Shown here: piece by piece, positions 1 through 64,000 of the stretch
How the letters are laid out: every line of letters starts with the position of its first letter
How positions within the stretch are numbered: the first letter of the stretch is position 1
Assembly: GCF_028618435.1 (NCBI RefSeq)
Contig: NZ_JAQISW010000009.1
Span: 1-64,000, forward strand
Origin: Bartonella sp. MM73XJBT.G
Lineage (GTDB): Bacteria > Pseudomonadota > Alphaproteobacteria > Rhizobiales > Rhizobiaceae
Direction: 5' to 3'
Length of the DNA stretch: 64,000 nt
Made by a program: the position numbers and the translations under genes
Notes under the pieces: model-generated
What the model saw: only the letters and a program-made list of their open reading frames with translations
Told to the model about the DNA's origin: nothing
Databases searched by the model: none

Positions 1-2190
1 GTCAATACCTGTGATTTGCCGTGTTTCATCGGGGGTAAAGACTTGGGCTTGCGGGTCGACTTGTGTCCAGATTTTCACTGTGGTGGTGCGCCGCATCACC
101 TTCACATCAATCACACCTTGACCGGTAAAAAGCCCCGTTGCAATGGTTCCACCTTTTCCCCGTGCCACAACATTTTTTGTCCCAGCCGTAATGTTTGGAG
201 GAATCTTGAAACTCCCTTCAAGGGTGCCTTTGCTATTGGCAACAAGGCGGCTTGTTGGTAAGACATTCACGCCATCAAAGCTAAGGCTGTCCAAGATTTC
301 ACCACTGCCAAAACCTTCAATCTTAAAGTTCAGCTTAATTTGTCTTAAAAAATCGATTTGCTCCTTTGCTGTATTCACCAAATCATCACGGATTTCTGTC
401 TTAACGATGCTTCTTCCACGGTTCTGCCCCATATTCAGTTGATTGGTCACACCAGAGAGCCAATCAGTGCGCTCAACATGCCAAAAATCTGTCGCGGGGG
501 TAAGGGTGACTGTACCAGGGAGGGGCGCAAAATTTTGATAAGGATTGATCTTTTCACAAGCGGTTGTCAATTCTTGCGCAATGATCACTTCATTGGTCCA
601 GTCAAGCGTGACAGGTGCGTTCAAGGGGGCAGTATAAAAGGTTGGATCAATGGCGAGCTGCAAAATGCCGTTGCCTACAGCCCCCGTTTGTTGAAAGCCT
701 TCATCTCTATAAGCGTCATCGAGAAAGGGGTCAGCAAACATGCCTTTTTTGGCAACAGGTTCTTTAGAGTCCACATTGCTTTTAATGCGCTCTAGTTGCA
801 TCAAGCGGTCAAGGGAGAGCACCCGTTGAAAATAGCGCCACATCTCATCATAAGGGGCAACCCGTGTGCCATCATTGACCACAACCGGCGTTTCAAGCCA
901 ATTGTTGGTGATCGTTGCAAGAGAGAGCACATCATCAGGGACACTTGGTGCCATGGGTTGGTCTGATGAAACCCCTTTGATGTAAACCACATTGCCCCCT
1001 GTGTTAAGACCAATACGGTCAATGCGGGGGAGTTTGTAAGTGTAACTCACAATAATATCACCACTTTGCGCTCCACCTGAGACGGTGATTTCCTGTGCTG
1101 TGACTTTATCAGCCGTGATTTTTGCGCGATAGCGGTAAGTCACCTTATAGCTGCTCCCTGCTAAAGGTTCGTCTCCCACGGGAGCCCAATCAATGGTGTC
1201 TCCGGTTTTTTTAAAATCTGTGCCTTCTTTAAATTCCTTGCTTCCTTGAACGACTTTGATAAACGCGGTGATGCTTTTATCAGGCACACCATCACGCCCG
1301 GAGGCAACCGCACCACGGGTGACGTTAACGGTTTTTTCTTTTGTCAACAAAAGAGACTGAATATCAGCAATAGGAAAATAATAGGGTTTAAAGGTAAAAC
1401 TTGTTTTCCCTTTTGGGGGTGCAAAAATATGCGTTTCGCTTGGAACAACGCTTGTCGAAAAGTCTTGCACCTCTTCATGGCGCAAGGCGGCAAGGCGTTT
1501 ACGTTTAAAGCCATTGATATTGGCTTCTCCTTCTTGAATACTAAACACTTGGCAACCGTTATTGGCTCCCAATGCACTTACACGGCAGCCACTCACGATA
1601 TAATGCCCATGGGCGCGGTCATATGTCGCAATAGCTTGCATGGCGGGTTCAAGTAGTGAGGGGGATTTTTGATCAATGAGAACACCATCTTGCAAAATGT
1701 AAACGGGGAAAAACGTGCCTTGCTGGTCATCATCTTTGAGAGCCCAGACAAGTTTTGCGATCTCGCGTGCCGCACCTCCTTCTCCTTCTGCTAAAGTGCC
1801 CGGAACTTGCCCCAAGAGCTGTGGATCATCTTCATGAGTTATCCATTTCTTTTGTAGCTTTACACCGATTTCTATACGTCCAACCATAGAAACATTCTCT
1901 AAGACGGCATTTGAGACGGGAAAGATATCGCCGGCGATATAAATCTTGCCCTCTGTTAAAGTGACGGTTTGCTTATCTTTATTGACAAAGGCATCTGCTC
2001 GTTCAACACGGTCTCCTTCTTGTGCCACAAGGCGCCCCAAACGGTCATGACGCCCCCTTATGATGGTTTGAACTTCATTGAGTTCTCCCGCTTGAAGAAA
2101 AGGGCGCTGTCCATAAAACACAACGCTTTGTTGTTCATCTTTGCTAACGGATCGATCAATTGCAAAAGGCAAACCACTTTCATGCTTCAT
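1..2190 (-). CDS. DUF4815-type phage tail/baseplate protein (C-terminus off window)
   Basis: The frame stays open from the ATG at 2190 to the left edge (730 codons, no stop seen), so the gene is longer than shown. The start MKHESGLPFAIDRS and the following text (FYGQRPFLQAGELNEVQ near residues 25-42, then repeated beta-rich stretches) match the style of the large DUF4815 phage proteins that sit after the baseplate genes. It begins one base after the tail protein I gene, so the two are probably co-translated. Its position matches that of the tail fibre gene H in P2, so a role in the baseplate periphery or fibre is inferred, not shown. Confidence 0.75.
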   Translation of the reverse strand, partial: MKHESGLPFAIDRSVSKDEQQSVVFYGQRPFLQAGELNEVQTIIRGRHDRLGRLVAQEGDRVERADAFVNKDKQTVTLTEGKIYIAGDIFPVSNAVLENVSMVGRIEIGVKLQKKWITHEDDPQLLGQVPGTLAEGEGGAAREIAKLVWALKDDDQQGTFFPVYILQDGVLIDQKSPSLLEPAMQAIATYDRAHGHYIVSGCRVSALGANNGCQVFSIQEGEANINGFKRKRLAALRHEEVQDFSTSVVPSETHIFAPPKGKTSFTFKPYYFPIADIQSLLLTKEKTVNVTRGAVASGRDGVPDKSITAFIKVVQGSKEFKEGTDFKKTGDTIDWAPVGDEPLAGSSYKVTYRYRAKITADKVTAQEITVSGGAQSGDIIVSYTYKLPRIDRIGLNTGGNVVYIKGVSSDQPMAPSVPDDVLSLATITNNWLETPVVVNDGTRVAPYDEMWRYFQRVLSLDRLMQLERIKSNVDSKEPVAKKGMFADPFLDDAYRDEGFQQTGAVGNGILQLAIDPTFYTAPLNAPVTLDWTNEVIIAQELTTACEKINPYQNFAPLPGTVTLTPATDFWHVERTDWLSGVTNQLNMGQNRGRSIVKTEIRDDLVNTAKEQIDFLRQIKLNFKIEGFGSGEILDSLSFDGVNVLPTSRLVANSKGTLEGSFKIPPNITAGTKNVVARGKGGTIATGLFTGQGVIDVKVMRRTTTVKIWTQVDPQAQVFTPDETRQITGID

Positions 2191-2191
2191 A

Positions 2192-3298
2192 TTAAAACCT
2201 CAATAAAATTTTGAATTGTTCGCGAACATCAGCACGCAAAGGAATGTTGATAGGTGTTTTAAGGATCTCTACTCCACCACGCAGTTCATCAGCCCCTAGC
2301 CAAAGTTTGCCAGGAGGTGTTTGTTCTACGAGAGAGCCATGAACGAGGAGAGAAACAGAGGCGGCATGTTTGTCATCAACATCTTTAAAATTGGTGCGCG
2401 CTGCAAGAAACAACATTGTCCCTGTTGTGGAAGGGTTAAATTTGTTGCCACAATGGCTGTAAATACCCTCTAAAGCTGGTTCGACAGGCGCTACAGCATA
2501 GCATCTGCGATACCCAATCAGAGCGTTATCGAGATCTCTTAAAGCCAAATAAAGCGTGCGGTTTTGGAACCATTCTGCCATCAATATGTCGCGTTCGTGT
2601 TTTTTAACCGAACACCATGGAAAATTTGCCATGTCCCAGGGATAGTCAATTTGGTCCCAGCTTAACTCTTCGTCACCATCATCAATCCAGTTACCAATCA
2701 ATGTGCCTTCTTCTTTTGTGAGAACGTGGTTGATTTCTGTTGTGCGTCCAAAGGAAAACAATGTTCCTCCAGCTGTTAAGCGAACACCGCTCTCATACTC
2801 CAACATGCACTCATCAAGGCGTGACATATTGCCTTCCATAGCCCCCACATCATAACCATAGGTCCCACGGCGAAAATCAGAGCGCAAACTTTTGGAAAGG
2901 TCGGTAATTGCTTCAATAGCTTCAAGGCTTTTTCGTTCAGGCAAGTGATCAAAGTAGAGTTGAAAGGAATTCCACCATGCCCGCCCCGTCCATGCGGGTT
3001 GAAAGCGTGCAGAAATCTCTAACCATTCAAGCCCCATCTCTATTGCAGCTATAGAGCCGCGAATATTTTGCCATGCAAGACCCTGATCAATTAAATCATA
3101 AAGGTTAGAGAAATAAGGGCTTAATTCTTGTAAGCCATATTCGTCTATTAAAAAGGGCAACCAAGAAGGCGGACGCGTGATAAATTTCGCGCGGGGTATT
3201 TCTTCGAGTGCCGTTTTAACGTGAGGGTCAAAAGCCATTGCTTCGGCAAAACAACGTTCAAACAAACTCGAATTCGGTGGCAAAAGTGAAGAAAGCAT
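2192..3298 (-). CDS. Phage tail protein I (P2 gpI-like)
   Basis: Baseplate wedge component of contractile-tailed phages, acting with gpJ and gpW. The N-terminus (LLPPNSSLFERCFAEAMA) and the aromatic-rich middle (residues about 45-130, with PSWLPFLIDEYG and AWTGRAWWNS) are typical of the Tail_P2_I family. About 368 residues is longer than P2 gpI; the C-terminal half, with GTMLFLAARTNFK, looks like an added domain. The chosen ATG overlaps the gpJ stop as TGATG; a TTG one codon upstream is the alternative. It lies between gpJ and the DUF4815 gene, as expected for a V-W-J-I-H order. Confidence 0.8.
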   Translation of the reverse strand: MLSSLLPPNSSLFERCFAEAMAFDPHVKTALEEIPRAKFITRPPSWLPFLIDEYGLQELSPYFSNLYDLIDQGLAWQNIRGSIAAIEMGLEWLEISARFQPAWTGRAWWNSFQLYFDHLPERKSLEAIEAITDLSKSLRSDFRRGTYGYDVGAMEGNMSRLDECMLEYESGVRLTAGGTLFSFGRTTEINHVLTKEEGTLIGNWIDDGDEELSWDQIDYPWDMANFPWCSVKKHERDILMAEWFQNRTLYLALRDLDNALIGYRRCYAVAPVEPALEGIYSHCGNKFNPSTTGTMLFLAARTNFKDVDDKHAASVSLLVHGSLVEQTPPGKLWLGADELRGGVEILKTPINIPLRADVREQFKILLRF

Positions 3299-4164
3299 CA
3301 ATAAGCACGCCCCCCTTCAGACAAAACAATATCCCCTAGTGCGACCGCTTCATCCGGTGCGACCAAAATATCCTCACAAGGATGCGTTATGTTCACATGG
3401 TGAACGCCCTCAACCATCAGGCGGCTTAATATCCAACTTATTGAGAGATCACGCCCAAGCCTTTGCGCACGCGCCCATTCTGCTCTTAAATTCTGCTCCG
3501 CTCTTTCCAAAACAAAGGCGCCTTCATCCGGTAACAACCAAAAATCAGCAGAAACATTGATCATCCGCTGTACTGCGCTTTTCACAAAGATGTGGTCATT
3601 GGTCATTTTAACATGGGGGCAATCAAGGGCTGCTTGCACCTTGGCAATTAAAGCCTCATCAGCCACCCCTGAAGGGGTGTCACTAAAAAGCGCAACATGA
3701 ATAAGCGGGCTTTTACCCTCACGATAAACAAAAGCATCTTTGACATGGATATCACTAGAGAGAGCAAAATATTGATAACGGGGCACTGTACCCCCTGTGG
3801 AATGCCCTTGCCGGATCAAACGAATGCGGCGACGCAAACGCTCATCATCTTCATCCAAAAGGCGCGTAACCCCGTGAAAATCCCCCAAATGATCTAAACT
3901 TGTGCCATGCGCAAATGTGAGTAAATTATCCCGCGCCACTTCATTCATCCGCTGGCGCAATAGCAACTCTTCATAAGCCGCCGCTTGCAATTGAATGACC
4001 ACGGGATCATAAGCGGTTTTTTCCACATTGTAAGGGATATGATGCGCCGCAAAAAGCTCAGTCAAACGCTTAATCTTTTGCGCTAAAAGCCTTTCAACAG
4101 AAAGCTCTTCAATCACTTGTGGTAGCGGAAGCTGTAGAAGGGGTAAATGTTCAAGCTCTGCCAT
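3298..4164 (-). CDS. Baseplate assembly protein J
   Basis: Baseplate J-like protein of 288 residues, a wedge component that surrounds the hub in P2- and Mu-type contractile tails. The family character shows in an N-terminal segment rich in leucine and charged residues, the FAHGTSLDHLGDFHGVTRL block (near residues 87-105) and the ALSSDIHVKDAFVYR block (near 133-147). Its start overlaps the end of the gp25/W gene by 14 bases and its stop overlaps the tail protein I start, so translation is probably coupled along the module. Confidence 0.87.
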   Translation of the reverse strand: MAELEHLPLLQLPLPQVIEELSVERLLAQKIKRLTELFAAHHIPYNVEKTAYDPVVIQLQAAAYEELLLRQRMNEVARDNLLTFAHGTSLDHLGDFHGVTRLLDEDDERLRRRIRLIRQGHSTGGTVPRYQYFALSSDIHVKDAFVYREGKSPLIHVALFSDTPSGVADEALIAKVQAALDCPHVKMTNDHIFVKSAVQRMINVSADFWLLPDEGAFVLERAEQNLRAEWARAQRLGRDLSISWILSRLMVEGVHHVNITHPCEDILVAPDEAVALGDIVLSEGGRAY

Positions 4165-4537
4165 AGGAGACCTCTAGCGGAAATTGTCTCTCTTGCCCAT
4201 GGGACCAATCCCCCAAATGCCCATCGGGGTAAAAAATGCCCCTTAAAACAAAGTGGAATGTTCCCTCACGCGTTGCTTTGGTCAAATCAATCCTCTGCAG
4301 TGAAAACCCAGGCTCTCCGCATTCTGGATCATCGAGCGCTTGCACAATTTCTTGATAAAGACGTAAAATCGTTGCAGGATCAGCATTGGCATCTTGGAAC
4401 TCCTTAACATCACATCCATAATGGCGACGCAAAACCCGTGTTCCCACCCGTGTCATTAAACATTTATGAATGGATTGTTGGCAATGATCCCAACCATATA
4501 AGAGAGAGCCATCCTTTTCGCTCATCCCGCACCGCAT
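4151..4537 (-). CDS. GPW/gp25-type baseplate protein W
   Basis: A 128-residue protein with the features of the T4 gp25 / P2 gpW baseplate family: an N-terminal GWDHCQQSIHKCLMT segment, the MTRVGTRVLRRHYGCDV block and a C-terminal beta-rich part. It joins the tail tube end to the wedges. The ATG at 4537 has a G-rich ribosome binding site about 8 bases upstream; an internal ATG five codons in is possible. It lies between a small unknown gene and gpJ. Confidence 0.85.
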   Translation of the reverse strand: MRCGMSEKDGSLLYGWDHCQQSIHKCLMTRVGTRVLRRHYGCDVKEFQDANADPATILRLYQEIVQALDDPECGEPGFSLQRIDLTKATREGTFHFVLRGIFYPDGHLGDWSHGQERQFPLEVSYGRA

Positions 4538-4540
4538 GCT

Positions 4541-4744
4541 TTAAGCCCCCTTTGTTGTCTTTGTGGTAGAAACCGTTGGGGGGGCAGAAACAACAGGTGC
4601 TGGTTTTTCAGCAATCTGACCAAGAAGAAGCGGATATTTCGCTGCCTCTTCATTTAAACGAATTTCCTCACCCTTCCCCGGTGAACGCTGTCCTGCCACA
4701 AAATCGGCATTGGTTAAAATAACATAAGTTTTCTCACGCATCAT
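4541..4744 (-). CDS. Small hypothetical phage protein in baseplate module
   Basis: A 67-residue open frame between gpV (ends 4754) and gpW (starts 4537), same strand, no overlap. The first 45 residues look ordered (KTYVILTNADFVAGQRSPG, then YPLLLGQIA), followed by a proline/threonine-rich tail. P2 has no gene between V and W, so this is an addition. I do not recognise a named family. Its tight packing in the operon and sensible composition argue that it is expressed. Confidence 0.6.
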   Translation of the reverse strand: MMREKTYVILTNADFVAGQRSPGKGEEIRLNEEAAKYPLLLGQIAEKPAPVVSAPPTVSTTKTTKGA

Positions 4745-4753
4745 AAAACTCCT

Positions 4754-5347
4754 TTAAAGAGGGCTAGAGGTTGTGGAGGGACCCATTTTGACCCCACCAT
4801 GTTTGTGGCTTGCTCCAACAGATTTTTGATTGTGCTTTAAATCTTCTGCTTGAATCTGCACGCAGTCCGTTAATTCAACACGGGTTGATTGGTGGCAAAG
4901 CATGAGCCCTTGTGCACTCAAACGGACTTCGTTTTCCCCATGGGAGAGAATAAGTTCATCTTTAGTCATTCGCAGTGCACCCCCTGCATAACAAAGCGCA
5001 AGCTCTTGGAAAGAGCGTGCTGGATTTTGTGCATCATCACTATAGCTATCGCGTACAACCAGAGACGCAGAGCCAATTTCGCCATGGGGATTTAACAAGC
5101 GCACTGGATCACCAATGTTTAAAGGCATATTGCTTGAAACAGCACCAGCAGCTTCTTGCACCTGTAGCCAAGGCGATAAAACCGCTTGTCCATTGGCACC
5201 TTCACAAGAAAGCTTCACCCGCACCCTATGCCCATCAATTTGCGCCACCCGCCCCATCATGTGCTGGTTGGCAAGACAGCGTTCAAGCGCATCAAGGCGC
5301 TTCATGATTTGCCGAAAGGTCTCGCCCAACAAATGCGCATCATTCAT
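4754..5347 (-). CDS. Phage baseplate assembly protein V (tail spike)
   Basis: A 197-residue homologue of P2 gpV, the trimeric puncturing tip of contractile tails. An N-terminal helical segment (FRQIMKRLDALERCLANQ) is followed by an OB-fold-like beta region (GRVAQIDGHRVRVKL, SPWLQVQEAAGAVSSNMP), and the C-terminal part is repetitive and beta-rich (LSAQGLMLCHQSTRVELTD), as in the spike helix. It ends with SHKHGGVKMGPSTTSSPL; histidines near the tip often bind iron in this family. Its start overlaps the preceding stop as ATGA. Confidence 0.85.
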   Translation of the reverse strand: MNDAHLLGETFRQIMKRLDALERCLANQHMMGRVAQIDGHRVRVKLSCEGANGQAVLSPWLQVQEAAGAVSSNMPLNIGDPVRLLNPHGEIGSASLVVRDSYSDDAQNPARSFQELALCYAGGALRMTKDELILSHGENEVRLSAQGLMLCHQSTRVELTDCVQIQAEDLKHNQKSVGASHKHGGVKMGPSTTSSPL

Positions 5348-5871
5348 GCCAACACCTCATTATCACATGAAATCAAACCACCTTTGAGTTGTCGTTTGTC
5401 TTCACCCGCAAAAATATCTTTTCCTAAATGATGCAAATCTTGATGCCATTCCACCACACTGATCGATACACCGCGCTGCTTAATCGCCGCAGAAATAATG
5501 GGGTCAATTGACACATCCCGCGGGACACTCAAATGCGTTAACCCCCACAATTGTCCGCTATGGCATAAAACCCCTATCGCTTCTGCCAAAAGCCAACTGG
5601 AAACATCCCGCTCTTTACCTGTGGTGATAATAAAAGCCCCTAAATGAAGATCAGCACTCATCTGTCCAGAAGGCATAGGATTTAAACGACTTTCTAACAC
5701 CGCAACACGCACAGCTGGCGCCACAAGCATCTGTGTTTCAAGCTCTTCTAAATTAAAACGCCCAAATTGACAGCCGCAATCACGCACATCTGGCAAAGCG
5801 CCTTTAAGGCTCTTTATCACCGCTTCACGAAACGCATTAATGCGCCCTGCTTGTGTGATCGTTTGTCTCAT
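5344..5871 (-). CDS. Mu gp37-like phage protein
   Basis: About 175 residues, starting at the ATG that makes an ATGA overlap with the gpG stop; an upstream ATG would add seven residues inside the previous gene. The central part (LETQMLVAPAVRVAVLES, then ADLHLGAFIITTGKERD) resembles the gp37/DUF1834 group found beside gp36 in Mu-like phages, which is also its position here. A role in the head-tail connector or tail terminator is a guess from position. It directly precedes gpV. Confidence 0.55.
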   Translation of the reverse strand: MRQTITQAGRINAFREAVIKSLKGALPDVRDCGCQFGRFNLEELETQMLVAPAVRVAVLESRLNPMPSGQMSADLHLGAFIITTGKERDVSSWLLAEAIGVLCHSGQLWGLTHLSVPRDVSIDPIISAAIKQRGVSISVVEWHQDLHHLGKDIFAGEDKRQLKGGLISCDNEVLA

Positions 5872-6362
5872 GAAAAGACCCTTTCCAGCCAATCTTCTGT
5901 TGCTTTGACAATTTCCACTTTATTGTGCTCTGAAAGCCCTAAATAGGCACGTGCCGGCATGGTCACTTGATGCACACACACAAAGCGGTGTGCCTTGCCG
6001 CTTTTAAGAAAGAAGCGCAGGGCTTTGCCTTTTTTCGGGAAAATAGCCCCACCCAATTGATGAATCCGCGCATAAACCAACCCAGAGCCCACAATCACCT
6101 GTTCTGGTGAAGCTTTCATATCAATGGAGCGTGAAAGCGCCCCACTGGCATAAAGAATGGAGGTGCGAGCATGATTGTTTTTCCACTTCTCTCCTTGGGC
6201 AGACGTTTTTTCGCTTTGAATGCGCCGCCTTGTGCTCTCTTGGATGAGACGCCCAACCCCTTGTGATAAAGTTCCCATCGAGCTATCAGCGCCCTTTTGT
6301 AAAAAGGATAAAGCCGCTTCAAGCCCGCTCTCTTTAATCTCAATATGGGTTGAAACAGACAT
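5868..6362 (-). CDS. Virion morphogenesis protein (Mu gpG / P2 gpS family)
   Basis: A 164-residue protein of the phage virion morphogenesis family, needed to complete tails and join them to heads. Visible features are a short N-terminal beta/helical part, the arginine-rich LIQESTRRRIQSEKTSAQG segment (about residues 44-62), and the SGLVYARIHQLGG motif (about 92-104) followed by PARAYLGLS, both characteristic of the family. It sits between DUF1320 and the gp37-like gene with 1-4 base junctions. Confidence 0.85.
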   Translation of the reverse strand: MSVSTHIEIKESGLEAALSFLQKGADSSMGTLSQGVGRLIQESTRRRIQSEKTSAQGEKWKNNHARTSILYASGALSRSIDMKASPEQVIVGSGLVYARIHQLGGAIFPKKGKALRFFLKSGKAHRFVCVHQVTMPARAYLGLSEHNKVEIVKATEDWLERVFS

Positions 6363-6363
6363 G

Positions 6364-6789
6364 TTATCTTCCCATCAAACGCGGTTTGGCATGGAAAAAA
6401 GCCCCATCACGAAGCGGTCCATCTTCACTCATAATTTTAGGTTCATCGACCCCCAGACCCGCTTTGCCTTCCGCAATGCGTTTCAAGAGTTCAACCGCCT
6501 GTTTGTAGCGATCTTCAATGGTTGTGGTCAGTGCCGTATGGCGTATGGCTAAATTATAAACAGCAATATTGACACAAATCATGCCAAGAGCCGCCGGCTG
6601 TCCAGCAATCGGGACCAAGTAGCGATGAGACAAATGCACATCAATCTCACCACTTGCTTGGTTTAGAGCAAGGGCAATAGCTTGATCGAAAAGCACTGGA
6701 TCAGAATTCTCATCATCAAAAGCACATAAGTCTTTCAAGAAATCATCACCCCAGAGCTCTTCAATCAATGTTTTGCTTGCATAAGCCAT
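6364..6789 (-). CDS. DUF1320 family head-tail connector (Mu gp36-like)
   Basis: A 141-residue protein with the DUF1320 layout: an N-terminal MAYASKTLIEELWGDDFL segment, then ALALNQASGEIDVHLSHRYLVPI (given in part, residues about 40-62), then helices ending in YKQAVELLKRIAEGKAGLG. The family is a connector component in Mu-like phages (gp36). It lies directly after the major capsid gene, as in Mu. The final residues are basic (HAKPRLMGR). Confidence 0.85.
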   Translation of the reverse strand: MAYASKTLIEELWGDDFLKDLCAFDDENSDPVLFDQAIALALNQASGEIDVHLSHRYLVPIAGQPAALGMICVNIAVYNLAIRHTALTTTIEDRYKQAVELLKRIAEGKAGLGVDEPKIMSEDGPLRDGAFFHAKPRLMGR

Positions 6790-6804
6790 GTTTAAAAGTT
6801 TCCC

Positions 6805-7770
6805 TTAGACAACTTCTTGCAGCAACACACCGGCATCTTTTGCTGCCACCAATTCGCACACCCGTTCACCCACACGCACCCGTTTACCACCCGATAAACC
6901 AATATCTGGATCAGAGATCACCCCAGAGATACGCTCACCCAACTGAGCACTAAAGCCCCAACTGATGACCGATCCATCCGCCTGTTGCTTGGTGGGATCA
7001 ATATAAAGCAAAGCGATCTTATTGCCCCAAACGCGCGCCAATTGCGCCGAACGCCCTTTGCGAGCTAAATTCACTTGCGATTCACCAATGAGTAAACGAT
7101 CGGGGTGTATTTCCATCAGATCAGCAAATTGCGCTTTGGTGACAAAACCATCAGCAGTGTCACCCCCCTTAACGGCTTTAATGATTTTGGGATGACGTTT
7201 GAGTTTTGACCAAACAACTTTACCCATCACAATGGTGTTGGGCGTATAGACGAGGGCTTTGTCCTTCGCCTCATCTAAAGTGGCATAAGGATCAGATTTC
7301 TCATAATCACTGAATTTATTTTCACCCTTAAGGGTCATCACCCGCTCTGGTGCGTAATTTTCACTTCTTTGCACAAGAGCTGCTACACGCACTTCACGCC
7401 CCAATTCCAGCAAATTGGCAAGTCCCTCTACAGCGGTTTTTTCGGGATTATAACGAGAGCGCTTTTCTGCCCGTGCGCGGGCTGCTGCTTCAATATCTGA
7501 ATTGGGAATAAGGTCATCAAGCCCGTAATCTCTCACACTAGCTTCCCGTTCAAAGGCAGAAAATTCCACCACATTCGGGCGCCCTTTTCGCCCAACCTCA
7601 AGTTCAGGAACGGTAAAATTTTCCGCTAGAGGAAATTCACTATATTTAAACACTTCACTTAAAACACCAACACGGGGCAAAACTTTATCGCCAATAAGAG
7701 AACCTGCTGGATTGCGATACCCAATAGCAATCGCGGTAAGTGTTGGATCAATGGGAAAAGGTCTGTTCAT
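6805..7770 (-). CDS. Phage major capsid protein
   Basis: A 321-residue protein located between the DUF2190 gene and the DUF1320 gene, where Mu has its major head subunit T. It starts MNRPFPIDPTLTAIAIGYRN and contains PRVGVLSEVFKYSEF (about 32-46) and a long central helix with AARARAEKRSRYN, as in the major capsid proteins of Mu-like rhizobial phages. Its length suits a HK97-fold shell protein without an N-terminal delta domain, consistent with a separate scaffold/protease gene upstream. Confidence 0.82.
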   Translation of the reverse strand: MNRPFPIDPTLTAIAIGYRNPAGSLIGDKVLPRVGVLSEVFKYSEFPLAENFTVPELEVGRKGRPNVVEFSAFEREASVRDYGLDDLIPNSDIEAAARARAEKRSRYNPEKTAVEGLANLLELGREVRVAALVQRSENYAPERVMTLKGENKFSDYEKSDPYATLDEAKDKALVYTPNTIVMGKVVWSKLKRHPKIIKAVKGGDTADGFVTKAQFADLMEIHPDRLLIGESQVNLARKGRSAQLARVWGNKIALLYIDPTKQQADGSVISWGFSAQLGERISGVISDPDIGLSGGKRVRVGERVCELVAAKDAGVLLQEVV

Positions 7771-7782
7771 TTTAAGCCTCGC

Positions 7783-8124
7783 TTAATTAATTTTAAAAGA
7801 AATAACATCACCAGCAGAACCATCACTCATGGCAATGCCAATAGTGCGATCTGCTGCTTCTGCCTTAATAGCCTGCCCCTTGAGGTCAGAGGTTAAAAAG
7901 TCACCAAAGGAAACATTGCCTCCACAAACCACTTCGCCCCAACCACATTGGCCAACATCAATCATCTCACCAGCCTTGGCTTCACAAGACCCTGCAGTGC
8001 CTAATAATTTATCACCCTTACCAGTAGCCGTTGCCACCATTCCATCACCGCGCGCTGCAACAATGCAATAAGGTGAGATCTCTGCAAAAGCGCGAAAAGA
8101 TTTCATCAAAATTGTCGTACTCAT
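7783..8124 (-). CDS. DUF2190-type capsid cement/decoration protein
   Basis: A small beta-rich, glycine- and alanine-rich protein of 113 residues (MVATATGKGDKLLGTAGS, then RTIGIAMSDGSAGDVISFK near the C-terminus). This composition and its position between protease and capsid genes fit the DUF2190 family, proposed to decorate phage heads. The start overlaps the protease stop as ATGA, so the three head genes are probably made in set proportions. Confidence 0.75.
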   Translation of the reverse strand: MSTTILMKSFRAFAEISPYCIVAARGDGMVATATGKGDKLLGTAGSCEAKAGEMIDVGQCGWGEVVCGGNVSFGDFLTSDLKGQAIKAEAADRTIGIAMSDGSAGDVISFKIN

Positions 8125-9179
8125 GATTGGCGCTCCTTTTGCTCGCTAATATAATCAACTGCTTGGCTAATGGTGATGTCGAAGCCTTGTGCTTTCTGCT
8201 CTTGTTGATAATGGCGTGCCGCAAGCGCAATATCTTCTGGCGCAAGCTTTGCTTCTTGCACCAAGGCACACACTTCTAAAGGGCTTGTTGAGGCAAGCGC
8301 CGGCAACTTCTCAACCAAAGTTTTAAAATGTTCCATACCCCCTTCAAGGCTACAAAGGGCACGATATTCTTCACGTGCAGCAGGCAAAATCTTGCCCTCT
8401 TCAATCGCTTTGTCTAAAAGACTCTCAATCGTCGCCTTTTTTTGCTCTTCCCGCAAAAGTGCTAAATCTTCTCGCGCTTTTGTTAATTGGGTATTTAATT
8501 CCACCCGTTCTTTTTCGCGTGCTTTAAGCGTTGCTAAAATTTCTGCAGGTTTTGCATCTTCTGCCAGCTCCAAAGCACTGGCAATGGCTGTTAAATCCAT
8601 CATTTTCTCCGTCAAGGTTGTTGGGGACACCACAAGGGGTATCAAAGGGGGTGTTAAAGGGGTTTCACGGCTTAAAGCCGTCATCACAAGGGCAGGACGG
8701 TTCACCAACCCTGCCCCTGCCAAACTTAAAATCTCACCATTTTTAGAATGACGAAACTCAGGGGAAAGATAGCGATACTCTCGGGCAATAATCTTTTTAG
8801 CTGCCATATCGGTCCATTTAACCCGACCCCAAATCGCACCATCCCGCTCTGCGAGTTCTTCAATCCAACCGCTAGCCGGCGCTTCCAAGCCGTTCCTCGC
8901 TCTGTGATGTTGCCCATGCTCATAATCAATCACAAGTGGTCCTTTATTGGCTGCAAAAGCCTTTAAAATCCTTTGTGGGTCATAATGCCATTCCCGCCCA
9001 TCACGTGCCTTCACATGGGGCGCTTTAGGCAATAGCTCGACCCATTCCGGCGCTTGGCTAACGGTGGCGTCTTCACATAAAATATCTTGGCATAAAACGT
9101 CTGGGCAAAGGTCAATGAACGCGGCATAAAATGTTTCAGCATGCCCATCTTTTTGATCTTCGTGAAATTCCTGTTCCAT
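8121..9179 (-). CDS. Mu I-like head protease/scaffold protein
   Basis: A 352-residue Mu gpI-type protein. The N-terminal half looks like the protease domain (GPLVIDYEHGQHHRARNG at about 73-90, then APASGWIEEL and REYRYLSPEF), while the region from about 195 onward is a charged helical scaffold part (ILATLKAREKERVELNTQL). Mu makes a shorter scaffold Z from an internal start in its I gene; ATG codons at the domain boundary (near LTEKMMDLTAIA) could serve the same purpose here, which is inference. It is the first gene of the second late block and follows the 25-bp dyad site. Confidence 0.85.
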   Translation of the reverse strand: MEQEFHEDQKDGHAETFYAAFIDLCPDVLCQDILCEDATVSQAPEWVELLPKAPHVKARDGREWHYDPQRILKAFAANKGPLVIDYEHGQHHRARNGLEAPASGWIEELAERDGAIWGRVKWTDMAAKKIIAREYRYLSPEFRHSKNGEILSLAGAGLVNRPALVMTALSRETPLTPPLIPLVVSPTTLTEKMMDLTAIASALELAEDAKPAEILATLKAREKERVELNTQLTKAREDLALLREEQKKATIESLLDKAIEEGKILPAAREEYRALCSLEGGMEHFKTLVEKLPALASTSPLEVCALVQEAKLAPEDIALAARHYQQEQKAQGFDITISQAVDYISEQKERQS

Positions 9180-9239
9180 ACATTGCCTATTGCTTTACAA
9201 TCGTCATTGGCAATACAATGCATGAAACTTACTCCCACC

Positions 9240-9264
9240 ATAAGCCTGACACTGTCAGTCAAAA
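9240..9264 (-). promoter_or_regulatory. Putative Mor-type late operator, copy 1
   Basis: A 25-bp sequence identical to one at 15072-15096 lies in the short gap upstream of the protease/scaffold gene. Its core is a 6-bp inverted repeat with one central base (CTGACA-N-TGTCAG). The two copies lie in the only two clear gaps of the late region, each just before a gene block, and the phage encodes one Mor-family activator. Binding by Mor is inferred. Confidence 0.6.
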
Positions 9265-9274
9265 GAGCATTTCT

Positions 9275-10777
9275 TTAAAAAAGCACTTTTTTCTCTATTA
9301 TTCTCCTTGTGAGAAAAACCCCCGTGCCAAACCATCCCATAAAATCCTCTTCCCAGTCACTTAAAGCCTCTTCAGAAAGTCGGTCCAATTCGTCGTGATG
9401 TTTTCCACCCTGCTCTTTTCCAACCCCTTCTTTTCTTGTCACAGAAACATCAAAAACACCCCCACAATCAGCACAAACATGAGCCTTTTGTTGCCCCGCA
9501 TTATCCTCTTGTTCTCTCTCATCATCAGGTGCATTATCAGGAGCCCTTAAAACATCCTCTTCTTTTGTTGGTTGCGAAAAGCCAATCTTATTGCGCACTT
9601 CTTGCGCCCCAACACGCAATCCTAAAGGCACAAGTTTTTCTAAAGCATCGCTAATGGCTTTAATATCTTCATTTTCCGAAATCGGCCAATAGACAAGGGG
9701 AGTGCGCTCTTGGCGCCCAAAATTAATCTCAACAAAGGGCACAATCAAATCACGATTAGCTGTCAAAGCCAATTGCCGTGCATCAGCTCTGGCAATATCA
9801 TGGCGCACATTTTCATGAATGCGTGCTTGCGAAAAGGACGCGCCATCATCCGTCGTCATGGTTTGCCCCAATACCCCTTTAGAGATCTGTCGATCTAAAT
9901 ATTCCGCCTTTGCGGCAAAAACCGCATTGCCACTGCCCCCTGCCGCTTCAATAAATTCAATCTCCATCTCTTTGGGAATAATCGCTGCCGCATCACTGGA
10001 TAAATCACGCACAGCTTGAATAAGAACCCGCCGTTCCTCATGAGAAGAGCTTGCACCATATTTCCCCACACGCAAGGGCATGCCGTAAACTTCTAAGAAC
10101 GCCATCCAATCTTTCAAGGTATAAGACTTAAACAAAAATGCCCAAGCCGCAAGCCGTGCAAGCCCAGAGCGGATAGGTAAGCCACTTTTCAACTTGGGTC
10201 TGTGAATGGAAAATTTATAAGCAGGCAACTCTGTTCCGTACAAAGACCCCTCTTCTTTTAAACGCAAATGAAAGCCATCACGCCGGTCCAATTGAAAAAA
10301 CCGCTGATCACGCCATTTCCAAGCAACCGGCCACCATTCCTTGGCACTCTTGTCCCACAAGGTTTCAACAATCGCATAGCCTTTTCCCAAAGCATCTAAC
10401 AAATCCGTCACATAATCATCAACAAAGGTAGGTGCACTAATCATTTCTCGAACAGCATCGGCAATTTTTTTGTCCTGTGCACTGTTGCTTGCAGCAATCA
10501 CCCCAGGCTCCACCCCTGTGAGAGCATTTTTACGCATGCCAAGCACAGCACGATAATGTAAATCACGCTCTTCCATATCATCAGCAAGTTGGAAAAACTG
10601 CTCTGGCTGCCCCCGTGCTGCCTGTTGCAAAATATCAGCAAGTTGCGCAGGTGTTAAACCACTGACAATGGTTTGTGACCATACATCACGAATACCGCCA
10701 ATGCTTGGACTTGCCACCTCCCGCTCCAACCCTTTGATATGAAGCGCCCTACCCCATTGATCAACCAGTTTTACCAT
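9275..10777 (-). CDS. DUF935 portal protein (Mu gp29-like)
   Basis: A 500-residue DUF935 protein that forms the portal vertex through which DNA enters the head. Recognisable blocks are LADILQQAARGQPEQFFQLA (about 46-65), LYGTELPAYKFSIHRPK, and the MAFLEVYGMPLRVGKYGA segment in the middle. The C-terminal part carries a CADCGG motif (about 434-439). After DELDRLSEEALSDWEEDF the last residues turn unlike the family and end in a basic RRIIEKKVLF; the normal family C-terminus seems to be cut or frameshifted. No minor head protein gene (Mu gp30/F) follows, which is unusual. Confidence 0.85.
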   Translation of the reverse strand: MVKLVDQWGRALHIKGLEREVASPSIGGIRDVWSQTIVSGLTPAQLADILQQAARGQPEQFFQLADDMEERDLHYRAVLGMRKNALTGVEPGVIAASNSAQDKKIADAVREMISAPTFVDDYVTDLLDALGKGYAIVETLWDKSAKEWWPVAWKWRDQRFFQLDRRDGFHLRLKEEGSLYGTELPAYKFSIHRPKLKSGLPIRSGLARLAAWAFLFKSYTLKDWMAFLEVYGMPLRVGKYGASSSHEERRVLIQAVRDLSSDAAAIIPKEMEIEFIEAAGGSGNAVFAAKAEYLDRQISKGVLGQTMTTDDGASFSQARIHENVRHDIARADARQLALTANRDLIVPFVEINFGRQERTPLVYWPISENEDIKAISDALEKLVPLGLRVGAQEVRNKIGFSQPTKEEDVLRAPDNAPDDEREQEDNAGQQKAHVCADCGGVFDVSVTRKEGVGKEQGGKHHDELDRLSEEALSDWEEDFMGWFGTGVFLTRRIIEKKVLF

Positions 10778-10789
10778 CTCATCATCCCA

Positions 10790-12412
10790 TCAATATATCT
10801 TTGATCTCGTCGTTGAAAAAAAAGGCGTTGAAAAGAGTGGGCTTTCATTAAAACCATAAACCTCTCTCACAGGCGTATATTCGTAAATTTCAGGCGCCTG
10901 CCGACTGGCAAAATAAGCCAAAGCGCAAGCAATCGCGCTATCACCATGGCGCATAAAACCGTCACTGCCTTTAAAACGATGATTGTCTGGAATTTTCACA
11001 ATGCCATTAACATAAGCAAGCGCTTGATGATCCGCAACAATGTCACTATCGCGCGGCAAAACAATGGACCCATCACCAAAAGCTTCCAAATAAGCCGGCA
11101 TTTCTTTGCCATACCAACTTTGCGACAATTGTACTTCCCTCACACAAGCCCCATAACGCTGCGCTGCTTTTTCTGCTAAATAAGCCCCATTGCCACGTGC
11201 ATCCAAAGCGCCCCCCAACAAACGCGGCAAACCACTAACCACATAAAATAAAATCTCTCTTTGTTGATCAAACGGCATATTGCGCAATTCCACCATAAAC
11301 CGGACACGGCGCACCAAATCTTGCCCCACTTCCATCACCACAATCGACGTTGCATCGCCGCTGCGCGCAAAATCAACCCCAAAAACATGTTGGCGCCGCC
11401 GGTCAAGCCTAACATGCAAAGGTTTTACATGCTTCTCACACCAAGCAAACGCCACTTGACTTCGTTGATCATCCGATTGATTTTTAAAACCATCCGCACA
11501 AGCAAAACGCAACACCGCAATATCTCGCGCACAACAATTTTCAATCTGTAAGCGTGTTAAAGCCGCCCCTTCTTGATCTGCCGGTATGGCATCTAATTCT
11601 TGGCGCATAGCACTCAAACGCACCCCATAAGAAGCGCGGATTTGCTCTTCCCATTTTTGCTCAGCTGCTAAACTCCAACCCTCCCCCTTCATGGCACAAA
11701 CCCGTTTAAACAAGCCATTTTTAACCGCCTCACCAAAGGGATAACAATGCAGAGAAAAAGGAACTTTGCCCGCACGTGCCTCACGGATCAGTTCATTGAA
11801 AGGATTAAGCACACCATTGTGTGTTGAGATCACACGGATCTTGCCTCCCCAAATCAACAAAGCATTCACCGCATCCAAAACAGAGCGCACATCTTTATGA
11901 AACGCCGCCTCATCAATCACCACAATGCCCTGGAGACCACGGATATTTTCAGGACGGCTTGAGAGTGCCTCAATCCGAAAACCTGAAGCAAAGCGCACGC
12001 GGTAAGCAGAGATATATTTTGTCGACCCATCCTCTTTTTGATCAGAGAATAAAAATTCCTCCACATCACCACTATTGCTGGTAAGTGCTGAAGCAAAATT
12101 GCTCACATAACCAATAAATTCCCGCCCCTTTTCTTTGGTGTCGCCAATGTAAAAAACATTATCGCCACCAGCTTCACGCGTCGCTGCCGCAATAAGGGTA
12201 TCATCCAAAGCTTCCGCAAAAGTAATGCCGGTCCGCCGCCCCTTTTCAACCAATTTTAATGGTGACTTATCTTCAATCCATGCCCGTTGATGCGCCATCA
12301 AAATCCCTTCCTCCAAAGGATCTTGCTCTTTTGGAAAAGTACTCGCCTGCCAAATATCAAAACCGCTCTGATGATCAAAGACATGACTTTTTGAGAGAGG
12401 CTGTTCAACCAT
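10790..12412 (-). CDS. Terminase large subunit (Mu gp28-like)
   Basis: The DNA-packaging motor ATPase/nuclease, 540 residues. A Walker A-like stretch LVEKGRRTGITFAEAL lies at about residues 55-70, the Walker B motif GIVVIDEAAFHKD at about 163-175, and the RNase H-like nuclease start FGVDFARSGDATSIVV at about 346-361. The start overlaps the DUF3486 gene by 8 bases and the portal gene follows after 12 bases, as in Mu (gp27-gp28-gp29). Confidence 0.9.
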   Translation of the reverse strand: MVEQPLSKSHVFDHQSGFDIWQASTFPKEQDPLEEGILMAHQRAWIEDKSPLKLVEKGRRTGITFAEALDDTLIAAATREAGGDNVFYIGDTKEKGREFIGYVSNFASALTSNSGDVEEFLFSDQKEDGSTKYISAYRVRFASGFRIEALSSRPENIRGLQGIVVIDEAAFHKDVRSVLDAVNALLIWGGKIRVISTHNGVLNPFNELIREARAGKVPFSLHCYPFGEAVKNGLFKRVCAMKGEGWSLAAEQKWEEQIRASYGVRLSAMRQELDAIPADQEGAALTRLQIENCCARDIAVLRFACADGFKNQSDDQRSQVAFAWCEKHVKPLHVRLDRRRQHVFGVDFARSGDATSIVVMEVGQDLVRRVRFMVELRNMPFDQQREILFYVVSGLPRLLGGALDARGNGAYLAEKAAQRYGACVREVQLSQSWYGKEMPAYLEAFGDGSIVLPRDSDIVADHQALAYVNGIVKIPDNHRFKGSDGFMRHGDSAIACALAYFASRQAPEIYEYTPVREVYGFNESPLFSTPFFSTTRSKIY

Positions 12413-12986
12413 TTTTTACCCCCAACACTTGCGCGCGAATAGCCCGTGCCGTCTCTTCTGAGAGCCCCGCTGCTGCCGCTGCCACCTCAACCGCTTTGCT
12501 TGCCTTGCTTGTAAAATCCTTTTCCAACTTTTGCCGCCTCGTGGTCGACAAATGTTCAGCAGCCAAAACCCCTTTAAGCGCATTCGCCAACTCTTGAGCA
12601 GCCTTTGGCGAAAGGCTTTTCCCACTGCTTAACGTGGAAAAAATAAGCTCTTTAATCGCTGCGGCTGTTAACAGAGTAATATTGTCAGAAGCTTTGGCAT
12701 CAAAGCGCTGAGAAAGACTTGCCGCAATTTCACGGGTTTGTTCTAAGCGGCGTGACATCACCGCTAAACGCAAAGAATAACGATTAAAACTGGAAAAAGA
12801 GGGAATAGAAAAGCTTAAACCCGTTTCTTTTTTTAAAGCCTTCAAAGCCGCTTTAAACTCACCATAAATAGCCATTTGTGTCTTCTCACGCCCATTTAAA
12901 GCTTCAGCAGCCGCAGCAATAATTTGATCACAAGCTTGCGGCAATAAATCAATCGCCGTTAAACGTCCACGCCCGACCTTGCGCAT
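12405..12986 (-). CDS. DUF3486 protein (Mu gp27-like, probable small terminase)
   Basis: A 193-residue, largely helical protein with the usual DUF3486 opening (GRGRLTAIDLLPQACDQII), two long helical stretches, and an alanine-rich C-terminus (EVAAAAAGLSEETARAI). The family sits before the large terminase in Mu-like phages and is thought to be the DNA-recognising small subunit. It overlaps the previous gene by 38 bases and the terminase gene by 8. Confidence 0.82.
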   Translation of the reverse strand: MRKVGRGRLTAIDLLPQACDQIIAAAAEALNGREKTQMAIYGEFKAALKALKKETGLSFSIPSFSSFNRYSLRLAVMSRRLEQTREIAASLSQRFDAKASDNITLLTAAAIKELIFSTLSSGKSLSPKAAQELANALKGVLAAEHLSTTRRQKLEKDFTSKASKAVEVAAAAAGLSEETARAIRAQVLGVKNG

Positions 12987-13305
12987 CCCTCACCTCGTCT
13001 TTTATTGATGAACGTTTGGGACGTTTAATCCCCTCAATGGAAAAGCTCCGGTCTAAATGACGCGCTCCCCGTTCTGTTAACGCCGCAAGAAAAACCGAAC
13101 CTGCCTGTTTTAACGTGACAGCACCTTGATCTTCCATAAAAGCCAGTTCATTGTGCACAAAATCGCGATCACGCCGGATACCATAACTGTATAACAACCG
13201 CTCAATCATCGCACTCGATAAAGTTTCGCTGCGCTCACAAGCTAGCCCTTTTAAAATAATCAGCCGCGCTTCTTCACGGATGATTTTATCCATATCTGCT
13301 TTCAT
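12949..13305 (-). CDS. Mu gp26-like small protein, winged-helix-like
   Basis: 118 residues. The sequence reads like a winged helix-turn-helix: helical LIILKGLACERSE and MIERLLYSYGIRRDRDFV, then NELAFMEDQGAVTLK and a possible wing before ALTERGARHLD. It sits between DUF2730 and DUF3486 genes, the position of gp26 in Mu, and is coupled to DUF2730 by an ATGA overlap. Its function in the virion or in packaging is unknown. Confidence 0.65.
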   Translation of the reverse strand: MKADMDKIIREEARLIILKGLACERSETLSSAMIERLLYSYGIRRDRDFVHNELAFMEDQGAVTLKQAGSVFLAALTERGARHLDRSFSIEGIKRPKRSSIKDEVRDAQGRAWTFNGD

Positions 13306-13616
13306 TTCTTGGCATTCTCCAGTAAAAACTCTTGCAAGCGCTCACCAATGGCTGCCACCGGTTGTAATTGCGCAGAAAGCGTGTTGAGACGCCCATTCAA
13401 TTTCTCCATATTCACTTCCAATCTTTGCAACGCATCGCGATCAGGCAAAAAGTCCATCTCCGTTTCTAACTTTTGTACACGCTCTTTAAGCACAACGAGA
13501 TCTTTCAGCATTTCCCGCGCACCTGAAGAAAAATAGGCTCTCAAAACCCCACAAATCGCAATAACCGATAAAAGCAAAGACAACCAGCCATTGGCAACAC
13601 TGATATCCAAATTCAC
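13302..13616 (-). CDS. DUF2730 membrane-anchored coiled-coil protein (Mu gp25-like)
   Basis: 104 residues. A hydrophobic segment (about residues 10-28, WLSLLLSVIAICGVLRAYF) is followed by a long heptad-like helix rich in leucine and charged residues (KDLVVLKERVQKLETEMDF, then LQRLEVNMEKLNGRLNTL). This is the DUF2730 layout in Mu-like phages. It follows the outer spanin with an ATGA overlap. Its role is not known. Confidence 0.75.
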   Translation of the reverse strand: MNLDISVANGWLSLLLSVIAICGVLRAYFSSGAREMLKDLVVLKERVQKLETEMDFLPDRDALQRLEVNMEKLNGRLNTLSAQLQPVAAIGERLQEFLLENAKK

Positions 13617-13894
13617 GAACCCCTCCTTGACTTCATTAAAATGGCTTTGACAGCTGCTCGTCTGTGCTGTTCACAGATCAATAAAGCAGTGCGATCACGC
13701 CCCCAATAGTGCACCACTTCGCGCCCATTCAAAGCACGCTCTGGCAGTAAAACAGGGCGGGCACACGCCATGCGAACAACAGGCGGCAATGCAACCGATA
13801 AAAACTGATAAGCAAAACTATCCCTTGGCTTGGGTGTTGAGCAAGCGCACACGCTCAAGCCCAATGCCACAGCCAGTAGTTGGCAATACTGCAT
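13613..13894 (-). CDS. Rz1-like outer-membrane spanin lipoprotein
   Basis: A 93-residue protein with a lipoprotein-type signal: a short hydrophobic N-terminus ending LSVCACST, with Cys18 (or Cys16) as the likely lipidated residue. Proline pairs occur in the mature part (ALPPVV, RPVLLPE). The gene starts in another frame inside the 3' end of the Rz-like gene and overlaps it by 77 bases, the usual overlapping Rz/Rz1 layout. It probably spans the periplasm with Rz to fuse the membranes at lysis. The call rests on architecture, not on sequence identity. Confidence 0.65.
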   Translation of the reverse strand: MQYCQLLAVALGLSVCACSTPKPRDSFAYQFLSVALPPVVRMACARPVLLPERALNGREVVHYWGRDRTALLICEQHRRAAVKAILMKSRRGS

Positions 13895-14156
13895 TGACCT
13901 CCTCCATTTTTGTAAGCCTTTGTCTTAAAGCAGAAATCACCCCTTGCGCTTGATGCTCGGCTTCAAACGCGGCTTGCCTTTGTCGCTCCATTTCAAGCTG
14001 TGCACGTGCTGAAACCTTGGCAATCTCCAACTGCCAATACACATCACGCGCTCTTTCCGCCTTTAAAACTTGCGCTTTCATAAAGCCAAAAGCCGCTAAC
14101 ATCACACTTGCCAAAAAAAGCAAACCAAAAGACAGTTTTGAAAGTAGATTAAACAT
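13818..14156 (-). CDS. Rz-like inner-membrane spanin
   Basis: 112 residues. One N-terminal membrane segment (FGLLFLASVMLAAFGFM, about 10-26) is followed by a long charged coiled-coil-like helix (EIAKVSARAQLEMERQRQAA and onward), the standard i-spanin layout. It lies directly after the holin-like gene (8-base overlap), and the lipoprotein partner begins inside its 3' end. Together they would complete the lysis cassette begun by the endolysin. Confidence 0.7.
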   Translation of the reverse strand: MFNLLSKLSFGLLFLASVMLAAFGFMKAQVLKAERARDVYWQLEIAKVSARAQLEMERQRQAAFEAEHQAQGVISALRQRLTKMEEVNAVLPTTGCGIGLERVRLLNTQAKG

Positions 14157-14436
14157 TGCGCTTATCCCCCCACCCCGTTATCTCCACCCCATCATAGGAG
14201 CTGCTATGCCGCTTATGGGAATGTTTCCTATTAGAAAAATCCACAGAACCAAAACCGCGGTGCACACCCAAATTGCCAACGATAATCGCCACCATCGAAG
14301 GAATAGAAATGCCCGCCATATCAACAATATGCGGTGCCCCAAGCAAACCACCAGAAACGAGCAAAAAAATAACCCCCCAAGCAAACCAAAAGGACCACCA
14401 TAAATAACGCCGAGACCCCCGATAAGATGGCTTCAT
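14149..14436 (-). CDS. Probable holin (two membrane segments)
   Basis: About 95 residues, starting at the ATG that overlaps the endolysin stop as ATGA; an upstream ATG would lie inside the endolysin gene. Two hydrophobic stretches are visible (about 12-31, WSFWFAWGVIFLLVSGGLLG, and about 41-58, ISIPSMVAIIVGNLGVH), followed by a basic, histidine- and serine-rich tail. Position between endolysin and spanins suggests a holin. No family was recognised, so the call is positional. Confidence 0.55.
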   Translation of the reverse strand: MKPSYRGSRRYLWWSFWFAWGVIFLLVSGGLLGAPHIVDMAGISIPSMVAIIVGNLGVHRGFGSVDFSNRKHSHKRHSSSYDGVEITGWGDKRNV

Positions 14437-15014
14437 GTCTCCACCTCGCATGACAGTCCTAAAAGCTTTTTGGCGCGATTTAAATAAGTCAAACGCTGCA
14501 CAAGTCCATTCTTGCCCCCATTAATCGCCTTGGTAATCCTCACAACATCATCTTGGTCAGCAAGCTTGTTCAAGCCTTTCATCTGCCAAAACCAAACAGC
14601 CGACCAAAGCGCTGCTGGAAACTGTTCCAGCACTTCTGGAAATGCCTCACAATCAACCGCTTGTTCATCAACTAAGCGCCAAAACTTCGTAAAACGACGA
14701 TAATTATTCCGCCCCGTTAATTGGATCAAACCACGCCCCTTAAAGCGCACACCATCCCCAGGGTTGACATTGCCTAAATCACGCCGCCCCTCATAAGCGC
14801 GCCCTGAGGCATATTCACGCAGGGTAAAAAAGCCATCACTCTCATGGGCACATTGGCTTAAAAAATGCGCAACACGCAAATGCGTCGTGAGTGCGCCATA
14901 AGACAAAGCTTCAGGCAACACACGTGCCATTTCAACGATAATAAAATCTTGGCGCGCATGATGCGTCAGTTTAGGCGCAAGGCAATGAAGAAAAGAGGCA
15001 TCTATTGAAACCAT
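14433..15014 (-). CDS. Endolysin, glycoside hydrolase family 19 type
   Basis: A 193-residue cell-wall hydrolase of the chitinase-19-like lysozyme group. Family motifs: AHESDGFFTLREYASG (Glu58 the likely catalytic acid), YEGRRDLGN (Glu75 the second candidate), and GRGLIQLTGRNNYRRF (about 93-108). There is no signal peptide, so export needs a holin. It is the first gene after the mor gene and just downstream of the second copy of the 25-bp dyad site, as expected for a late lysis promoter. Confidence 0.9.
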   Translation of the reverse strand: MVSIDASFLHCLAPKLTHHARQDFIIVEMARVLPEALSYGALTTHLRVAHFLSQCAHESDGFFTLREYASGRAYEGRRDLGNVNPGDGVRFKGRGLIQLTGRNNYRRFTKFWRLVDEQAVDCEAFPEVLEQFPAALWSAVWFWQMKGLNKLADQDDVVRITKAINGGKNGLVQRLTYLNRAKKLLGLSCEVET

Positions 15015-15071
15015 AACAAACCACTCAATGAATAAAATTCATCGCAGTTTATTGGATTTCAAACCACTAAT

Positions 15072-15096
15072 ATAAGCCTGACACTGTCAGTCAAAA
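15072..15096 (-). promoter_or_regulatory. Putative Mor-type late operator, copy 2
   Basis: Exact 25-bp match of the site at 9240-9264, in the 85-bp gap between mor and the endolysin gene. The CTGACA-N-TGTCAG dyad lies 58-90 bases before the endolysin ATG. A TATATT sequence follows the dyad closely and an AT-rich stretch lies about 30 bases downstream, so the -10 is not settled. In Mu, Mor and C bind dyad sites just upstream of their promoters; the link here is inference. Confidence 0.62.
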
Positions 15097-15099
15097 CTC

Positions 15100-15507
15100 T
15101 CAATACTCATAAAACTCTGGAAATAATAAACCTTGTGGCTCTTGCAAAGAAATTTTCTTCTTCAAGCGATAAGCTGTACGCACATGCATACCAGAAACCG
15201 CAGCCGCTGCATCTACCGACCAGCCCTTTTGCAGCGCTTGCATCATTTTTTGCCGCCGTTCAGCATCTCTACCAAGGGGGATAAGAAGGCGCACACCAGA
15301 ACCATTAAAACAAAAATGGTTGATGAGTTGCTGCGCCTCTTCAAACCCAACAATTTCAATCAACCAATCCGCATTCTCAAGACGCCCAGGGATATAAACT
15401 TCTCGCCCACCAAAAGCCCGCATCATATTCCATGCTGCTTCACTGCCCGCAACATCAGCTATTTCACGCAATAAGGCAGGAAAATCGCTATAGATTTCCT
15501 CTTGCAT
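15100..15507 (-). CDS. mor: Mor-family middle/late transcription activator
   Basis: A 135-residue Mor/C-family activator. The N-terminal half contains GGREVYIPGRLENADWLIE (about 49-67) and the C-terminal half the helix-turn-helix (KGWSVDAAAAVSGMHVRTAY, about 94-113). In Mu, Mor switches on middle transcription, and its relative C then drives late genes. Only one such gene is seen here, so it probably acts directly on late promoters. It is the last gene of the early operon, after gemA. Confidence 0.87.
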   Translation of the reverse strand: MQEEIYSDFPALLREIADVAGSEAAWNMMRAFGGREVYIPGRLENADWLIEIVGFEEAQQLINHFCFNGSGVRLLIPLGRDAERRQKMMQALQKGWSVDAAAAVSGMHVRTAYRLKKKISLQEPQGLLFPEFYEY

Positions 15508-15513
15508 GCATGC

Positions 15514-16131
15514 TTACCCCTCGCTTTTAACACTTTTACGGATTTTCCGCCCCCAAACATTCATCACTTCTCTAAAGTCGCCCCCACTCATCTCACCCAA
15601 AGCTTTACCACTTAACGCCATAACACTTTGATGAAAAGATTCCACATCAAACACAGCATCGGGATTCAAACGCTTCCATTGGGCACACAAAATCAAATAT
15701 CCTGGCATTTTCTGCCATGAATCTTGAATCTTTTTCCCTTTCCAGTCAACCCCACCCTCACGCTGCAACCAACCTTTCAACGCCTCAATAGCTCTGCATG
15801 CATCATCGCTATCGCGTAAAAAACGAATATGATCAATCCCTGTCTGTCTTTTCACAAAGGCAAGCAACGCTTTATCTGAACGATCACGAATAATGCCAAG
15901 ATTCCACCCAGCAATCCAGAGCGCCTGGAGCTTCTTAGCATATTTACCCTCTAAACGCTTCACATTCGGCTCAAAACCACACGCTTTCATTTCAGCGACG
16001 ACTAAACGCTTCTCTAAAAAGTTCAAATCTTTCGCCGATTGCTTGCCTGTCAAACGATAGAGCAGTGCGCGATAGGTCTCATCATCAAGACCTAAGGCGC
16101 GTTTTCCCATATGAAGGACAGCTAAAGACAT
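15514..16131 (-). CDS. gemA: GemA regulatory protein (Mu gp16-like)
   Basis: A 205-residue GemA/DUF1018 protein. The conserved start (MGKRALGLDDETYRALLYRL, about 8-27) and the KRLEGKYAKKLQALWIAGWN block (about 58-77) are diagnostic. In Mu, GemA affects host gene expression and DNA topology during development. It sits between DUF3164 and mor, matching the end of the early region of Mu-like phages. Confidence 0.87.
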   Translation of the reverse strand: MSLAVLHMGKRALGLDDETYRALLYRLTGKQSAKDLNFLEKRLVVAEMKACGFEPNVKRLEGKYAKKLQALWIAGWNLGIIRDRSDKALLAFVKRQTGIDHIRFLRDSDDACRAIEALKGWLQREGGVDWKGKKIQDSWQKMPGYLILCAQWKRLNPDAVFDVESFHQSVMALSGKALGEMSGGDFREVMNVWGRKIRKSVKSEG

Positions 16132-16140
16132 GTCACCCCC

Positions 16141-16764
16141 TCACGTCTTCGCCAGATCAATGGTTACAGCACGCCAAGCGCTTTCCAAACTATCGCGCTC
16201 ATAAAAACGCACATATTCCTTAGATGTCGTCACTCGGATCGCTTCACGGATCGCCCGCATCGCCTCTTTCCAGCGTGGATCATCAATATCCAAACGCAAC
16301 AGCATAAAGATCTCCCCCCGATTCACCTTGCCTTCTTTATCCGTATTAAAAGCACGCGTAATAATCGCACGGATTTCAGGACGCGCATCCGCAGACCATT
16401 CATTTAAACACTCATCAAGAAGGCTTTTGGCAATTTGCAATTGCGGTCCAAAATCAACACTTTCCTGTACTTGCACTTTAATGCGTTGCAAACCATCAAA
16501 GCTTGTGTAAGTACAATTGCCCTTTTTGCCACGCCGCTCCACACCATATTCTTGCGCAAGCAAGCTATCAAAATCACTCAAATCCGCAATCGTATGGTTG
16601 TTAAAACGTGCAATCCTTGCCGATAACTCTTTCGCAAAACCCATAATTTTGCGCACCGTTTCATCCTCTAACAAATCCGCAGGGCGGATCAGGCTTACCG
16701 GCACCAAAGCCCCTTTTGCATCCTTCATATAACGCGTGCCTTCAAGTTCAATTTGTGGATTCAT
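16141..16764 (-). CDS. DUF3164 family early phage protein
   Basis: About 207 residues from the ATG at 16764, chosen because a strong AGGAGG-type ribosome binding site precedes it; the longer open frame upstream overlaps the previous gene. The body contains TRYMKDAKGALVPVSLIRPA near the start and YVRFYERDSLESAWRAVTID near the end, both typical of DUF3164. The family occurs in early operons of Mu-like phages with unknown function. Confidence 0.82.
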   Translation of the reverse strand: MNPQIELEGTRYMKDAKGALVPVSLIRPADLLEDETVRKIMGFAKELSARIARFNNHTIADLSDFDSLLAQEYGVERRGKKGNCTYTSFDGLQRIKVQVQESVDFGPQLQIAKSLLDECLNEWSADARPEIRAIITRAFNTDKEGKVNRGEIFMLLRLDIDDPRWKEAMRAIREAIRVTTSKEYVRFYERDSLESAWRAVTIDLAKT

Positions 16765-16778
16765 CACCAATGTCCTCC

Positions 16779-17030
16779 TTATGTTTTTTGAAACCGACGA
16801 AATGGCACAACATCCCCTGAAGAAGGCGCACATCCCGCTTTCAATTGCCAACGACACCGCATAAGCTCATGACCTAAAATGTGGTTATAGCCTGCCAAGC
16901 GGCGCAAATACTCATTTAATTCTCGAACATCTTGTCCATGCAAAAAAATCCCATCCATTTCATGTTTTAACAAGGCAGAGCGCAAAGCAATCAAGCAATC
17001 TCTCACCATATAAGGGTTCCGTTCCATCAT
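16779..17030 (-). CDS. Small hypothetical early phage protein
   Basis: 83 residues, helical in character, coupled to the previous gene by an ATGA overlap. No family recognised. The segment NEYLRRLAGYNHILGHELMR (about 39-58) and a basic C-terminus (PFRRFQKT) are the only notable features. It belongs to the early operon between transposase B and DUF3164. Confidence 0.6.
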   Translation of the reverse strand: MMERNPYMVRDCLIALRSALLKHEMDGIFLHGQDVRELNEYLRRLAGYNHILGHELMRCRWQLKAGCAPSSGDVVPFRRFQKT

Positions 17031-17290
17031 TTTCCGCCTCCAAAATCCATATAAATCACACGATTGCTCTCATCCGCATCAGAGCTGTCACACTCAGCCA
17101 AAACTTCTGCAACTTCAGCTTCCAAAACCGCATCCGCCTCCCCCAAACGGTGAACACTCAACTCCAATTCAAGCAATAACGCCAAATCAACACACAATTT
17201 AAGCTTTTCTCCAATATCAAAACCGCATTGATAATCGTCATAAAGACCAACAAGCGTATCGGATAATTCTTTGTCGCATAAAGGGATCAT
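17027..17290 (-). CDS. Small acidic hypothetical early phage protein
   Basis: 87 residues from the ATG that overlaps the B stop as ATGA; a further upstream start is less likely. The protein is acidic and leucine-rich (LKLCVDLALLLELELSVHRL, then EAEVAEVLAECDSSDADES). No family recognised. An accessory to transposition or an antagonist of a host protein would suit the position, but nothing in the sequence shows this. Confidence 0.6.
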   Translation of the reverse strand: MIPLCDKELSDTLVGLYDDYQCGFDIGEKLKLCVDLALLLELELSVHRLGEADAVLEAEVAEVLAECDSSDADESNRVIYMDFGGGK

Positions 17291-18318
17291 GCCAATTCCT
17301 CCACGTTGCGGTTTTTCCATGCGGCTTTGACATGTTTAAGCGTCACCTCACTCTCATCCCCAAGAGCTGCCATACGCGCCAACATCATAGTTTTATCAAT
17401 CTGCCGTAAAGCCCCAGCTTTCAAACCAATACCGGTCAAAAACTTTATCGCACCAGCATCTTCAATCCCCCAATCGTGAATGCGCGCCGCAATATCCTCA
17501 CTATAAGGTTTGCGACGTTTCAAATGCATCGCCAATCGGCTTTTAATTTGTGCATAAGAAGGTCCATTTTGACGATGCACGAGACGTCCCGAAATCTCAT
17601 CATTGCCAACCAAAGCAAGCCCCGTACCATTGATATCAACAAAGTGACGCAACTGATTAATCGCCTCATCCGTTAAATTTTGCGCCTCATCAACGATCAA
17701 CAATGTTCCACCCCCCACACGCTCTAATCTCTTGCCAATGGCACGCGTTAAGCGGGTGGGATTATATTCCACCACTTCCAATTCTGCTGCCATATCATTC
17801 AAAATACCATGAACACTGCGCGTATGCGGACTTGCTGTCACCAGATAAACATGCGGGCGGGTAGAGCGGTAATAGCGGCAGGTTTCCGTCTTGCCACTCC
17901 CCGCATCAAGCGTAATCATCACCATATCCCCCGTACTTTGTGCCAGTGTTAGCGTGTCAATGATTTCACAAGCTATACGGTTCTTTTGAAACGCAGGCTT
18001 TTCTGGGATTATCTCCAAAAGCCCTGCCGTTTCTTTTAATGTTTCAACCCATTGTTGAACCTTCGCATTTTGCTTGCCCAATTGCCCCGCATAACTGCCC
18101 GCATACCACTGCGAAAAGGTGCCATCCGGCATGCCAATGCGCCGCGCCACCTCTGCCTTAGTCCAATCATTCGTCTGTGCCAGAGCGATCACCGAATCCA
18201 CAAGCGTGTTCCATAAAGCAATATCATCACTATTGCGGTTTTGGGCTGTCCCATCGGGCTGTTTTTTAGGGCGCGCCCAAGGATTTTTATCAACGGTTGC
18301 ATTTATCGCGTACTTCAT
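17287..18318 (-). CDS. Transposition protein B (MuB-type AAA+ ATPase)
   Basis: 343 residues. An N-terminal helix-turn-helix (WTKAEVARRIGMPDGTFSQW, about 53-72) is followed by an AAA+ core with Walker A DAGSGKTE (about 139-146) and Walker B LLIVDEAQNL (about 205-214), the MuB layout. MuB binds target DNA and delivers it to the transposase. The start has an AGGGG ribosome binding site seven bases upstream. A 338-bp gap with repeats and a hairpin separates it from transposase A, where Mu has almost none. Confidence 0.9.
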   Translation of the reverse strand: MKYAINATVDKNPWARPKKQPDGTAQNRNSDDIALWNTLVDSVIALAQTNDWTKAEVARRIGMPDGTFSQWYAGSYAGQLGKQNAKVQQWVETLKETAGLLEIIPEKPAFQKNRIACEIIDTLTLAQSTGDMVMITLDAGSGKTETCRYYRSTRPHVYLVTASPHTRSVHGILNDMAAELEVVEYNPTRLTRAIGKRLERVGGGTLLIVDEAQNLTDEAINQLRHFVDINGTGLALVGNDEISGRLVHRQNGPSYAQIKSRLAMHLKRRKPYSEDIAARIHDWGIEDAGAIKFLTGIGLKAGALRQIDKTMMLARMAALGDESEVTLKHVKAAWKNRNVEELA

Positions 18319-18656
18319 ATATATTCCCCTTTCGTATTGATTTAGACATCGACAAGGGGAAGGCTAAAATCTTGCCCCTTGTCTTTTGTCTTCAATGAAC
18401 ATTTAAAACCGTACGCGATACTAAAACGGCTAACCTGACAAATCCCCCTCTCTTTCTCACACATCGGAGAACTTGCTAACTTCAAGGCTCCGCGCTCAAA
18501 TCAAGGCAAAAGAACCTGAAAACTTAATTATATTGATTAGACTTTGAAATGGATTAAGACTTCTCCTCCCCCCTTTCTTTATTAACGCTTCAAGCTGGTA
18601 CGCGATACAAAACCAGCCCCCCTTATAGGCACTCTTGTAAGTCCCCCTCTCTTTTC
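18319..18656. other. Structured A-B intergenic region
   Basis: No gene is seen except a 19-codon frame in front of B. Three elements stand out. A perfect 9-bp inverted repeat (GACAAGGGG / CCCCTTGTC, 15-base loop) lies at 18351-18383. Two related segments, around 18408-18480 and 18596-18680, share GTACGCGATAC inside imperfect stems and a CCCCCTCTCTTT block at the same offset, and the second runs into the 3' end of the A gene, so the first looks like a diverged duplicate. The word GTACGCGATA also occurs at the start of B. Confidence 0.6.
18351..18383 (-). repeat. Perfect inverted repeat upstream of B
   Basis: Nine-base arms (GACAAGGGG and CCCCTTGTC) around a 15-base loop, ending about 33 bases before the B start codon. 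In the B leader RNA it would form a strong stem. No T run follows on the minus strand, so a simple terminator is unlikely; a translational or protein-bound control element is possible. Confidence 0.6.
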
Positions 18657-20654
18657 CTATCTTCTAGGAAACTTGATCACTTCATGCACCTCACTTGAAG
18701 CGCTAAGGCGTCTTAAAGCTTGGTGCAAATGTTGACTAAATTCTTGCGCATCCAAAGCCTCATCATCCCCTAAAACCGCATCATGAGCCTTTAAAGCGAG
18801 ATTCCCCGCATTCTTTGGCATCAAACGACTTACCTTTGGGGAAACAGAACGCTTGGATTTTGCATCATCACCCCTCCTTGCAACTTTTGCATAAACATCC
18901 GCCAATTGATCCGGCGCAAGCTTTGCTGCCAACTGCTTTTCTGCTTTAACAGCTCTCACATATTCTTTACGCAAACGCCCATTCAAACGCGCTGCCTGCT
19001 GGTCGTAAAAACCCACATCCGCAAGGCAAGGTGCTAAACAAAGCAACTGATTATTCAAATCATAAACCCGCAAATCTTGGTGCAAATTATCCGGGTCAAA
19101 GCGCACAATCACCTTTTCTCCCGCATAGCTATTCAACGCCCGCGCCCAATAACGATTGCCATAAAAATGAATCTCACCTGTCCCCTTTTGCGTACGCAAC
19201 GCCTCTGAAGTCAAAAGCCATAAAGCCCTCTGGGCTGCACTTGCTTGCCGAACTATCGTTCCCTCTGCTTGCAAACTCTCAGTAAAGGTCTCATCAAAAC
19301 TGCGCCCCGCACAATTAACCGCTTTGCGTCCCGCTTGCGCATTATGTGCCACAATCTGCGCACCAACATGGGCTTTAAACGCTTCAAATCCTATCGCGCG
19401 CCGCCCATAATCTTCCGGCTTGGCATCCGGTTTATTGCCCGTATAAGCCCCCGCACATAATGGGTGTTTTGAAATCGCTTCTGCCAAATCACGCCATGCC
19501 CGCTCAATCGGTTTCGATTGTCCGCTATAAGGGGTGGTCCATTGCAATTGAATACCCAAACTCGTCAAAAGACCCTGCGGTTCATCCGCCTTAATCTTAA
19601 AACGAAAGCGGTTTTGCACACCTCCAGAAATCCACTTGCTGGTAAAAGCACGCCCATTATCCAAGGTCATACGCTCTGGTATCCCATAAGCCTCCACCAT
19701 GTCCCCAATCACCAAACGCACGATTTCCCAAGTCTCAGCATCCGATAAGCGCCATGATAAAATCTTCCCCGAATAAAGATCTTGAATGGCAATCAAATAA
19801 AGCCGCACAGGCTTCTCTGTCCAAGGAACGCTCACAAAAACATCCAGCTTATGCCCGTCCATATTCACAGCTTGTAGTGCATGCAAGCTTGAGCGATCAC
19901 GCCGTTGGGCGGGATAAAGCTTTTTTGCCGTCTCCTCTCCCTCACGCGCTAAAACCACAACCGCTTTGGAAACTTGCGCCTTAAAACGACGCCGCAAAGC
20001 CCGCTCTGAAGGAATAGGCTCCCAACCTTTCTCCCGTGCAACCGAAACCATCCGCCGATAACACGCCGAAAAAGCAGGGCGAGAAGAGCGTAAATAATCC
20101 GAACATAAAACCTCCCACGCCCCCTCATGACAGGGCGCAAATTGCGAAACAGTCTCCTCACCATAACAAGGCGCCAGCGCTGCCAACCAATCAGGGCGCT
20201 CATATCCTTCAACCATCTGCCGCCAATTAAAAAGCGACATCCGGCTAACCCCAAACTGCACCGCACACAAACTTGCTGCATCATGCACACCCATACCGGC
20301 ATGAAGTAAATCCTCCATAAAGCAAAGTGCCTTCAAACGCTCTTCACAGCGCCTTTTATGCGCCTTTGAAAGCCCTTCATAACGCACCCAAACACTTTCC
20401 TTTTGCATGCTCTGTTCTGCCCTTTGCAAAACATCAACACTCCCCTCCCGCAACAACAACGCCGCCCGCGCCCCCTCCGGCAATAAAGAGATGTGATACT
20501 CCCAAACTGGCTTGGTCTTGCTTTCCACCTTCCGTGAGAGTTCAGAATTTTTTCTCCAATATGCCCGTCCGTGGTTTTCAAGACTTTTATATGTTTTTGG
20601 CAATCCTGGCAAAGCCGCTTCAGCCAATTCAGCAATACTAAACCACTCTTTCAT
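18657..20654 (-). CDS. Transposase A (MuA-type DDE recombinase)
   Basis: 665 residues, the length of MuA. Domains in order: a Mu-type N-terminal DNA-binding helix-turn-helix (MKEWFSIAELAEAALPGLPK), further DNA-binding helices to about 240, the RNase H-like core with catalytic Asp266 (VNMDGHK), Asp332 (LDNGRAF) and Glu384 (KPIERAW), the beta-barrel part (about 500-560), and a C-terminal basic region ending FPRR. It joins phage ends to target DNA for integration and replicative transposition. The start overlaps the previous stop as ATGA. Confidence 0.93.
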   Translation of the reverse strand: MKEWFSIAELAEAALPGLPKTYKSLENHGRAYWRKNSELSRKVESKTKPVWEYHISLLPEGARAALLLREGSVDVLQRAEQSMQKESVWVRYEGLSKAHKRRCEERLKALCFMEDLLHAGMGVHDAASLCAVQFGVSRMSLFNWRQMVEGYERPDWLAALAPCYGEETVSQFAPCHEGAWEVLCSDYLRSSRPAFSACYRRMVSVAREKGWEPIPSERALRRRFKAQVSKAVVVLAREGEETAKKLYPAQRRDRSSLHALQAVNMDGHKLDVFVSVPWTEKPVRLYLIAIQDLYSGKILSWRLSDAETWEIVRLVIGDMVEAYGIPERMTLDNGRAFTSKWISGGVQNRFRFKIKADEPQGLLTSLGIQLQWTTPYSGQSKPIERAWRDLAEAISKHPLCAGAYTGNKPDAKPEDYGRRAIGFEAFKAHVGAQIVAHNAQAGRKAVNCAGRSFDETFTESLQAEGTIVRQASAAQRALWLLTSEALRTQKGTGEIHFYGNRYWARALNSYAGEKVIVRFDPDNLHQDLRVYDLNNQLLCLAPCLADVGFYDQQAARLNGRLRKEYVRAVKAEKQLAAKLAPDQLADVYAKVARRGDDAKSKRSVSPKVSRLMPKNAGNLALKAHDAVLGDDEALDAQEFSQHLHQALRRLSASSEVHEVIKFPRR

Positions 20655-21109
20655 GGCTGCCCCCGTCTAATACGAACCGGAACCGCACGCATCGCTTTCA
20701 ACCGCGCCGCAATCTCACGCTGTTCCTGCTGCAATCTTGCAATTTCTGCCAAACGCGCTTCATCCCCTTGCAACAACAGCAAACCATCTTCACTCACCAC
20801 CTCATCCCAGAGCCAAAATGCCTCTGTCGCCCGCACAAATGCCTTAAACCGCGGCAGGGAAATATCCACCTGCTTACTTTCCGCAACATAAGCATCCAAA
20901 CTCGCCTTACTTAAACAACCAATGCCTAAATAATGCGCCATACGCTCTGCAATCACACTGCGCTCAACCCGGCATTCACGCAAAGCCCGCGCCATCGCCC
21001 GCTTAATGCGTGAGCGAAACCGCCCTAAATCAATCTGCGCAACGGGTTCACGGCAAGGAAAAACCGGACGTTGAAAAAAATCAAGTTGATGAGAACCACG
21101 CGTCTTCAT
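20651..21109 (-). CDS. Hypothetical early phage protein between ParB-like and A
   Basis: 152 residues with ATGA overlaps at both ends, so tightly coupled to the ParB-like gene and transposase. It has a basic helical middle (GRFRSRIKRAMARALRECRV, about 29-48) and a C-terminal coiled-coil-like helix (EIARLQQEQREIAARLKAMR). The pattern suggests a DNA-binding protein that oligomerises, perhaps a transposition accessory factor, but no family was recognised. Confidence 0.65.
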   Translation of the reverse strand: MKTRGSHQLDFFQRPVFPCREPVAQIDLGRFRSRIKRAMARALRECRVERSVIAERMAHYLGIGCLSKASLDAYVAESKQVDISLPRFKAFVRATEAFWLWDEVVSEDGLLLLQGDEARLAEIARLQQEQREIAARLKAMRAVPVRIRRGQP

Positions 21110-22128
21110 GCCTGCCCCTCCCCCGATTGCTTGTTCAAATAATCATAAAACCGTGCCCGTGTCTGTGCATCCGCTCTCTGCCACACACTCAACAATTGAG
21201 CAAAAATCCGTTCCTGCTCATTAACTTTCGGGGGTATATTAATCCCATTGACCAAATCAACAGCCCGCCGTAAATCCCCCTCAACCTGTTGCAAAGCAAT
21301 TGCCACCCGCCGCTGCGCAACCGGCTCCATCTTCGCCAACTTCAACAACTGCGCTTGGTTATCCGCCAACGCCGTCCCCCGCAAAACAGACCGCAACTCC
21401 GGCTGTAAATGCCGTGCAATACAGTTGAGACGTTTTACAACATCTTGAGAAAAACCAATGCGGTCCGCCACATGTTTAGCAAAAGATAAAACTGTCCCTT
21501 TGCCATCCTTTCCCTCTATTTGAGCAATAGGTGCAAGTTGCACCAATTGCTCAAAATCTGTTTCACCACCGATCAAAGGTGCAACTTGCACCTTTGATTT
21601 TTTATCCCCTTCACACCCAGTTTCATGGTGCTCTGAAGAACCATCTTTGGGCAAAGGGACAACTTGTCCTTTTGCCACTTTGTCCTTTGTATATTGATTA
21701 CCACCGATCAAAGGGTAAACTTTACCCTTTGATTTTCTGTCCCCACCAACCTTAATCTCCCCATACTTCTTTTCCCACAATTCACGGTAAGTCTGGACAA
21801 AAAGCGCACGGTCAATAACAGACAATTCATTGCGAAAGAGGTTTTCTGCCACTTCTAAAAGCGCGGCATTCTCTTTATCTGCTTGCACCACAACCGCTTC
21901 AATGGCGCTATACCCTAAAAGCTCCGCCGCCCGTAACCGATGCGCCCCCGCAATCAAAGTATAATGCCCCTCTTTAGCATTGGGGGTATGGCGCACTGTA
22001 ATCGGGTTCATTAACCCCTCCCGCGCCATCGATTGCGCAAGTGCCTTGGCATGCTCATCATCAACAGGGCGTATACGCTCCGGTACAACAATCAAATCTA
22101 AAGCAATCTCTTGAAACTGTGCCATCAC
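21106..22128 (-). CDS. ParB-like nuclease-domain protein with palindrome-encoded repeats
   Basis: 340 residues. The N-terminal ParB/Srx-like domain has LIAGAHRLRAAELLGY (about 58-73) and a VAENLFRNELSVIDRA block (about 93-108). A helix-turn-helix follows (FAKHVADRIGFSQDVVKRL, about 216-234). Between them, residues 130-202 hold four variants of a short motif of the form K-x-x-V-x-P-L-I, each encoded by a DNA palindrome. ParB-like proteins bind specific DNA sites; here the partner is unknown. It lies in the early operon between the DnaA-like gene and the 152-residue gene. It may control early genes or phage DNA partitioning. Confidence 0.8.
   Translation of the reverse strand: MMAQFQEIALDLIVVPERIRPVDDEHAKALAQSMAREGLMNPITVRHTPNAKEGHYTLIAGAHRLRAAELLGYSAIEAVVVQADKENAALLEVAENLFRNELSVIDRALFVQTYRELWEKKYGEIKVGGDRKSKGKVYPLIGGNQYTKDKVAKGQVVPLPKDGSSEHHETGCEGDKKSKVQVAPLIGGETDFEQLVQLAPIAQIEGKDGKGTVLSFAKHVADRIGFSQDVVKRLNCIARHLQPELRSVLRGTALADNQAQLLKLAKMEPVAQRRVAIALQQVEGDLRRAVDLVNGINIPPKVNEQERIFAQLLSVWQRADAQTRARFYDYLNKQSGEGQA
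21519..21555. repeat. Palindrome P1 inside the ParB-like gene
   Basis: Eighteen-base arms around one central base with a single mismatched pair. The inner core is GGTGCAA-G-TTGCACC. It is the longest of four palindromes in this gene and encodes the EQLVQLAPIAQ part of the protein. Its centre (21537) is 48 bases from that of P2. Confidence 0.85.
21572..21598. repeat. Palindrome P2 inside the ParB-like gene
   Basis: A perfect 27-bp palindrome with 13-base arms and one central base. The inner core is GGTGCAA-C-TTGCACC, with the same outer arms (ATCAAAG / CTTTGAT) and flanks as P4. It encodes SKVQVAPLI. Confidence 0.88.
21650..21676. repeat. Palindrome P3 inside the ParB-like gene
   Basis: Thirteen-base arms around one central base with one mismatched pair (a G opposite T). 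The inner core is GGACAA-C-TTGTCC. It encodes AKGQVVPL. Its centre is 78 bases from P2 and 57 from P4, so all spacings keep the reading frame. Confidence 0.82.
21707..21733. repeat. Palindrome P4 inside the ParB-like gene
   Basis: A perfect 27-bp palindrome, 13-base arms and one central base. The inner core is GGGTAAA-C-TTTACCC. Compared with P2 the outer arms are the same, but three inner bases differ, and the opposite arm carries the matching changes. It encodes SKGKVYPLI. Confidence 0.88.
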
Positions 22129-22523
22129 GCCCCCACCTTTCTGATCTCTTTAAAGAATAAATCCATCGCACGCCCCGCCCATCTTCGATAAGCTTTCGCA
22201 AAAACGGGTTCTTCCAAACGCCGGTTAATCACTTGCATAGATAGAGAAATAGAAGTCCGCTGACGTGCCTGTATCGCAACAATACGCCGCCGCGGCACCT
22301 CAAACTGATAATGCAAAATATGAATAACAATCTGTCGTGCTAACGCCGCATCAAATAAGCCATGCGGAGGGTCAATAATATACCGGATTGGCAGATGCTT
22401 AAATCCACTACTCACGGCTTTTAAAGAACAGGAAAGCATCACCTGTAAACGTTCAACTTCTGAATAAGGATTAATGATATCGCTTCTGACATCTGGGGTC
22501 CATAAATTACAAGCAGCAACCAT
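22125..22523 (-). CDS. Small early phage protein, DnaA domain IV-like
   Basis: About 132 residues from the ATG at 22523, which has a GGGGGTGG ribosome binding site; a GTG two codons upstream is the alternative. The segment DAALARQIVIHILHYQFEVP followed by RQRTSISLSMQVINRRLEEP (about 58-100) resembles the ARQ...RDHTT helix-turn-helix of DnaA domain IV, which binds DnaA boxes. There is no AAA+ domain. Its stop overlaps the ParB-like start. The DnaA likeness is my reading of the pattern and needs a profile search. Confidence 0.55.
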   Translation of the reverse strand: MVAACNLWTPDVRSDIINPYSEVERLQVMLSCSLKAVSSGFKHLPIRYIIDPPHGLFDAALARQIVIHILHYQFEVPRRRIVAIQARQRTSISLSMQVINRRLEEPVFAKAYRRWAGRAMDLFFKEIRKVGA

Positions 22524-22648
22524 AACCACCCCCTATAAAAACAATATGACCACCATCTAACCGCCAGAACCAACCCATGCAAACGGCTGTTCTATGATGC
22601 AACTCTATGCAATTTATCTTGCCTATTTCGTACTGATCTTTAGACATT
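22508..22648 (-). CDS. Possible 46-residue small early protein
   Basis: An ATG-led frame of about 46 codons starts near 22645 after an AAGG-type ribosome binding site. It begins MSKDQYEIGKINCIELHH, ends in a glycine-rich IVFIGGGYGCCL and overlaps the start of the DnaA-like gene in another frame. Its first bases resemble those of a 19-codon frame in front of B. It could be a leader peptide or a small gene. The ends are accurate only to a few bases. Confidence 0.3.
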
Positions 22649-22720
22649 GATAAACCTTTTTATCTTATGGTATTTAAATTCATGGCAAATGCGCAAAAAC
22701 GCAAAGCCGTGTAACGAAGT

Positions 22721-23026
22721 TCAAGCAGCATTCCCACGCAAAGCAGAATGCGCACGCGAATCTGTATTGGCATGTTTTGCTGCTTTAAAAATGCGACGGC
22801 GACTTTTGGGGTAGCGGTCGCTAAAAACCTGCTCGACGGGCAAACCGATAAAATCGGCAATGGCGCGTTCGGCTTTCTCGTTAGACCGTGTCCAAATGTG
22901 TTGAACACTGGATGACGAGAGTTGATAAGCTTTCGCGAGCTCCGCCAAGGTCATGTTACGGCGGCGTAGCTCGGCTAAAATACTATGGCGATCCCATACT
23001 TGAATGCATGTTTGGGTGGTTGTCAT
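22721..23026 (-). CDS. Ner-like transcriptional regulator
   Basis: A 101-residue member of the Ner/Nlp helix-turn-helix group, longer than Mu Ner (75 residues). The DNA-binding part is clear: DRHSILAELRRRNMTLAELA (about 12-31) and then YQLSSSSVQHIWTRSNEKAE (about 34-53), followed by the family block IADFIGLPVEQVFSDRY. Ner damps early transcription in Mu. It is the first gene of the leftward early operon and faces the repressor gene across the operator region. Confidence 0.88.
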   Translation of the reverse strand: MTTTQTCIQVWDRHSILAELRRRNMTLAELAKAYQLSSSSVQHIWTRSNEKAERAIADFIGLPVEQVFSDRYPKSRRRIFKAAKHANTDSRAHSALRGNAA

Positions 23027-23121
23027 AAACTTCGCTCCTGCTTCAAACGGATGCTCAAACCATCCGTTTTTTGTGGGGTTAATTGTAAAATATCTGCCCT
23101 CTATATCGGGCGGTAATTAGA

Positions 23122-23150
23122 GGTATAATGCAAAAAATGCATTAAGTCAA
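23122..23150 (-). promoter_or_regulatory. Early leftward promoter with operator in the spacer
   Basis: On the minus strand a TTGACT -35 (23145-23150) and TATACC -10 (23122-23127) are separated by exactly 17 bases. The spacer plus adjoining bases is a 7-bp inverted repeat with a 5-base centre (TAATGCA / TGCATTA, 23126-23144). It drives ner and the early operon. A bound repressor would cover both promoter elements. Confidence 0.7.
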
Positions 23151-23162
23151 CGCAATATTTGC
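23126..23162. promoter_or_regulatory. Probable repressor/Ner operators
   Basis: Two dyads: TAATGCA-N5-TGCATTA at 23126-23144 and GCAA-TAT-TTGC at 23152-23162. The word GCATTA occurs in both neighbourhoods. They lie between the divergent regulator genes. A TATAAT hexamer on the plus strand at 23124-23129 may be the -10 for the repressor gene, so both directions could be controlled from here. Confidence 0.6.
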
Positions 23163-23177
23163 ATTATTGTGTAATTT

Positions 23178-23696
23178 GTGGCAAAAAAAGAAATTGAACC
23201 CAAAACAGAACAGGCAAAGCGGTTACGTTTGATACGAGAAAGCTTAGAGCTTAATCGAGATCAGATAGCTACCCGTTTAGGTATTAAAAAAGCAATTTAT
23301 GACCATGCTGAAAGAGGGACCACTTTTCCCAATGTGGAATTTTTGACTGCTTTATCACAGCAATTAAATGTCAACTTAACTTGGCTAATTACAGGTGAAG
23401 GCGAAATGTTTATGGAAGTAACGAAAGTTACAGATTTAGCGCCTACTATCCCTGCTGGACTCATGAAAAAGCTTGGTCGCATAGCTTATACAACCTATCG
23501 CGATGCTAAAATAAAACTCCCCCCTGAAGATATAGCGGAACTCGCGGCGGAACTTTATAAAAAACTGCAAGAGCTGGTTCAAGACATTAATGACACGGAA
23601 GAAATAGAGCTTACTTTGCCTCTCCTAAAATTGCATTTAAAGCGTCAAATAGAAGCTGAAAGAGCACATCTAGAAACTACACAAAATACGGCTTAA
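23178..23696 (+). CDS. Phage repressor, XRE helix-turn-helix type
   Basis: 172 residues, rightward, opposite to all other phage genes. It starts with GTG. The N-terminal XRE domain (RLRLIRESLELNRDQIATRL, about 15-34, through FLTALSQQLNVNLTWLITGE) is like that of lambdoid and Mu-like repressors; the C-terminal half is helical and acidic (DIAELAAELYKKLQELVQDI) and probably dimerises. No LexA-type Ser/Lys protease motif is seen. Position at the left end of the phage beside ner and the early operators indicates the lysogeny repressor (Mu c equivalent). Confidence 0.82.
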   Translation: MAKKEIEPKTEQAKRLRLIRESLELNRDQIATRLGIKKAIYDHAERGTTFPNVEFLTALSQQLNVNLTWLITGEGEMFMEVTKVTDLAPTIPAGLMKKLGRIAYTTYRDAKIKLPPEDIAELAAELYKKLQELVQDINDTEEIELTLPLLKLHLKRQIEAERAHLETTQNTA

Positions 23697-24109
23697 TGCC
23701 TCTCTAAAATGAAAAATTGATATGAAAATCTTTTTACATTAAAAAAATAATATAACCATTTGATTAATAAGTATATATTACCTCTAAAAGGAGATAATCA
23801 TCAATAGGTGAAAATCTTTTTTGCTTTTTTGGTCATTTTTGGCTGATTTTGGAATCAATTGAACTTTTGGATTGATTTTTTTCAAAGGGTCTTCAAAGGC
23901 GGTTTTCTGGGCTTTCACAGACTTTTCAAAATTTTTCACAGGGTTTTCAAAGACCTTTCAAAGCCTTCTCTCATTTTTACCATGAAAACGCACTTTTTTC
24001 TGATTTTCGGTAATTTTCGCAATTTTAGGTGTCAAAATACAATTTTACAAAACGCGCATTTAATGGTAAAAATTGTACATAAAAACAACAAATTACCACG
24101 TATTCCTAC
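23697..24109. repeat. Repeat-rich phage left-end region
   Basis: No gene is supported. Between 23878 and 23965 a motif like TTTTTCACAGGGTTTTCAAAG recurs about four times with variation (23878-23899, 23913-23931, 23932-23952, and a part copy after 23953). Similar T-rich words (TTTTTGGTCATTTTTGGC) precede it. In Mu the transposase binds three sites at the left end just outside the repressor gene, so these are candidates for such sites. The exact phage end was not found. CCTAATCCCA is repeated at the right limit. Confidence 0.5.
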
Positions 24110-24331
24110 CTAATCCCACCTAATCCCACTTAGTATAAAACCTAGTGTCAAACTACATAAAGCGTAGAGCTTAATGATCTTTTCTTCCATGCCAACGGGT
24201 ACAGATTTTTTGCCAATCTCAACAGAAGACAAAAATGATACGGATACATCTAATTTCTCAGCCATATCTAAAAGGCGTTCAGAGTGATCAATACGAAGTT
24301 TGCGTAAAATTTTGCCAAATGATGTAAGCAT
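24110..24331 (-). CDS. Short XRE-type regulator, possibly truncated
   Basis: 73 residues with a good XRE helix-turn-helix (FGKILRKLRIDHSERLLDMA, then LDVSVSFLSSVEIGKKSVP). The C-terminal part after LYALCSL looks degenerate, so the gene may be a fragment. A perfect 12-bp palindrome (AGAAATATTTCT) 20 bases before its ATG could be its operator. It lies between the prophage end and the methylase/haemagglutinin scar. Which element it belonged to is unclear. Confidence 0.6.
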   Translation of the reverse strand: MLTSFGKILRKLRIDHSERLLDMAEKLDVSVSFLSSVEIGKKSVPVGMEEKIIKLYALCSLTLGFILSGIRWD

Positions 24332-24351
24332 ATAAAAAGTCCTATTAGAGA

Positions 24352-24363
24352 AGAAATATTTCT
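24352..24363. promoter_or_regulatory. Palindrome upstream of XRE gene
   Basis: AGAAATATTTCT is self-complementary over 12 bases and sits 20 bases before the start codon of the short XRE regulator, a common place for an autoregulatory operator. AT-rich palindromes of this size arise by chance, so support is limited. Confidence 0.3.
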
Positions 24364-24395
24364 GCTGATTCTAACAAATCTTTTCAAAATTTTCT

Positions 24396-24808
24396 TCAAT
24401 TATTGCGAATCAGAACTTCTTTTCTAGGCGTTTTTTTTGCCGTACCTGCTGTCCAAAGGGTCTCTACTTCTAAAAAATCAAAATCTTTAAAGATCTCTCT
24501 TACAGCATCACAATCATTCAGACTCAAAACAAATTTGCCTTGAATACCTTTAAGAACTTTTGCCATGCTCTCAAAATCATCTTCAACAAAATTCCCAGAG
24601 CTATAGCACTTCTTCTTTACAAGATAAGGTGGGTCTAAATAAAACAAACTATCAGGTGCATCAAATAACTTCACAACCCGTTCCCACGATATGTTTAAAA
24701 TAACTGTATTAAGCAGTTTTTTCCTAACACGTTTCATCCTTACTAAAAGTTTGTCCGGATTAAAGCTTACCGTTTTTTTTCCTACAAAGCTAAAAGAGTA
24801 GTAATCTT
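24396..24808 (-). pseudogene. C-terminal fragment of D12-class DNA adenine methylase
   Basis: About 137 residues carrying the catalytic motif LFYLDPPYLVKKK and the downstream LNDCDAVREIFKDF and KTPRKEVLIRNN blocks of phage-type Dam methylases (MethyltransfD12). The S-adenosylmethionine-binding N-terminal part (FxGxG motif) is missing. Instead the frame continues upstream into haemagglutinin sequence with no stop, so the fragment is the tail of a 322-codon chimeric frame. Without its cofactor-binding part it should be inactive as a methylase. The junction is placed at about 24795-24815 by eye. Confidence 0.75.
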
Positions 24809-26830
24809 CTTTCCCAAAGGAAGCATTCCCCATCCATCCAGAACCATTCGTGCCATAGGTATAGCCAACATTCAGGGAAGCACTTTGCGAATGATTGTGC
24901 GTGCTTTGCGTATTTTGTGCACTTTCAAAGGTGATATTTTGTCCTGCACTCAAGTTAATGTTCCCACTCCCTTCATCATTGATCAGAGGGTTTGTACCAG
25001 CAATAATATCAGTACCAACACCATGGATGTTGCCTTTGTGAGCGTTCATGTTGACAGCATGTCCCCCTTGTATGGTCGTTGTTGTCGCATTGGTGCCTTG
25101 AGAAGAGGCTTCTGCCTTATGAGACTGAAACCCTGCTGTGATGCTGGCTGAAGCATCAAGACCATTAAAAAGAGTATCCTTGGTTACTCCCCCCTTCATC
25201 CCATTATAAAGACCTGTTCCTTTGTTATAGAGATCATAGCCTTTCAAGCTAACAATCAAACCATTGCCGATTTTGTGTTTTGTATCCCCATGACCAAAAC
25301 GTTTTGCCGCATCCTTTACGTCTTTTACAGTACCAATAATGCCAACATTGACAGAAGCTGTCACACCGGCAAAAAACTTTTCATGCTTTTCTTGTGTATT
25401 AGTGGTATCATAGCTTTCCGACAGTGTGATATTATTGCCTGCATCAATATTGACATCACGATTTGCCGAAACATTTGTCGCTTGAAAATTCGCATCATTG
25501 CCGGCATTAAAATTCGCATCATTGCCCGCATAGAAATTAGATGCTGTATTAGTCTTTTCCCATTGATCGCCCGTATCTTTATTGCTCTCAACACCAACAC
25601 CAATAGAGCCACCACTGTTGCTCTTTTCAAATTGAATGCCAAAGCCCTGTGCGTTCTTCCTTTGAGTTTGCGCTATGACTATTGTGACCAGGTGAAACGT
25701 TCACATTATGGGCTGCCGAGACATTAATATTTTCCTCTGCATTAAAGTCAGAACCCACCACGTTCACATCTTCTTTTATAGCGGTGATGGTAATATTTTT
25801 TCCATTGAGAGAAGAGCCTTGATGTTCAAAGCTTTCCTCATTTTCTGTCTTGGATTCACTTCCATATATCGACACAAAGCCCTTGCCAGATCCCACACCA
25901 AAACCCGTTTCAGACTTTTCTGAATGGCTCTTATGATGGTCTGTCATGCCATTAATCGTCACATTTTCTGCCGCAACATTGATGTCTTGATCTGCAATCA
26001 TATGAGAAGCCGTAATTGTGGCATCTTTTTTTGCTTGCAAATCAATATTGCCCGTCGCCAAAAAAATGGAGGAAACCGTTGTGGTATGGGATTCAGCTGT
26101 ATTGGAAGATTCCTCATGCAAAAAACCACTTTTTGAGGATTGTTGTTGCTGATCATACTTCTCTTGCGCACCTTTGATGAGAATATTTCCCAGAGTGAAT
26201 GGTAATATCCGCTTGCTTCTGATCAGATGTTTCCTCTGCCTTACCGGCTGTGAGAACCGATCCTGTGATTGCCGTGTCATTCCCCGATTCAATGGCAACC
26301 CCCTTGCCCCCCGATATCAATGAACCAGAAACTTCTGTTGCATCCATCTTGTTATGTTCGGATTTGCTGCTGCTGAACATCCCTCCCTCTTTATGGTAGT
26401 TCATCTCATAATGTAAGCTATTTTCCGCATTGTTGATGAGAACATCGTGGCTTGCTTTCAGCCCCACCTTGCCATCAGCTGCAATGGAACTGCCCGTAAT
26501 GGTGAGATCATGTGGTTTGCCATCCTGCCCCGCAATAGCCGTGATATCTCCCCCAGATTTTATCGAAGAGCCAACAGCAACAGAGGCTTGCATATCCACT
26601 TTAAGATTTTTATTCTGAAGATGATATTCCATCTCATCGGCTTTAGTATCTATTGTGATATCCCCTTGGGCACCAAGAGCGACATTGCCCTTTGCATCTA
26701 TATCGGAGGCAGAAACATGGATATCTTTTCCAGCTATGACCGGCAATATCAGTGTATAGAGAAATCGCTCTATCCTCATCTCCAAAACCATAATCACCAT
26801 ACCAAATACAGAGATTTTGAAAGAATTCAA
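24809..26830 (-). pseudogene. Filamentous haemagglutinin (FhaB-like) remnant, frameshifted
   Basis: Haemagglutinin-repeat sequence in three reading frames. Piece 1 (26830-26153) has VALGAQGDITIDTKADE and SGGDITAIAGQDGK; piece 2 (26298-25627) has NIDLQAKKDATITASH; piece 3 (from about 25665, no start codon) has NRDVNIDAGNNITLSESYDT and runs into the methylase tail. Piece 1 joins piece 2 by one extra base in a GGG run near 26189-26191; piece 2 joins piece 3 near 25665-25690. Neither the secretion signal of two-partner exoproteins nor a transporter gene is present. The first 25 residues of piece 1 look unlike haemagglutinin, so its upstream joint is also rearranged. Confidence 0.8.
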
Positions 26831-27286
26831 ATCTGGACGATTATTTCCACTCCATTACTTATTATTTATTTAACTGGTTATATTCTGTATCTGCGTCCCA
26901 CCTCATCATAGTAGCCTTTAGCTATAAGAATAAAAGCAGATTTGATTATCTATTTTAATAACTAGAACAACATATTTAGTGATCTATTGTTAATATCACC
27001 AGATTAATTCTACAATAGTACATTGAATTAATATGTATTTTTTATGTTATATGTTTTCACAGTTAAATTGAAATCATATTGAGATATATCTTGCTTTTTA
27101 TCTCGATATTTAAAAAGGCTAATCTAAAAATTACAAACCATAAATTTTACTTCTCTTAAAATCATTTTCTTATTTGTCACAAAACTTAATAAACAACTCA
27201 AATGACCATTTTAGTAAAATTTTCTTCTTTTTAGATTTAGATAATGAGAAAAATTATTATTGAGGATGATGTTAAATTGAAAAGTT
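26831..27286. other. AT-rich intergenic stretch, no gene seen
   Basis: Between the haemagglutinin remnant and the tRNA. Very AT-rich with stops in all frames. I see no gene, RNA or repeat that I can support. It may be decayed sequence from the same rearranged region. Confidence 0.6.
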
Positions 27287-27363
27287 TGGTGCACCCGACA
27301 GAATTCGAATCTGTGACCTCTGCCTTCGGAGGGCAGCGCTCTATCCAACTGAGCTACGGGTGC
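27287..27363 (-). tRNA. tRNA-Arg (anticodon CCG)
   Basis: The minus strand folds as a complete tRNA: acceptor stem GCACCCG/CGGGTGC, a D-arm with AGCTC...GAGC, an anticodon stem CTGCC/GGCAG with loop CTCCGAA (anticodon CCG), a T-arm with TTCGAAT, discriminator A and an encoded CCA. It decodes CGG arginine codons. It borders the rearranged haemagglutinin region. Confidence 0.95.
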
Positions 27364-27634
27364 TCCACACCGATTATCAAAATCAGTTGTGGTCTTTTAA
27401 CTAATCATACACTCAGCTTCAATGCTAAATTAGCATTCTAATAAAAAAATTACTTATTTGTAAATTATCTAGCAACGTAATCTTTTTTCTTTTCTACAAT
27501 GATACTTTATCTTGAAATAGCTTCTCTTTTGGTCTTCAATACTCTTTTTATTATAAAAATAGCTTTTATTATAACTTCAAAACTCTCAAAAAATAAGTTA
27601 CAAGATGCGTTATAATTATCAGGATAATTCTTAA

Positions 27635-28408
27635 ATGATTACATTACCAAGTCGCTTTCATTTTATTTCCGCAGAGACTGAGGAAGCTATCAAAGCTACC
27701 CAGAAATTAATTTCCGTCTACGGTCATTCTTCTCTGGAAGAAACTGATATTGTTGTTGCAATCGGTGGTGATGGAACAATGTTACAAACCGTACGAGATG
27801 TTATGAACACTGGAAAACCTATTTACGGTATGAATCAAGGTTCTGTAGGATTTCTTATGAATGAATTTCATGAAAAAAAATTGCCCGATCGTATTGCTGT
27901 CGCCCATAAAAAAGAAATTCATCCCTTACGCATGATTGCAAAAGCTGAATATCAAGAATCTATCGAGGCACTTGCAATTAATGAAGTATCCCTCTTTCGG
28001 CAATCTTATCAAGCAGCAAAAATTCGTATCACCATTGATAACAACATACGTATGGAACAATTAAGTTGTGATGGTATCCTCGTCGCGACACCTGCAGGAT
28101 CAACTGCCTATAATTTATCAGCACAAGGACCTATTCTCCCCCTTATGGCCCCTCTTATGGCTCTCACCCCTGTTAGCCCTTTTCGCCCAAGACGTTGGCA
28201 TGGCGCATTGCTCCCCAATACAGTAACGGTGCGTTTTGATATGCTCGAACCTGATAAACGCCCTGTCAATGTTGCTGCGGATAATGTTGAGGTTAAATCT
28301 GTCCATTCAGTGACTATTTCAATGGCAACAGAAGTAACAGCTTCAATCCTTTTTGACTCAAGTCATTCATGGGATGAGCGTATTTTATCAGAACAATTTC
28401 GCTATTAA
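27635..28408 (+). CDS. nadK: NAD kinase
   Basis: Phosphorylates NAD to NADP. 257 residues, typical for alphaproteobacteria. The signature VAIGGDGTMLQTVRD lies at about 42-56, followed by GMNQGSVGFLMNEF (about 69-82) and the substrate-binding DGILVATPAGSTAYNLSAQG region (about 149-168). The ATG follows an AGGA ribosome binding site. It is a single gene between the tRNA and the helicase. Confidence 0.93.
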   Translation: MITLPSRFHFISAETEEAIKATQKLISVYGHSSLEETDIVVAIGGDGTMLQTVRDVMNTGKPIYGMNQGSVGFLMNEFHEKKLPDRIAVAHKKEIHPLRMIAKAEYQESIEALAINEVSLFRQSYQAAKIRITIDNNIRMEQLSCDGILVATPAGSTAYNLSAQGPILPLMAPLMALTPVSPFRPRRWHGALLPNTVTVRFDMLEPDKRPVNVAADNVEVKSVHSVTISMATEVTASILFDSSHSWDERILSEQFRY

Positions 28409-28554
28409 TGATTGTATTATGCGCTTTATATGTATATGATTGTTATAGTTGGCTTTTTTGTAAAAGCATCTTAACACTCTTTAAGAATGAAGAATATTAG
28501 TTGTACATATCGTTGAGATAGCGAAGTTAAAAGTACAGAGCAATTGATAAAAAA

Positions 28555-29958
28555 ATGATACCATCTTTGAATAGTTTTGATGATTTAGGTCTTTCCTCAA
28601 AGGTTATTAATGCTGTAAAGTTAGCAGGATATACAGTTCCAACGCCTATTCAAAGTGAAACAATTCCTCATGTTCTTCAAAGAAAAGATGTTCTAGGAAT
28701 CGCTCAAACAGGAACGGGTAAAACCGCCTCTTTCGTATTACCTATGCTCACTCTCCTTGAAAAAGGTCGTGCAAGAGCACGAATGCCCAGAACACTCATC
28801 CTAGAACCAACAAGGGAAATCGCAGCTCAAGTTGAAGAAAATTTCGATAAATACGGAATAAATCACCGTTTAAATGTTGCTCTTTTGATTGGTGGCGTTT
28901 CTTTTGAACACCAAGATCGTAAACTTGAACGAGGAGCGGATGTTCTTATCGCAACACCAGGGCGACTTCTTGATCATTTCGAGCGGGGTAAATTACTCCT
29001 GATGGGCGTTGAAATCCTTGTTATTGATGAAGCTGATCGCATGTTGGATATGGGCTTTATTCCTGATATTGAACGTATCTGTAAACTAACCCCTTTCACG
29101 CGTCAAACTTTGTTCTTTTCTGCTACAATGGCGCCAGAAATTACAAAGCTGACAAAACAATTTTTACATTCTCCTGTATCCGTTGAAGTTACAAAAGCAT
29201 CCTCAACAGCAACTACAATTACACAACGGCTTGTCAAATCTGGAAATAAATCGTGGGATAAAAGAGCAGTTTTACGAGAGCTTATCCAAAATGAAGGTTC
29301 TAAACTTCAAAATGCTATTATTTTCTGTAATCGAAAGAGAGATATCTCTGAACTGTTTAGATCGCTCATCAAACATAACTTTAATGTAGGCGCACTTCAT
29401 GGGGATATGGATCAATATTCACGTATGAATACCTTAGCCGATTTTAAAAATAATAAGCTTACGCTTTTGGTTGCTTCTGATGTTGCGGCCCGTGGGCTCG
29501 ATATCCCTGCGGTAAGTCATGTGTTTAATTATGATGTTCCTACACATGCTGAAGACTATATCCATCGAATTGGTCGTACAGGGCGTGCAAATCGTCGTGG
29601 AAAAGCTTTTACAATCGTCACGAAAGATGATCAAAAATATATCAACGCTATTGAAGAAATAAGCAATGAAAAAATTGAATGGCTCAATGGAGATCTTTCG
29701 ACTTTAATAACCGATGATCAAACAGAAGATATTGTTGTAAAGAAAAAATCTTCACAATCATCAAAGAAAAATGCTGCCAAAGACGCTCTTTCCCCCCCTA
29801 AAAAAACTGTAAAAGAGAATAAAATAGATTATATCAAAAATATGAAGCGTAAAAAAAATCCATCCGAGCAACAACACTCACGAAAAAATACGAATTACGC
29901 GCCCCTTGGATTCGGTGATGATATTCCAGCATTCATGCTCATAAAAACGCGTAAATAG
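28555..29958 (+). CDS. DEAD-box ATP-dependent RNA helicase (RhlE-like)
   Basis: 467 residues with all DEAD-box motifs: a Q motif (GYTVPTPIQSETIPHVL, about 23-39), motif I AQTGTGKT, motif Ia PTREIA, motif II VIDEADRML, motif III SAT, and in the second RecA domain DVAARGLDIP and HRIGRTGRA. The C-terminus is lysine-rich (KKKSSQSSKKNAAKD), likely for RNA contact. It unwinds structured RNA in ribosome assembly or decay. RhlE-type is a guess from length and basic tail. Confidence 0.9.
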   Translation: MIPSLNSFDDLGLSSKVINAVKLAGYTVPTPIQSETIPHVLQRKDVLGIAQTGTGKTASFVLPMLTLLEKGRARARMPRTLILEPTREIAAQVEENFDKYGINHRLNVALLIGGVSFEHQDRKLERGADVLIATPGRLLDHFERGKLLLMGVEILVIDEADRMLDMGFIPDIERICKLTPFTRQTLFFSATMAPEITKLTKQFLHSPVSVEVTKASSTATTITQRLVKSGNKSWDKRAVLRELIQNEGSKLQNAIIFCNRKRDISELFRSLIKHNFNVGALHGDMDQYSRMNTLADFKNNKLTLLVASDVAARGLDIPAVSHVFNYDVPTHAEDYIHRIGRTGRANRRGKAFTIVTKDDQKYINAIEEISNEKIEWLNGDLSTLITDDQTEDIVVKKKSSQSSKKNAAKDALSPPKKTVKENKIDYIKNMKRKKNPSEQQHSRKNTNYAPLGFGDDIPAFMLIKTRK

Positions 29959-30018
29959 GTTCGTACTTTACTCTCTCTAAGCGTACAATAAATAAAAAAT
30001 GCTTTTAAAAAATTTCTC

Positions 30019-31392
30019 TTATTTTTTAGAGAGTTTTTCTATTACCTTTTCGCGGCCTAAAAGCTGCAAAAGCTTTCCCATTTCAGGTCCATGATCCATG
30101 CCCGTAAGTGCTTGACGTAATGGCATAAATAAAGACTTCCCTTTCCGCCCCGTTTGTTCTTTTAATGCTTTCGTCCAAACTTGCCAACTTTCATTCTTCA
30201 ATACACCTTCAGGTAAAAAATTGAGTGAAAGCTGCACGAAAGCACGGTCCTCTGGTGCCACGGTATCAAAACTCTTTTCATCATGAATAATTTTCCACCA
30301 CAAGACAGCATCATTAACTTTATCAATATTGCTTCTTATCGTATTCCAGAAATATTCTGCCTTTTCTCCTTCAATAGAAAGACTTTGAAGACGTGTTTTA
30401 ACGTCCTCATAATTTAGTTCATGAACAAGATGACTATTCAGAGTACAAAGATCAGCAATATCAAATTTTGCAACCGATTTTGATGTATTTTGTAAATTAA
30501 AATGTTTTAAAAGCGCTTCTTGATGGGGATAGGGATGCACATTTTGCGATGTCCCAATCAAAACAGCAAGACATTGAACAGCTATCGATTCAAATCCTTC
30601 TTCCCGTAGGGAACGAATAGAAAGATCATTGTTACGTTTTGAAAATCCTTTTCCTAAGACTGTCGCCAATAAATTGAAATGACCAAAAACCGGTAATTCT
30701 GCACCCAGAGCTTTAAAAAGAGCAATCTGGGCGCCTGTATTTGTAACATGGTCATCGCCACGAATAATATGTGTAATGGCCATATCTACGTCATCCACAA
30801 CAGACGGTAATGTATAAAGATAGGTTCCATCTTCACGAATAAGAACAGGATCTGAAAGAGAAGCCAAATCTATCGTCTGTTTTCCCTTTACGGCATCATT
30901 CCAGCAAACTTCTGTTCGCTTTGTTTGCAAAGGATTATTTTCAAAATTAGGAAGAAGAAAACGCCAATGAGGTTTACGACCTTGAGATTCAAAGTTTTTT
31001 TTATCTTCTGCTGTCAACTTCAATGCAGAACGATCATAAATAGGAGGCAATTTACGAGAAAGCTGGATTTTACGACGTCGTTCTAATTCTTCTGCTGTTT
31101 CATAACAGGGATAAAGCAAACCACGTTGTTTGAGAATTTCTGCTACTTCATCATATCGATTAAACCGCTTAGATTGATAATAAATTGCATCTGGTTGAAT
31201 TCCAAGCCATTCAAGGTCAACAGTAATAGCATCGATATATTCCTGTTTAGAACGTTCAATATCTGTATCATCATAGCGCAAAATAAACTTTCCTTTATGC
31301 GCCCGTGCATAAAGCCAATTGAAAAGCGCACTACGAATATTACCAATATGAATATAACCTGTTGGAGAGGGAGCAAAACGAACTTTAACCAT
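30019..31392 (-). CDS. gltX: Glutamyl-tRNA synthetase, first copy
   Basis: About 457 residues from the ATG preceding [17 protein letters not shown]; an upstream start would run into nadE. It has the class I HIGH motif (HIGN). The second signature is KGFSKRN, not the KLSKRHG of the other copy at 40316. Alphaproteobacteria often carry two GltX enzymes, one of which can charge tRNA-Gln with glutamate for GatCAB; which one does so here cannot be read from sequence. It follows nadE with a short gap, perhaps in one transcript. Confidence 0.92.
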
Positions 31393-31402
31393 AAAAGAAT
31401 AC

Positions 31403-33064
31403 TCAATTTTTATCGCGAAAATGATTGACAATAGGATAACGACGATCGCGTCCGAAATTCTTGTAACTGATTTTTACACCGGGTGCAGATTGTCGCCTTT
31501 TATATTCAGCACCATAAAGAAGCTGTTCAATTTTCTCAACAGTTTCTCGTACATGTCCACGTTGAACAATATCACAAATACTCATGTCATTTTCTACAAG
31601 AGATTGCAAAATATCATCTAGAATAGGATAAGGGGGGAGAGAATCTTCATCTTTTTGATTTTCCCGCAGCTCTGCAGAAGGTGCTTTTTTTATAATATTG
31701 GGTGGTATGACAATTCCTTCTGGTCCCTTTAAATGATGCAAGTGATTTTTATTGCGCCACTCAGCTAATGCATAAACCTGCATTTTATAAATATCTTTAA
31801 GAGGATTAAAACCTCCATTCATATCACCATACAATGTTGCATATCCCACAGCCATTTCTGATTTATTGCCTGTTGTCACCACCATTGAGCCCAATTTATT
31901 TGAAAAAGCCATTAAAAGTGTACCGCGTATACGACTTTGAAGATTTTCTTCTGTTACATCAGCGGGTAAGCCTAAAAAAAGAGGCGATACTATATTCAAA
32001 AAAGCTTCAACAGCTTGCTCAATCGGTATGACTTTATAGTGACATCCCAAAAGATTGGCACATTCTTTGGCATCGTTTAATGATTCTTGCGAAGTATAAT
32101 GATAGGGCATCATAAGGGTGCGAACCCTCTCAGCACCAAGAGCATCTACTGCCATTGCTGTACAAAGAGCTGAATCAATTCCTCCTGAAAGACCAAGAAT
32201 AACATCTTTAAAACCGTTTTTATTGACGTAATCTTTCAAACCTAAAACACAAGCTTGATAATCAGCGGCTAATCCATTGAGAAGATTTTCATTAGGCCCT
32301 GAAACACAGTGCCACCCGCTCGTTTTTCGTTGCCAATGGCTCAAAGCAAGATGGCTGTCAAAGTGTTTCATTTGAAACACTTTTTTACCTTGTCTATTCA
32401 AAGCAAAAGATCCCCCATCAAAAACCAGCTCATCTTGACCACCAACCTGATTAGCATAGATAATGGGTACTCCAGATTGAAGTGCTTGCGTATGAACAAC
32501 GTCTATACGTTTTAAGGTTTTATTACGATAATAGGGAGATCCATTAAGAACCAGAATAATTTCAGCACCTTTATCTTTAAGCTCTGTACTAAGAGAGAGA
32601 TCATTCCAAATATCTTCACAAATCACTATTCCTAATTTTATCCCATGATAAACAATAGGCTCAGGACGTGGTCCGGAAGAAAATAGACGCTTTTCATCAA
32701 ACTCAGCATAATTAGGTAAATCAAACTTAAAATTTTCAGCAATGACTCGCCCTTCATCAAGAAGCACGACACCATTGTAAATATTGCTATTACGTCTTAA
32801 TGGAAGACCAATGACAATTCCTGGTCCGCCTACGGTTATTTTTGCTAGTTTTTCAACAGCCTCTTCACATGTTTTTGTAAAAGCAGGTTTTAAAACAAGA
32901 TCTTCGGGCGGATAAGCACTTATAAAAAGCTCCGTGAATAGAACAAGATCAGCTCTCTCTTCTTTAGCCTTTTGATGTGCCATGACAGCTAAAGAAAAAT
33001 TTCCTTCAATATCACCGACAGTAGGATTTAATTGGGCAACTGCTACCCGAAAGTTATCTTTCAT
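31403..33064 (-). CDS. nadE: Glutamine-dependent NAD+ synthetase
   Basis: 553 residues with two domains. The N-terminal nitrilase-like glutaminase has [14 protein letters not shown] (catalytic Glu) and [11 protein letters not shown] (catalytic Cys, about 147-157). The C-terminal synthetase has the pyrophosphatase P-loop [19 protein letters not shown] (about 289-307). It makes NAD from deamido-NAD using glutamine nitrogen. nadK lies nearby but on the other strand. Confidence 0.95.
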
Positions 33065-33189
33065 AAGTCTTTATATCGCTTCATCAGTTTGGCAACCACA
33101 ACTTTATTCTTCACCATCAGAAATATTATTTTTTTTAATTCTTTTCGTCCATAACGATCTAAAGTAAAAAATGTCAGACAAATTTTTAC

Positions 33190-34569
33190 CTAGCCACCAG
33201 CAGCAAGTGCTAACGAGTCAGTTGCACGATTTTTCTTAAGGAGTTCAGCAACAAGAAAAGCTAACTCTAACGCTTGATCTGCATTTAATCTTGGATCACA
33301 TTGTGTATGATAACGATCAGATAAATCATCTACAGAAATAGCATGGGCCCCACCCGTACATTCCGTTACATCACGACCTGTCATCTCAATATGAATTCCA
33401 CCTGGATAGGTTCCCTCTGCACGATGCACTGCAAAAAAATTCTCTACTTCTTTTAAAACATAATCAAAGGGACGCGTCTTATAACCATTGGCAGTAATTG
33501 TATTACCATGCATTGGATCACATGACCATATCACCTCACGCTTCTCGCACTCAACGGCACGGATGAGTTTAGGTAAATAACTCTCAACCTTATCATAACC
33601 AAAGCGCGTAATAAGAGTAAGCCGCCCTGGTTCATTTTCAGGATTTAAAATATCAATTAATTTTAAAAGCTCATCAGATTCCATGGAAGAACCACACTTT
33701 AATCCTATAGGATTTTTAATACCGCGACAATATTCAACGTGAGCATGATCAATTTGACGTGTACGGTCACCAATCCATAACATATGGCCAGATGTTGCAT
33801 ACCAATTTCCTGAAGTTGAATCAATCCGAGTCAATGCCTCTTCATAACCAAGCAAAAGCGCTTCATGACTGGTATAAAAAGATGTTTCACGCAATGAAGA
33901 ATGCGTTTTGGATGTAATCCCTATGGAACGCATAAAATCAATTGCTTCAGAAATACGCTCTGCCAATAATTCATAACGTTCCCCCTGCGGACTGTTAGAA
34001 ACGAAACTCAACATCCATGTGTGAACATTTTCTAAATTAGCATACCCTCCTTGTGAAAAAGCACGCAACAGATTAAGTGTTGCCGCAGATTGGCGATAAG
34101 CCATAGACATCCGTTGCGGATCTGGAATACGAGAAACGGCTTCAAACTCAATGTCATTGATAATATCCCCGCGATAAACAGGAAATTCAATGCCTTCTCT
34201 CCTTTCAATATCAGAAGAGCGGGGTTTTGCAAATTGACCAGCAATACGACCAACTTTAACAACGGGTTTAGAATTCCCAAAGGTTAAAACAATCGCCATT
34301 TGCAAAAATACACGAAAAAAATCACGGATATTATCAGCTTCATGTTCTGCAAAGCTTTCAGCACAATCACCGCCTTGCAATAAAAAAGCCCTGCCTTTCG
34401 CAACAGCTGCTAATTCATTTTTTAAATCACGTGCTTCACCGGCAAAAACCAAAGGAGGATATCTTCTCAGCCTTCGTTCGACATCTTCTAACATAGACTT
34501 ATCCGGATAAGTCGGAACTTGTTTAATTGGCCTTTTCCTCCAAGAGTCAGGCGCCCATTCTTTTATCAT
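33190..34569 (-). CDS. aroG: 3-deoxy-7-phosphoheptulonate synthase, class II
   Basis: First enzyme of the shikimate pathway: condenses phosphoenolpyruvate and erythrose 4-phosphate. 459 residues of the plant-like class II type, with [19 protein letters not shown] at the start, [20 protein letters not shown] (about 58-77), [11 protein letters not shown] (about 345-355) and [18 protein letters not shown] near the C-terminus. Single gene with its own spacing. Confidence 0.95.
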
Positions 34570-34643
34570 TACACGCTCTCTAAAAAAAATTAAGCTTCCA
34601 GCTTAGCATATCAAAAACTTTTTACCACACTACGGGGTGCTGT

Positions 34644-36035
34644 TTAATTTTCTATTTTCTTTCCATTTTCATATATATAACTTGGTTTATACATCGTTAC
34701 TAATTCTTCTGCCATCGTTGGATGCACCGCCATCGTCTCATCAAAAATATCCTTCGTCAGCTTACCCTTAAGAGAAATTCCAATAAGTTGTGCCATCTCA
34801 CCAGCGTTTTCTCCTAAAATATGAGCACCTACAACAATACGGCTTTCACCATCAACAATGAGCTTCATAAACATTTTGTCTGAACTCCCGGAAAGAACAT
34901 TCCGCATAGGACGAAAAACTGTACGATAAATTTCAAGACTCTTATAACGCTGTATCGCCTCTTCTTCTGAAAGACCTACCGTTCCAATTTCAGGTTGTGA
35001 AAAAACGGCTGTTGTAATTAAATCATAATTAGGTTTTGTGGAAATATTTTCAAATGCGGTCTTAACGAAACACATTGCATCATGTATCGCAACAGGTGTT
35101 AATTGAATATGACCCGTTACATCCCCTACAGCCCAAATATGGGGGATATTTGTCGTCATTTTCTCATCAACAATAACACCACCAGACGCATTAACTTCTA
35201 CACCGGCCCTTTCAAGTCCTAAACCCACTGTATTGGGCATACGCCCCGTGGCTAACATAACTTGATCCGTGTTGATCGTTTGCCCATTTGATAAAAGAAC
35301 ATTATAACTATTTTCTACCACCTGCACTTTAGAAACTGTCACTTTATAGAGAATAGAAATCCCTTTTTCAATCATTGCATCATGGAGCAATTGTCGTAAA
35401 TCGTGATCAAAACCACGAAGAATTAAATCACCACGATGAAGGAGTGTCGTCTTTACACCTAACCCATGAAAAATATTAGCAAATTCAACACCAATATACC
35501 CTCCACCAACAATGATTATTGATTTTGGGAGTTCATCAAGATCAAAAATCTCATTAGAAGTCACGCAAAAATCGGCACCTTCTATAGTCATATTTGGTGC
35601 AACTTTTGCCCCCGTTGCAATCAAAATTTTTTCAGCAGTTACCCGCTCACCCGTAGTAGAAAGCTCTAATGTGTGATCATCGATAAAAGTAGCACGACTT
35701 TCGTAAATATGCACATTGTTATTTTCTAACCCCTGACGATATAGCCCTTCTAATCTTGATATTTCTTTATTTTTAGCCGCAACCAACTTTTTCCAGCTAA
35801 AAATTGGATCCGCATATTTCCATCCAAAACCAATGCTTTTCTTAAATTCTTTTGCATATTGTGAAGCATAAACATAAAGCTTTTTGGGAACACAACCACG
35901 AATAACACAAGTTCCCCCTATCCGATATTCTTCTGCTATAGCGACACGCTTACCAAGACCTCCAGCAAGCCTTGCTGCACGCACCCCACCAGAACCACTT
36001 CCAATAACAAATAAATCAAAATCAAAAGAGTCCAC
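34644..36035 (-). CDS. gor: Glutathione-disulfide reductase
   Basis: 463 residues. The FAD dinucleotide fold has GSGSGGVRAARLAGGLGKRV (about 12-31), the redox disulfide is in GGTCVIRGCVPKK (about 41-53), the NADPH fold is IIIVGGGYIGVEFANIF, and the C-terminal interface has the His-Glu pair (MAVHPTMAEELV). Keeps glutathione reduced with NADPH. The gene follows the DUF2059 gene and a terminator-like hairpin. Confidence 0.93.
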   Translation of the reverse strand: MDSFDFDLFVIGSGSGGVRAARLAGGLGKRVAIAEEYRIGGTCVIRGCVPKKLYVYASQYAKEFKKSIGFGWKYADPIFSWKKLVAAKNKEISRLEGLYRQGLENNNVHIYESRATFIDDHTLELSTTGERVTAEKILIATGAKVAPNMTIEGADFCVTSNEIFDLDELPKSIIIVGGGYIGVEFANIFHGLGVKTTLLHRGDLILRGFDHDLRQLLHDAMIEKGISILYKVTVSKVQVVENSYNVLLSNGQTINTDQVMLATGRMPNTVGLGLERAGVEVNASGGVIVDEKMTTNIPHIWAVGDVTGHIQLTPVAIHDAMCFVKTAFENISTKPNYDLITTAVFSQPEIGTVGLSEEEAIQRYKSLEIYRTVFRPMRNVLSGSSDKMFMKLIVDGESRIVVGAHILGENAGEMAQLIGISLKGKLTKDIFDETMAVHPTMAEELVTMYKPSYIYENGKKIEN

Positions 36036-36168
36036 AAACTATTCCTTTTTATATATTTACAACGATAGGTTAAAGTCATTTATTATTAAGCGAAAGTCTT
36101 TTTTCTTTTAAAAAAATATTTTTCTATAAAGCAATAGTCTAAAAGAGTAGACTCTTAATAAAACATTT

Positions 36169-36193
36169 AAAACGGCGAAAAAACGCCGCTTTT
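36169..36193 (-). terminator. Hairpin downstream of DUF2059 gene
   Basis: On the minus strand a GC-rich stem (CGGCG paired with CGCCG, extended by A/T pairs, with one bulged base) has a 6-T loop and is followed by TTTTAAATGTTTT. It lies about 45 bases after the stop codon of the DUF2059 gene and before gor. A Rho-independent terminator is likely. Confidence 0.65.
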
Positions 36194-36235
36194 AAAAGTA
36201 AGAAATTTCCGATTACAGTCATGATATCAGTCAAG

Positions 36236-36793
36236 TTATTTTTTATTTTCTGGAGCTTCTGATTTTATAGGCATAGTAGAATTATTCAAGTTAAGTGTTT
36301 CAGACATTTCTTTTTTCACATTTTCTACAAGATCCTGCATAAGAGCAGAGCGCCATACATCAAATGTAGAATAGGAATCACGTGCAATATTAGGAACTTC
36401 TGTCAAAAACTTTTTACCGGTATCAGAATTATAAAATGCTGTGATTGCATCAAGCTCTTTTTGCGTAAAATACTTTGCATACACATGGGCAATCTCTTTT
36501 TCTAGATCAGAGCGCCTTTTAATTAAAGCAAGCGCCTGCTTATCAACAATATCAGAAATAGCTGTTGCCAAATTCGGATCATCACTGATCAGTTCATTTT
36601 TAAAATCTTGGACTGCATTTGGTAAAAAACTATCAAATTGATCCGTTGCATGGATAGCCCTAATCGCCTTTCGGGCTGAATCTAAATGTTGATCACTCAC
36701 ACCCTGTGCATAAACCATTCCAATATTCACAAAAAAAACAGCAATTGTACTGAAACACACGAAAAAACGCTGAAAAGAAAATATTATTCTCAT
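36236..36793 (-). CDS. DUF2059 domain protein, exported
   Basis: 185 residues. It has an N-terminal signal peptide (FFVCFSTIAVFFVNIGMVYA, cleavage after about residue 30), then the DUF2059 region with ELISDDPNLATAISDIVDKQ and KYFTQKELDAITAFYNSDTG (about 113-132), the family's best-conserved part. Periplasmic, function unknown. Widespread in alphaproteobacteria. It sits between rpiA and gor on the same strand. Confidence 0.85.
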   Translation of the reverse strand: MRIIFSFQRFFVCFSTIAVFFVNIGMVYAQGVSDQHLDSARKAIRAIHATDQFDSFLPNAVQDFKNELISDDPNLATAISDIVDKQALALIKRRSDLEKEIAHVYAKYFTQKELDAITAFYNSDTGKKFLTEVPNIARDSYSTFDVWRSALMQDLVENVKKEMSETLNLNNSTMPIKSEAPENKK

Positions 36794-36890
36794 TTAATGA
36801 TTACCCCAATCGCTAATTATAATTTAAATTCGTTATTCTACCCAAAATCTTTTTTTATTGTGCTAACACATCACCATGTAAATGTCTTTT

Positions 36891-37595
36891 CTAAAAATCA
36901 AATGGTTCTAAAATTTTTATTTGACCATCAGCCATAGCGATAATTGCACGTGAAGCCAACCCCAAAAAAAGACCATGCTCAACAACACCAGGAATGGAAA
37001 GAAGAGCATCCGATAATAATTTGGGCTGAAAAATGCATCCCCAAAATGCATCAAGAATAAAATGACCACCATCTGTTTTAAAAGGATTCTTTCCATTCAT
37101 TCGCAATGCAATTTCTCCAGAGAGTCCTAAATTATCAGCGACTTTTTCGATGGCTTTACGTGTTGTATGGATACCAAATGGATTCACTTCAATCGGTAGT
37201 GCAAAAGCACCAAGTCTTTTGACCATCTTTGTTTCATCAGCAATGACAAGCATTGCACGAGATGCCGATGCGACAATTTTTTCATACAACAATGCTCCCC
37301 CTCCCCCTTTAATGAGCATCATCTCAGGACCAATTTCATCTGCTCCATCAATATCAAGATCCAGTTCATGTATTTGTTCTAAAGTGCGAACAGGCACTCC
37401 AAACTTATGACAGAGCTGTTCAGAATATCGTGAAGTCGCAACACCGGTCACATGTAAACCGTCTGCAACACGCTCACCAAGAAGACGAATAAATTCATTA
37501 ACAGTTGAACCAGATCCGATACCAAGCCGCATATCATCTTCAATAAATTCAAGCGCTTTAATAGCTGCCCTTTTTTTTAACTGCTGAACATCCAT
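36891..37595 (-). CDS. rpiA: Ribose-5-phosphate isomerase A
   Basis: 234 residues. Motifs: the phosphate-binding [18 protein letters not shown] (about 25-42), [20 protein letters not shown] (about 81-100, holding catalytic Asp and Glu) and the [17 protein letters not shown] block. Interconverts ribose 5-phosphate and ribulose 5-phosphate in the pentose phosphate pathway. Confidence 0.95.
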
Positions 37596-37928
37596 GAATG
37601 ACTTTACCTTTTATCCGCAAACAACATTTATCACCACTATTACTACCAATAATAATGATAATAAAAGGCAGTCTTTTTACTCAATCTATCTAAATTTAAC
37701 CACCATCTCTTTTTGAAGAGATGTTACTCGTTATAGAAATATATGATAAGAATAAAATAGGATAATCAACAATTATCTTTTTTATTTCTCCGAAAAAATT
37801 TGGAGACTTTTCCTCATTCACAATAAAATCGATAAGCTAATCAATAAAAAAAAACGCAAAAATGTATCAGAAATATCTTCTGTTGTTTTTTGTTTTGTTA
37901 ATTGTCCAGATATGAAAAAATGCGCAAA
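37596..37928. other. Intergenic stretch between comEC and rpiA
   Basis: AT-rich and without a gene. The only structure noted is a stem of 8-base arms (CATCTCTT / AAGAGATG, 4-base loop) at 37704-37723. Without a following T run I do not call it a terminator. Confidence 0.55.
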
Positions 37929-40205
37929 TTATATGTTTTTTTGTGAATATTTTCTGTGCATATTCCACGGTCTATAAAACCCTAGAGAAGACCAAATGAT
38001 ATCCCCACCTTTAGTCATCATAACGCTTCCTCTTAATAACAAGTGCTGGGGAGTAAATATTATTTTTGCCTTCTTATGACATGTTGGATTATGCATTACA
38101 AATGTCTGAATAAGAATATCTGCCTCTATACAGTGATCTATTCTTTCACGTAAAATGATAACTTTTAATCCATCCTCTAATAAGGATGTACATACATAAT
38201 GATCACAAACAAATTGTCCGTGAAACGAAGGACCGTACTTTGTTGGTTTAATCGTTTTATTCAAACGAAATGACTTTTTCCAGATAGCTGTTGTAAACTT
38301 AGAATGATGATAACGATCAATATATAATTTTCTATCATGGATAACACCCACGAGACGCATATTATCTGCTATAATCAATTGTACAGGTGAATGCATTATA
38401 CAAATAGAAATACCAGCCAAAATAAAAAGACTAAAAAAGAGCCTGATAGGTGTTTTGAAAAAAGTTAATCCAACCAAGCCTACACTCAATAAAACTAATG
38501 CAGACAACGGCATAAAGCCAGGATTCAAATCAGGAGAAATAGCCTTAATAGCATGTGCAATCTTTATCACAAGATCAATACCAAACCCCATAATTTGAAG
38601 AGGAAGCCATTCGAATCCTCCTAACATTGCAAGAACTGCGATTAATCCAAAAGGGATGACCAAAATTGAGATGATAGGCAAAGCAACAGCATTACTGATA
38701 ATGCTTAAAGATGCCATATTAGAAAAATGATAAGCAGCATAAATTCCACTTGCACTTCCTGCTACAAACGAAGACACACATGTTGAAAGTATTGATAAAA
38801 AAGCAAAATTTATCACTCTTTCTCCAACATAAGAGGAAATTATTTTTCTTGTACGAAAAAGTGACCTTCTGCTCCACCAATCAAAAAAAGCAATCAAAGC
38901 AGCCGTCGCAGAAAAAGACATTTGAAAGCTGGGGCCTAATATTTCATGGGGTCGAATCGCTAGAGTTATCAACCCCGCAATAGAAAAATTACGCATTGTT
39001 ATAGCAGAGCGATTACATAATATAGCAACCAACATAACAGCAATCATCACAAAACTTCTTTGTGCTGATACTGCTAAACCTGACAAGAGCAAATAAAAAG
39101 CCGTTATCATAAATGCAACGATAGCAGCAAATTTTTTATTGGAATAATAGGAAGAAAAAACTGGAAAAAATGCTAAAAAACTACGGATGCTCAAAAGAAC
39201 TAGGCCGCTCAACAAAGCCATATGTAAACCTGATATAGATAAAATGTGCGCTAATCCAGCCGTACGCAGTGCCTCGTTTATCTCATTTGAAATACCAGCA
39301 CGTTGTCCTGTTATGAGAGCTGCAGCAACACTTCCCTTTTCTCCTTCAAGAGCTAGAAGGATTCTTTGTGTCATCTTCATGCGTAAATTTTCAATTTTCT
39401 GTAGAATGATAGCGAATATTCCATCAGGCGGAGAAACGGATATTTTTATTGGTTTTCCTAAATAAACGCCTTGCGCCCCAATCCCTTTAAAGTAATTATG
39501 AAAACTAAAATCGTAGCCTCCTGGACGCACCGCCCCAGAGAATGCGCGAATCTTAACTCTCCCATACAGGCCATCGCCAATTGCTAATCCAGATGGCAAA
39601 TATCTTGCCGATACGCGAACACGATGAAGACTATGGTATAATATGGGCTTTTCTGTACTCAAAACATCCAAAACTAAGCGAAATCCCCTTTTGGGAACTG
39701 ACTCAACGGAAATAATTCTTCCCGTCAATGTGGTGACAATGTCACTGCTTAACATGGGGGTTGCAATACGCCACGTTTCTATTTTTGCCGCCAAAGCGCC
39801 CAATGCGATACAAAACAAAAATCCCGCAAGAATCCATATTTTTCGGTAAAAACGTGCAAGATAGAATATTCCCCCAAAGATGCTAACCGATACCCCCAAT
39901 TGTCCCCAACTTGGCTCCAGTTCTAAATGAAAATAAAAAATGATTCCTAAGGAAAAAAAGACTAAAATCAGTGAAAAAAGAATACCAAAAGAAACTTCTT
40001 TCTCGATACAATCCGCTAACCATTTTCTAATAACAATGATTGCTTTCTTTAAGAGCATTAATAAAAAAAGTTTTTGTTGCTTATAACTGCCATTCTTTGC
40101 ATCATCACAGCTAGAAAAAATACCCTGCCCTATCTGATATGCATTTTTTCTTTCTATAACAGATTTTGCGGATAAACCCTCTTTAACTTTACTTTGATTA
40201 AACAT
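37929..40205 (-). CDS. comEC: ComEC/Rec2-family membrane protein (DNA uptake channel)
   Basis: 758 residues. An N-terminal membrane part with DUF4131-like region precedes the competence membrane domain (LAHILSISGLHMALLSGLVL, about 320-339, the family's strongest motif, and a run of hydrophobic segments to about 600). The C-terminal part is a short remnant of the metallo-beta-lactamase-like domain (GVIHDRKLYIDRYHH). It would pass single-stranded DNA across the inner membrane in transformation. No other competence genes lie nearby. Confidence 0.88.
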   Translation of the reverse strand: MFNQSKVKEGLSAKSVIERKNAYQIGQGIFSSCDDAKNGSYKQQKLFLLMLLKKAIIVIRKWLADCIEKEVSFGILFSLILVFFSLGIIFYFHLELEPSWGQLGVSVSIFGGIFYLARFYRKIWILAGFLFCIALGALAAKIETWRIATPMLSSDIVTTLTGRIISVESVPKRGFRLVLDVLSTEKPILYHSLHRVRVSARYLPSGLAIGDGLYGRVKIRAFSGAVRPGGYDFSFHNYFKGIGAQGVYLGKPIKISVSPPDGIFAIILQKIENLRMKMTQRILLALEGEKGSVAAALITGQRAGISNEINEALRTAGLAHILSISGLHMALLSGLVLLSIRSFLAFFPVFSSYYSNKKFAAIVAFMITAFYLLLSGLAVSAQRSFVMIAVMLVAILCNRSAITMRNFSIAGLITLAIRPHEILGPSFQMSFSATAALIAFFDWWSRRSLFRTRKIISSYVGERVINFAFLSILSTCVSSFVAGSASGIYAAYHFSNMASLSIISNAVALPIISILVIPFGLIAVLAMLGGFEWLPLQIMGFGIDLVIKIAHAIKAISPDLNPGFMPLSALVLLSVGLVGLTFFKTPIRLFFSLFILAGISICIMHSPVQLIIADNMRLVGVIHDRKLYIDRYHHSKFTTAIWKKSFRLNKTIKPTKYGPSFHGQFVCDHYVCTSLLEDGLKVIILRERIDHCIEADILIQTFVMHNPTCHKKAKIIFTPQHLLLRGSVMMTKGGDIIWSSLGFYRPWNMHRKYSQKNI

Positions 40206-40315
40206 CCGCTCCCCACTTTAACTCGCAATGCGGCTATTGCACACCCCGTCACCTATGCTAACATGACCTTTCTATAAAGTTCCATAAGTATATCTCAATT
40301 TAAAGGAAAATATTC

Positions 40316-41746
40316 GTGTCTGTTATTACTCGTTTTGCCCCCTCTCCCACAGGATTTCTACATATTGGTGGTGCTCGTACTGCTCTTTTTAATTGGCTTT
40401 ATGCAAAACATACCGGTGGAAAAATGCTTCTACGCATTGAAGATACAGATCGAGAACGCTCAACAGAAGCAGCTGTAAAAGCCATTATAGATGGCCTATA
40501 CTGGATGGGACTTAGTTATGATGGTTCCCCTATTTCGCAATTCGAACGTGCAGAACGTCACCGCCAAATCGCCGAACAGTTGGTCAAAAATGGCAAAGCG
40601 TATTATTGTTATGCCTCACCTGAAGAGTTAGCTGAAATGCGTGAAAAAGCCCGTGCAGAAGGACGCCCCCCTCGTTATGACGGACGTTGGCGTAACCGGG
40701 ATGCTTCTGAAGCGCCTCAAGGTGTCAAACCTGTTATTCGCATCAAAGCTCCTGAGGAGGGAGAAACAGTTGTACACGACCGTGTTCAAGGTGATGTTCA
40801 TTTTCCTAATAAAGATTTAGATGACTTTATTATCTTGCGCTCTGATGGTTCGCCTACCTATATGCATGCTGTTGTCGTTGATGATCACGATATGGGTGTC
40901 ACACATATCATACGGGGTGATGATCATCTAACCAATGCAGCCCGACAAACGATCATCTTTAAAGCTATGGGATGGGATATTCCTGTTATGGCTCATATTC
41001 CTCTTATCCATGGTGAAAATGGTGCAAAATTATCAAAGCGGCATGGTGCGCTGGGTGTTGATGCTTATAAAACAATGGGATACCTTCCTGCTGCTTTGCG
41101 CAATTATCTTGTCCGTTTAGGGTGGAGCCATGGTGATGACGAACTTATGTCACTTAAAGATATGATTTCTTGGTTCGATATTGAAGATATTAACAAAGGT
41201 GCTGCTCGTTTTGATCTCAGAAAGCTCGATTCCATCAACGGACATTATATGCGCATGAGCAATGATCAAGAACTTTTTGATGCCGCTCTTGATATTCTAC
41301 CAGAAACCAATGGGGGAGCACAAATCATTGAAAGACTTGATGAACAACGTCGTGTTCAATTTTTCAAAGCAATCCCACATTTGAAAGAGCGTTCAAAAAC
41401 ACTGTGTGAACTGATTGACAATGCCTCCTTCATTTTTACGCAGAGACCATTACAGCTTAGCGAAAAAGCACAAATGCTTTTAGATAAAAATGGACGAACC
41501 ATTTTAAATGATCTTTACCTTTCCTTAAAAGCTTGCCCCTCTTGGGATACAAAAGCTCTCGATGAAACTCTTCGCTCTTATATCCAAACACAGAATCTTA
41601 AATTTGGATCTATCGCCCAACCTCTTCGTGCGGCTCTCACAGGATGTACCACATCGCCAGGTGTTTTGGATGTTCTTATTTTACTAGGACGCGATGAAGC
41701 TCTTCATCGCATTAATGACCAACTTATCACAACGATAGGTTCATGA
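40316..41746 (+). CDS. gltX: Glutamyl-tRNA synthetase, second copy
   Basis: 476 residues starting at GTG (an AAGGAAA ribosome binding site precedes it). The class I motifs are canonical: [13 protein letters not shown] and [11 protein letters not shown] (about 238-248). Zinc-site-like cysteines are not obvious. Compared with the copy at 30019-31392 this one has a standard KMSKS equivalent and a HIGG rather than HIGN. It is alone in its orientation, divergent from comEC, and precedes gltA. Confidence 0.93.
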
Positions 41747-41830
41747 TGTGTACTAGGTATATCTCCTCAAATGAGTATCTCATGTAGATACTTCAACGTA
41801 ATCTAAAAAGAGTTTTTTTATCTTATATCA

Positions 41831-41859
41831 TTGAAATACAGTTTTTATTGAGTAATAAT
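41831..41859 (+). promoter_or_regulatory. Candidate gltA promoter
   Basis: TTGAAA (41831-41836), a 17-base spacer and AATAAT (41854-41859), about 155 bases before the gltA start. A long leader follows. Sequence match only. Confidence 0.45.
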
Positions 41860-41880
41860 GATCAATAAGGAAATGTTTTT

Positions 41881-41912
41881 AGATTGCATGTCCTCATTTT
41901 TAGAGGCAATCT
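41881..41912 (+). other. Hairpin in the gltA leader
   Basis: AGATTGC pairs with GCAATCT, and an inner CCTC pairs with GAGG, giving a stem with a small bulge in the leader RNA about 100 bases before gltA. It could stabilise the message or regulate it; nothing further can be said. Confidence 0.4.
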
Positions 41913-42014
41913 ACCCTCAATACAAGTAAGAAAAGCTTCAGTTATTATATATCTCACACTCTCATGAAGCAGAGTCTTAATTTTTAGAAGAGAAGGATCT
42001 GAAAGGAATACCGA

Positions 42015-43310
42015 ATGTCTGAGAATAACGCGCATATTATTGTGAACGATAAAAAAGTAGAGCTTCCCCTGCGTAAAGGCACGAGTGGACCCGAGGTCAT
42101 CGAAATCGCTTCTCTCTACAAAAAAACCAATATTTTTACCTATGATCCTGGTTTTACTTCAACAGCTTCTTGTGAATCAAAAATTACTTATATTGATGGC
42201 GATAAAGGGATATTGCTTTATCGTGGATATCCTATCGAACAATTAGCTGAAAAAGGAGACTTTCTCGAAAGTTGTTATCTTCTCCTTTATGGGGAACTCC
42301 CAACACAGAAAGAAAAAAACGACTTTGATCGATGTATCATGCAGCATACAATGGTCCACGAGCAATTTTCACGCTTCTTCCACGGCTTTCGTCGTGACTC
42401 TCATCCCATGGCTGTCATGGTTGCCTGCCTTGGTGCTATGTCTGCTTTCTATCACGACTCTATTGATATTACAGATCCACACCAGAGAATGATTGCTTCT
42501 GTTCGTCTTATCTCAAAAGTTCCAACACTTGCTGCTATGGCTTATAAATATAGTATTGGACAAGCATTTGTTTATCCCCGCAATGATCTTAGTTATGCTA
42601 CAAATTTCCTCCGTATGTGCTTTGCTGTTCCTTGTGAAGAATATAAAACAAACCCTGTACTTGCTCGGGCGATGGATCAAATCTTTATCCTTCATGCCGA
42701 TCATGAACAAAATGCTTCTACATCTACGGTACGTCTTGCTGGATCATCAGGTGCTAATCCGTTTGCCTGTATTGCAGCAGGTGTTGCATGCCTTTGGGGA
42801 CCAGCGCATGGTGGTGCCAATGAAGCATGTCTAAAAATGCTACAGGAAATAGGTTCTATTAAAAGAATTCCTGAATTTATTGCACGTGCAAAAGATAAAA
42901 ATGATCCTTTCCGCCTTATGGGCTTTGGTCATCGCGTCTATAAAAATTATGACCCACGTGCAAAAATCATGCAAAAAACTTGTCATGAAGTTTTAAAAGA
43001 GCTCAATATTCAAGATGATCCGCTTCTTGATATTGCAATAGAACTGGAAAAAATTGCCTTAAGTGATGAATATTTTATTGAGAAAAAGCTTTATCCCAAT
43101 GTTGATTTTTATTCCGGCATTACATTAAAAGCTTTAGGCTTTCCAACCGAAATGTTTACTGTTCTTTTTGCATTAGCACGCAGTGTTGGGTGGGTGGCAC
43201 AGTGGAAAGAAATGATTGAAGATCCTGCACAAAAAATTGGTCGTCCTCGACAACTCTATACAGGCTATGCTATGCGTGACTATGTTCCTATAGATAAACG
43301 TGTTAATTAA
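42015..43310 (+). CDS. gltA: Citrate synthase
   Basis: Condenses acetyl-CoA and oxaloacetate to begin the citric acid cycle. 431 residues of the hexameric type II form. Catalytic regions: [20 protein letters not shown] (His, about 235-254), [13 protein letters not shown] (His, about 273-285), [17 protein letters not shown] (about 314-330) and [16 protein letters not shown] (Asp, about 373-388). This is the gene commonly used for Bartonella typing. A strong hairpin follows the stop. Confidence 0.97.
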
Positions 43311-43321
43311 AGAAAGAAATC

Positions 43322-43351
43322 AATAAAGCTTCAGTAAACTGAAGCTTTATT
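43322..43351 (+). terminator. Terminator hairpin after gltA
   Basis: A perfect stem of 13-base arms (AATAAAGCTTCAG and its complement) around a TAAA loop, 11 bases after the gltA stop. The arm itself ends in TTTATT, so the stem could act in both directions. Confidence 0.75.
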
Positions 43352-43556
43352 ATAAATGAGTAAACAACATCCTTTAAAATTTTTTACAACGATGATCAAT
43401 TAATTTTAAATGAAACTATTAAAGTTCATCCCATCATTAACAATAGCTTTCTTTCCTATATTTCTCCTCCCATACTTGTTGATACAAATAAATCATTTTT
43501 TTGACTATGGTCCAGTGTAATAATAATAACAAAATGGGGACAGATAATTTTTTACA

Positions 43557-43585
43557 TTGCTCCTAAAGAGCTTACAGATTATAAG
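43557..43585 (+). promoter_or_regulatory. Promoter of first binding-protein gene
   Basis: TTGCTC (43557-43562), 17 bases, TATAAG (43580-43585). The same arrangement, with the spacer end CTTACAGAT conserved, is found before the second copy at 44804. Conservation between duplicated copies supports function. Confidence 0.6.
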
Positions 43586-43633
43586 GGGGCTTCATCGTTT
43601 CATATTTTTCAGCTTATTGAATAGGAGAACATT

Positions 43634-44386
43634 ATGAAGTTATTAATAAGAGTTCTTATAATAAGCGCAACACTCTTTACCCTACCAGCTAATTCTCAAA
43701 CTTTGAAAATTGCAAGTGATGCTTCTTATCCCCCTTTTAGTTATATTGACTCAAATAATGAGCTTAAAGGGTTTGATATTGATATATCTTATGCTCTTTG
43801 TGAAAGAATGAATATTGAATGTACCATTGTCACGCAAGAGTTCGAGGGGATGATTCCCGGTCTTCTGGCAAAAAAATACGATGCGATTGTTTCTTCCCTT
43901 TCTCCTACAAAAGAGCGCTTGCAAAAAGTTGATTTTACAGATCCTTACTACAACACAGTACTGGCAGTTATTGTTACCAAGGCTTCAGAAATTAAAGAAA
44001 TCTCGACACAAGCCTTTAGAGGTAAAAATCTTGGTGTACAATCGAATACAACACAATCTGCCTATGTAGAAGACCACTATGCTTCTGAAGGTGTAAATAT
44101 CAAACTCTATCCTTCTACAATAGAAGTCAATCGTGACCTTTTAAACCATCGGCTTGATATCATCATCTTTGATAAAGTAAAGGCATTAAATTGGCTTGAA
44201 AATGAAGGAAAGGATTGCTGTAAGCTTCTAGGAACTTTAGAAGAAACAAAATTTCCTGTCGCAATTGCAATCCGTCAAAATAATAATGATCTTAAAAATA
44301 GCTTCAATAAAGCAATACAAGAAATTCGTGCTGATGGAACCTATGAAAAAATTATGAAAAAATATTTTACATTCGATCTCAATTAA
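43634..44386 (+). CDS. Amino-acid ABC transporter substrate-binding protein, copy 1
   Basis: 250 residues of the SBP family 3 (polar amino acids, lysine/arginine/ornithine type). A signal peptide (about 1-22) leads to KIASDASYPPFSYIDSNNEL (about 24-43), GFDIDISYALCERM (about 46-59) and TDPYYNTVLAVIV. Nearly the same as the next gene through most of its length. Captures the amino acid in the periplasm and passes it to the permeases encoded downstream. A GGAGA ribosome binding site precedes the ATG. Confidence 0.9.
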   Translation: MKLLIRVLIISATLFTLPANSQTLKIASDASYPPFSYIDSNNELKGFDIDISYALCERMNIECTIVTQEFEGMIPGLLAKKYDAIVSSLSPTKERLQKVDFTDPYYNTVLAVIVTKASEIKEISTQAFRGKNLGVQSNTTQSAYVEDHYASEGVNIKLYPSTIEVNRDLLNHRLDIIIFDKVKALNWLENEGKDCCKLLGTLEETKFPVAIAIRQNNNDLKNSFNKAIQEIRADGTYEKIMKKYFTFDLN

Positions 44387-44878
44387 ATATCACAATGGAT
44401 TGAAATTAATCTCTTTAAGGAAGATTTTTTAACTCTTTGTTGAATATGCAAGTGTAATTAGAAATTCAGTGTCTTGAAAGGTTTGGATTTATCAAAGATA
44501 ATAATTTCTAATTATTTCTCGATTTTTGAATGTTTATGGAATCCAATGATAACAATGAGATTTTATTTTATTAGAATCTAATTTTTTATGTTAAAATTGA
44601 ATAATCTTATTTTAAAAGAACAATCTCCAATCTTTACTCCTACAATGATGCAAATTAGTCGTTTCAGGAAAGTTGAGCTATCATACAAGCAATAAGATAT
44701 TTATTCTTCTTTCAATCAATAAAAAAGATAATTTTTGGGGTAATAATGTCTAGTATCATAATCTAATATCATAATCTAAAATAAATACCGATAAATTTTT
44801 GCATTGCTCTAGAAAAGCTTACAGATTATAAAAACGTGAAAACTTCATATTTTTCCGCTTATCCAATAGGAGAATATC
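44387..44878. other. Intergenic region between the duplicated binding-protein genes
   Basis: AT-rich, no gene. Near 44752-44778 the word TATCATAATCTA is repeated in tandem. The last 90 bases are a diverged copy of the region before the first binding-protein gene, including its promoter. Confidence 0.6.
44804..44832 (+). promoter_or_regulatory. Promoter of second binding-protein gene
   Basis: TTGCTC (44804-44809), 17 bases, TATAAA (44827-44832), matching the promoter before copy 1. The -10 is slightly closer to consensus than that of copy 1. The permease and ATPase genes probably share this transcript. Confidence 0.6.
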
Positions 44879-45631
44879 ATGAAACTATTAGCAGGAGCTC
44901 TTATAATAAGCGCTGCGCTACTTACCTCATTGGCTGATGCGAAAACATTAAAAATCGCCAGTGAAGGCACTTATCCTCCCTTTAGTTATATTGACTCAAA
45001 TAATGAGCTTAAAGGGTTTGATATTGATATATCTTATGCCCTTTGTAAAAAAATGAATGTTGAATGTACCATTGTCACGCAAGATTTTGAGGGAATGATC
45101 CCTGGACTTATTGCAAAAAAATATGATGCTATTGTTGCTTCTCTTTCTCATACACAAGAGCGTTTACAAAAAATTGACTTCACAGATCCTTACTACGATA
45201 CAGCACTGGCTATCATTGTTACCAAAGCTTCAGGAATTAAGGACCTTTCGGCACAAAGCTTTAGAGGCAGAAATCTTGGTGTGCAATCGAATACAACACA
45301 AGCTGTTTATGCGGAAGACCATTATGCCTCTGAAGAGGTAAAAATCAAACTCTACCCTTCTACAATAGAAGTAAATCGTGACCTTTTAAATCATCGACTT
45401 GATCTGATTATTGTTGATAAATTACAAGCATTAAATTGGCTTAAAAATGAAGGGAAAGATTGCTGTCTCCTCCTGGGAACTCTGGAAGAAATTAAATTTC
45501 CTGTTGCAATCGCACTGCGTCAAAACAATAATGATCTTAAAAATAAGTTCAATAAAGCAATAAAAGAAATCCGTTTGGATGGAACTTATGAGAAAATTAT
45601 GAGAAAATATTTCACAAACGATGTTTATTAA
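44879..45631 (+). CDS. Amino-acid ABC transporter substrate-binding protein, copy 2
   Basis: 250 residues, same length as copy 1 and aligned with it without gaps by eye. Blocks such as SNNELKGFDIDISYALC and LYPSTIEVNRDLLNHRLD are identical. The differences are scattered, with changes such as FDKVKALNWLEN to VDKLQALNWLKN. The signal peptide ends ALLTSLADA. Probably a recent tandem duplicate that has begun to diverge in ligand or expression. It is directly followed by the permease genes. Confidence 0.9.
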   Translation: MKLLAGALIISAALLTSLADAKTLKIASEGTYPPFSYIDSNNELKGFDIDISYALCKKMNVECTIVTQDFEGMIPGLIAKKYDAIVASLSHTQERLQKIDFTDPYYDTALAIIVTKASGIKDLSAQSFRGRNLGVQSNTTQAVYAEDHYASEEVKIKLYPSTIEVNRDLLNHRLDLIIVDKLQALNWLKNEGKDCCLLLGTLEEIKFPVAIALRQNNNDLKNKFNKAIKEIRLDGTYEKIMRKYFTNDVY

Positions 45632-45708
45632 ATGTCACTATGATATTTAAATAAAATCTACTGTTTACTTCTAAAAAATTATCTAACTCTTTCATGAGGA
45701 ACGCGAGA

Positions 45709-46431
45709 ATGATTGAAAATTTAGCATTGCTATCATTTAGCAGTGGTGGATGGGGAACGGTTATACTTTCTAGCGCAGGAGTGACATTGTCATTGGCGTT
45801 ATGTTGCGGCTTTCTAGGACTTCCTCTAGGACTTCTAAATGCAGTGATGATTCGATCCAATATTAAGATGGCTAAAGCTATAGCTCGTCTCTTTTCAACG
45901 GTATTTCGTGGGCTACCAGAACTTTTAACCTTGTTTTTAGTGTACTATGGATTACAAAGCCTTATTCAAAATATCTTTGACTATTTTAATCTTGAAGTCA
46001 TGTTCAGTATCAATGCTTTTGTTGCTGGTGTTCTTGCACTGAGTATGGTTTTTGCCGCTTTCTCTTGTGAAGTTTGGCTTGGAGCATTCAACATTTTTGA
46101 TAAAGGGCAATATGAGGCTGCTAAAGCTTTAGGGCTTTCACGCTCAACCACATTCTTTCGTATTGTCTTCCCTCAGCTCATTCGAAATGCCTTGCCAGGA
46201 CTTTCTAATAATTGGCTTACTTTACTGAAAGATACATCCCTTGTTTCAACCATCGCACTTGTTGATCTCATGCGACAAACGAATTTAGCTGTCGCTGCAA
46301 CCAACAAACCCATGCTATTTTATCTTGTAGCATGCTTACTCTATTTATTATTTTCAGCGTTTTTTGGCACAATCCTACGCCATTTGGAAACATACACTCA
46401 AATAGGCTATAAAAAGGTGCAAAGTCAATGA
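45709..46431 (+). CDS. Amino-acid ABC transporter permease 1
   Basis: About 240 residues from the ATG with an AGGA ribosome binding site eight bases upstream; an ATG five codons earlier is possible. It has several membrane segments, a TVFRGLPELLTLFLVYYG block typical of the HisMQ group, and the EAA loop EAAKALGLSRSTTFFRIVFP (about 144-163) that contacts the ATPase. Its stop overlaps the next permease start as ATGA. Confidence 0.9.
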   Translation: MIENLALLSFSSGGWGTVILSSAGVTLSLALCCGFLGLPLGLLNAVMIRSNIKMAKAIARLFSTVFRGLPELLTLFLVYYGLQSLIQNIFDYFNLEVMFSINAFVAGVLALSMVFAAFSCEVWLGAFNIFDKGQYEAAKALGLSRSTTFFRIVFPQLIRNALPGLSNNWLTLLKDTSLVSTIALVDLMRQTNLAVAATNKPMLFYLVACLLYLLFSAFFGTILRHLETYTQIGYKKVQSQ

Positions 46432-47135
46432 TTCCTGAGTGGCTTTATTTCCTTTTTAATCCTGATCTTTTAAGCCGTTATGGGCCAAAATTTATTGATG
46501 GCTTGATTGTTACTGTCGAGCTTGTTTCTATCTCTTGTTCTCTTGGTTTTTTTCTCGGTATGCTTATCGCTTTTGCACGTTTATCAAAGAATACATTTTT
46601 ACAATATTTTGCAAATGTTTATGTCTATTTTTTCCGCGGCTCTCCTTTGTTAGCCCAACTCTTCCTTTTTTATTATGGGCTTGGTTCAATGAACAGTTTT
46701 TGGCAACAAGTTGGTCTATGGTGGTTTTTTCAAAACGCATGGTATTGTTGTCTTTTTATTTTCACACTCAATTCTTCTGCCTATCAATCTGAGATCTTTA
46801 AAGGAAGTTTTCTATCCGTAGCCACGGGACAACGTGAAGCATCAAAAGCTTTAGGTCTGAGCAATTCTGTCACATTTTTTAGAGTTATTCTCCCACAAGC
46901 AATGATTGTAGCATTACGTCCCTTGGGAAATGAGTTGATTTTAATGATTAAATCGAGTGCCATTGCCTCACTGGTTACTGTTTATGATTTAATGGGGATT
47001 GCTAAACTCACTTATTCGCGTACATTCGATTTTCAAGTTTACGTTTGGGCCACACTTATCTATCTTTTTATTGTTGAACTCATTCACCGTTTTATTGTTT
47101 TTATTGAACATCATCTCACGCGATATTTACGGTAA
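46428..47135 (+). CDS. Amino-acid ABC transporter permease 2
   Basis: 235 residues, second half of the heterodimeric channel. Membrane segments flank a YFFRGSPLLAQLFLFYYGLG block and the EAA loop EASKALGLSNSVTFFRVILP (about 137-156). The ATGA overlap with permease 1 couples translation of both. Confidence 0.9.
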   Translation: MIPEWLYFLFNPDLLSRYGPKFIDGLIVTVELVSISCSLGFFLGMLIAFARLSKNTFLQYFANVYVYFFRGSPLLAQLFLFYYGLGSMNSFWQQVGLWWFFQNAWYCCLFIFTLNSSAYQSEIFKGSFLSVATGQREASKALGLSNSVTFFRVILPQAMIVALRPLGNELILMIKSSAIASLVTVYDLMGIAKLTYSRTFDFQVYVWATLIYLFIVELIHRFIVFIEHHLTRYLR

Positions 47136-47215
47136 AATAAAATGATCATAAAAAACTTTACCAAACTAAAATGTTGAATTAATCAATTTATTCATCAATG
47201 AAAGAATAAAGCAAG

Positions 47216-47989
47216 ATGAATTTAAAAAATAATCAATCAATCTCTCCCAATCAGAACTCTGTGATCTCCATTCGAAATCTCAATAAATGGTATGGAAACT
47301 TTCAGGTCCTCCATGATATCAACTTTGATGTTCAAGCTGGTGAACATATTGTTATCTGTGGGCCATCCGGATCAGGAAAATCAACGTTAATTCGTTGTAT
47401 TAACCAATTAGAACAAGCACAAAAAGGTTCAATCTGTATTCATAATGTTGATATCAATACTGCTCCTATACAACAGCAAAAAAATGTTCTGCGAAAGATA
47501 GGAATGGTTTTTCAGAACTTTAATTTATTTCCCCACATGAGCGTTATACAAAATTGTATTTTAGCCCCTATGACAGTTCAAGGGCTTTCCAAACAACAAG
47601 CAAAAGAACGGGCAATTCGTTACTTAACGCATGTCGGTATTGAAAAACACTGTGAAAAATATCCTTTACAACTTTCTGGTGGACAACAACAGCGTGTCGC
47701 AATTGCCCGTGCGCTTTGTATGGAACCTGAAGTTATGCTTTTTGATGAACCCACTTCTGCTCTTGATCCAGAAAGTGTGGGAGAAGTTTTGGAAGTGATC
47801 GCTCAATTGGCCGATACTGGAATTACAATGCTTTGTGTTACCCATGAAATGAGCTTCGCAAAAAAAGTCTCAGAAAGAATACTCTTTTTAGAAAATGGAA
47901 AAATTGTTGAAGACACAGCCTCTGATAAATTTTTTGCCAACCCTAAAAGTCAACGTGCTTGTGAATTTCTTGCTAAAATTAAACATTAA
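47216..47989 (+). CDS. Amino-acid ABC transporter ATPase
   Basis: 257 residues with Walker [10 protein letters not shown] (about 50-58), Q-loop [12 protein letters not shown], signature [15 protein letters not shown] (about 153-167), Walker [14 protein letters not shown] (about 174-186) and the switch histidine in [12 protein letters not shown]. It powers the two permeases upstream and completes an operon of two binding proteins, two permeases and one ATPase. Confidence 0.95.
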
Positions 47990-48009
47990 TTATCAAGATA
48001 TTGCTTTAT

Positions 48010-49206
48010 TTATACAATTTTACCTTTGCTTTTTAAAAGAGTGATAATTTTTTGCGCACCCATAGTCCCTGATGGGATTTCAGTTTTCATTTTCTGTTCC
48101 ACCACCTCAAAACCATCGAATTGAGCCTGGCGCAATAAAGGATTAGATAAAAGTTGTCCTATCTGTCTTGCTAACATGCCAGGACGTATCAATTCATTTA
48201 AATATTCTGGAATAATAGGTTTATCAGCAATAATATTTGGAAGAGCAGCACTCCATAACATCATTTTAGGAAAAATAAATAATTTAGAAAAATGATCAAG
48301 TTTATAGCAAAGGACCGTAGGAATTTTTGCTAAAGCTAATTCAAGAGAAACTGTTCCATGGGCTGCAAGAGCAACATCTGCTTGTGCAAAAGCATGCCAT
48401 TTTTCATCTTCACCAACAACAATTTCTACTTTGCATTTCCAGTCCTGTACAAAGTTACGGATTCTATCCACTAAATGCGGTAAAGCTGGTAAAACAATAC
48501 GTAAATGAGGGATACGTTGTACGAGAATATCCACTGTTTCTCGAAAAATAGGCATTAAAGAACGAATCTCTAAATTGCGTGATCCTGGCAAAATAACCAA
48601 TGTGGGCGATGATGTTTGTTGACCACACAAATTTCTTTGTTCTACTTGACGTTTTTTTTCTGACTGAACTCTCAAAAGAGGAGGATATGTCAAAAGACGA
48701 TGTCCAACATAGGTGGTAGCAGGACCTCCCAAATCCTGCATAATCTTTTCTTCAAAAGGAAAAACTGCTAAAACATGATCAACAAATCCCCGCATAGCTT
48801 TTGCACGCTCTGGCCTCCATGCCCAAACGGTTGGTGCAATATATTTAATAATCGGAATAGAAGGTGCTAGAGCACGTACCTTTTTTGCAACACGATGCGT
48901 GAAATCAGGACTATCAATGATAATTAAGCAATCAGGTTGTTCTTGTGCTATAAATTTGGATAAATTGCGAATATGGAGCAGCAGCAACGGTAATTTTTTT
49001 AATACCTCCTTTAAACCTATTAAAGCAATATCATGAGAATCAAAAAAGGGGGTTAAACCTAATGCCTTTAAATGCCTCCCCCCAACACCTATCAAATGAA
49101 TGTTACATCCTATTTGTTGTGATAAACAAGAAATTAAATCTGCCCCGAGAAAATCGCCAGATTCCTCACCTGCAACAATAGCAACTTTTAAGAAACAATC
49201 ATTCAT
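48010..49206 (-). CDS. lpxB: Lipid-A-disaccharide synthase
   Basis: Joins UDP-2,3-diacylglucosamine and lipid X into the lipid A disaccharide at the inner membrane. About 398 residues from the ATG before NDCFLKVAIVAGEESGD; the longer frame starts at a TTG inside lpxI. Family motifs: GEESGDFLGADL (about 13-24), IDSPDFTHRVAKKVR, YIAPTVWAWRPERAKAM (about 132-148), LVILPGSRNLEIR and AAHGTVSLELALA. Last gene of the envelope cluster. Confidence 0.93.
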   Translation of the reverse strand: MNDCFLKVAIVAGEESGDFLGADLISCLSQQIGCNIHLIGVGGRHLKALGLTPFFDSHDIALIGLKEVLKKLPLLLLHIRNLSKFIAQEQPDCLIIIDSPDFTHRVAKKVRALAPSIPIIKYIAPTVWAWRPERAKAMRGFVDHVLAVFPFEEKIMQDLGGPATTYVGHRLLTYPPLLRVQSEKKRQVEQRNLCGQQTSSPTLVILPGSRNLEIRSLMPIFRETVDILVQRIPHLRIVLPALPHLVDRIRNFVQDWKCKVEIVVGEDEKWHAFAQADVALAAHGTVSLELALAKIPTVLCYKLDHFSKLFIFPKMMLWSAALPNIIADKPIIPEYLNELIRPGMLARQIGQLLSNPLLRQAQFDGFEVVEQKMKTEIPSGTMGAQKIITLLKSKGKIV

Positions 49207-50071
49207 GATCAAACTTTTCAAAGGTTTCTATAAATAGAGAATATTTGTTGGCTTTTTCTATTGTTGTTTTCAACGATAATATGAGACTTCTATTTGCCTC
49301 CACCGCAATTCCAGATAAACCACTCTTTGCAATATTCATTATTGTCGTAGGCCCAATTGATGGCAAATCAACGCGATTATCCTGTTGTGGCTTTGCACAT
49401 TTTACAAGAACACCTCCTTGAAGGGGGATTTGCCCTCTTTCTCGCATTTCACAAACACGCCATAACATATTATCGGTTCCCTCAGCGCCCTCCAAAGCAA
49501 CTACCCTTCCTTGAACAACGACAACGGCTTGTCCAATATCTAATTGACCTAAAAGCTTTGCTGCTTCTGCTGCTAAAAAAATATCTTTCTTTTCTTTCTT
49601 TGTAGCACGCCGTACTGTTAAATTAAATTCTATGGGCGCTAAAAGATCTGGAACTATCTCGTGAGCACCGATAACACAAAAACCATGCGCTTCAATAACT
49701 CGTATAAAAGCTTTTAATAACGCATCATCACCCCTCCTCAAAGCCCCAATTAACTTAGGAAGAGCTAAAAATGTTGTCCAGTCTAATCGCAATTGTGTAA
49801 GGAGTGGTCGCTTTTTGACACCACCTGCTAAAACAACATTATAAACTCCAGCTTCTTTTAAGATTTTAACGAGTCGCGCTAACTCTACAATTGATAGCTC
49901 GCAGTGCTCATAGCGATAAAGAACAGAATCTGCCTCACCATGCAAAAGCACAAGAAAAGGATTCTCTCCATTCTTCTCAAGAGCCTGCGCAACAGTAATC
50001 GGTAGAACACCACTTCCTGCTATAATAGCAGTACGGCCGGAAAAAAAATTTCTGGCACCCCAAATAGGCAT
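49199..50071 (-). CDS. lpxI: UDP-2,3-diacylglucosamine diphosphatase LpxI
   Basis: 290 residues of the LpxI (DUF1009) family, which replaces LpxH in alphaproteobacteria. Motifs: TAIIAGSGVLPITVAQALEK (about 14-33), VLAGGVKKRP (about 99-108) and KCAKPQQDNRVDLPSIGPTT near residue 230. It yields lipid X for LpxB. Two bases separate it from lpxA. Confidence 0.93.
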   Translation of the reverse strand: MPIWGARNFFSGRTAIIAGSGVLPITVAQALEKNGENPFLVLLHGEADSVLYRYEHCELSIVELARLVKILKEAGVYNVVLAGGVKKRPLLTQLRLDWTTFLALPKLIGALRRGDDALLKAFIRVIEAHGFCVIGAHEIVPDLLAPIEFNLTVRRATKKEKKDIFLAAEAAKLLGQLDIGQAVVVVQGRVVALEGAEGTDNMLWRVCEMRERGQIPLQGGVLVKCAKPQQDNRVDLPSIGPTTIMNIAKSGLSGIAVEANRSLILSLKTTIEKANKYSLFIETFEKFDHE

Positions 50072-50073
50072 TT

Positions 50074-50898
50074 TTAATCCTTATGTTCTTTTATTCTATC
50101 ACCTTCAAATTTTGGTGTACAATAAAAACGCTTCCCTTCTTCCTTAATAAAATTAACAACGTCAGCAACCGACTGAGAAGAAGAATAAAAAGAAGCAACA
50201 TCATTAACTCGCTCTTTAAAGGGCTTGCTATGATCAAAAAGCATCGCAACCGCATGACGGAGTGCGTGAATATCTTGACGCTTAAGCCCTGCACGCTTCA
50301 TGCCAATAATATTGAGCCCGGCAAGTTTTGCCTGCACACCAACAGCTGTTCCATAAGGAATCAGATCACCCACTAGTGCAGATACACCGCCAATAAATGC
50401 ATGATGCCCAACACGAACAAATTGGTGAACAGCAGCACCACCACCGATAATCACATAATCACCAACAGTAACATGACCAGCAATCATTGCATTATTAGCA
50501 AATGTTACATGATTGCCCACATGACAATCATGAGCGATATGCGCATAACAAAAAAATTGACAATTATCACCAACAACTGTCATTCCTACACTCGAATCAG
50601 AGCCTCTATGCATTGTGACCCCTTCACGAATCATACAATTCTTACCGATAGAAAGGGTCGTAGCTCCCCCTTTATGTTTATTATTTTGCGGCTCTTCTCC
50701 CAAAACTGCATGAGAAAATACTTTACTCTTGGCTCCTAACGTTGTCTTTCCCCTTATTACAACATGACTTGTCAAACTACACTCATCACCAATAACAGCC
50801 TCTGAACTAATATGGCAAAATGGTCCAACGCGTACATTCTCACCAAGCTGCGCTCCCTTCTCCACAAGAGCAGTTGGATGGATTTTCGTACCGGACAT
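50074..50898 (-). CDS. lpxA: UDP-N-acetylglucosamine acyltransferase
   Basis: First step of lipid A synthesis. 274 residues with an N-terminal left-handed beta-helix of hexapeptide repeats (IHPTALVEKGAQLGENVRVG at the start), the catalytic-His region FCYAHIAHDCHVGNHV (about 113-128) and a helical C-terminus. It lies between fabZ and lpxI. Confidence 0.95.
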   Translation of the reverse strand: MSGTKIHPTALVEKGAQLGENVRVGPFCHISSEAVIGDECSLTSHVVIRGKTTLGAKSKVFSHAVLGEEPQNNKHKGGATTLSIGKNCMIREGVTMHRGSDSSVGMTVVGDNCQFFCYAHIAHDCHVGNHVTFANNAMIAGHVTVGDYVIIGGGAAVHQFVRVGHHAFIGGVSALVGDLIPYGTAVGVQAKLAGLNIIGMKRAGLKRQDIHALRHAVAMLFDHSKPFKERVNDVASFYSSSQSVADVVNFIKEEGKRFYCTPKFEGDRIKEHKD

Positions 50899-50922
50899 TT
50901 TTAATTTCCCATCAAATATCGT

Positions 50923-51390
50923 TTATTCTTCTTCAACAATCATCGCAGCAATTTCTGCTTCAGCGACGCGGACATCTTCTACTTTTGCAACACATGAAAA
51001 ACGCCTCATACCAGATCTCTTTTTCAAAAGCTGAACATGAATTTTGAGCTGATCACCAGGCATAACAGGTTTACGAAATTTCGCATTATCAACCGTCATA
51101 AGGTAAACTAAATTTGTTTTCTGATTGCCTAAATTTAAAAGTGCTATTGCTCCAGCTGTTTGGGCCATAGCTTCTAAAATCAAAACTCCAGGCATAACAG
51201 GTTTTGCAGGAAAATGTCCCGTAAAATGCGGTTCGTTAATCGTTATATTTTTAATACCAATCGCTTCTTGTTCACCATTAATATCAACGATACGATCGAT
51301 CAATAAAAATGGATAACGATGCGGTAATATTGATAGCAGTTTTTCAATATCAACAGCCTCTAAATCTCTAGTTCCTTCAGTGCTGATCAT
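50923..51390 (-). CDS. fabZ: 3-hydroxyacyl-ACP dehydratase FabZ
   Basis: 155 residues from the ATG before [16 protein letters not shown]; the longer frame runs back over the end of lpxD. Dehydrates 3-hydroxyacyl-ACP. Motifs: [17 protein letters not shown] (about 18-34), the catalytic [20 protein letters not shown] (His and Glu, about 61-80) and [14 protein letters not shown]. Its 3-hydroxyacyl pool is shared with the neighbouring lpxA and lpxD. Confidence 0.93.
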
Positions 51391-51391
51391 C

Positions 51392-52441
51392 TCAGCTTTT
51401 CTCCTTTTTAACTTTTCCCATACTGCGCAACGTCGCCACTTCACGAAACCATTGTTTAAATGGTCGTGCTGGGCTTCCTCCCCATTTTTCACCATCCGGA
51501 ATATCATTCATAACGCCACTACGACCAGCAATCTGAACACATTTACCTATTACGATATGATCCGCTACTCCAACCCCTCCGCCAAGCTGAGACATGTCCC
51601 CTATCGATGTACTCCCCGCAATTCCACATTGAGCGGCAATAAGGCAATAACGACCAATTTTTACATTGTGGGCAATTTGTACAAGATTATCAATCTTACT
51701 TCCTTCTCCAATAACAGTATCTTGAAATGTCCCTCGATCAACCGTAGTATTCGCACCAATTTCCACACCATCCTCAATAATAACGCGACCAAGTTGTGGA
51801 ATTTTCTCAATTCCAGCTTTTCCCCCAACATAACCAAAGCCATCTTGCCCAAGGCAAACACCAGGATAAAGCTGAACCCTATCACCTATTAAGGAACATT
51901 GAACGGTTACTTTAGGAGCAATATAGCAGTCACGTCCAATACGGCAATTTTCACCAATGACAGCTGTGGATGAAATAAGAGTTCCTTCACCAATCTCAAC
52001 ATTTCTACCGATAACAGCTCCCGCTTCAATACACACATCATGGGCAAACTTAGCTGTTGGATGAATATGTGCATGCGGTGAAATCTCTTTCTGTCCTAAC
52101 CAAGGCATTGGCTTGACAGAATCAGGAAACAAAATACGACCAACATGAGCAAAATCACGCTGCGGTGTGGATGTCACCAAAATTGCCATCGTGTCAGGAA
52201 CTTTAAAAACAATATCATTCGTACAAAAAACAGCAACAGCAGAACTATCTCGTAGAGCATCAGAAAATTTGCGATGCTCCACAAAAATAAGAGAGCCTTC
52301 CACAGCACTCTCAAGCGAAGAAAGAGTATTAATAACTTTATGAGAAAACTCTGGATTAAGAAGCTTTGCACCCGTCAACTCAGCAATATTTGCAACTGTC
52401 AATTGCCGGGACGGCGTAAAAAAAAATCTATCCGCCATCAA
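51392..52441 (-). CDS. lpxD: UDP-3-O-acylglucosamine N-acyltransferase
   Basis: 349 residues. The N-terminal part is the uridine-binding domain ([20 protein letters not shown]), followed by hexapeptide repeats with [20 protein letters not shown] (catalytic His, about 239-258) and a short helical tail. Adds the second acyl chain to lipid A precursor. It is one base away from fabZ. Confidence 0.95.
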
Positions 52442-52503
52442 AAAACTTTCTCTGCCAGCTTAAGTTATTCTCTTCAAGTTTTTCCTTCTTAAAACCACAC
52501 AAA

Positions 52504-54900
52504 TCAAAACTTCGTAGAAATACCAAAATTCAATTGCTGCAAACGATCACCCTCCTGCTTTGTTATTGGCCAAGCATAATCAAAACGCAAAGGACCAAAC
52601 GGAGAATCCCACATCAAACTCACACCTGCAGATGAGCGCCAAGCACTTTTAGTATGGGTAACAGGTGGTTCACCCTTAAAAACGGCTTTATAATTATTGC
52701 CATAGAGCGTAGCAACATCCGCAAATAAAGCACCGCGCAATCCAAATCCTTCAGGCACAACAGGAATAGGAAACTGTACTTCAGCAGTCGCATTCATATA
52801 TGTCGTTCCCCCTAAGAAATAAACTTCACCCTTACTGGAAACCTGACGAGGACCTATTCCATTATATTTGAACCCTCGGATCATATCAGTATTTGCTTTA
52901 AACATATCGAAAATACGAACACCCTCTTTGCCTATTTCATGGATATAACCACCGCCAAAGGAAAGTAAACCAACAATATCCTTCTGATCAGAAAGAGTCT
53001 TGTACATCATCGCCTTACCCGTGGTTTTCAAGAACTTTGCACTCCCGCCAAGTCCTGCATACTCCTGAAGAAGATGCACATACCATCCATCATGAGGGTT
53101 TCTCATATCATCAATCGTATTATAGGTTAAACCATAACTAATCGATGAGCGTTTCCAAGGACTCTGCTTAGCTGCTTGAACAATCGCACCAGAATATTTC
53201 CCATATAACTCTATTATATCACTCTCTTTGTTGAAATCATACTCTCCGCCAAAATCATATTCTTCTTGCACATAAGAATAAGCAACATTCGCAGATAATT
53301 GATTATTAATAGGCAACGAAAACCGTAGTGATCCTCCTGTCTGCCGTACATCATAGGCTTTATCAGCACGATAAGTGCTGCGAAAAACATCAACGCCAGC
53401 CGATAAGCGGTACCCTAAGAAATAAGGATCAACAAATGATAAATTATAATTACGGGATTTCTCTTGCCCCGCTCCTAACCCTAAACGAACGTACTGACCA
53501 CGTCCTCCAAGATTACGCTCAGTAACAGAGACTTCAAGTGACATACCAGGGCTTGTTCCCCCCGTTGTATAACCTCCAGAAAGAGAGAGATCTCCTGTTG
53601 AAGCTTCAACGACATCTATCACCAAAATAACCTGGTCAGATTGCTCAGTGGGAACCATTGAAATATTAACGGCTTTGAAGAAGCCTAAACTTTCTAGACG
53701 ACGTTTCGCCCGCTGTAATAAAGTCTGATTGTAAGCATCCCCTTCATTTAAATCGATCTCACGACGAATGACGTAATCACGCGTTTTCTCATTGCCCCGT
53801 ATATCAATACGCTGAATATATGCACGCGTACCTTGTTCAATATTATATAAAATTGAAATCGTATGATTTGCTAAATTACGGTTTCCCCGCGGCTCAACTT
53901 TAGCAAAAGCATATCCTGAATCAGCAACCCTATTATTAATAATAGCAACAGACTGTTCAATATCTTCTGCACTATAAACATTACCTGGCTGAGTTTTAAG
54001 CTTGCCCTTCACAGATTGAACGTCAATCCCATCAACATCACTTTCAACCTGAATATCACTAATTTTATAGCGCGGTCCTTCATCAAGAACGAACGAAATC
54101 TTATACGTATTGCTTGCAGCATCAAAAGTTGCCTTAGAAGAGACAACACGAAAATCTGCATAACCACGATTATAATAAAAGCGCCGTAAAGCTTCTTCAT
54201 CCGCAGCAAGGCGCTCTTCGCTGTAAACATCACCTCCCAACAACTTCGAAAAAATTCCTGAAGATTTTGTTGAAATCACATCACGCAACCGGCGGCTTGC
54301 AAATACAGTATTTCCCTTAAAAGTGATATCTCTAATCTTTGTTTTTTGTCCTTCAACAACATTAAACACCACATTAACACGCCCTTTTCCAAGGTTAATC
54401 GTTTGAACGTTAACAGTGATATTATTACGACCTAGAGTTTTATAAGCTTCACGAATTGTATTTATATCAGCAGAAAGCTTAGCAGAATTAAAAGGTTCAT
54501 TTGGCTTTAAAGAAATAAACCGTTTAAGATCTGGGTCTTTAAAAGATTTATTTCCCTGAAATAATATTTGATTAACAACCTCATATTCTTTTACGAATAC
54601 AACCAATTTATCACCTACTTGATTTATTTTAACATCATAAAATAAACCTAATTCGAAAAGATTCTTCACAGCATGATCAACATCACCACTGGAAATCCCT
54701 TGTCCAGCCCTAATGCCCATATTGTCCCGAATCGCCTGAGAACTTACAAACTTATTTCCACGAACCTCAATAGAACGGACTACAGATGCTTGTATTTCCC
54801 CAACCGCAGCAATTGACATAAAAACCGTTGCTGGGGCAATCATCCCCATCTTTAACACCAACACAGATGCTGCATTTAAAAACTTTGAATTCGTAGTCAT
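52504..54900 (-). CDS. bamA: Outer-membrane protein assembly factor BamA
   Basis: 798 residues. A signal region (about 1-39) is followed by five POTRA-type repeats (VVRSIEVRGNKFVSSQAIRD at about 40-59, through YIQRIDIRGNEKTRDYVIRR near 365-384) and a C-terminal beta-barrel with the GLRGALFADVATLYG loop and a terminal aromatic strand (QLNFGISTKF). It folds and inserts outer-membrane proteins. Essential. It lies upstream of lpxD in the standard order. Confidence 0.95.
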   Translation of the reverse strand: MTTNSKFLNAASVLVLKMGMIAPATVFMSIAAVGEIQASVVRSIEVRGNKFVSSQAIRDNMGIRAGQGISSGDVDHAVKNLFELGLFYDVKINQVGDKLVVFVKEYEVVNQILFQGNKSFKDPDLKRFISLKPNEPFNSAKLSADINTIREAYKTLGRNNITVNVQTINLGKGRVNVVFNVVEGQKTKIRDITFKGNTVFASRRLRDVISTKSSGIFSKLLGGDVYSEERLAADEEALRRFYYNRGYADFRVVSSKATFDAASNTYKISFVLDEGPRYKISDIQVESDVDGIDVQSVKGKLKTQPGNVYSAEDIEQSVAIINNRVADSGYAFAKVEPRGNRNLANHTISILYNIEQGTRAYIQRIDIRGNEKTRDYVIRREIDLNEGDAYNQTLLQRAKRRLESLGFFKAVNISMVPTEQSDQVILVIDVVEASTGDLSLSGGYTTGGTSPGMSLEVSVTERNLGGRGQYVRLGLGAGQEKSRNYNLSFVDPYFLGYRLSAGVDVFRSTYRADKAYDVRQTGGSLRFSLPINNQLSANVAYSYVQEEYDFGGEYDFNKESDIIELYGKYSGAIVQAAKQSPWKRSSISYGLTYNTIDDMRNPHDGWYVHLLQEYAGLGGSAKFLKTTGKAMMYKTLSDQKDIVGLLSFGGGYIHEIGKEGVRIFDMFKANTDMIRGFKYNGIGPRQVSSKGEVYFLGGTTYMNATAEVQFPIPVVPEGFGLRGALFADVATLYGNNYKAVFKGEPPVTHTKSAWRSSAGVSLMWDSPFGPLRFDYAWPITKQEGDRLQQLNFGISTKF

Positions 54901-55104
54901 TGGCTTTTTTCACCTTACTCTTGTTCCTTGGACACGATGCCTTAAAAAGCTAACTGCCATAACAATCTTTTTACAGCGAGACTTTTCATCCCTTAATTAC
55001 TCATTATAATGTACAATGCCACAATATTTTGCAGACATGGTAAACAACCTTCAATTTATTTTTGCTATTATTACCCAATTTACAAAGCGTTTTCCATAAT
55101 TTAA

Positions 55105-56253
55105 TTAGCTAAACCAACAAAAATAATCATTAAAGAAGACAAAAATCATAAATAGGAGAAGAAGAGAAAAACCTAAACGAAAAAAAATCCCCTGAATTTT
55201 AGTGGATATTTTTCTCCCAGTAATGACCTCAATGACATGAAATAAAAGATGCCCACCATCAAGCGGTAGAATCGGAAAAAGGTTAATAAGCCCAACGCTC
55301 ATTGAAAGAAAAGCGGCCAAATTCAATAAAGAGATAAAACCTGTCTCGCTCACTTTCCAAGCAATTTTTACGGTTTTAGAAGGCCCACTTAGCCGACAAC
55401 GATCTTCTTTGCCTCCGATTAAACGGCTCATAAAAAGAACAGTTTGAGTAGCAATGAACGCAGTACGGTTTAAAGCTTCTCCTATAGCTGTTACAAAACT
55501 ATAGCGAATATGTTTTATATAAGTTGGATCTAAACGTGCAGGATTATTTAAATCAACAGGAACACCTACACCGATCATAGTACTTTGTGTTCGATTCCCA
55601 AACCCATCATCTCGCTCAATGACTTTTGGGGTAATGACTGTTGTAAATACGCGCCCCATGCGTTCTATTTTAAACTCTATTGGTTCTCTTCCATGAAAAG
55701 CTACATAATTCATCAAATCTTCAAAACTTTCAACCCGTCGACCATCCATTTCAACAAAACGGTCCCCTAATTCCAAACCGGACTGAATAGCAGGGCTCTC
55801 TTTTACTAAAGAACCAACAACGGGTTCAATGGCGACACGACCATAAATAAAGAAAAGAAACGTTAGAATAACAATAGTAAAAAGAGCATTGAAAAAGGGA
55901 CCAGCAAAAACAGTTGCTGCTTTTTTCCAAGCATGCGCCCTGGCAAACGAACCATCAATAACCGGAGATGATGGTGATAATAGCGCCTCGTTTTTATCCT
56001 CCTCCCCAACAAACTTTACATACCCCCCTAAAGGGATAAGTGCAAAACGCCATTTCGTACCATGCTTATCTATATAACTAGCTATTTGTGGTCCAAATCC
56101 AAGAGAAAAAACTAATGCCTTAATACCACACCACCGACCAATGAGATAATGCCCAAGTTCATGCACAAAAATGATAAGCACAATGATGAAAAGAATACTC
56201 AAACTTCTTAAAAGAAGATCACCCATAGTAACCATATGATTTAAAAGTCCCAA
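55105..56253 (-). CDS. rseP: RseP-type site-2 metalloprotease
   Basis: 382 residues with the zinc motif FVHELGHYLIGRWCG (about 28-42), an internal PDZ region (VGSLVKESPAIQSGLELGDR, about 145-164) and the LDG motif ILPLDGGHLLFHVIE (about 330-344) within membrane segments. Cleaves membrane-bound regulators such as anti-sigma factors. It lies between cdsA and bamA, where many relatives also have dxr. Confidence 0.93.
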   Translation of the reverse strand: MGLLNHMVTMGDLLLRSLSILFIIVLIIFVHELGHYLIGRWCGIKALVFSLGFGPQIASYIDKHGTKWRFALIPLGGYVKFVGEEDKNEALLSPSSPVIDGSFARAHAWKKAATVFAGPFFNALFTIVILTFLFFIYGRVAIEPVVGSLVKESPAIQSGLELGDRFVEMDGRRVESFEDLMNYVAFHGREPIEFKIERMGRVFTTVITPKVIERDDGFGNRTQSTMIGVGVPVDLNNPARLDPTYIKHIRYSFVTAIGEALNRTAFIATQTVLFMSRLIGGKEDRCRLSGPSKTVKIAWKVSETGFISLLNLAAFLSMSVGLINLFPILPLDGGHLLFHVIEVITGRKISTKIQGIFFRLGFSLLLLFMIFVFFNDYFCWFS

Positions 56254-56268
56254 AATATTTTCTCCCCA

Positions 56269-57096
56269 TTAAATCATACTAAAAAGATTAAAAGGTGCAT
56301 TCATATCAGACATCAATGAACCAATTAAATAAAGAAGGCAAGTTGCTCCTACCAATCCATCCATACGATCCATAAAACCACCATGTCCAGGTAATAAAGA
56401 ACCGGAGTCTTTAACAGAAAATCGTCTTTTAAGCCATGATTGTCCTAAATCACTCAATTGTGAAACAATTGACAAAACAAGCGTAAGAAGCGGCACAAAA
56501 AAACTTGCTAAATTTATATCAAAAAATCCAAAAGCAACCCATATACCACCAAAAACGCCGACAAATGTACCACCAAGTGCTCCTGACCATGTTTTATTAG
56601 GAGAAAATTGTGGTGCTAATTTAGGCCCCCCTAATGCACGTCCAATAAAATATCCACCAATATCGGTTCCCCATACTATCGTAAATAAGAAAATAACGAC
56701 TTGGAACCCCAACATCTCATGATCCCGTAAAAAGCATAAAGCCACAACAGGAAAAGATGCATATAAAAAACCACAAAAAACCCAACCACTGTTTTTTATA
56801 GATATAATAGCCAATACTGCAGCCAACACGATTAAAACACTAAAAATCAATGAAGCAGATATATTCAACACTAAAAAAAAGCTAAAGAGAAAATAAAAAA
56901 TACCTGCTAATATCTTTTGTAAAACACACCACTTCTCTTGAGTAATATTCATCCACTCATAAAGAATAAAACCGCCGATACACCATGCAAACAGAAAAAA
57001 AGTGGTCCCTCCCAACCATGTTAGATACAAAGCAATAACGCCAAACACAAAAGCCGTTAGAACACGATAAACCAAATTAGACAAGACAACATCCAA
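56269..57096 (-). CDS. cdsA: Phosphatidate cytidylyltransferase
   Basis: 275 residues with about eight membrane segments and the signature SDLGQSWLKRRFSVKDSG (about 215-232), continued by LLPGHGGFMDRMDGLV. Makes CDP-diacylglycerol for phospholipid synthesis. It ends about 16 bases before rseP. Confidence 0.93.
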   Translation of the reverse strand: MDVVLSNLVYRVLTAFVFGVIALYLTWLGGTTFFLFAWCIGGFILYEWMNITQEKWCVLQKILAGIFYFLFSFFLVLNISASLIFSVLIVLAAVLAIISIKNSGWVFCGFLYASFPVVALCFLRDHEMLGFQVVIFLFTIVWGTDIGGYFIGRALGGPKLAPQFSPNKTWSGALGGTFVGVFGGIWVAFGFFDINLASFFVPLLTLVLSIVSQLSDLGQSWLKRRFSVKDSGSLLPGHGGFMDRMDGLVGATCLLYLIGSLMSDMNAPFNLFSMI

Positions 57097-57770
57097 ACAA
57101 TAAAAATAGAAAATACAACCTCTAAAATTGATTCAAGAAAAACTTCCCTACCCAGTATTTTTATTTCACACTTGTGCAAATCTCTCTTATAATTTATCAT
57201 AAGTGGTTTAGTTTACCAAGATAGCGCTTATACAGCGAATAATCAATGAAAACAGATCAAAAATCTCCCTTATTTAGATTAATCTTAAAATAAATTTTCA
57301 AAGATTTTCTTAAACATAAAATGAGAGAGTGGTTATCTAAACCCTGCATAAATTAACTTAGAGTTTTTTTCGTATAAAAGAGCTCCTCTATTAATTCTTC
57401 ATCATTAAAAACGAATTACGCCCCATAACATCGGCTTGTCCGATCACCCTGCGCACATGTTTTATAATGGATGGTAATAGTAAGGTATTATTTTTGTGCT
57501 ATATTATCTCAAACTCATCTTAGAATATTTGAGTCATCCCTCATAATGTTTCTCATCATGCGATTTAGTAATACCTCCAGTAAAGAAAAGACTTCACTCA
57601 CAGATTAAAGAATAAAAGTATAAACCCTTTAAAATCAATCTTTTCCCTATAAAGGTGATCGAATAGCTCCCTTGCATCACACCTTGCTATCACAAGGCAC
57701 ATGATTCCCTACCCTTATCCATAAAAATAATTTACACGCTGAGAATAAAATATTTTCCTAGCAAAAAGGC
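57097..57770. other. 674-bp gap where uppS is usually found
   Basis: Between frr and cdsA. I read both strands and found no intact gene and no uppS motif (MDGNGRWA-like). On the minus strand a 34-codon open stretch (about 57395-57500, with IIKHVRRVIGQADVMGR) has no start codon and is not recognised. A short stem (CCTTG / CAAGG) lies near 57682-57697. The stretch may be what is left after loss or relocation of uppS. Confidence 0.5.
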
Positions 57771-58331
57771 TTAAACGTGCATAATCTCAGATTCTTTCAC
57801 AACTAAAATTTTATCAATATCAGCAATGGTTTCATCTGTGAGTTTTTGAACTTTTTCGGATAAACTATGGGCTTCATCTTGTCCAATTTCACCATCTTTT
57901 TCTAACTTTTTCAAATTGTCCATACCATCACGACGAACATGACGGGTTGCAACACGCGCTTGCTCCGCATAGTGATGCGCAATTTTTACAAGTTCTTTAC
58001 GGCGCTCTTCATTCAATTCAGGCAAAGGAATACGTAAATTCGTACCATCAGTTATGGGATTTAAACCAAGACCAGAATCGCGAATAGCGCGTTCGACAGC
58101 TCCTACCATCGTTTTATCCCATACAGAAACAGAAAGCATCCGAGGTTCGGGAACAGAAATATTAGCAACCTGATTAATGTGTACAACAGAACCATAAGAT
58201 TCAACGGTCAACGGTTCTAATAAACTCGCTGATGCCCGTCCTGTTCGCAAGCCACCTAATTCATGTTTAAAAGCCGTAATAGCGCCATCCATGCGACGTT
58301 TCAAATCATCCATAATTGATGCAACATTCAT
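57771..58331 (-). CDS. frr: Ribosome recycling factor
   Basis: 186 residues from the ATG before [13 protein letters not shown], preceded by GGAGA; the longer frame overlaps pyrH. Blocks: [20 protein letters not shown] (about 25-44), [20 protein letters not shown] (about 93-112) and [20 protein letters not shown]. Splits the ribosome after termination together with EF-G. Follows pyrH as usual. Confidence 0.95.
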
Positions 58332-58368
58332 ATTTCTGTCTCCTTCAATTGTCCTTTGAAGCTTAACC

Positions 58369-59088
58369 TTACTCCGATACCATTGTAAAGCGTCCTGTTC
58401 CATTCAAGACCTTAGCTAAACCGCCTTTTTCATGAATGGAATACACAATTATCGGTACATTGTTCTCACGGGCTAAAGTGACCGCCGTTGAATCCATAAC
58501 CGATAATCCCCATTGCAAAATTTCAACATGTGTTAATTGGTCAAAACGCTTAGCTGTAGGGTCTATTTTGGGATCTGCTGAATAAATACCATCGACTTGT
58601 GTTCCTTTAAGAAGAACGTCCGCACCAATTTCTGCTGCACGTAAAGTCGCAGCAGAATCAGTGGTAAAAAATGGGTTTCCCGTACCGCCTGCGAAAATAA
58701 CAACTTTTCCCTGATTCATATAAGCTATTGCTTTACGTTGCGAAAAACTTTCACAAATTTGTGGCATCGCAATCGCAGACAGTACAACAGCTTCAACCCC
58801 TAATTTTGTCAATGATGTTCGCAATGCTAAAGAATTAATAGCAGTTGCAAGCATTCCCATATGATCACCTGTCACGCGATCTCCACCACGTGAAGCAACA
58901 GCAACGCCACGAAAAATATTTCCCCCACCGATAACAACCGCAACTTCTATCCCCATTGCGCGCACTTCTGCAATATCAGCGGCAATACGGTCGACAACAG
59001 AAACATCAATGCCAAAACTTTGTCCCCCCATAAGAGCTTCACCAGAAGCCTTTAAAAGAATACGTTTATACGGAAGTGCTAATGCCAT
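58369..59088 (-). CDS. pyrH: Uridylate kinase
   Basis: 239 residues of the amino-acid-kinase fold: [13 protein letters not shown] (about 9-21), [12 protein letters not shown] (about 52-63), [20 protein letters not shown] (about 131-150) and [15 protein letters not shown]. Phosphorylates UMP to UDP, feeding RNA and cell-envelope sugar nucleotides. It lies between tsf and frr. Confidence 0.95.
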
Positions 59089-59243
59089 TCATAATCTCCC
59101 AAAAGCACATTTACTTTTTGCTTTTGACACCACGAAGGGCACCACTTTTTTTCACGTGACGCCCTCACAACAATTACATCGTTTTCAGCAGAGCTTCTAA
59201 AAACAATGATGATTTTAAATCTCTTATCAAAAGTTTGCAATAA

Positions 59244-60167
59244 CTAGCCTTTTGCTGCTGCCGCAACTTCTGCAGCAAAATCAGACTCCTCTTTTTCTAC
59301 ACCTTCGCCGAGTGCAAAACGAACAAAGGCTGTGATTTTTACTGGAGCACCAATTGATTTCTCAGCATCCTTTAAAGCAGCCTCAACGGTCATATCAGGG
59401 TTCATAACAAAAGCTTGAGAAAGTAAGACAACCTCTTCAAAAAACTTACGCATACGCCCTTCCACCATTTTTTCAATGATATTTTCAGGTTTTCCAGACT
59501 GACGTGCTTGATCTGAAAAAATTGCTTTTTCACGCTCAATGGCACCAGCATCAACATCTTGTGCTGTAAGTGCTAATGGACTGGTTGCCGCAATATGCAT
59601 TGCAACCTGCCGACCAAAAGCAAGAGCTGCTTCTTTATTTCCTGTTGTTTCGATTGCAACCAAAACACCAAGTTTTCCAAGCCCATCAGCCACACTATTA
59701 TGTATATAAGTCGCAATAACACCATTCTCAACAGACAATTTAGCAGAACGACGAAACGTCATATTTTCGCCAATTGTACCAATTGCATCTTTAATTGCAA
59801 GCTCTACACTCTTCTCAGTGCCTGGATAAAGAGAAACAGAAACAGATTCAACATCACCTGGCGTATCCAAAGCTGCAGTTGCTACTTTGCGCACAATGTC
59901 TTGGAATCCATCATTGCGTGCAACAAAATCTGTTTCAGAATTAATCTCAACCAAAACTGCATGTGAATCTTTTGATGCGACTCCAATTAACCCCTCAGCT
60001 GCTGTACGACTAGCCTTTTTATCTGCTTTCGCTATCCCTTTTTTACGAAGCCAATCAACAGCAGCTTCCATATCACCATTGGTTTCTGCTAGAGCGGCTT
60101 TACAGTCCATCATCCCGGCGCCAGATAATTCTCGAAGTTCTTTTACTTGTGCAGCAGTAACGCTCAT
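59244..60167 (-). CDS. tsf: Elongation factor Ts
   Basis: Nucleotide exchange factor for EF-Tu. 307 residues. The N-terminal UBA-like domain has [20 protein letters not shown] (about 8-27), followed by the TDFVARND motif (about 78-85) that opens the EF-Tu nucleotide site. It follows rpsB, with which it is normally co-transcribed. Confidence 0.95.
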
Positions 60168-60269
60168 ATTTGCCTCTTCATTCTGTAACAGTGAAAACGT
60201 GCAAATTTCCTCTGCACGCCCATAACTTCTTCTTTAGATAATAAAAGTACCTTAATTAGGCGTTTTATA

Positions 60270-61049
60270 TTACTCAGAAACTGCTGAAACCATATTTTCT
60301 TCCAAAATAGGCTCCACTGGTGCATCAACTTGAGCTCCTAAATCAACACCCATTGCACCCTGCTGGCGTGCAATACCATCAAGAGCAGCACGCGCAAAAA
60401 GATCGCAATAAAGAGAAATCGCACGTGAAGCATCGTCATTTCCTGGGATTGGATATGTTACATCATCAGGATCACAATTGGTATCAATAATAGCAATCAC
60501 TGGAATGTTTAAACGTTTTGCTTCTTGGAGTGCAATATTTTCTTTATTTGTATCGATAACAAAGATAAGATCTGGGACAGACCCCATATCTTTAATGCCA
60601 CCAAGCGCACGATTAAGCTTTTCACGATCACGTTCAAGATTTAAACGTTCCTTTTTAGTAAAGCCTTGTGCTTCAGCAGCAAGAATTTTATCAAGCTTTC
60701 GCAAACGATGTATCGAATTGGAAATCGTTTTCCAATTCGTCAGCATACCGCCAAGCCAACGCGCATTAACATAATATTGAGCAGAACGATTCGCTGCATC
60801 AGCGATAATTTCAGATGCCTGCCGTTTTGTACCAACAAAGAGAATACGACCACCACGCGCAACAGTGTCTGAAACAAGTTTAAGCGCTTGATGTAAAAGT
60901 GGAACGGTCTGAGCAAGATCAATAATATGAATATTATTACGCTGACCATAAATATAGGGGGTCATCTTGGGATTCCAGCGATGAGTCTGGTGACCAAAAT
61001 GCACACCTGCTTCTAAAAGCTGGTGCATTGTAAAATCGGGTAGTGCCAT
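60270..61049 (-). CDS. rpsB: 30S ribosomal protein S2
   Basis: 259 residues. Signatures: [20 protein letters not shown] (about 8-27), [15 protein letters not shown] (about 94-108) and [20 protein letters not shown]. The C-terminal 30 residues form an acidic tail rich in glutamate and valine. First gene of rpsB-tsf-pyrH-frr. Confidence 0.96.
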
Positions 61050-61216
61050 AAATCTTATCCTTTCCGGTTTAACCTCCGCGGAAAAAGCAGGAAAACCTAC
61101 TACCGGCGGATGTTTGCTAGACTTTCCTCACAGATTATCTACAAACACCCAAACTCCGCGTGCGGAATAGCGCAAACATACTAATATTTGATTCTTTTTC
61201 AAGTTATTTTCTTCAA
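61050..61216 (-). promoter_or_regulatory. rpsB promoter and leader
   Basis: On the minus strand TTGAAA (61197-61202), 16 bases and TATGTT (61175-61180) form a likely promoter. The leader of about 115 bases is GC-rich and has several stretches able to pair (for example around CCGCCGG and CCGCGG), then AAAGGA before the ATG. S2 represses its own message in other bacteria; the same may hold here. Confidence 0.5.
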
Positions 61217-62053
61217 TCATTTAATATTTGCATTTTCACATTGATCAAGATCTTTTCCAAGTTCAAGGAATTCAAGACTGTTCAATTTTGCGCTTACTGA
61301 AAAAGTTCCATAATCCATATGAAAATCACGCATGACACCATTCTCATGTAAAAGAAAACTGCTCTGATAAATCGGTAAACCATCTTTATTTTCACCATCA
61401 TCAAAATAAGAGATTGTAACAGGCCAATATTCTTCTTCATCCAATTTTTTCATTTTTTCCGTCTCGTTATCAGATAAAAGCGCTTTCTTTTCCCCGATGA
61501 CGATACTTTCTTTTATAACTTTATCTGCTTTATTTGTCCCATCAAAGACAGTGACATTATAAAAACGATCTCCCGCTTTTGCATGGCGAATAATATTCTT
61601 TAGCTGCATTATTGGAAATTCAGCCATTGCAAGCTTATACTCTTTTTCCTTTGGCTTTTTTAAGGTAACTGTAATACCATCTCCCGTTCGCTTCGCGACC
61701 CCTTCAGCACGATGCACAATTTCTTCCCCTTCTTGATCAGTAACATTAAAACGAAAAATACGGCTATCTCCTGTTTCATAACTCGTCGTCTGTTGATCCG
61801 TTAAACGGACCGGCATATCTTCAACATGAAGACGACTAATGAAACGAAAACGTGTGCTATAGCCTTGGCATGGAGAACCAGTAAGTTCGTAAACCATTCG
61901 CCCTGACATCCCAGAAATTGTCATTTCATGAGAAACATTATCGAGCTGAAAATCATAAATTGCTCGATGAGGCACAATAAAAATAGGCTCTTCAGCTCTC
62001 GCCGTACAGAAAAAAACAATATATAAAATTATTATAAATAATGCTCTAATCAT
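61217..62053 (-). CDS. EipB-like periplasmic envelope protein (DUF1849)
   Basis: About 278 residues from the ATG before IRALFIIILYIVFFCTARAE, a clear signal peptide; the longer frame adds an unlikely N-terminus. It has HRAIYDFQLDNVSHEMTIS near the mature start, and two cysteines (SPCQG, and DLDQC near the C-terminus) that match the single disulfide of Brucella EipB. The family is a beta-spiral protein important for envelope integrity in Brucella. Same role here is inferred. Confidence 0.82.
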   Translation of the reverse strand: MIRALFIIILYIVFFCTARAEEPIFIVPHRAIYDFQLDNVSHEMTISGMSGRMVYELTGSPCQGYSTRFRFISRLHVEDMPVRLTDQQTTSYETGDSRIFRFNVTDQEGEEIVHRAEGVAKRTGDGITVTLKKPKEKEYKLAMAEFPIMQLKNIIRHAKAGDRFYNVTVFDGTNKADKVIKESIVIGEKKALLSDNETEKMKKLDEEEYWPVTISYFDDGENKDGLPIYQSSFLLHENGVMRDFHMDYGTFSVSAKLNSLEFLELGKDLDQCENANIK

Positions 62054-62198
62054 TCCCAACTTCCAAACTTTATTCCCATTGCATAACACTATACAATAAG
62101 GCAAAAAAGGCTAATTTCTCAATTAACCACACATTTCCTTTAATCAAAAAATAGGTTATGCAATGATATGTTTATAGAATAGCTATGGAGTTTAAATT

Positions 62199-62660
62199 AT
62201 GACCAATGTGATTGAAAAAAACTTAGAAAAGTTCGGAATCACTCTTCCTGCAGCAACGCAACCCCTTGCTAATTACATCGCAACTTCACAAAGTGGCAAT
62301 CAACTCTTTATTTCTGGACAGCTCCCTCTTATAAATGGAAAACCTATCGCTATCGGTAAAGTTGGTGCTGCTGTGAATGTCGAACAAGCCAAACAAGCAT
62401 CTGAAGCTTGTGCTCTCAATATTCTCGCTCAACTCAAAGCAACTCTGGGTGATCTCAATAGAATAAAACGCGTAGTAAAAATTACTGTTTTTGTGGCTGT
62501 CGATTCTCATTTTACCGATATCCCTTTTGTCGCCAATGGAGCTTCTGATTTATTTGTCAATATTCTTGGTGAAATTGGGAAACATGCCCGTTCTGCTATC
62601 GGTGTTGCCTCTCTGCCTATGGATGTTCCTGTAGAAGTTGAAGCCATCATAGAAATTTAA
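62199..62660 (+). CDS. RidA/YjgF-family protein
   Basis: 153 residues. The family motif with the imine-hydrolysing arginine is GKHARSAIGVASLPMDVPVE (about 128-147), and LFISGQLPLINGKPI (about 31-45) is the second block. RidA enzymes clear reactive enamine intermediates of amino-acid metabolism. Slightly longer than classic RidA, as in the alphaproteobacterial subgroup. It is followed closely by the HIT gene. Confidence 0.88.
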   Translation: MTNVIEKNLEKFGITLPAATQPLANYIATSQSGNQLFISGQLPLINGKPIAIGKVGAAVNVEQAKQASEACALNILAQLKATLGDLNRIKRVVKITVFVAVDSHFTDIPFVANGASDLFVNILGEIGKHARSAIGVASLPMDVPVEVEAIIEI

Positions 62661-62692
62661 ATCCTAAACTTACAATAAAAGGAAATAATTGT

Positions 62693-63115
62693 ATGAAGCA
62701 AGCTTATGACGATAACAATATTTTTGCTAAATTAATTCGTAATGAAATCCCTTCTGTTCGTGTTTACGAAGATGATGAGGTGATTGGATTCATGGATATC
62801 ATGCCACAAGCGCCAGGTCATACGCTGGTCATTCCTAAAAAAGGCTCTAGAAATTTGCTTGATGCCGATACTGAAACATTATTTCCTGTTATTAAAGCGG
62901 TTCAAAAAATCGCCAATGCCGTCAAAAAAGCCTTTCAAGCCGATGGCATAACAATTATGCAATTTAATGAAGCAGCTAGTCAACAAACCGTTTATCATCT
63001 CCATTTCCATATTATACCACGTATGGAAGGAATAGAACTTACCCCTCATAATGAAGTGATAACGCCTACAGAAATACTTGAAGAGAATGCCAAAAAAATT
63101 CGTGCTGCTCTATAA
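62693..63115 (+). CDS. HIT family nucleotide hydrolase
   Basis: 140 residues with the histidine triad YHLHFHIIPRM (about 103-113), and NIFAKLIRNEIPSVRVYEDD at the start. These proteins hydrolyse nucleoside phosphoramidates or dinucleotides. GGAAA precedes the ATG. Probably co-transcribed with the RidA gene; the substrate is unknown. Confidence 0.9.
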   Translation: MKQAYDDNNIFAKLIRNEIPSVRVYEDDEVIGFMDIMPQAPGHTLVIPKKGSRNLLDADTETLFPVIKAVQKIANAVKKAFQADGITIMQFNEAASQQTVYHLHFHIIPRMEGIELTPHNEVITPTEILEENAKKIRAAL

Positions 63116-63138
63116 TAGACCCTCTTGGTAACATGTTT

Positions 63139-64000
63139 TTAAGATGCTGTGCTTTTCTTTCCTATATGCTTTGGTGTAAAATTCTTCATTTTACTTTTCT
63201 TTGAGCCAACAGATAGATCGGAAGAGAAAATTTTTAGCTGTAATCTTTCTTTTTCGCCATTTGACTTTTGTGTCAATACGCGAACAATGCCGCCATTGCG
63301 TAATTTTCCAAATAAAATTTCATCTGCTAATGGCTTTTTGATATATTCTTGTATAATACGTCCTAATGGGCGTGCTCCCATCTGAGAATCATATCCTTTA
63401 TTGGAAAGCCATAAAGCTGCAGAAGAACTTAATTCAAAACAGATCCCCCGATCAGCTAATTGTGCTTCAAGCTGAAAAATAAATTTTTGCACGATCTGAT
63501 TGATAGTTAAGTGAGATAAAGGTGCAAACGGAATAATTGAGTCTAATCGATTACGAAATTCTGGTGTAAATAACCGATTGATTGCTTCTATATCCTCACC
63601 ATCACGATGAACTTTCCCAAATCCAATCGCTGATTTTGCCATATCTGAAGCACCAGCATTGGTTGTCATAATCAAAATAATATTGCGGAAATCAATTTTC
63701 TTGCCGTTATGGTCTGTTAATCGACCATAATCCATGATCTGCAATAAAATATTAAATAACTCTGGATGGGCTTTCTCAATCTCATCGAGCAATAGGACTG
63801 CGTGAGGCTTCTGATCAACTGCATCTGTAAGGAGACCTCCTTGATCAAAGCCTATATAGCCTGGAGGAGCACCGATTAAGCGAGCTACTGTATGCCGTTC
63901 CATATATTCTGACATATCAAAACGTAAGAGATCAATGCCTAAAGATGATGCAAGCTGTTTTGCAACTTCAGTTTTTCCAACCCCGGTTGGTCCTGAAAAT
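63139..64000 (-). CDS. clpA: ATP-dependent Clp protease ATPase subunit ClpA (5' part off window)
   Basis: Open frame from the stop at 63139 to the right edge, so only the C-terminal half (about 287 residues) is here. It contains the second AAA+ domain: Walker A GPTGVGKTEVAKQL close to the edge, the pore-loop segment GAPPGYIGFDQGGLL, Walker B VLLLDEIEKAHPE, and the sensor-2 QMGARPLGRIIQEYIKKPLA block. ClpA unfolds substrates for ClpP. The C-terminus is basic (KIGKKSTAS-type ending). Confidence 0.93.
   Translation of the reverse strand, partial: FSGPTGVGKTEVAKQLASSLGIDLLRFDMSEYMERHTVARLIGAPPGYIGFDQGGLLTDAVDQKPHAVLLLDEIEKAHPELFNILLQIMDYGRLTDHNGKKIDFRNIILIMTTNAGASDMAKSAIGFGKVHRDGEDIEAINRLFTPEFRNRLDSIIPFAPLSHLTINQIVQKFIFQLEAQLADRGICFELSSSAALWLSNKGYDSQMGARPLGRIIQEYIKKPLADEILFGKLRNGGIVRVLTQKSNGEKERLQLKIFSSDLSVGSKKSKMKNFTPKHIGKKSTAS

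Follow-up and report, generated by a model that had tools for sequence, protein, structure and literature searches.

Palindromes in the linker code of ParB-like genes of Mu-like phages as probable binding sites of the encoded proteins

The closest described systems are ParB-parS, Noc-NBS and KorB-OB. In ParB-parS, as in the genes described here, an N-terminal CTPase-fold domain, a helix-turn-helix and a palindromic site occur together, and a site within the gene is on record, parS-359 of B. subtilis lying inside parB (PMC4442127); unlike parS, the site described here varies widely between phages, covaries with the recognition helix, and sits in the linker code before that helix. In ParB and Noc, specificity depends on a small number of DNA-binding-domain residues that read two base positions, and the Noc-NBS comparison involves two classes and four residues (173, 179, 184 and 201) (PMC7383237), whereas 28 distinct core strings (those with ambiguous letters included) were found here, with helix positions 8, 9 and 5 (h8, h9 and h5) as the main readers. 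KorB of plasmid RK2 is a repressor that loads at its site and slides to promoters, and its OB operators lie near or far from several plasmid promoters (PMC11790492), in contrast to the site within its own gene that is described here; clamp loading and sliding are described for ParB and Noc also (PMC12704722, PMC8429893). PARCELs, which are 25-residue amphipathic tandem repeats of various proteins, share with these palindromes the dyad symmetry of their coding DNA (PMC2996958), but the stretches found here encode about 5 to 14 residues, usually occur once per gene outside Bartonella, and are likely binding sites of the same protein. As regards ParABS, six complete phages were viewed by their annotation tables, in which many genes are unnamed; none lists a gene named ParA, and that of phage POA1180 includes a short 'ATPase'.

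The window, by which is meant the whole stretch of 64,000 nucleotides of a Bartonella contig that was analysed, contains genes in the order of the early region of a Mu-like prophage: a divergent repressor-like gene, a winged helix-turn-helix gene, a short gene, the ParB-like gene, a regulator, MuA and MuB.

23178 to 23696, plus strand: repressor-like helix-turn-helix protein, divergent (domain match)
22721 to 23026, minus strand: winged helix-turn-helix protein (PF13693), which we take to be Ner-like from its place
21106 to 22128, minus strand: ParB/Noc/KorB-like gene of the Mu-like prophage, 340 amino acids (PF02195, E 2.7e-12; phrog_3264, E 3.4e-107)
21838 to 22071, minus strand: code for the ParB N-terminal (CTPase-fold) domain, residues 20 to 97 (PF02195; structure matches Noc, ParB and KorB)
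21490 to 21744, minus strand: linker code, residues about 129 to 213 (predicted disordered, pLDDT under 50)
21415 to 21456, minus strand: recognition helix region GFSQDVVKRLNCIA, h1 to h14, with lysine at h8 and arginine at h9 (placed by covariation and by predicted helices at residues 216-224 and 228-240)
20651 to 21109, minus strand: next gene, phrog_2345 'transcriptional regulator' (phrog match)
18657 to 20654, minus strand: MuA-like transposase (domain match)
17287 to 18318, minus strand: MuB-like transposition protein (domain match)

The ParB-like gene is listed with a GTG start codon, and the ATG of the next codon is also possible. The predicted structure is confident for the N-terminal domain and for the helix-turn-helix, which is of the ParB/Noc/KorB type, and disordered for residues 129-207 and 209-213. 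The best PDB sequence match is 7ol9 (Noc), the fold matches to KorB are 8qa8, 8qa9 and 1r71, and phrog_3264, a ParB-like partition protein whose entry names no site, is the best match of all five ParB-like proteins compared. With a view to possible CTP binding and clamp sliding, conserved GxHRLRA and ENLxRNEL stretches were noted. The ParA-binding motif LG-R/K-GL, as given in PMC12704722, was not found when the N-terminal part of the window protein was read by eye. Elsewhere on the minus strand of the window, frames at 24396-25364 and 25627-26298 read, by eye, like filamentous-haemagglutinin-type repeats.

All four palindromes of the ParB-like gene are coded within the predicted disordered linker, and a relative with one palindrome (L137) has predicted disorder at residues 120-140. 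Pairing was counted outward, in steps, from a single-base centre.

21519 to 21555, no strand: P1, 37-bp palindrome, 17 of 18 pairs, mismatch at step 8
21572 to 21598, no strand: P2, perfect 27-bp palindrome, 13 of 13 pairs
21650 to 21676, no strand: P3, 27-bp palindrome, 12 of 13 pairs, mismatch at step 7
21707 to 21733, no strand: P4, perfect 27-bp palindrome, 13 of 13 pairs
about 21479 to 21504, no strand: decayed palindrome-like stretch of the same make, adjoining the helix-turn-helix code

The centres (21537, 21585, 21663 and 21720) and spacings (48, 78 and 57) given in the initial annotation are borne out by pair counts along the window, and a recount agrees with its description of P2 and P4 as perfect, with matched changes of the inner arms, and of P1 and P3 as having one mismatch each. 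P2 and P4 have common outer arms and flanks, and their inner arms (GGTGCAA versus GGGTAAA) are compensated in the opposite arm. Across the 64 kb, no odd-centred site other than P1 to P4 reaches 12 of 13 pairs, and the chance expectation for that length is 0.2 (four such sites over 20 first-order Markov simulations). The decayed stretch is 81% complementary to the P3 stretch, and its pairing was not intact at the single centre that was checked.

A distant set of 88 genes was assembled, 80 from IMG/VR (single-protein scans) and 8 from named phages. The usual pattern outside Bartonella is one palindrome per gene, at about the same place, in unrelated letters, as in POA1180, StopSmel, Aussie, RcapMu and RR1-B. 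RcWaterboi, vB_ThpS-P1 and Mwe-Yong1 have no linker palindrome at the same threshold, and weaker sites that fit the rule given below were later found in RcWaterboi and vB_ThpS-P1 (L071, L072). Two palindromes lie side by side in one gene (L174). The linker palindrome goes beyond what synonymous-codon shuffling yields (at most 2 of 100 shuffles reaching the observed palindrome) in 72 of 86 distinct genes, and a control stretch of equal length downstream of the helix does so in none of the 86; the 14 genes that fail are L110, L126, L130, L141, L144, L151, L156, L175-L178, L185, L071 and L073. Random loss of palindromy among homologues, which had been named beforehand as the outcome that would count against the initial annotation, was thus not what was seen: the palindrome is kept in these 72 genes while its letters vary. 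In seven genes (L131, L142, L146, L154, L155, L160 and L071) the site lies about ten codons nearer the helix-turn-helix, with an unchanged relation of core to helix.

No close second copy of the site was found in the five complete phages searched: RcapMu, StopSmel and RR1-B have no further match within 3 of 15 core bases, and the nearest other match differs at 3 of 15 bases in Aussie and at 2 of 15 in POA1180. Because these phages lack such a copy, a regulon cannot be seen. Two other observations were made in complete phage genomes. An unrelated palindrome, TGACCGGAACCGRGTTCCGGTCA, is dispersed in four copies over RR1-B (L256), at 11530, 18994, 26071 and 31108. In RcapMu (L251, 3160-3182) and RcWaterboi (L252, 1815-1837), a palindrome separates the repressor from the regulator gene that comes next; the two have a common centre, TTTACTAAA, and different arms, and may be another instance of operators with variable arms.

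The helix was numbered G1 L2 S3 onward, with the variable residue at 8, and each half-site was numbered outward from the palindrome centre. An odd-centred palindrome above threshold is present in 78 of the 88 genes, representing 58 distinct combinations of helix and site, and clades and rule were read by eye from tables before the covariation and new-case tests. The step-6 base follows from helix residue 8 in 58 of 58 combinations, glutamate or glutamine with C (17 and 8), lysine, arginine or asparagine with G (16, 5 and 9), and alanine or serine with T (2 and 1). All 13 combinations with arginine at residue 9 have C at step 3, and the other 45 have A in 41 cases, C in three and a mismatched pair in one; at step 5 the base is A when residue 5 is glutamine (3 of 3) and G when it is arginine (32 of 32). 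When 249 alignment columns were ranked with bases permuted within clades, residue 8 came first for step 6 (z 19.2) and step 7 (z 9.9), residue 9 for step 3 (z 7.8) and residue 5 for step 5 (z 12.9); two columns outside the helix outrank residue 5 for step 4, and the top column is outside the helix for step 8 and for the nearly invariant step 2. The rule is valid in all three clades (36, 17 and 5 combinations). Ten genes below threshold were excluded from the 58; seven of them (L110, L185, L141 and L175-L178) fit the rule by weaker sites, and no believable site was found in L073, L151 and L156.

The independence of these associations was examined on a tree of 57 rows from which linker and helix columns had been removed. 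The step-6 base changed at least 17 times on this tree and residue 8 at least 23 times. Only five pairs for step 6 lie on separate well-supported branches, and all five are concordant (p 0.0625); there are 14 pairs when all branches are used, all of which must agree because no row breaks the rule. For step 3, eight supported pairs comprise five concordant, none opposite, and three without an arginine change. By covariation, the palindrome appears to be a DNA site matched to the recognition helix.

The rule was then applied to 50 unused loci: 30 from genomes of the order, nine from the class (obtained earlier, but first looked at in this test) and 11 from new IMG/VR contigs. The palindrome of each was chosen by score alone; 34 were above threshold (including L193 and L198, which are from one genome and have identical helix and site) and 16 were below and left uncounted. 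The step-6 base was correctly predicted in 26 of the 28 loci in which residue 8 is covered by the rule. In one of the two misses (L192) the helix alignment looks wrong, and in the other (L259) the chosen palindrome is probably not the right one. The remaining six loci have an aromatic residue 8 (F, W, W, W, W and Y, five of them distinct) and all have T at step 6. The step-3 rule was correct in 30 of 34. An extension of the rule that had not been foreseen is that T stands at step 6 when helix position 8 is aromatic or histidine.

Because place and dyad symmetry are conserved while the letters vary, and because half-site bases covary with residues of the recognition helix, the palindromes are very probably DNA sites, parS, NBS or OB in kind, of the ParB/Noc/KorB-like protein in whose linker code they lie. 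The proposal of parS-like sites made in the initial annotation is strongly supported in that each half-site covaries with its own gene's recognition helix in three clades and is predictable in new genes.

In Bartonella, all 61 genomes have a match at E 1e-3, 23 of them better than 1e-20 and the rest being weak matches to other ParB-like genes; 32 named Bartonella loci came from a further scan. The genome of the window itself has a second parB-like copy, 81% identical, with different palindromes. Most Bartonella linkers carry several palindromes, arranged as a mosaic of cassettes in which a few outer arms recur and the inner cores are of seven main types. Among 35 distinct linkers, 34 without a stop, there are six helix classes, and a core of the gene's own class is present in 34 of 34 intact linkers, compared with an average of 21.7 and a maximum of 27 in 5000 permutations with best one-to-one mapping. 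A helix-to-core mapping drawn from the same data gave 32 of 33, compared with a permuted maximum of 26 in 20000, and the mapping-free 34 of 34 is preferred. The stop-containing gene (L040) is without an own-class site.

The rule learnt outside Bartonella fits these pairings: the sole class with K8 and L9 pairs with the sole core having A3 and G6, four classes with lysine or arginine at 8 and R9 pair with cores having C3 and G6, and the remaining class (H8, Y9) pairs with the A3 and T6 core. No matching helix class was found for core type D among the 34 intact linkers. The helix class of the window gene, DVVKR, carries type C in 11 of 11 linkers, and P2 (core GGTGCAA, type C) is the predicted own site of the window protein, with P1 (same core and type) as a second one on the same evidence. 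P3 (core GGGACAA, type B) and P4 (core GGGTAAA, type A) have the partner helix classes KSVRR and ESVKL, which differ from that of the window protein. Over 103 typed Bartonella sites, 46 match the helix of their own gene and 57 do not, the latter fitting other helix classes or none seen. Matching and non-matching sites are similarly intact (11.57 versus 11.39 of 12 pairs on average; all seven inner pairs intact in 39 of 46 versus 42 of 57). A plain model of autoregulation does not explain the 57 foreign-type sites. A divergent Bartonella copy (L025/L065, genome G012), in which L025 stands outside these counts and has the helix GISNHALKRLNCIA, has an even-centred palindrome with a two-base centre, a type C core, and K8 and R9.

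Noncoding arrays built of the same cores, the longest with nine sites, also occur in Bartonella. Fifteen array loci were viewed, 13 of which have at least two typed sites, and one array (L106, 4738-5170) has all seven types. Twelve of the 15, all but L088, L075 and L257, contain a motif that belongs to the 3' end of a phage tail gene; this gene was assigned to phrog_52 'tail protein' (E 7.9e-92), and its match to Phage_GPD does not reach the Pfam cut-off. A tRNA gene (Gly, Gln, Ser, Lys, Thr or Met) is near the array in 14 of 14 loci scanned. Array spacers resemble the ParB linker when their translations are read by eye, and in L063/L102 (G049:C4, around 67084-67305) a parB-like fragment passes straight into an array at a palindrome, a boundary that is likely a recombination junction. 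Perfect palindromes of types A to F in the window's own genome (type G being outside the pattern) are confined to the two parB-like genes, a single array and one other location, the last two both near a tRNA gene. The order of sites is partly common to the arrays of L106, L104, L105, L100, L090, L103, L250 and others. A single type F palindrome beside a gene read as tRNA-Ser (L257, 1980-2035; C1:6507 of the window's own genome) is probably an array remnant. In seven copies of the tail gene in G050 and two in G036, other sequence without a palindrome array comes next; the other loci obtained, some of them without a recognisable end motif, do not enter this count. The idea that the tail gene belongs to the window's prophage was dropped, since no such gene was noticed in the window, and a comparison of array sites with spacers (identity 0.907 versus 0.781) was discarded as circular, the sites having been picked for intactness.

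These arrays, and the shuffling of cassettes between Bartonella linkers, bear on a proposal of the initial annotation that a small palindromic element spreads in frame, which would be comparable to Rickettsia palindromic elements, themselves dyad-symmetric coding DNA, or to PARCELs. The cassettes clearly shuffle within Bartonella, occupy noncoding arrays near tRNA genes, and include the parB-like fragment that runs into an array, so that within the genus the proposal may hold. Outside Bartonella it finds no support: the site is usually single and fixed in place, with no close second copy in the five complete phages. In the window's own genome the palindromes of types A to F have the confined distribution given above, no cassette was found in an unrelated gene among the matches viewed in context (a part of those from the 61 Bartonella genomes), dispersal in many copies through unrelated genes was likewise not seen among those matches, and translations held no 25-residue tandem repeats of the PARCEL type. 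Spreading also does not predict the rule that relates helix to site, and as an explanation of the palindromes it is very improbable.

Hairpins in the mRNA that slow translation between two domains had also been put forward. The palindromes do sit between two domains, could fold, and are coded within a linker that is predicted to be disordered. Pairing nevertheless reaches the centre base in many genes, leaving no loop, and the mismatched cells at steps 2-9 (A-C 9, A-G 9, A-A 4, G-U 4, C-U 3, U-U 1 and C-C 1) have no wobble excess. The partner that covaries is a DNA-reading helix, and hairpins leave both the covariation with h8, h9 and h5 and the arrays outside genes unexplained. The hairpin proposal was not borne out, nine A-C mismatched cells standing against four G-U, and is extremely unlikely. 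There is a similarly slight chance that the palindrome is an operator of another regulator (phage repressor, Ner-like protein or phrog_2345 neighbour, for example): in the six complete phages the gene has a repressor close by, as well as small regulators or genes without a name, but the best predictor of the site, in a ranking of columns of the ParB-like protein, is that protein's own recognition helix. It is scarcely credible that site and helix, about 20 codons apart, are correlated without contact through being recombined together, as their simultaneous differences between StopSmel and Aussie and between RcapMu and RcWaterboi might suggest, since neighbouring columns would then be marked alike and an identical residue-base rule in three clades and in new genes would hardly be expected.

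If the palindromes are binding sites of the encoded protein, each gene carries its site within the code for the flexible linker that joins the CTPase-fold domain to the helix-turn-helix; site and reader would be inherited and exchanged as one unit, so that they change together. The protein would bind the palindrome and, by analogy with its relatives, may load there as a clamp upon nucleotide binding. The clamp could slide over the early operon, with the regulator, transposase A and transposition protein B just downstream; judging from this place, the outcome may be control of early-operon transcription or marking of the DNA. The Bartonella linker appears to have expanded, so that for the most part it houses sites of further specificity classes of the same family beside the one of its own class; for the window gene the prediction is that P1 and P2 serve its own protein, and P3 and P4 proteins of other classes. 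One tentative and rather unlikely idea is that the extra palindromes, in the ParB-like gene and in the noncoding arrays, are a panel of the addresses of rival phages, kept as functional sites for the other specificity classes. If so, the ParB-like protein of one phage would be caught by, or act on, the DNA of another, as cross-phage immunity or decoy competition, with an operator library inside coding sequence.

A literature search, with subscription journals and preprints mostly outside its range, returned no report, in the portions of text available, of in-gene sites of ParB-like phage proteins that covary with the helix, and the string 'palindrom' does not occur in a survey of the ParB fold (PMC12704722). 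The regular placement of the site by its reader, its wide variety with covariation, and the Bartonella collection of other-class sites look new. These genes provide a large natural set of DNA-binding proteins, nearly every one encoded together with one or more sites of its own, and they allow the rules by which the ParB/Noc/KorB helix reads DNA to be derived directly. Coding sequence is here on double duty, the protein sequence of the linker being free while its DNA is the message. The finding suggests a target for the so far unexplained ParB-like protein of transposable phages, and searching linker code for a palindrome offers a cheap route to the sites of orphan ParB-like proteins.
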